Virus record (IMG/VR): IMGVR_UViG_3300028195_000030
Location: 1 to 20,523 of that record
Direction: 5' to 3' (one strand)
Source of the DNA: a virus
DNA length: 20,523 nt
How positions within the stretch are numbered: position 1 is the stretch's first letter; each line of letters starts with the position of its first letter. Position numbers and translations under genes: made by a program. The notes beneath the pieces are model-generated. The model had not been told where the DNA came from and did not search any database. It saw nothing but the letters and a program-made list of their open reading frames with translations. Positions 1 through 20,523 of this stretch are shown one piece after another.

Positions 1-103
1 TGAATGGGGACCAATACATATACTCATTTTGTTTCTTTAACTTCCTACCCTTTGAACCTATAACTCTGTCTAATAAATAAACTATTTTATTTTGATTTGT
101 CAT
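1..103 (-). CDS. Probable DNA primase, N-terminal fragment (runs off window)
   Basis: An ATG at 103-101 opens a frame that stays open to base 1, giving 34 codons. The visible residues begin MTNQNKIVYLLDRVIG and continue through a basic GRKLKKQ stretch to NEYMYWSPF. This looks like the start of T4-type phage primases, where a short helix precedes an aromatic segment leading into a zinc-binding 'CxxH..KPKL...WHCW' region. That diagnostic part lies outside the window, so the call rests on resemblance only. A primase would make RNA primers for lagging-strand synthesis at the phage replication fork. The start overlaps the end of the upstream nuclease gene by 17 bases. An in-frame TAA two codons upstream makes this the only possible ATG. 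No strong ribosome binding site is visible, so translation may be coupled to the upstream gene. Confidence 0.5.
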   Translation of the reverse strand, partial: MTNQNKIVYLLDRVIGSKGRKLKKQNEYMYWSPF

Positions 104-455
104 GTATTAACTTTATAAATTTATCCAATTCTATAACTGCGTATGTTTTACTTCTATTTCTTTTGAATACCAGAACAGGGTCTACATTATCAGGACAATT
201 TGCTTCTGCTTGTTCTAATGAACTCCATATTGAAATGGACTGCTGATTTTTCATTTCCCATGAGTATGGGATTAATTTACGACATAATGGGGAGACTTGA
301 AGATCCTCACCACCAGCTCCCATTGAAGTTGATCTAATATCATCGGGCTCTAATTCATCTTTGAATGCTTCTAATAGTAAATCCCTAACTGTTTGCTGTA
401 ATTTACGACCTTTAGCTTTACCACTCTGGACTGATATTTTTCGTTTTTTAGTCAT
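87..455 (-). CDS. PD-(D/E)XK-type nuclease, Holliday-junction-resolvase-like
   Basis: This 122-residue protein has the layout of a small PD-(D/E)XK endonuclease. A basic N-terminus (1-20) leads into a helix (about 20-35). An acidic residue in GGED (Asp51) is followed sixteen residues later by E67-M-K69, the expected D-(x)n-ExK catalytic pattern. A beta strand (VDPVLVFKRN, 91-100) and a terminal helix follow. Small phage and archaeal resolvases and related branch-cutting enzymes share this size and order, and they process recombination or replication intermediates before packaging. Placement just upstream of the probable primase gene supports a DNA-metabolism role. The start has an AAAAGG-like site about 8 bases upstream. 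Whether it is a resolvase or another member of this superfamily cannot be told from the sequence alone. Confidence 0.6.
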   Translation of the reverse strand: MTKKRKISVQSGKAKGRKLQQTVRDLLLEAFKDELEPDDIRSTSMGAGGEDLQVSPLCRKLIPYSWEMKNQQSISIWSSLEQAEANCPDNVDPVLVFKRNRSKTYAVIELDKFIKLIHDKSK

Positions 456-501
456 ACTGTAACCTTTTTTAATAACTATTAAACTAAAACCTCAAAATCA
501 A

Positions 502-885
502 TTATATTTTATTTTTCCACACCCTAATAAATTCTTTCTGTGCCCAATTCTCCGCCTTTTCTTCATATCTATTATCGTCATGGTGATGACCACCTTTTTC
601 TATAGCATAAGCAGTTTCCATTTCATAATCCTTTTTATATTTAGACTTACCCATCTTTTTGGCATCTTTAGCATGGTCGATTTCATGTAAAACTGTAATA
701 TAAAAATCTTTAACGGATGAATAAGATGATCTTATATTGATAGTGTCTCTATCCACATCGTAGTCAGCTTTATCTGGACCATTGGTGATTTTTACTTTTG
801 ATTTTAACTTATATTGTTTTACGAGCTGTTCCGCAAATTCTATATAATCAACTCGTTCTAATAATAGATGTTTTAATTTAATCAT
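502..885 (-). CDS. HExxH zinc metalloprotease-like protein with possible capsid-targeting leader
   Basis: This 127-residue protein carries the metalloprotease motif HEIDH at 67-71 inside a helix (FYITVLHEIDHAKDA). A downstream acidic helix, YEEKAENWAQKEF (107-119), could supply the third zinc ligand (Glu108 or Glu109), as in the ImmA/IrrE and related minimal gluzincin layouts. An unusual HHHDD cluster sits at 100-104. The first ten residues, MIKLKHLLLE, resemble the short amphipathic leaders of T4-like capsid-targeted proteins, which the prohead protease cuts after (L/I)xE. Here L8-L9-E10 fits, although the next residue, Arg, is atypical. If so, the protein would be packaged and injected with the DNA. 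It overlaps the MscS-like gene by 8 bases, which suggests coupled translation; its own ribosome site is weak. The substrate is unknown. Confidence 0.55.
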   Translation of the reverse strand: MIKLKHLLLERVDYIEFAEQLVKQYKLKSKVKITNGPDKADYDVDRDTINIRSSYSSVKDFYITVLHEIDHAKDAKKMGKSKYKKDYEMETAYAIEKGGHHHDDNRYEEKAENWAQKEFIRVWKNKI

Positions 886-1246
886 TCGTTTTTTTTCTTA
901 ATGTATCTGCTGGTGTCGCATCCTTTGATAAATTATGTCCTATACGGTGTGGTAATATTTTTTCTAATGTTAAATTTTTTAATTTTTCATTTGGTACAAT
1001 CATTTTAGTTCCCCTGTCAGTCATATAAAAAACAGTTTTACTTATTCCTACTCTAACTATACGAGCCTCTCTACCACTAATATAAATCACATCATCATTA
1101 TTAAAATCATTACCAATAAAAATCATTATAGCCTCTAAAGCGTTTGTTATAGATTCTTTAAATAAAAATCCCGCTACTATCATTAGCACCATCCACCCAT
1201 AATGTCCTAACACATCTTCTACTAACAGTTTTATTTCTTGATCCAC
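878..1246 (-). CDS. Mini MscS-like membrane protein (mechanosensitive channel family)
   Basis: This 122-residue protein has one hydrophobic segment (about 16-30, GWMVLMIVAGFLF), an amphipathic stretch (31-45), and a segment at 46-95 that reads like the MscS beta domain. NDFNNDDVIYISG corresponds to the 'F..GD.V.i.g' strand, REARIVRVGISKTVFYMTD to the 'G.V..I.l..T.l...D' strands, and KMIVPNEKL to the highly conserved 'v.IPN..l' turn. Full MscS has about 286 residues, three membrane helices and a C-terminal alpha/beta domain. Here only a pore-helix-like segment and the beta domain remain, followed by a short basic tail. It would sit in the host inner membrane, but whether it can form a channel is unknown. 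The start is a GTG with GGAG seven bases upstream; the nearby ATG is followed directly by TAA. Confidence 0.6.
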   Translation of the reverse strand: MDQEIKLLVEDVLGHYGWMVLMIVAGFLFKESITNALEAIMIFIGNDFNNDDVIYISGREARIVRVGISKTVFYMTDRGTKMIVPNEKLKNLTLEKILPHRIGHNLSKDATPADTLRKKTND

Positions 1247-1278
1247 TTACATTCTCCAAATATATTATATTTCCCTTA

Positions 1279-1290
1279 TATAAATATAAT
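1279..1290. promoter_or_regulatory. Candidate intergenic regulatory motif, copy 1
   Basis: The 12-mer TATAAATATAAT on the plus strand lies in the 51-base gap between the MshEN-like and MscS-like genes. The identical 12-mer occurs at 8030-8041 and a near copy at 4800-4810, also in gaps. The TATAAATA core equals the T4 late promoter consensus, but it points away from the genes; read leftward it is ATTATATTTATA. Its function is unproven. Confidence 0.25.
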
Positions 1291-1297
1291 ATATACA

Positions 1298-1537
1298 CTA
1301 AATCGTATCATCCAAATTAATTAATTTACGATTTAAATCTAATAAAACGTCTATTATATCATCATAATTACAATAATTTAATTCAACAAGTATTTTACCA
1401 AGTTTTCTATCGTCCCCCCTCATTTGATTTTGAATTGCCTTTGATAATTGTCGTTTTGTAATAGTATTAGTATTCAATAACAATTTTCCTAATTTTCCAC
1501 TATCGTCATTATACACTGTATTTCTCCCATGGATCAT
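1298..1537 (-). CDS. Stand-alone MshEN-like (T2SS ATPase N-terminal) domain protein
   Basis: This 79-residue protein consists almost entirely of two copies of the MshEN-type motif, (R/K)LGxxLxxx-x-I-(x)n-L-(x)n-Q. Copy 1 is at 15-38 (KLGKLLLNTNTITKRQLSKA onward, ending at Gln38) and copy 2 at 45-68 (KLGKILVELNYCNYDDIIDV onward). Six residues separate them. In bacteria this tandem motif forms the N-terminal domain of type II secretion and type IV pilus ATPases (GspE, PilB, MshE), where it can bind cyclic di-GMP. Here the ATPase is absent. The family's arginine is lysine and its mid-motif glycine is asparagine in both copies, so nucleotide binding is doubtful. It sits between the fibre genes and the MscS-like gene, with no clear ribosome binding site. 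A protein that interferes with host pili or c-di-GMP signalling is possible, but that is inference. Confidence 0.55.
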   Translation of the reverse strand: MIHGRNTVYNDDSGKLGKLLLNTNTITKRQLSKAIQNQMRGDDRKLGKILVELNYCNYDDIIDVLLDLNRKLINLDDTI

Positions 1538-1552
1538 AAATTATAATATACT

Positions 1553-2686
1553 TTAAGAATCAAATCTAATTAAAAATGAAAGTGGCAATTCTTTATCGTT
1601 TTTAATTGGATTTGATAATTTTGCTATAACCATTAATTCATTTGCATCATTATAAAGACCTATATTAGTAATATAAGTCCCAAATTCTGAATGGGTTGTG
1701 AAATTCTGATAATGTGTTCCAGAATCGTATGATAAATTATATGAACTACTTGCTGGTGGCATTACTAAATCAATAGTATTTTCATATTGTGGATTTTGAA
1801 GGTTTCCATCGTAAATATATTTTGCACCCTGTGGGACATAAATACTTCCACTTCGTCCATTAACTGCACTTGGATTTGTAGTACCAGTAAATTCAAATTC
1901 TGGAACATGACAAACATATTCATATTCATATGAAGTTTTTGTTGCTTGAAATGTAACAGTAAATCCATCAGTTCCATCATATTGTCCAGACGGTGATGAA
2001 CCACTACCAATACTTGCAGAAATATATAGAGAACCTGTATCTGTAATTGTGATAAGTCCATGTTCGTAAAATACATTTCCCACGCAACTTCCAGTTAAAG
2101 GACTTCCACCAGGAGTTCCAGCGGCAAAACTTGCTGAATACTGGTAATCGTAGAGTTGTCCGTTTCCATCATCTCTTAAATCTAAAGTGGTGTCTCCACT
2201 ATCATCTAATATCTTTACGGAGTGTGGTTTTATTTCTTCGCCATAGTATTCTTGTGGAATTGTTATAACATTAAATTTATTATGAAGTTGTCGTGGATTT
2301 ATTGAACCCCAACTTTCTCTGCCATGTGGCCATTTTCTACTCCAATCAGTGACAGTATAAATTGGGAATCTTGTAGTATTTGATTTTGGATTTGAAGTTT
2401 TATCGTATTGATAATATAGATGATTTAATGAATAATATAATGGAATCTTAAAAAAAGTTCCATCACTATACCAAGTTTTCCAATCTTTACCTACACTTTG
2501 AGAATCTTGATTAAATACACCATAACTTTGAGATGCAGCTGATCCCGTTAGGAAATTGTGAAAACTACCACTCACACCTTCTATTCCATAAACACCACTT
2601 CCACTATCTGTTTGCGTGAAGGTGAATTTTTTATAAGTTTTGAATTCTTTTATTGATCTATCGTCTGGAGATATATCCTTAAACAT
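1553..2686 (-). CDS. Tail-fibre/baseplate-periphery structural protein, divergent paralogue
   Basis: This 377-residue protein is rich in Ser, Gly, Tyr and Thr, with no signal peptide or membrane segment, as expected for a beta-rich virion protein. It is a divergent relative of the next two upstream genes. It shares the C-terminal block YITNIGLYNDANELMVIAKL followed by a '(I/V)RxDF/S' end. It also has a central block, EEIKPHSVKILDDSG ... LRDDG ... VFYEHGLITI, that matches their EKMDPGNWELHL ... LIDDSG ... FYPETGIILL. The middle contains a region of its own (about 225-300, YEYEYVCHVPEFEFTGTTNP onward). The start has a GGGAG site (AAGGGAGATCCCA before ATG). It is last in the run of three fibre genes, so it may be the most variable host-contact protein. 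The exact position in the virion is not determinable. Confidence 0.6.
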   Translation of the reverse strand: MFKDISPDDRSIKEFKTYKKFTFTQTDSGSGVYGIEGVSGSFHNFLTGSAASQSYGVFNQDSQSVGKDWKTWYSDGTFFKIPLYYSLNHLYYQYDKTSNPKSNTTRFPIYTVTDWSRKWPHGRESWGSINPRQLHNKFNVITIPQEYYGEEIKPHSVKILDDSGDTTLDLRDDGNGQLYDYQYSASFAAGTPGGSPLTGSCVGNVFYEHGLITITDTGSLYISASIGSGSSPSGQYDGTDGFTVTFQATKTSYEYEYVCHVPEFEFTGTTNPSAVNGRSGSIYVPQGAKYIYDGNLQNPQYENTIDLVMPPASSSYNLSYDSGTHYQNFTTHSEFGTYITNIGLYNDANELMVIAKLSNPIKNDKELPLSFLIRFDS

Positions 2687-2697
2687 TGGGATCTCCC

Positions 2698-3723
2698 TTA
2701 AAAATCAAGTCGTACTTTGATAAGTGCTTCGGTATTTTGGTCTTTTTTGAAAGGCTGAGATAATTTAGCAACTGCAAGAAGTTCATTCTTATCATTATAT
2801 AAACCAACAGTTGTAATATATGAAGTTGGTTCGGTAATGAATGAATTATTTACGAGGGTAGCATTAGATCCTGTGAAATATGACGGATTTTGACTGTGAT
2901 TAAATTCAGTATTTTGTACTCTACAGAAGTAAAATGAACTTCGTTTACGTTCTTCTCGTCGTGATGCAAAATATGATCCACTTTTTATAGAAGTGAATAG
3001 CTTTCTATGATTTAAGTCATTTGTAGAAGCACTACTTCCCATTGTATGCATAACTCTATCACTAAGTCCAGAAGATAAAGAACTTGGATTTAATAAAATT
3101 ATACCCGTTTCAGGATAAAATAATCCATATGAACCTGAAGTTGTGGATGTTGCTGTTGAAGTTGCAGTTGTATGAACTCCGTTTGCAATTGAACCAGATA
3201 CTACCCAAAATTCTCTTTGAGCATCTCCTACATTCGAGTTTGAAGAAGCTCCACTGTCATCGATGAGTTTAATAGTATTACTACCACTTGTTAAATGTAA
3301 TTCCCAATTACCTGGATCCATCTTTTCTCTATATCGTGCACGATTTGCTACTACAGTTAGAACATCATCACTATAATAATTTGTACCAGAATCCCCATGA
3401 AAATTAAATTTAGTTGTTTCTGCTGGAAGTAAAACTTGTCTAAATTGAGAGTATATTGCTTTAGTAGGATTTGTTTCTCCAGTAGCAGTTCCACCTTCTG
3501 AACCGGAACCTAATCTATGACCATACGATACAGCAAACTGAACATCCGTTGTTTGATCATCTGACGAATGTACGTCATAATAGTATTTTCCAGTATTGGA
3601 TGATTGTACTGATCCAGTAAAAAACGTGGTTAATGTTCCTACTGCACTTGACCACATTGGTTCAGCAACCGTACTGACCATATTTTCCAATTTATCTTTA
3701 GAATCAAAAACTTTAAATGACAT
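2698..3723 (-). CDS. Tail-fibre-like structural protein, paralogue 2
   Basis: This 341-residue structural protein is closely related along its whole length to the neighbouring 347-residue protein. Shared landmarks are an N-terminal MWSSAVGTLTTFFTGS segment (23-38), VQFAVSYGH (61-69), NPTKAIYSQFRQ (85-96), NRARYREKMDPGNWELHL (127-144), LIDDSG, a FYPETGIILLN strand pair, a RREERKRSSFYFCRVQNTEF segment, and the C-terminal GLYNDKNELLAVAKLSQP (307-324) ending in VRLDF. Proteins with this 'GLYND.NELLAVAKLS.P' ending are common in the tail regions of uncultured aquatic myoviruses. The start is supported by AAGGAG a few bases upstream. An 11-base gap separates it from the upstream paralogue, which suggests recent tandem duplication followed by divergence, mostly in surface loops. 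Confidence 0.65.
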   Translation of the reverse strand: MSFKVFDSKDKLENMVSTVAEPMWSSAVGTLTTFFTGSVQSSNTGKYYYDVHSSDDQTTDVQFAVSYGHRLGSGSEGGTATGETNPTKAIYSQFRQVLLPAETTKFNFHGDSGTNYYSDDVLTVVANRARYREKMDPGNWELHLTSGSNTIKLIDDSGASSNSNVGDAQREFWVVSGSIANGVHTTATSTATSTTSGSYGLFYPETGIILLNPSSLSSGLSDRVMHTMGSSASTNDLNHRKLFTSIKSGSYFASRREERKRSSFYFCRVQNTEFNHSQNPSYFTGSNATLVNNSFITEPTSYITTVGLYNDKNELLAVAKLSQPFKKDQNTEALIKVRLDF

Positions 3724-3734
3724 TTAAGTTCTCC

Positions 3735-4778
3735 TTAAAAGTCCAATCTAACTTTTATTACAGCTTCTCTATCTCTTGATTTTAGTAATGGTTGACTTAA
3801 TTTAGCTACTGCTAAAAGTTCATTGTTATCATTGTAAAGACCAACCGTAGTGATATAAGATTTTGGATCTTGAATAAATGTAGGATTTCTCAATTCTGCA
3901 TTTGACCCTGTGTAATATGTTGGATTTTGACTCCAGTTATATTCATCAGATCTAACTCTACAAAAGTAATGAGAAGATTTAATTTCTTCTTCTCTACGTG
4001 CTTGGAATCTTGCTCCTGTACTAATAGATGATACTAATTCGTATGCAGTATTATCGTTTGTGGCAGTTGATCTTGTCAGTGTAATTGCGAGTGAATCTTG
4101 ATTTAACGCGTATGCATTCAATACAATAATACCGAGTTCTGGATAAAAATATCCAAATGAACCATTAGTTGCTGATTGGGCAACTGCTGTCGTTTTTATT
4201 GTTGCAGTACCACCACTTATTGAACCACTAACTATGTTGAATACTCGTTGAGATGCGTTAACTGTTGAATCAGAAGTTGCACCACTATCGTCAATTAATT
4301 TTAAAGTATTTCCACCTTTAGTCAAATGTAGTTCCCAGTTACCTGGATCTATTTTTTCTCTATATCTTGCTCTGTTTACACCAATCGCAAATACATCAGC
4401 TGCTTCATAAGATGTACCATCACCATCAGCATTAAAATTGAATCGTGTTTCACTTGACGCATTTTTAATACAAATGTTTCTAACTTGACGATAAATTGCC
4501 TTTGTTGGATTGTTACCGGCAGATGTAGATAATGATCCACTTCCTTCGATGTGTCCATAAGACACAGCAAATTGTACCTGTCGTGTAGAATCACTTCCAG
4601 CTTTATCATATACATCATAATAATAATCACCACTACTACCACTTTGAGTTGATCCGGTATAAAATGATGTTAGAGTAGCAGCACCACCAGACCATACTGG
4701 TGATGAAATAGTACTTGGTATGTTTGTTCTTTTATCACTATTTTCTAAAATAGTAAAGAAGTTACTTACTTCACTCAT
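3735..4778 (-). CDS. Tail-fibre-like structural protein, paralogue 1
   Basis: This 347-residue structural protein is the first of three tandem fibre-like genes. Its blocks match the next gene: VWSGGAATLTSFYTGS, VQFAVSYGH, NPTKAIYRQVRN, NRARYREKIDPGNWELHL, LIDDSG, FYPELGIIVLN, FCRVRSDEYNWSQNPTYYTG, and the C-terminal GLYNDNNELLAVAKLSQP followed by VRLDF. Differences cluster in the SGS- and Thr-rich connecting stretches, as expected for exposed loops. No catalytic motif is visible. The start has a strong AAGGAG site (AAGGAGATAAACA before ATG). It follows a 42-base gap that holds one copy of the AT-rich intergenic motif, so a separate transcript for the fibre run is possible. The role as tail fibre or baseplate appendage is inferred from position and composition. 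Confidence 0.65.
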   Translation of the reverse strand: MSEVSNFFTILENSDKRTNIPSTISSPVWSGGAATLTSFYTGSTQSGSSGDYYYDVYDKAGSDSTRQVQFAVSYGHIEGSGSLSTSAGNNPTKAIYRQVRNICIKNASSETRFNFNADGDGTSYEAADVFAIGVNRARYREKIDPGNWELHLTKGGNTLKLIDDSGATSDSTVNASQRVFNIVSGSISGGTATIKTTAVAQSATNGSFGYFYPELGIIVLNAYALNQDSLAITLTRSTATNDNTAYELVSSISTGARFQARREEEIKSSHYFCRVRSDEYNWSQNPTYYTGSNAELRNPTFIQDPKSYITTVGLYNDNNELLAVAKLSQPLLKSRDREAVIKVRLDF

Positions 4779-4799
4779 TGTTTATCTCCTTAATATATC

Positions 4800-4810
4800 T
4801 ATAAATATAT
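4800..4810. promoter_or_regulatory. Candidate intergenic regulatory motif, copy 2
   Basis: TATAAATATAT on the plus strand, in the 42-base gap between the PKD/glycine-repeat gene and the first fibre paralogue, matches ten of eleven bases of the motif at 1279-1290 and 8030-8041. It lies 21 bases upstream of the fibre start. Read in the direction of the genes it is ATATATTTATA. Confidence 0.22.
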
Positions 4811-4820
4811 TGTTATTAAA

Positions 4821-5309
4821 TTATTTAAGTTTAAATCCACTAGAATCACCAACTCCACCTTTGTTTCCACCAACTCCACCTGTGTTTCCACCAACTCCAC
4901 CTGTGTTTCCACCAACTCCACCTGTGTTTCCACCAACTCCACCTTTGTTTCCACCAACTCCACCTGTGTTTCCACCAACTCCACCTGTGTTTCCACCAAC
5001 TCCACCTTTGTTTCCACCAACTCCACCTGTGTTTCCACCAATTCCACCTGTGTTTCCACCAACTCCACCTGTGTTTCCACCAGATGCAACTACTATTGGA
5101 ACCGATTTAATATCACTTCCATTATCATTACTTACAGCTAATGAAACAGAATATACTCCACCGTTTATAAAAGTATGAGTAGGATTTTTATCCGTGGATG
5201 AATTACCATCTCCAAAATCCCAAAAATATGTTAACCCATCACCGATGGAAGTATCATTAAAATTTATTGTTAACGGTGCTGTTCCCTGTTGTATTGACTG
5301 TACTGACAT
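4821..5309 (-). CDS. PKD-domain protein with glycine-rich heptapeptide tail (candidate adhesin)
   Basis: This 162-residue protein has two parts. Residues 1-77 form a PKD (immunoglobulin-like) domain: APLTINFNDTS, then the hallmark WDFGDG at 30-35, NPTHTF at 42-47, and GGVYSVSLAVSNDNGSD. Residues 79-155 are eleven tandem copies of N(T/K)GG(V/I)GG, followed by a short SSGFKLK end. PKD domains are beta-sandwich modules often found on phage and bacterial surface proteins. Strings of GGxGG resemble the polyglycine-II bundles of T-even gp38-type adhesins at fibre tips, but the similarity is of pattern only. It lies between the MG-module genes and the fibre genes, with an AGAGGAG ribosome site. A host-binding or fibre-tip role is inferred. 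The order PKD then glycine repeats differs from gp38, so it may instead be a capsid or tail decoration protein. Confidence 0.6.
   Translation of the reverse strand: MSVQSIQQGTAPLTINFNDTSIGDGLTYFWDFGDGNSSTDKNPTHTFINGGVYSVSLAVSNDNGSDIKSVPIVVASGGNTGGVGGNTGGIGGNTGGVGGNKGGVGGNTGGVGGNTGGVGGNKGGVGGNTGGVGGNTGGVGGNTGGVGGNKGGVGDSSGFKLK
4845..5075 (-). repeat. Eleven tandem 21-base repeats (in-frame minisatellite)
   Basis: Eleven head-to-tail 21-base units encode the heptapeptide N(T/K)GG(V/I)GG inside the PKD-protein gene. Units are nearly identical. The main variation is one base that switches Thr to Lys (units 4, 7 and 11 are Lys), plus one Val-to-Ile change in unit 2. The last unit ends in Asp rather than Gly. 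Because 21 is a multiple of three, gain or loss of units keeps the frame. Confidence 0.95.
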
Positions 5310-5325
5310 TTTTATTCTCCTCTGG

Positions 5326-5862
5326 TTAAAATCCTATTGACCAAGTAAATCCTGAAATAGGTGGTAAATTTATATCACTTCCATCCGAATTTACTGACCA
5401 ACTAAAATCTGATGTTGGTGCGTTCCAAGGAACGTACATTTCAAATAAGTTATCATGTTCTAAGAAAAACTCATATACTTCTGTATCATCATAATTATCC
5501 GTTGTCGGTAAAATATCTATTATATCACCGACTCCAGTTAATTCTATTTGGTCTTGTAAATTTGACAATGTTGGTCCATATCCAGTAGGTGGTGGATCTA
5601 CTATAAACGAATTCATAATTTCTTTTTGATTTATAAATGATTCTACCATGGGCATATTATCTATTATTCTTCCCTTTAAATTTGAAGATTGAGTTTCATC
5701 CCATAATCCATAATCTATTTCATCATCTCCTAATGCAAATTTAGTAATGATATATGATAAATCTACTTCCCCATCACCAGAAATACAATCGGCCAAAACT
5801 TCTCTTCCACGTTTTGTAAAATTTGCAGTTACTGTTAGAGATGTTTTATCTAAATATCCCAC
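5326..5862 (-). CDS. MG-module tail protein, copy 4, with distinct C-terminal half
   Basis: This 178-residue protein starts with the module shared by four genes here: GYLDKTSLTVTANFTKRGRE, ITKFALGDDEIDYGLWD, then a segment IIDNMPMVESFINQKEIMNS that parallels 'ENLPALEPFNDPSEIMKYK' in the largest copy. The C-terminal half (about 100-178) differs from the other copies: it is acidic and aromatic and ends PPISGFTWSIGF. The start is a GTG at 5862, placed by alignment with the MGY/MGF starts of the other copies. An AGGA site lies upstream and overlaps the stop of the preceding gene. Such proteins are common in tail regions of aquatic phages but have no established function. A shared attachment module carrying variable outer domains is the simplest reading. 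Confidence 0.55.
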   Translation of the reverse strand: MGYLDKTSLTVTANFTKRGREVLADCISGDGEVDLSYIITKFALGDDEIDYGLWDETQSSNLKGRIIDNMPMVESFINQKEIMNSFIVDPPPTGYGPTLSNLQDQIELTGVGDIIDILPTTDNYDDTEVYEFFLEHDNLFEMYVPWNAPTSDFSWSVNSDGSDINLPPISGFTWSIGF

Positions 5863-5871
5863 TATTATTTC

Positions 5872-6126
5872 CTATATTATATTGAATGAAAAATTTGCAG
5901 TTGGTAATTGTGGAGTATATTCTTCTGCTGGTGGAGTAAAATATACTCCACCACCAGGTTTAACCATTACATCTAATGTCCGAGTTGCTCCAGTATTCAT
6001 TCCTGTTACTTTTAGTGTTGTAAACTTTGTAGTTGAAATTTCCTTTCCTTTTAATCTAACTCCACTACTAAACAAAGTTTTTTCTTTTCCAATACCATCT
6101 TTACCAACTTGTTTTGCACTTAACAT
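5872..6126 (-). CDS. Orphan C-terminal domain of the MG-module family (split gene, C part)
   Basis: This 84-residue protein lacks the MG module. Its central segment (29-58, with TTLKVTGMNTGATRTLDVMV) aligns with the C-terminal end of the 231-residue copy (TSIIITGQMSGAIYVLPIEV) and of the 270-residue copy (TSIVITGESSGAVIEFDVTV). All three read as 'TS(I/L).(I/V)TG..(S/T)GA' followed by strand residues. Its own tail, PAEEYTPQLPTANFSFNII, is extra. Its ATG overlaps the stop of the upstream 100-residue MG-module gene as TAATG, so it is probably translated by re-initiation. The pair therefore looks like one family member divided into two polypeptides. It could be an ancestral independent domain rather than a fission product. 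Confidence 0.55.
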   Translation of the reverse strand: MLSAKQVGKDGIGKEKTLFSSGVRLKGKEISTTKFTTLKVTGMNTGATRTLDVMVKPGGGVYFTPPAEEYTPQLPTANFSFNII

Positions 6127-6428
6127 TATTTATTACTCTCTTCAATTCTATTTTTAAAAATAAAAGAATTCATAATTTCAGTATTTGTAATTATAGGTTC
6201 GAATACTGGTTGATTGTCTATTACTTGACCATATGGTTTTACAAAATTAGAACCACTTGGGGTAACATCCCATAAACCATAATCCACTTCATCATCACCT
6301 AATGCAAATTTAGTAATAATGTGTTCTCTATTTTGATTTTCACCAAAAACAGCAGACCGTAGATAATCAATTCCACGTTTAGTCAATACTGCATCTAAAA
6401 CTAAAGTTGTTTTATTTATAAATCCCAT
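6126..6428 (-). CDS. MG-module tail protein, copy 3, module only (split gene, N part)
   Basis: This 100-residue protein consists of the shared N-terminal module and little else: MGFINKTTLVLDAVLTKRG, then IITKFALGDDEVDYGLWDV, then the GQVIDNQPVFEPIITNTEIM segment, ending FKNRIEESNK. It lacks the C-terminal beta domain of the 231- and 270-residue copies, which is instead encoded by the next gene in another frame. Start and stop are both in TAATG overlaps with the neighbouring genes. This forms a tightly coupled three-gene chain (231-residue copy, this gene, 84-residue gene). No internal promoter is evident. The TATAAATA string near its start simply encodes its FINK residues. Confidence 0.6.
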   Translation of the reverse strand: MGFINKTTLVLDAVLTKRGIDYLRSAVFGENQNREHIITKFALGDDEVDYGLWDVTPSGSNFVKPYGQVIDNQPVFEPIITNTEIMNSFIFKNRIEESNK

Positions 6429-7123
6429 TATACACCACCTGAAGTATTATCCACATATTTTACTTCTATTGGAAGAACATAAATTGCCCCTGACATTTGT
6501 CCTGTTATAATTATTGAAGTTTCTCTATTAGATGTAAGCATTTGAGATTTTATTGTTGATACTCTTGAAACTACCTTTTTACTCAATCTACCACTTTCTT
6601 CATTATAAACCGCTCCAATATCATAATTTACATTTTCACCTTGTCCTGTTCCAATATCAATTACATTTTTATTCAATACTAAAAAACTATATTTTTCATT
6701 GGAAAATGCTCCATCTGCTCCTACCGTACTTGGATTTAAAACGTGGTCACTCATTGACCATTTCGGAATTGTATTTCCATTATATTCTGTATTTAATGCA
6801 TTCACACCTGTTAAACCAGTTGGAGGAGTTATGTTACTAATATATGGTAAAGCTGTTGTTCCTATTGGAAGTGTAATTAACTTATATTTCATTACCACTT
6901 CTGGATCAACAACTGGTTCTATCATTGGAGTACTTTCCAATACCGCACCGTAATAATCTGTCCCCCTTGGGTGTGCTGTATCCCATAATGTATAATCTAT
7001 TTCATCGTCTGCTAATGCAAACTTTGATATATTAAACTTACCATCACTTTTTGATAGATATTCTCTACCTTTTTTAGTTAATACCGCATTTAGTATGTAC
7101 GAAGTATTATTTATAAATCCCAT
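6428..7123 (-). CDS. MG-module tail protein, copy 2
   Basis: This 231-residue protein has the shared module at 1-85 (MGFINNTSYILNAVLTKKGR, ISKFALADDEIDYTLWDTAH, RGTDYYGAVLESTPMIEPVV, MKYKLI). A middle region contains NITPPTGLTGVNALNTEYNG. The C-terminal beta segment is TSIIITGQMSGAIYVLPIEV. The stretch RGTDYYGAV(L/I)E is shared with the 270-residue copy only, so these two are the closest pair. The start has an AAGGAAAATAA ribosome site. No enzyme motif or membrane segment is present. It is inferred to be a minor tail or baseplate-periphery protein because it lies directly after the giant baseplate gene and before the fibre genes. Confidence 0.6.
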   Translation of the reverse strand: MGFINNTSYILNAVLTKKGREYLSKSDGKFNISKFALADDEIDYTLWDTAHPRGTDYYGAVLESTPMIEPVVDPEVVMKYKLITLPIGTTALPYISNITPPTGLTGVNALNTEYNGNTIPKWSMSDHVLNPSTVGADGAFSNEKYSFLVLNKNVIDIGTGQGENVNYDIGAVYNEESGRLSKKVVSRVSTIKSQMLTSNRETSIIITGQMSGAIYVLPIEVKYVDNTSGGV

Positions 7124-7146
7124 TTATTTTCCTTCGTGTTATTATT

Positions 7147-7959
7147 TTATGATTTACGAACAGTAACATCAAACTCTATTACTGCCCCAGAACTTTCACC
7201 TGTAATTACTATTGAAGTTTTAGTTTGTTGTGAAATTCGTTTTGGATAAATCATTATTGGTGCTGCCAACCCTGATTTTCTCAAATTACCACCACTACCT
7301 ATTACTGTTCCAGAAATAGTTTGAGATATATGCTGAACATTATTCACAAATGGTAGCCACAATGAATCTAATGATGTATTATTTGATTTTTCAACCATAA
7401 CACCTTCTTTCACAGTTTGATAATCTGGAGCTAATAAAGCAATAGATGAGTCTAACAAAGTAATAGTATAACTTTCTCCTGAATACAAGTTTTGATCGAC
7501 AGCGCCATAGTTAGAATTATCTTTATGTTGAATTGATATTGCAACTCCTGGAGCACCAAATTTTTCTAATGTCGGTTCACCAACAACAGACGCCCTATTG
7601 AAATCATTTTCTGTTGTCTCCCAAACTAATGCACTATTTGTTCCAGATAATTGAGTGCTTGTGTTATTGGTTTCAACCAACTTTGCCATCGCCCGAGTAC
7701 CATCGGATCTTGATACCAGTTTATATTTCATAATTTCAGATGGATCGTTAAATGGTTCTAGTGCTGGTAGATTTTCTATTACAGCTCCGTAATAATCCGT
7801 TCCCCTTGTATGTGTTGTATCCCATAGATCATAATCTATTTCATCATCTCCCAATGCAAATTTACTGACTGTAAAATTTCCACCAGTTGACAAAAGTTCT
7901 CTACCCTTTTTTGTCAAAATAGCGTCTAATGTTCGTGTTGTATTATTTAGATATCCCAT
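7147..7959 (-). CDS. MG-module tail protein, copy 1 (largest)
   Basis: This is the largest (270 residues) and first-transcribed member of the four-gene family. The module covers about 1-85: MGYLNNTTRTLDAILTKKGR, then FTVSKFALGDDEIDYDLWDT, RGTDYYGAVIENLPALEPFN and EIMKYKLV. The middle (about 90-225) is specific to this copy. The C-terminus is the shared TSIVITGESSGAVIEFDVTV segment. A strong CAGGAGA site precedes the ATG. The gene lies after the window's longest gap, which contains an inverted repeat and the AT-rich 12-mer, so this gap is the best place for a separate promoter serving the appendage genes. The family is seen in aquatic phage tail regions without a known function. Confidence 0.6.
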   Translation of the reverse strand: MGYLNNTTRTLDAILTKKGRELLSTGGNFTVSKFALGDDEIDYDLWDTTHTRGTDYYGAVIENLPALEPFNDPSEIMKYKLVSRSDGTRAMAKLVETNNTSTQLSGTNSALVWETTENDFNRASVVGEPTLEKFGAPGVAISIQHKDNSNYGAVDQNLYSGESYTITLLDSSIALLAPDYQTVKEGVMVEKSNNTSLDSLWLPFVNNVQHISQTISGTVIGSGGNLRKSGLAAPIMIYPKRISQQTKTSIVITGESSGAVIEFDVTVRKS

Positions 7960-7995
7960 TTTTCTTTTCTCCTGTGTAAAATAATTTGGATTTTT

Positions 7996-8034
7996 TTATA
8001 AGATGTAATAAAACTTGTTATTCTTCACTTATAA
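7996..8034. repeat. AT-rich inverted repeat in the longest intergenic gap
   Basis: TTATAAG at 7996-8002 pairs perfectly with CTTATAA at 8028-8034. Inside it, AATAA (8007-8011) pairs with TTATT (8018-8022). In the direction of the genes the stem is followed by an A-run (7991-7997 read in reverse), not a U-tract, so it is not a good terminator for the giant gene. On the plus strand it is followed by eight T bases at 8041-8048, but no plus-strand gene is present. Confidence 0.3.
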
Positions 8035-8041
8035 ATATAAT
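8030..8041. promoter_or_regulatory. Candidate intergenic regulatory motif, copy 3
   Basis: TATAAATATAAT on the plus strand is identical to the 12-mer at 1279-1290 and overlaps the right arm of the inverted repeat. It lies in the 103-base gap (7960-8062) between the giant gene and the MG-module genes, about 70 bases before the next start. Orientation relative to the genes is the reverse of the T4 late promoter consensus. Confidence 0.25.
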
Positions 8042-8062
8042 TTTTTTTAGTTTTCATCATTT

Positions 8063-11000
8063 TTATTTAACGTTAAGTGGGGTAGATGGTGAGTCTGTTG
8101 TTACAAGTTTTGTTGGACTTGTTATTGTTATTTCTACTGCCGCTGATTTATCTTCATATCTACTTCCATTATCTGAAACTGTTGTATCGTTAGTTTGAAC
8201 ACACCCAAGATAAAATAGTCTATCAGTACCCAAGGATTCATCCCACTTATTATCTAAATCAGATAATACAAAACTTGATGAATATGGATTATGTAATGAT
8301 GCACTTAATGAAGATGAATAATGATACTCAACTTCAGAATTAAAATATGATGTAACATTCGTTTCAATTCTTGGCATAACTACTTCTTCAAAAATTGATT
8401 TTTGACTTCCTAATTGGATTGTGGCATTATAATAATCACTTCCGTACCATCCACTTTCATCTCTATCCCCTATTCCATATAAAGCTGGCATTTCTAATAT
8501 ATCCTTTCCTACATATGACCCTGTTCCTGATGCTACTTCTGAAAAAGTATGACTTGGTGCGTTATATGATACAAGGTCTGCAGAAAACACTACACTTGAA
8601 CCGGTTTCTTGTGTTTTATAATTTAATTTAAATGGATCATATAAATTTACATTTGAAGTAAAATCTTCATGTATAGCGGATGCTGAAATATAAGAACCCG
8701 TTTCATTTGTATGAAAATTAACATTAAATGGATTTAAATAATTCATGTTTGTTTCTAATGGAACATATTCTGATGACGCTGAAATATATGACCCCGTTTT
8801 ATTTGTTTTTGAGGATACTTTGAATGGATTACTATAATTTATATTTGCATCATAATTAGGATACTCCGAGCTCTCTGAAATATATGCCATGGTGTCAATA
8901 AATGTTGTGTGGTGTGCTGTCTCAAGTATTGGTTTCTTACCAATAATTATTTTATCCCTTTCCAATACAGTTGGTTCTATCATAATTCCAACATTTGCAT
9001 TTGCTCTTGCTGGAATTAAACTTTTTACTTGTTTATATAATGAACTATCATAATATTTTAATAATCTTAAATAATCCCAGAAGTTATTTGGTCCACTATA
9101 TTTCTGCCAATATAAATTTCGTGCCTCCACAAGTCCGGTATATTGTTCTTTGTACTGGTCACGTGGATCTCCAATATATTGGTCGAAATCAAGGTCTGGC
9201 ATTGATAATATAATATCTTCATCAATTGGAGCAGATGGTGAAAAGTATATTCCAAGTTTGTTAGAATCAATTGGAGCATTGTCATAAGCCGGTGTTGTAA
9301 TACTTTCACCGAATTTTAATATTGGGTTTCCTATCTTATCATTTCTAACATCATCTTCTATTCTAATTTTTGTAGATGATCTACGAGATGGACCAAGATT
9401 TGGAACTTTCATTTTAGTTTCATCAACTACTGATGAGAAGTGATCTTTAAGTCCACTTGTAAAATTATATGGAACTGCAGATGAAGTGAATGATTGGTCT
9501 GCACTTGCATCTTGAAACCATTGATTTACTCCAACACTCAAATCTTTGTCATCATCGAATGAATAACGTGTGACTAAATCTGTATAAGATGCGGATGGGT
9601 GGTTTCCATCAAATGATATTGGAGCTGTCACATGATTATCAAATGACGATTCTAATAGTGGTGTAGTCCAATTTCTATATTCCATCATAGAACCACTAAA
9701 TGATTCACCGAAATCAACACTTTCTGGACCACCTATTGTAATTGTATTTCCACCTCCATTATATGAAGTATTATATGATTGTGAAACAGCTCCTAATGAA
9801 CCACTTACTGTCATTTCACTTGTGGATTCTAAATATATTTTACTTCTACCTACATCGTATTTTTTAGTGTATAATGTATAAACTACATCCTGACTTGTAT
9901 CATCATCACTTAAATGAGTTCCAGATGCAGAAGTTCTGGTTAACATTACCGAATAAAACTCTCCATCATATACTGGTAGTGCTGATGATGTTATTTCATT
10001 GTACCCTCTACTGCCACTTAATTTAAAATTAACATATCCATATTGATCTGATGAGCCATTGTCTTTAAGTCCAATAGACCAATCTGTTCCTCGTCTAACT
10101 AATACTTGATTAGAACCCGTTACAGCTTTAAATCTAAATTCTATTGTGTCTGGTCGTCTACTTGTTGCTCCATCTCCTTGTGTAACTGCTTGCCAAGTAT
10201 CATTTTGAACATAAGTGTTATTTGTTGCTCCGAAGAAATTTAATGCTTTTGTAAATTTTCTTGTTAAAAACGATTCTGCAGATTGTCCTGGTAGTTTTGG
10301 TCCACCATATTCCACAACACGTAAAATAGAAGATGGAATACCATAACAACTTATCAGACCATTAATTGCTCTGGAGGTCCCTTTTGTTTTTAGGAAATAT
10401 GGCATATTGTTTATTATACGACTCCATATTTCTCTGGATATATCTCTATCTGATGTTCCGCTAAATTGCCATGGAGTTTCTGAACCAGTTTGCTCCATTC
10501 CCAAAATGTATCGTGGTATGGAAACTAAATCTTTTCCATCATAAACTTCCCAACCAAGTGATTGTGCAACAGGTTTTAATAAATCTCTTGCTAAACCACT
10601 ATCTACACCATCTCGTCTATCATGAACATCGGTCATTGACTTTACGAATGCCCAAATGTCATCAAAATAATGACCAATCATATCTATAAAGTTTAAGAAT
10701 AAGTCATTTTCAGAATCATCTTGGACAAATGTTGGAAGATTAACTCTTAATCTATTCATATTTTGTTTATCATATACAGATGATGAAATTATTTGATTAT
10801 TATACCAATCAACAGCTACAGATTGTGTAACTCTGTAATTTATATACGGGTCGGAATAAGTCCCAGTTCCAGATAGTTTCGGCCATGCATTGTCGTGTTG
10901 TATTCCAATGGAACTACTTGAATAAGATGAACTTTTGTTATACATATAGTTTTCAAATTTATCAAACGTATTTATAGTTTCACGACGCTTTCTTTCCCAC

Positions 11001-14000
11001 CATGCAATTTGAGTTGTAGAACCACTAATCGGAGATAATCCTGGATTATATGATGATGACCCTGAAAGTGGGAGATAACCAGTTCCACGTAATGTTCCAG
11101 AAAGAGACGCACTTCTATCTGAATACATTTCGATTAAATCTAATTTATATTTAAAATTCCGGACTCGTTTTTCTGCTGAACCAAAATGTATGAAATTATC
11201 GAATAAAAAATGATCAATATTGATATCTATACTTAAACTTCCACTCAAAAGTTCATTTTCTAAACTTTCTTTTATAGAAGAATCTGTTGTTGTTAATGAA
11301 TCATATCCTTTATATTCTGTTTTTCCTGTTCCAATGGGACTATTAACATTTCCAGGTTCTGGTGTACGAAGAACTATATCACTTATTTCTTCTTCAATAA
11401 AAGGAATGAGAGTACAAGTTTCTTCAATAGGTGGTATCATTTCCTTTACCACACTACAAAAATCTTGATCTTTTATGTCACCCTGTAACGGTTCATATAA
11501 TTTATATACAGCTGAGTGTGGATATTCTGGATATGTAATCGTATCCAATTTAAAATTAGTTATCAAACTAAAATTATTAGGGCCAAATTTTATAAGTTTA
11601 CTTAAATCTTCTTCGGTATCCCTTGGACTATTTATAAACCACTTTTCAAACCCATTTGAATTTTCATCATTTATAGATTGCATATCATATAATGAATACG
11701 AATCAAAATCATGACCAGCTTCATTTCCAAGTTCTTCATATGAATTTAATAACGTAATAGTATTTCCACTTATTCCAGCAATATCACCCCGTAGTGTTCC
11801 AAAGGTAGGTTCTACTGAATAAAGTGATGATGTATAATCTACACTAAATTCTGTAAATTCATTCCAAGGACGAATGTTTGTAGAATTATCAAAAACTGAA
11901 CCATTGGGTGCTAAATTCTCATAAGTATCTTTTAAAATAATAGTATTTTTATCTATTATGGTTTCAATTTCTGCAACCAAGTCCTCCGTAACAGGAATTT
12001 TATCAATAGTGGTTGATATTACAGTTCTTTGTATTTGTACATTTTCTACCCAAAGTATTCCTTCTGGACCATAGTGACCATATACATATAAAGATGTTGG
12101 TTTCGTTAAATCCCAATCTTCTTCTACTTCTGCCGTATAACTTACCTGTTCCCATTCATCAGTATTGGAAACTGGAATATACCTTTGAAATTCTCGTTGC
12201 CATGCGTGATGACTACCTTCCTCTAAAGTTGATGGATGATTTCCAATATTAGATCCCCAATATTGACCAACTTCACTTTTTCTATGATGTAACAATCCAA
12301 CCATTGCACCTTTTTTAATGGTATCGGATTTTTGCCACCAGGTTATTGTAATGTTATCACCAACACTAATTCCTTGTGATGCCATTTCATATGGCAATGT
12401 TTGGGCTATACCCAACCATCTATGTGCAAGACCCATTGGTTGACTTTCAACTGTATTAAATCCCGTTTTAAATGGACCATCATAACTTGTATGATTTGGA
12501 GCATCAAATTGAGAATTTTTATCGATGAATTTCATTACAGTATCACCATATTGTCCTTCACCTTGTACCCATTTAGCGTGATATCCTAACCAACCACTGT
12601 GCCATCTTGATCTACTATTTTGTATATCAACACTCCCACCCCAATCGAACCAATTAAATCCATATGACCAATTTTCAACCTGTACTGCATCTTTATGTAA
12701 TGCGGGATCCCAAGCTTTCCAAATTTCATCTGTTATGTTGAATGTGGGTGTCCACTCCCAAACTAAATTATTTTTTCTATTTCCAGTATTCCAAATCCAT
12801 TCACATTCTTCCAATTCTGGGTCATTATTACTCCCCCAATGATCACTGCTATTTGCGAGTCCGAGTGACTTCCACCCAGGTAAATTAGAAGTAGAACCAT
12901 CAACTTCAATAATTTTCCACACTCCAGGTGAAGTGGTAGATAAATTAGATTCAGATTCTGTATCCATTACAAAATCACCGTCAACATCACCAGTTTTATA
13001 TTCCGTTCCCTTATATGTTATTTTTGCTAAAAATGCTGCAACACCGGAAATATTTTTTGTAACCAATCTGAGCTTATCTGACAGTGAAAAATCTGCTGTG
13101 CTGAAATCCTTACTTTGTCTCCAGTTATTATGTGATCCCAATTGACTTTCACTGCCGTTTGAATCTACTTTATAAAGTATAAATTCATCGTCCGCTTGTA
13201 TCCACACTTTTATTGTAGAATTCCCTATATCTGAAAAATCACCGTGGTATTTAGATTTTCTAAATTCTCCTTCATAATTAGTTATTTGAGTGGCATTAGA
13301 ATTTTTTATTGAAATGTCATCCACAACTTTGATTTCAGTGACTTCGCTAAAATTTTCATCTACTACGAAAGCATCCTTAATGATAATTTTACCACTTCCT
13401 CTACTACCACCCTCTCCCATAAGGGATATAAATCCAGCATCTTCATTCGATATTTCTGCATATAACTTATTATCATCTATAAAAGAAATTGTACCAGTTG
13501 TTTGGCTATCCATTTCTTCTTGTCTTGAACTGACCATATATGGACTTGGAGTTCCAGAAACACTTCCTGGTTCAACTTGAACATTTGTAATATACCTAAT
13601 TCCTGTTTCTGTTACAGTGGTTTTTCCTAAAAGCCATTTTATAGTACCATCGGAATTTTCTGGAATAGTTATAGTTTTATATTCACGCTTCCATTCATTT
13701 CCACTTATAATTTTAGTTTCAAATGTTCCACCTGCATTTTCAATTGAAGAGATATTAACCTCGGAGTCTCCCTTATTGATTTTTCCAGAAAATAATTCTC
13801 TGTTGGATGTCCAATCATCACTCCAATACACCCAACAACTCAATATATAAGTTTCATTTGATATTCCCTTTACAATAACTTCATACTTGTTATCAGATCC
13901 ATTAGATGTTGTTTTTAATGTCCATGCACTATTACCTGGATTAGAAAATTTTTCTATCGTGTGATTATTTGATATTAACGATTTTTCAGTAATATCATTT

Positions 14001-14830
14001 CCATCAAAAAAGTTCCCATTGGAAACTAAATTTTCAGATATAGGTAATGTTTCATTTTCTATTACAGGAGTATATTTTGATATTACTTCGGCACTCTCGT
14101 CCTTGTCTATAACAAATGCATTTCTAATTTTAAGAGTTCCACCTACCATGGAATTATTTAATTGAATATCACCTGGACTATGTAAAGTTACAACTTTTCC
14201 AGTATCGTCAAATGTTAAATATGAAGTACCATTTACGATTGAATACGCTAAACAAGTATAACATATTAACCTAAATTGTTCGTGAAAATCTGGATCATTT
14301 ATTCCAGGATTTGGTCGTAATCTAATTTCTGTTCTTGAAGGTGATATTTCTTGTAACCAAAATTTATCTTCTTGTATGAGAAGTTCTATAAAATTATTAT
14401 TTTCATCTTTTAATGGTTCTTCTACAGTTCCAGCATATATTTTACCATTTGTATCTACCCAATGTGGGTCATCTGACTGATAAATACTTCTATCATTTTT
14501 ATAAACCAAAATAAACTTATCACTGCCACCAAGTTCTCGTAAAAAATTATAAACTATTTTATAAGTTCCCCTTTCATATCCAAGACTTCTAACATGAGAA
14601 CCAACATCCAACTTTGGTGGAAGCGGATGTGGAAGTTTTCCTGATGCTATATAATTGTCTGATGTATCATATAAATGAAATTCTATAACATCAGTTGGTG
14701 ATTCACCAAATGGTATAGGTTCGTCTCCAACATCTAATCCAGAAATACTTATCAAAGGAAGATTTTCAGAATTTAATCTTGATAATTTTCCAGTTACATT
14801 ATCTAATGTTAATTGTTTTTTTCTTGGCAT
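8063..14830 (-). CDS. Giant baseplate/tail structural protein (carbohydrate-binding-like, gpI-like and LamG-like regions)
   Basis: This 2255-residue protein takes up a third of the window. Regions in order: 1-190, beta-rich start. About 262-430, a carbohydrate-binding-like sandwich that begins ENLVSNGNFFDG and ends ITNVQVEPGSVSGTPSPYMV. About 717-940, a second, Trp-rich sandwich (LYVYGHYGPEGILWVENVQI). About 1240-1300, a conserved tail-protein segment (DHFLFDNFIHFGSAEKRVRN). About 1375-1500, a segment resembling P2 tail protein I (LARDLLKPVAQSLGWEVYDG; IWSRIINNMPYFLKTKGTSR). About 1540-1735, a LamG/concanavalin-like domain (DTIEFRFKAV, then GGNTITIGG). 1983-2078, three 32-residue repeats. P2 gpI joins baseplate to fibres, so this protein may be the wedge-to-fibre connector with built-in glycan-binding parts. 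It starts in a TAATG overlap with a GGAAC site upstream. No frameshift is apparent. Confidence 0.65.
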   Translation of the reverse strand: MPRKKQLTLDNVTGKLSRLNSENLPLISISGLDVGDEPIPFGESPTDVIEFHLYDTSDNYIASGKLPHPLPPKLDVGSHVRSLGYERGTYKIVYNFLRELGGSDKFILVYKNDRSIYQSDDPHWVDTNGKIYAGTVEEPLKDENNNFIELLIQEDKFWLQEISPSRTEIRLRPNPGINDPDFHEQFRLICYTCLAYSIVNGTSYLTFDDTGKVVTLHSPGDIQLNNSMVGGTLKIRNAFVIDKDESAEVISKYTPVIENETLPISENLVSNGNFFDGNDITEKSLISNNHTIEKFSNPGNSAWTLKTTSNGSDNKYEVIVKGISNETYILSCWVYWSDDWTSNRELFSGKINKGDSEVNISSIENAGGTFETKIISGNEWKREYKTITIPENSDGTIKWLLGKTTVTETGIRYITNVQVEPGSVSGTPSPYMVSSRQEEMDSQTTGTISFIDDNKLYAEISNEDAGFISLMGEGGSRGSGKIIIKDAFVVDENFSEVTEIKVVDDISIKNSNATQITNYEGEFRKSKYHGDFSDIGNSTIKVWIQADDEFILYKVDSNGSESQLGSHNNWRQSKDFSTADFSLSDKLRLVTKNISGVAAFLAKITYKGTEYKTGDVDGDFVMDTESESNLSTTSPGVWKIIEVDGSTSNLPGWKSLGLANSSDHWGSNNDPELEECEWIWNTGNRKNNLVWEWTPTFNITDEIWKAWDPALHKDAVQVENWSYGFNWFDWGGSVDIQNSRSRWHSGWLGYHAKWVQGEGQYGDTVMKFIDKNSQFDAPNHTSYDGPFKTGFNTVESQPMGLAHRWLGIAQTLPYEMASQGISVGDNITITWWQKSDTIKKGAMVGLLHHRKSEVGQYWGSNIGNHPSTLEEGSHHAWQREFQRYIPVSNTDEWEQVSYTAEVEEDWDLTKPTSLYVYGHYGPEGILWVENVQIQRTVISTTIDKIPVTEDLVAEIETIIDKNTIILKDTYENLAPNGSVFDNSTNIRPWNEFTEFSVDYTSSLYSVEPTFGTLRGDIAGISGNTITLLNSYEELGNEAGHDFDSYSLYDMQSINDENSNGFEKWFINSPRDTEEDLSKLIKFGPNNFSLITNFKLDTITYPEYPHSAVYKLYEPLQGDIKDQDFCSVVKEMIPPIEETCTLIPFIEEEISDIVLRTPEPGNVNSPIGTGKTEYKGYDSLTTTDSSIKESLENELLSGSLSIDINIDHFLFDNFIHFGSAEKRVRNFKYKLDLIEMYSDRSASLSGTLRGTGYLPLSGSSSYNPGLSPISGSTTQIAWWERKRRETINTFDKFENYMYNKSSSYSSSSIGIQHDNAWPKLSGTGTYSDPYINYRVTQSVAVDWYNNQIISSSVYDKQNMNRLRVNLPTFVQDDSENDLFLNFIDMIGHYFDDIWAFVKSMTDVHDRRDGVDSGLARDLLKPVAQSLGWEVYDGKDLVSIPRYILGMEQTGSETPWQFSGTSDRDISREIWSRIINNMPYFLKTKGTSRAINGLISCYGIPSSILRVVEYGGPKLPGQSAESFLTRKFTKALNFFGATNNTYVQNDTWQAVTQGDGATSRRPDTIEFRFKAVTGSNQVLVRRGTDWSIGLKDNGSSDQYGYVNFKLSGSRGYNEITSSALPVYDGEFYSVMLTRTSASGTHLSDDDTSQDVVYTLYTKKYDVGRSKIYLESTSEMTVSGSLGAVSQSYNTSYNGGGNTITIGGPESVDFGESFSGSMMEYRNWTTPLLESSFDNHVTAPISFDGNHPSASYTDLVTRYSFDDDKDLSVGVNQWFQDASADQSFTSSAVPYNFTSGLKDHFSSVVDETKMKVPNLGPSRRSSTKIRIEDDVRNDKIGNPILKFGESITTPAYDNAPIDSNKLGIYFSPSAPIDEDIILSMPDLDFDQYIGDPRDQYKEQYTGLVEARNLYWQKYSGPNNFWDYLRLLKYYDSSLYKQVKSLIPARANANVGIMIEPTVLERDKIIIGKKPILETAHHTTFIDTMAYISESSEYPNYDANINYSNPFKVSSKTNKTGSYISASSEYVPLETNMNYLNPFNVNFHTNETGSYISASAIHEDFTSNVNLYDPFKLNYKTQETGSSVVFSADLVSYNAPSHTFSEVASGTGSYVGKDILEMPALYGIGDRDESGWYGSDYYNATIQLGSQKSIFEEVVMPRIETNVTSYFNSEVEYHYSSSLSASLHNPYSSSFVLSDLDNKWDESLGTDRLFYLGCVQTNDTTVSDNGSRYEDKSAAVEITITSPTKLVTTDSPSTPLNVK
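8597..8884 (-). repeat. Three tandem 32-residue repeats in the giant tail protein
   Basis: Residues 1983-2014, 2015-2046 and 2047-2078 are three consecutive 32-residue units, 96 bases each. The pattern is YIS(A/E)S, then N(I/M/V)N, then (N/D)PF, then (K/H)T(N/Q)(K/E)TGS at the end. A partial fourth unit (SVVFSADLVSY) follows. The units differ at many positions, so the repeat is old. It looks like a short fibrous or stacked-strand segment near the C-terminus. Confidence 0.8.
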
Positions 14831-15132
14831 TATAGTTCCGTAAATTCTCTGTCTATTATTTTATTTAAATCTTCATTTTCATCATAATCAAAATAACCAT
14901 GAGACCAAGTAATCTTATTATTTTCTGGATGACCTGATCCATCGGTTCCCTGTCCTGGGGTTATCTTTTCAAATAAAATTATATTTCCTGATGTTGAATC
15001 TCTTAAAATTCCATCTGTTAGATTTCCGGTGGTGGTTCTCTTTTGAATAACTTCTATATATTTTGCTTCATCGCGTCTTGTAATTTCTTGATAGAAATCA
15101 TTAACCTTTAATTCTTCTTTGTTATATGGCAT
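14830..15132 (-). CDS. Small conserved-position baseplate-region protein, unknown function
   Basis: The chosen start is the ATG at 15132, which gives 100 residues beginning MPYNKEELKVNDF. A GGAAAG site lies 6 bases upstream and the start falls just after the stop of the preceding gene. A longer reading from 15204 would overlap that gene by 71 bases and add a doubtful MVVVLPMKLFN leader. The protein has an acidic C-terminus (YFDYDENEDLNKIIDREFTE) and a central ILRDSTSGNIILFEKITPG segment that could form a beta hairpin. I do not recognise the family. Its place between the DNRLRE protein and the giant protein, with a TAATG overlap to the latter, suggests a small baseplate component or assembly factor. 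Confidence 0.5.
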   Translation of the reverse strand: MPYNKEELKVNDFYQEITRRDEAKYIEVIQKRTTTGNLTDGILRDSTSGNIILFEKITPGQGTDGSGHPENNKITWSHGYFDYDENEDLNKIIDREFTEL

Positions 15133-15133
15133 T

Positions 15134-16252
15134 TTATCTTTCCACTTTGAAACTGTTCTTTTCGTCAAAATATTGAACAGTTTCATCGGCAGTACCACTA
15201 CCACTTACTATTTTATAATTTATTCTGTAAAATCGTTCTGATTGTAATCCGTTCATCCAGAAGTTAAAATAGTTTCCGGTTGAATCACAACTAACTACTG
15301 AACCACTGCCAAACGGAACAATAACATCATCTGTATAAGCATCTTTTATTTGATAATATGTACTGCCACTTGGAAGAGTTTTTACCGTATTATATCCGGT
15401 AGTATATTGAGTTGATGAATATGACCGTTCTGGAAACATTTCCCTACCAACAACTCTAAATTTTACTTTTGAATTTTCTTTATACTTTTCTCTAAACCCT
15501 CTCATATAAATTTGCACATCTTCTAAATTAGCTGATGATAATGCTGTTAATGAACCAGTTACCCATTTTGAATCATCCCAAACTACTTCTAATTTTGGGG
15601 GATAAATTGTGTGAGTTTCCCTTGAGAAAAAACTGAAATTTCCATATCGTGTAGTATTTCCTTCTTCAACATCAGAATCAGTATTTCCAATGCTACCACT
15701 TCTTTTTACCATAAATCCCTCGTTTGAAACTGTACTGTGTAACCATTTCCACATAATATCAGTTACATCCATTCTTACATCTGCTGGTTCATTTGTAAAA
15801 GATTGTGATGCTTCGTATCCACTTCCACTATACCACGTTCCACCAGATCCAGAAACAGTATTCCATTGGGTTCTTGTTATCCCATTATCTTTCCATTTCC
15901 AACCTGCTCCATCTTCTACGATTGGAGAAAGATTATATCTTCCAGATCCATTCTCCCATGATTGACTTACTGGATATGAGTATAAAGTTTGATCTACATT
16001 CAATGCAGATGAATTTGCATCAAATAAATTTAAATAAAATTTTGTGCTTGAACCGGAAGTTATTAAACCAGATGATACTGATTGAGAAATATAAGTTAAA
16101 TCAAATTTAACGAGTGCTCTTGAAACATATATTTGAGTTCCGGCTACATTCATATCTTTTCTTATTTCTAAAATTTCATCCAACCCTGTATTCATGCTAT
16201 GACTTTGTTCGTAAAGTGTTGTGTCCTTTTCACTAAATTCAAAATAATGCAT
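15134..16252 (-). CDS. DNRLRE-domain-like structural protein of the baseplate region
   Basis: This 372-residue protein has an N-terminal part (about 1-226) with the landmarks of the DNRLRE family. These are an opening strand with DTTLYEQ and NTGLDEILEIRKDMN, then SRALVKFDLTYIS (44-56), DVTDIMWKWLHS (162-173), GFMVKRS (179-185), and a closing strand PPKLEVVW (218-225). DNRLRE is a beta-sandwich module known from bacterial cell-surface and secreted proteins. The C-terminal part (about 230-372) is another beta-rich region with ARG/LYS-rich strands (MRGFREKYKENSKVKFRVVG). The gene starts in a TAATG overlap with gp6, with GGGAG eight bases upstream, which implies coupled production with the wedge. 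In T4 this position would hold gp7/gp8, but no similarity to those is visible. It is probably a structural replacement or connector. Confidence 0.55.
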   Translation of the reverse strand: MHYFEFSEKDTTLYEQSHSMNTGLDEILEIRKDMNVAGTQIYVSRALVKFDLTYISQSVSSGLITSGSSTKFYLNLFDANSSALNVDQTLYSYPVSQSWENGSGRYNLSPIVEDGAGWKWKDNGITRTQWNTVSGSGGTWYSGSGYEASQSFTNEPADVRMDVTDIMWKWLHSTVSNEGFMVKRSGSIGNTDSDVEEGNTTRYGNFSFFSRETHTIYPPKLEVVWDDSKWVTGSLTALSSANLEDVQIYMRGFREKYKENSKVKFRVVGREMFPERSYSSTQYTTGYNTVKTLPSGSTYYQIKDAYTDDVIVPFGSGSVVSCDSTGNYFNFWMNGLQSERFYRINYKIVSGSGTADETVQYFDEKNSFKVER

Positions 16253-18180
16253 TATATATCTCCCAATACTCTTCCCCTAATATCTGTATCTGGGAATTTA
16301 ATTTCAAAAATTGCTGGATCAACCGATGGGTAAACTGTCCCATTAAATGTCGCACTTTGAATATCATAAATATTATCTGAATATCCAGAAGATGTTCCCC
16401 ATTTGTTTTCTACTATAACCAACTCATCTCTATTTTCAAGAGGTTTAACTATTGTAGCTACACCATCAACTTTTAATAACTCTGAAGCTATTCCTGATAG
16501 AATAATTGGTTGATTTATTTGCCACCTATCTATATTAAAATATGTTTTTAGTGAATCTACACACTTCAACAATACTTCATTTTTATTAAATCCTTTTTTT
16601 GTATAAATTGCAAATTGCAATCCTATATTTATTACCCAAGCATCTTTTAATTGAACTGCATCTGTCATCATTCTATATTGACTTAAATAAATTTTTACAT
16701 TTTCTTTTACTGCAGTATTTAGTCCGACTAATTTTTTACTTTGATTATATCCCAACATATACATATTTAATGCTAATGGGTTTGGTTGAAATGTTGTATC
16801 TGACTCATTTTGACCTGTTGCAGAAACTTGTTCATCTTGGATCATATAAACTTTAGATATATTGCCATATTTTGATGGTAATGAATATACACGAGTTATA
16901 TAATCATCCTTGGTTACTGCACGACCTTGAGCTTGAAAATATGCAAGTGCATTAGTTCGTACATTTTCTATTGTTTCACCACTACTACCACCTGTTGCTG
17001 GGTTTGGGTTAGTAACTGCTATAGAATTTTGAGTACTTGTTTTTAAACTCGCATCTAATGTTAAAGAATTATCAAACTCTGAACTTATCAATGAAATGTT
17101 ATTTATTCCGTTTGATGCGACATTATCACTAATACCACCACCGTAACTATATTTTATTGTTAATGTAGTATTTGTTGGAACTTGACCATACGTATCTGTA
17201 TTTAAAAAGTTTGCTGGATCAAATGAAGTATCAAGAAAACTTGGAGTTCCTGGTAGACTAGACCCAACGTTATTTGGGTTTGGTATTATTTCTTCATCTG
17301 CTCCAGAAGCTACTCCTGAGCCGAACCTTAATTCGGTTTTTTCGTCTGTTCTAATGTAAGTTTTAAATCTCTTTGAAGTTTTTACAAGTTTCAATAAAAA
17401 TGGTGCAAAATTTCTACCATTCACTAAATCTGGTGAATTCTTTGAAGTGTTTTCAAAGTCTGCATATACAGTATCTTGTGCTAAAAATGGGACTTCATAC
17501 CATTTGTTTCCATCACTATCCGTTACTGAAATTATTTCTAAAATTGGAGTGTTTTGTAAAACTACTCTTTTATATTTTTCAGCAGAACCAAATGTAATAT
17601 ATTCAGTAGAAACCGTTCCACTTACAGCCTTTGCTGATTTTTTAAGTAACCACTTTGTAATGTTACCACTATCATCCACTTCAAATATGTCTTCTTGTCG
17701 TGGACTCATTGAACTTGAATTTCTAAAAATTACATCATCCACACTTCTAAATACCGTGCCATTTGTTGAAGTTGCTTGTAATCCGTTGGATACATTAAGA
17801 CAATAATCTTCATTTGGTTGCCGTTTTCCATCTACTACATTATTTGGATCTGATGGAACGGTTTGGAACACGTCAAGTGTTACCGAAGATGGAGATGATA
17901 ATTTGGGCTTATATCCATATCCTTGAACTATTTCATAAATTGTTTTCTTTTCTTCTGCAAATGATAATAAACTTTCTTTAAATTGTTCATCAATATAATA
18001 TGATAAAACGTCTCCAACATATGATGCCATTTCTATAAACATCATCCCAGGGTCTGCTTCATTAAAATCATTATATGTGTTTGGGAAATAGGTCTGTGCA
18101 TATTCTATTAACCCATCCCTGAAACTACTAAAATCTTTATTTAAATATTTTACATCTCTGCTAAGTCCATGTTTAGCCAT
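16252..18180 (-). CDS. 6: Baseplate wedge protein gp6-like
   Basis: This 642-residue protein is close to the usual length of T4 gp6 (about 660). The N-terminal block, YLNKDFSSFRDGLIEYAQTY followed by FNEADPGMMFIEMASYVGDV (about 37-56), is the gp6/baseplate-J-type signature of T4-like phages. A central segment, ENVRTNALAYFQAQGRAVTK (about 404-423) with DDYITRVYSLPSKYG after it, and the C-terminal FNIDRWQINQPIILSGIASE are also typical. gp6 forms the ring of wedge dimers that surrounds the hub and transmits the conformational change on host contact. It follows the gp25-like gene by 20 bases, with a GGAG site before the ATG, the same order as in marine T4-like phages. Its end overlaps the DNRLRE gene as TAATG. 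No break or missing segment was noticed. Confidence 0.9.
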   Translation of the reverse strand: MAKHGLSRDVKYLNKDFSSFRDGLIEYAQTYFPNTYNDFNEADPGMMFIEMASYVGDVLSYYIDEQFKESLLSFAEEKKTIYEIVQGYGYKPKLSSPSSVTLDVFQTVPSDPNNVVDGKRQPNEDYCLNVSNGLQATSTNGTVFRSVDDVIFRNSSSMSPRQEDIFEVDDSGNITKWLLKKSAKAVSGTVSTEYITFGSAEKYKRVVLQNTPILEIISVTDSDGNKWYEVPFLAQDTVYADFENTSKNSPDLVNGRNFAPFLLKLVKTSKRFKTYIRTDEKTELRFGSGVASGADEEIIPNPNNVGSSLPGTPSFLDTSFDPANFLNTDTYGQVPTNTTLTIKYSYGGGISDNVASNGINNISLISSEFDNSLTLDASLKTSTQNSIAVTNPNPATGGSSGETIENVRTNALAYFQAQGRAVTKDDYITRVYSLPSKYGNISKVYMIQDEQVSATGQNESDTTFQPNPLALNMYMLGYNQSKKLVGLNTAVKENVKIYLSQYRMMTDAVQLKDAWVINIGLQFAIYTKKGFNKNEVLLKCVDSLKTYFNIDRWQINQPIILSGIASELLKVDGVATIVKPLENRDELVIVENKWGTSSGYSDNIYDIQSATFNGTVYPSVDPAIFEIKFPDTDIRGRVLGDI

Positions 18181-18200
18181 TTAATTTCTCCATTGTATTG

Positions 18201-18635
18201 TCACTGTGCTAATTCACTATATGATTCAAATTGCTCAAAACTTATAGACACTTGTGCAGACATTCCAGGTTCGAATGATAATCCAAAGTCTATTGATATA
18301 TTTACTGTATTTCTTCCGTAATCTGGAAGTTCCACTTTAAGTTTTTTAATATTTACATATGGAAGCCATTGTTCCATAGATTCTCTAATTGCCTCCTCTA
18401 ATTTATCATTTAAATTCTCATCCATTGGTTCAAAAATAACTTCATTTAATCTTGAACCAAATTCTGGTTGACCCACCCTTTCACCCTTCATAGTTTTCAA
18501 TAAATTTACTATATTGTGTTTTGCCTGTTCAAGAGTTGTATTTGTTTGAGTAAAATGACCAGTGTTGGAATATCCCATTGGTAAACTCAGACCAATGGAT
18601 ACATCTGGATTTAAATCTTTTTCTCTTGCTCCCAT
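18201..18635 (-). CDS. 25: Baseplate wedge protein gp25-like (GPW/gp25 family)
   Basis: This 144-residue protein is near the 132 residues of T4 gp25. It has the family's conserved core: a helix ending LLKTMKGERVGQPEFGSRLN (about 46-65), then EVIFEPMDENLNDKLEEAIR, then a basic strand (LPYVNIKKLKVELP) and NTVNISIDFGLSF. The 'GER...P.FGS.L...F' motif is diagnostic for the GPW/gp25 family, which has a lysozyme-like name but works as a structural wedge component and sheath-initiation factor. The start has a GGTAGGAG site. It is immediately followed by gp6, and the two proteins interact in the T4 baseplate core bundle. Confidence is high because both motif and context agree. Confidence 0.92.
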   Translation of the reverse strand: MGAREKDLNPDVSIGLSLPMGYSNTGHFTQTNTTLEQAKHNIVNLLKTMKGERVGQPEFGSRLNEVIFEPMDENLNDKLEEAIRESMEQWLPYVNIKKLKVELPDYGRNTVNISIDFGLSFEPGMSAQVSISFEQFESYSELAQ

Positions 18636-18645
18636 GTATAGTCTC

Positions 18646-19239
18646 CTACCTATTTATTGTTTCTTGACCAACTATTAACCCATCTTTTACTATAATTCTT
18701 TTTCTAATATATGATACAGTTCCATTTTCATTTTCAATAGTATCAGTTACTATAAAATCTTCTGTTAATCCGATATCACCATCCTTTGATTTATAGCCAC
18801 CAGTCCGTATCTTTCCATCAAATTTAATTTCTTTACGATTAAAAGTAATATTTAAACTATCAAAAATATTTCTAAATATTATTAACTGTTTTGCTGCATC
18901 AATATTTGATTTAGCTACTGTTCTAAATCTTTTTAGTAATCTTGATAATTTAGTTTTCTTAGTTTTAGGATTAGTTTGTACCCGTCTAATATTTAACTGT
19001 CCTTTTGGTGTTAAATATAAACTACCAGGTAACCTATTTTCTAAATAAGACTTATTATCAAGTTTATCTATCTCATCTTCACCAGTTAAATAGGAATGTA
19101 TAGCATCAGCTTCTTCAGCTGCCAATTTAGCATTTTCTTTTCGTATTCTACGTTTAGTTTCAGTATCTTGATCCTTATAAATTCTATCATTTTTTATTTT
19201 TTCAAGTTTGTACTTTAAAAACTGTTTATCTAATGCCAT
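18646..19239 (-). CDS. Unrecognised basic protein upstream of the wedge genes
   Basis: This 197-residue protein is strongly charged and Lys/Arg-rich. Its first 45 residues look like a long helix or coiled coil (FLKYKLEKIKNDRIYKDQDT onward, then RRIRKENAKLAAEEADAIHS). A linker follows, then a basic segment KTKKTKLSRLLKRFRTVAKS, then a C-terminal beta-rich part ending VKDGLIVGQETINR. I do not recognise the family. No enzyme motif, membrane segment or cysteine pair is present. It sits 10 bases before gp25 with a GAGATAAATA site, so it is transcribed with the baseplate genes. A tail-assembly or baseplate-hub-associated protein is likely from context only. Confidence 0.5.
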   Translation of the reverse strand: MALDKQFLKYKLEKIKNDRIYKDQDTETKRRIRKENAKLAAEEADAIHSYLTGEDEIDKLDNKSYLENRLPGSLYLTPKGQLNIRRVQTNPKTKKTKLSRLLKRFRTVAKSNIDAAKQLIIFRNIFDSLNITFNRKEIKFDGKIRTGGYKSKDGDIGLTEDFIVTDTIENENGTVSYIRKRIIVKDGLIVGQETINR

Positions 19240-19250
19240 TATTTATCTCA

Positions 19251-19769
19251 TTATGGGCGGAAATGTTTTCCACCTTTTTTCTCGTCTATTGCCTTCATTA
19301 CCTTTGAATAATCTCTTGTCAGTGCGTTTTGTACATGATCTGGAACACTTTCAACATTTACACCAGCTTTTTTTATCGATTCTACTGCTGCAATATCTCG
19401 TTTTTGCTGTTTGTCACCTTCAGTATTCATTCCGTAAGAACCTGCTAATAAATCATTCATTTTATTTGTGTCGTAAGTTCCACCACCCATTGTTGGATAG
19501 TCATTAGTACCACCACCTTGAATTCCACCGACCGTTTCATTTAAAATATTATTGAGAACTTCATTTTCTGTATAATTGATTGTCTCGTGTTTCTTGGCCT
19601 TATATTGTTTTTTACTTGGCAAATTCAAGTGGTTCTCTGTTAAGGGCTTTGAAACTAATTCGGTAAGTGAAGATGATCTATCTTCCTTAATAAATATCTC
19701 GTTTACCTGTTTTTTCACTTCTTTACGGACTACAAGTTCAATTATTTTTATTAACTCTTGTTTTTTCAT
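19251..19769 (-). CDS. Unrecognised protein with N-terminal coiled coil and glycine-rich middle
   Basis: This 172-residue protein begins with an amphipathic charged helix (MKKQELIKIIELVVRKEVKK, continuing to about 28), a kind of start common in small proteins of aquatic T4-like phages. A flexible region follows with Thr/Gly clusters (VGGIQGGGTNDYPTMGGGTY, about 80-99). It ends in a helical segment (AAVESIKKAGVNVESVPDHV, then VMKAIDEKKGGKHFRP). The leader is not a clear capsid-targeting signal because no (L/I)xE cleavage site sits where expected. The ATG has a TAGGAG site. It lies between the hydrophobic protein and the basic protein in the run before the wedge genes. The function is unknown; a minor virion or scaffold-type protein would fit the composition. 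Confidence 0.45.
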   Translation of the reverse strand: MKKQELIKIIELVVRKEVKKQVNEIFIKEDRSSSLTELVSKPLTENHLNLPSKKQYKAKKHETINYTENEVLNNILNETVGGIQGGGTNDYPTMGGGTYDTNKMNDLLAGSYGMNTEGDKQQKRDIAAVESIKKAGVNVESVPDHVQNALTRDYSKVMKAIDEKKGGKHFRP

Positions 19770-19786
19770 TTTGTTATCTCCTATTA

Positions 19787-20523
19787 TTAAAACCCATCTA
19801 AATATTGTTTTAATTCGTCACTAGAAAAACATCTATCCAATTCTTCCATTTGTTTTGACAATTCTTCTGATAAGGCTGAAGTATCTGTTTCTTCAAAGTC
19901 CGTATCAGCATCTAATTCTTTCCAAGTTCCACCATTATCTTCACATTCTTTTTTCGTTGAGTGTTTTGTTATGGTACAGAAACTAGCAGATTCATCATCA
20001 CCCATAGTTGGTGTTTCTTCTGTTATCTTCTTATACATATCTTGTAGGTCTTGAATATCCTTTGGATCTATCCACGTTCCACCAGCCGCTTCACAATCTT
20101 CTTTTGTCATTTCCCCAGCAACTTGTCCAGCACATTGTGCTAAAATTGACATTAATTGTGCTTGTAATACTGGGAGTATAGTACTAAATCTACCAATGGT
20201 CTGTAGTAACATACTAACTACCATATCCACTAATCCCATAATATTTAATACTTCCATTAATTTTTCTACTATTGGAACAATAAATGGTGGTTGCAACATT
20301 AAAATTTTTCTAACTATTTTTATGACCTTTTGAATAATCTTTATTACTTGAATTATTTGCTTTAGTACTGGCATCAATTCCATTATTGCCGCCATAACTT
20401 CCAATAATTTTTTTATAGTTGCCTTTACTGGTGGAGTACAAACATCTTCTGGATTTATTGTTGCCCTAGCCATTATTTTATCTACTTCTGCATTTAACTT
20501 ACCTAATGCTTGATTGAGTTTAC
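19787..20523 (-). CDS. Hydrophobic protein with two CxxxGGTW motifs, 5' end outside the window
   Basis: The frame is open from the window edge to the stop at 19787. An internal ATG at 20473 would give 228 residues, but the codons above it (KLNQALGKLNAEVDKI) read like normal protein in the same frame. That ATG also has no good ribosome site, unlike its neighbours, so the gene probably starts outside the window. Numbered from that Met, 20-115 is a long run of hydrophobic, partly basic helices (IIQVIKIIQKVIKIVRKILM; LVDMVVSMLLQTIG). The tail (120-228) is acidic with CEAAGGTW at 127-134 and CEDNGGTW at 177-184, which may be paired small cysteine turns. The function is not recognised. Membrane-active or core-packed helices in a virion protein, for example in the tail lumen, are possible. 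Confidence 0.5.
   Translation of the reverse strand, partial: KLNQALGKLNAEVDKIMARATINPEDVCTPPVKATIKKLLEVMAAIMELMPVLKQIIQVIKIIQKVIKIVRKILMLQPPFIVPIVEKLMEVLNIMGLVDMVVSMLLQTIGRFSTILPVLQAQLMSILAQCAGQVAGEMTKEDCEAAGGTWIDPKDIQDLQDMYKKITEETPTMGDDESASFCTITKHSTKKECEDNGGTWKELDADTDFEETDTSALSEELSKQMEELDRCFSSDELKQYLDGF

Follow-up and report, generated by a model that had tools for sequence, protein, structure and literature searches.

Here we describe mini-MscS, a protein of 122 amino acids encoded in a 20,523-nucleotide IMG/VR virus record (IMGVR_UViG_3300028195_000030), the whole of which was analyzed and is referred to below as the window. Profile comparisons show that this phage protein is homologous to the MscS beta domain, and its predicted fold is a known one and not a new one. 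On balance, our analyses favor the interpretation that mini-MscS is a minimal member of the MscS superfold, specific to phages and composed of TM3 and the beta domain only, which would self-assemble into a membrane ring or pore. MscS is a standard model for membrane-tension sensing, and how little of MscS suffices is an open question. What is new is the mini-MscS form and its abundance in uncultivated phages; loss of the C-terminal domain was already known from TcMscS of Trypanosoma cruzi and from MscS proteins of Flavobacteriales.

The mini-MscS open reading frame occupies positions 878..1246 of the window on the minus strand and is, judged by its sequence, real and not a product of chance. 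The GTG start and the length of 122 residues given in a preliminary description of this DNA, which had named no strand, are confirmed, and both peptides quoted there, GNDFNNDDVIYISG and KMIVPNEKL, are present exactly in the translation. A GGAG that is likely the ribosome-binding site was read from the sequence 7 nucleotides upstream of the GTG (1254..1257, minus), as was an in-frame TAA directly before it (1247-1249, minus), and together these support the start codon well. Because the TAA abuts the GTG, the N terminus cannot be extended without a frameshift, and no further helices can be encoded. As to a split gene that might supply TM1 and TM2, the open reading frame list of the window contains no multi-helix gene adjoining mini-MscS. 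A T4 late promoter motif upstream of mini-MscS, TATAAATA, was present in 1 of 88 distinct sequences, which is not above background and is uninformative. The 20.5-kb record also carries baseplate genes of a contractile-tailed phage, one gp6-like (16252-18180) and one gp25-like (18201-18635).

Elsewhere in the window, an open reading frame of 79 amino acids (1298-1537, minus) resembles by eye an MshEN/T2SSE_N type repeat (KLGKLLLNTNTITKRQLSKAIQNQ) and has a weak match to Pfam DUF4388 (E=0.024); its relatives (L073:11881-12453) form the N-terminal part of a 190-amino acid protein with a membrane segment and a coiled coil. Positions 4847-5082, within the open reading frame 4821-5309 (minus), consist of 11 tandem copies of a 21-base unit coding for GGVGGNT-type repeats. 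This array follows a PKD-like domain, and the opposite strand is open too.

Pfam, profile-profile and fold comparisons of mini-MscS are concordant. The Pfam profile of the MS_channel beta domain, PF00924, covers residues 32-91 with a score of 24.8 bits, above the curated cut-off of 20.2 (E=2.4e-5), and was matched singly by 23 of the 24 family members scanned, with a best E value of 1.5e-7. A profile built from 32 members and compared with six cellular MscS proteins aligned over residues 25-94 (E=4.4e-6, probability 86.7). This alignment takes in the kink, TM3b and the beta domain, and identity to the cellular beta domains is about 26%. Direct sequence searches of the PDB gave weak matches (best E 0.04-0.25), among which those to DUF871 and a cell-division-control protein were at chance level. 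Two AlphaFold2 models were made from alignments of 24 and 32 sequences; both are single-chain models of moderate confidence, with mean pLDDT of 72.8 and 75.0 and pTM of 0.44 and 0.46, respectively. Each model was compared with the PDB; at E<=0.001, one had 31 matches and the other 26, these being MscS-type channels. Two of them, 3udc and 3t9n, carry only the label "membrane protein", and we take them to be a bacterial MscS; TcMscS was among the listed matches. Profile and fold thus bear out the earlier reading that the phage protein combines an MscS beta domain with a single membrane segment and lacks the C-terminal domain.

Both models place a helix at residues 2-28, a break at residue 29 and a second helix at residues 30-45 (30-43), followed by five beta strands and a short helix after the PN turn. 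A TM3-type kink between TM3a and TM3b is thus predicted by the models. The TM3a equivalent contains the 14-residue apolar membrane segment (codons 16-29; 1160..1201, minus), defined by apolar-run analysis. Codons 30-45 (1112..1159, minus) comprise the K30-E31 kink and the second helix, equivalent to TM3b, with N35 and with position 39, which is G or A in the family; the models, column statistics and the profile alignment delimit this part. The beta domain (codons 46-96; 959..1111, minus) includes GNDFNNDD and has its PN turn at codons 85-86 (989-994, minus), as indicated by Pfam, alignment, models and fold search. The C terminus extends about 26 residues past the beta domain, and codons 97-122 plus the stop (878..958, minus) form a poorly conserved tail with pLDDT mostly below 50-65, the last 20 residues or so being disordered in the models. 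TM1, TM2 and a C-terminal alpha/beta domain were found in none of the family members by apolar-segment analysis and in the models.

Column statistics were taken over 85 distinct family sequences, and an apolar run was defined as one that contains none of the residues D, E, K, R, N, Q and H; many of the sequences are close relatives, and the counts that follow therefore overstate the number of independent cases. The apolar run is 14 residues long (16-29) in 74 of 85 sequences and 18 in the other 11, whereas it is at least 18 in the equivalent helix of the cellular relatives examined. In the window protein, residues 16-29 are the sole long apolar run. Directly after the apolar span, every one of the 85 sequences has K or R at position 30; position 39 is G or A, likewise without exception, W18 is found in 84 and N35 in 57. 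Residues 30-96 are more positive than residues 1-15 in every sequence (means +2.9 vs -2.3). By the positive-inside rule, the more positive C-terminal side fits an N-out/C-in topology, which is also the orientation of MscS TM3. Across 444 pairs, a median dN/dS of 0.07 indicates purifying selection on mini-MscS. The beta domain is the most constrained part (pN/pS of 0.13, against 0.25 for the helix).

An apolar segment of just 14 residues in most members could also mean that mini-MscS conducts nothing and is a membrane ring or anchor, its beta ring binding a partner of phage or host origin, for instance the lipoproteins encoded next to it (see below). The charged residues R62, R65, K81, E95 and K96, which are invariant in the family, could make a binding surface. 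We regard this explanation as doubtful. Features of a pore helix are retained, namely K/R30, G/A39 and, in 57/85 sequences, N35, and TcMscS conducts although its helices, too, are shorter than a normal bilayer requires (PMC12334622).

Mini-MscS occurs near-exclusively in virus contigs. Successively broader queries of IMG/VR confirmed at least 60, 136 and 197 relatives, including two copies 99% identical to the window protein and many more distant ones. No acceptable match was present in the genomes of isolated phages, and no PHROGs family contains mini-MscS. A match in Bacteroides phage BF1-TP2 runs antisense to a large gene and is due to chance, and Acinetobacter phage matches to L057 (E 0.3 or worse) were rejected. 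About 85,000 species genomes of bacteria and archaea were scanned by pattern, which gave one match, in a contig of a Flavobacteriales MAG, and a search of 296 genomes of the same order returned that genome only. The MAG contig shares its gene order with lineage-2 phage contigs and thus probably stems from a phage and was binned together with the MAG. No phage record searched has more than one PF00924 locus at E<=0.01. The family comprises lineage 1, with window-like members, lineage 2, with an extended N terminus, some intermediate groups, and clade 3, which is distinct in having one residue inserted in the beta domain and is found on contigs of 29-200 kb. In the open literature, which takes in few subscription journals and preprints, we found no paper on a phage mini-MscS.

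The preliminary description had proposed that the protein could co-assemble with or block host MscS, which would make it a dominant-negative or modulating subunit entering host MscS rings. The ring core, consisting of the beta domain and TM3b, is common to both proteins, and the MAG with the one, probably misbinned, mini-MscS copy also encodes a full-length MscS. Nothing else points to such mixed rings, and we consider them very unlikely: identity to cellular beta domains is low, as given above, and the invariant charged residues differ from those of the cellular proteins examined. The family is moreover conserved across different phage groups with different gene contexts, which fits self-assembly better.

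Downstream of mini-MscS in the window lies an open reading frame for a zincin-like metallopeptidase (502..885, minus; PF18818, E=4.3e-7). The 8-base overlap between the two genes was correctly described earlier; the suggestion that they are jointly expressed as a meaningful pair found no support, as several envelope-type genes sit between mini-MscS and the metallopeptidase in the other lineage-1 phages inspected. An exported protein resembling thioredoxin (PF00085, E=1.5e-6), one lipoprotein-like and one small membrane protein are encoded in this lineage-1 module, together with a PAP2 phosphatase in some phages. The module is missing from the window phage and from the two copies nearly identical to it, and it is because of this absence that the metallopeptidase overlaps mini-MscS there. 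The overlap is a local feature of these phages. Also part of the lineage-1 module, where it is conserved beside mini-MscS, and absent from the window phage is a 420-amino acid protein with a signal-like N terminus that on inspection by eye resembles an outer-membrane barrel and has no Pfam match (L073:10516-11778, L076:10435-11721, L087:10472-11740). The N termini of the metallopeptidases (window 502-885, minus; L076:14343-14735, L073:14723-15133, L069:16065-16457) follow the pattern M..LK..LL.E|R, in the window MIKLKHLLLE|RVDY, and resemble the short leaders that target T4 internal head proteins to the capsid; the enzyme may thus be packaged and injected. Several further open reading frames on clade-3 contigs begin with MKKVKLFEEFINE or similar.

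In many lineage-2 loci, a lipoprotein-like open reading frame of 70-110 amino acids overlaps the mini-MscS stop by four bases, an arrangement that argues for the anchor function considered above. Examples are L098:10429-10659 and L123:10426-10725, which have no confident family match. The product could be a partner of mini-MscS or a spanin-like protein.

In clade 3, mini-MscS has peptidoglycan hydrolase genes among its neighbors. In L059 and L134, an Amidase_2 gene (PF01510, E=1.1e-10) ends at the mini-MscS start, and other clade-3 loci have a glucosaminidase gene (PF01832) at 0.4-0.6 kb or an SLT gene (PF01464, near its cut-off) at 0.9-3.2 kb. With full records searched per hydrolase family and compared with random placement, a hydrolase lay within 1.5 kb in 4 of 7 clade-3 sub-clade representatives, against 0.41 expected (P about 2e-4). 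This link is no more than suggestive, since the 1.5-kb limit and the representatives were picked after the loci had been seen, these representatives are partly related to one another, and late genes of phages tend to cluster in any case. In two clade-3 representatives the closest hydrolase is over 5 kb from mini-MscS. PF01832, PF01464, PF01510 and PF13539 were not found in the lineage-1 and lineage-2 records searched, and mini-MscS was not seen adjoining lysis genes in the window. Peptidase_M15_4, considered as a lysis enzyme, was not found in these records. In several clade-3 loci, a PAP2 gene overlaps the mini-MscS start. PAP2-family phosphatase genes whose products look soluble adjoin mini-MscS in clade 3 and belong to the envelope-type module of some lineage-1 phages (L135:7181-8017, L139:7178-8014, L059:4609-5283, L069:15431-16078). 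A PAP2 gene was present in 3 of the 13 records searched, so it is clade-specific and was rejected as a universal partner of mini-MscS.

We return to the self-assembling ring or pore of TM3 and the beta domain. Its N terminus would lie in the periplasm and its C terminus in the cytoplasm, and the beta domains would associate with one another to form a ring, for which MscS and TcMscS suggest seven subunits as the probable number. A small pore, with the short kinked helices as its lining, may then form where the host inner membrane is locally thinned. Such a pore would most likely serve phage control of the host envelope, to judge from the gene neighbors in one clade. If this control is tied to lysis, mini-MscS would cause a leak or depolarization in the manner of a pinholin; a role of this kind is possible, with the chances somewhat against it.

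Alternatively, mini-MscS could be an osmotic safety valve, a channel gated by tension that guards the infected cell against premature bursting, upon osmotic downshift or when phage enzymes have weakened the wall, and that has no direct function in lysis. The fold elements are the same as in tension-gated MscS and TcMscS (PMC12334622), the beta domain is under strong purifying selection, and mechanosensitive-channel genes of other types (MscL, larger MscS) have been reported in virus surveys, some of them rising with salinity (PMC13288924; PMC6163359). We nevertheless think a valve rather improbable. Mini-MscS lacks TM1 and TM2, the usual tension-sensing elements, and its neighbors in clade 3 are peptidoglycan hydrolases, not osmolyte genes. 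Because of these neighbors we favor a lysis role over a pure osmotic valve, although the evidence gives no firm choice between the two. That phages have reduced MscS to a 14-residue helix and a beta ring for use as a lysis pore, which would make mini-MscS a pinholin derived from MscS and, among working channels with the MscS fold, the smallest, we consider unlikely. Should mini-MscS conduct, nature would have provided a test case for the minimal mechanosensor; should its role be in lysis, phages would have made a pore out of a bacterial channel fold.

To our knowledge, mini-MscS is smaller than any known MscS, no TM3-only channel is known, and no working channel that also lacks TM2 has been described. 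Bacterial MscS (E. coli 2oau/4hwa, H. pylori 4hw9) shares with mini-MscS the TM3a-kink-TM3b arrangement, the beta domain and the PN turn, with KD at the kink of H. pylori MscS as a further likeness. By contrast, mini-MscS is devoid of the TM1, TM2 and C-terminal domain of these proteins, and identity is about 21-26% over the common part. Short cellular MscS proteins of Flavobacteriales (L232-L234, 177-181 amino acids) resemble mini-MscS in having the beta domain and no C-terminal domain, but they possess three apolar segments instead of one, with an apolar run of at least 18 in the equivalent helix.

Pinholins lack a beta domain. No mini-MscS sequence match to holin families was found in Pfam, PHROGs or NCBIfam, yet mini-MscS is, like holins, a small phage membrane protein, with 122 amino acids, one apolar segment and a phage-borne gene. 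Pinholin S21-68 of phage 21, which forms heptameric channels of about 2 nm (PMC9636201), is a small phage membrane protein that makes the kind of pore proposed here for mini-MscS. MscS or MscL genes are also carried by giant viruses, among them an Aureococcus virus (261 amino acids), a Tetraselmis virus and a Cafeteria virus (PMC6163359). These viruses infect eukaryotes, the MscS protein has three predicted membrane helices, and the genes do not belong to the mini-MscS family; the Aureococcus virus protein was among the matches in a viral fold search with mini-MscS.

TcMscS of T. cruzi, with 165 amino acids (PDB 9bgq, 9bgt), has been described as the minimal functional MscS (PMC12334622). Built from TM2, an N helix, TM3 and the beta domain, it dispenses with TM1 and the C-terminal domain and has been proven to form a heptameric channel; its helices, too short for a normal bilayer, conduct nonetheless, and gating involves a deformed membrane and pore lipids (PMC12334622). 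TcMscS and mini-MscS have in common a TM3 with a kink and the beta domain, and both lack TM1 and the C-terminal alpha/beta domain. TcMscS is the larger protein and retains TM2 and the N helix, whereas mini-MscS has one apolar helix in 122 amino acids. The mini-MscS family thus goes beyond TcMscS in dropping TM2 too, and most of its members have fixed a 14-residue apolar span. At about 21 Å, this helix would pose a thin-membrane geometry like that of TcMscS.
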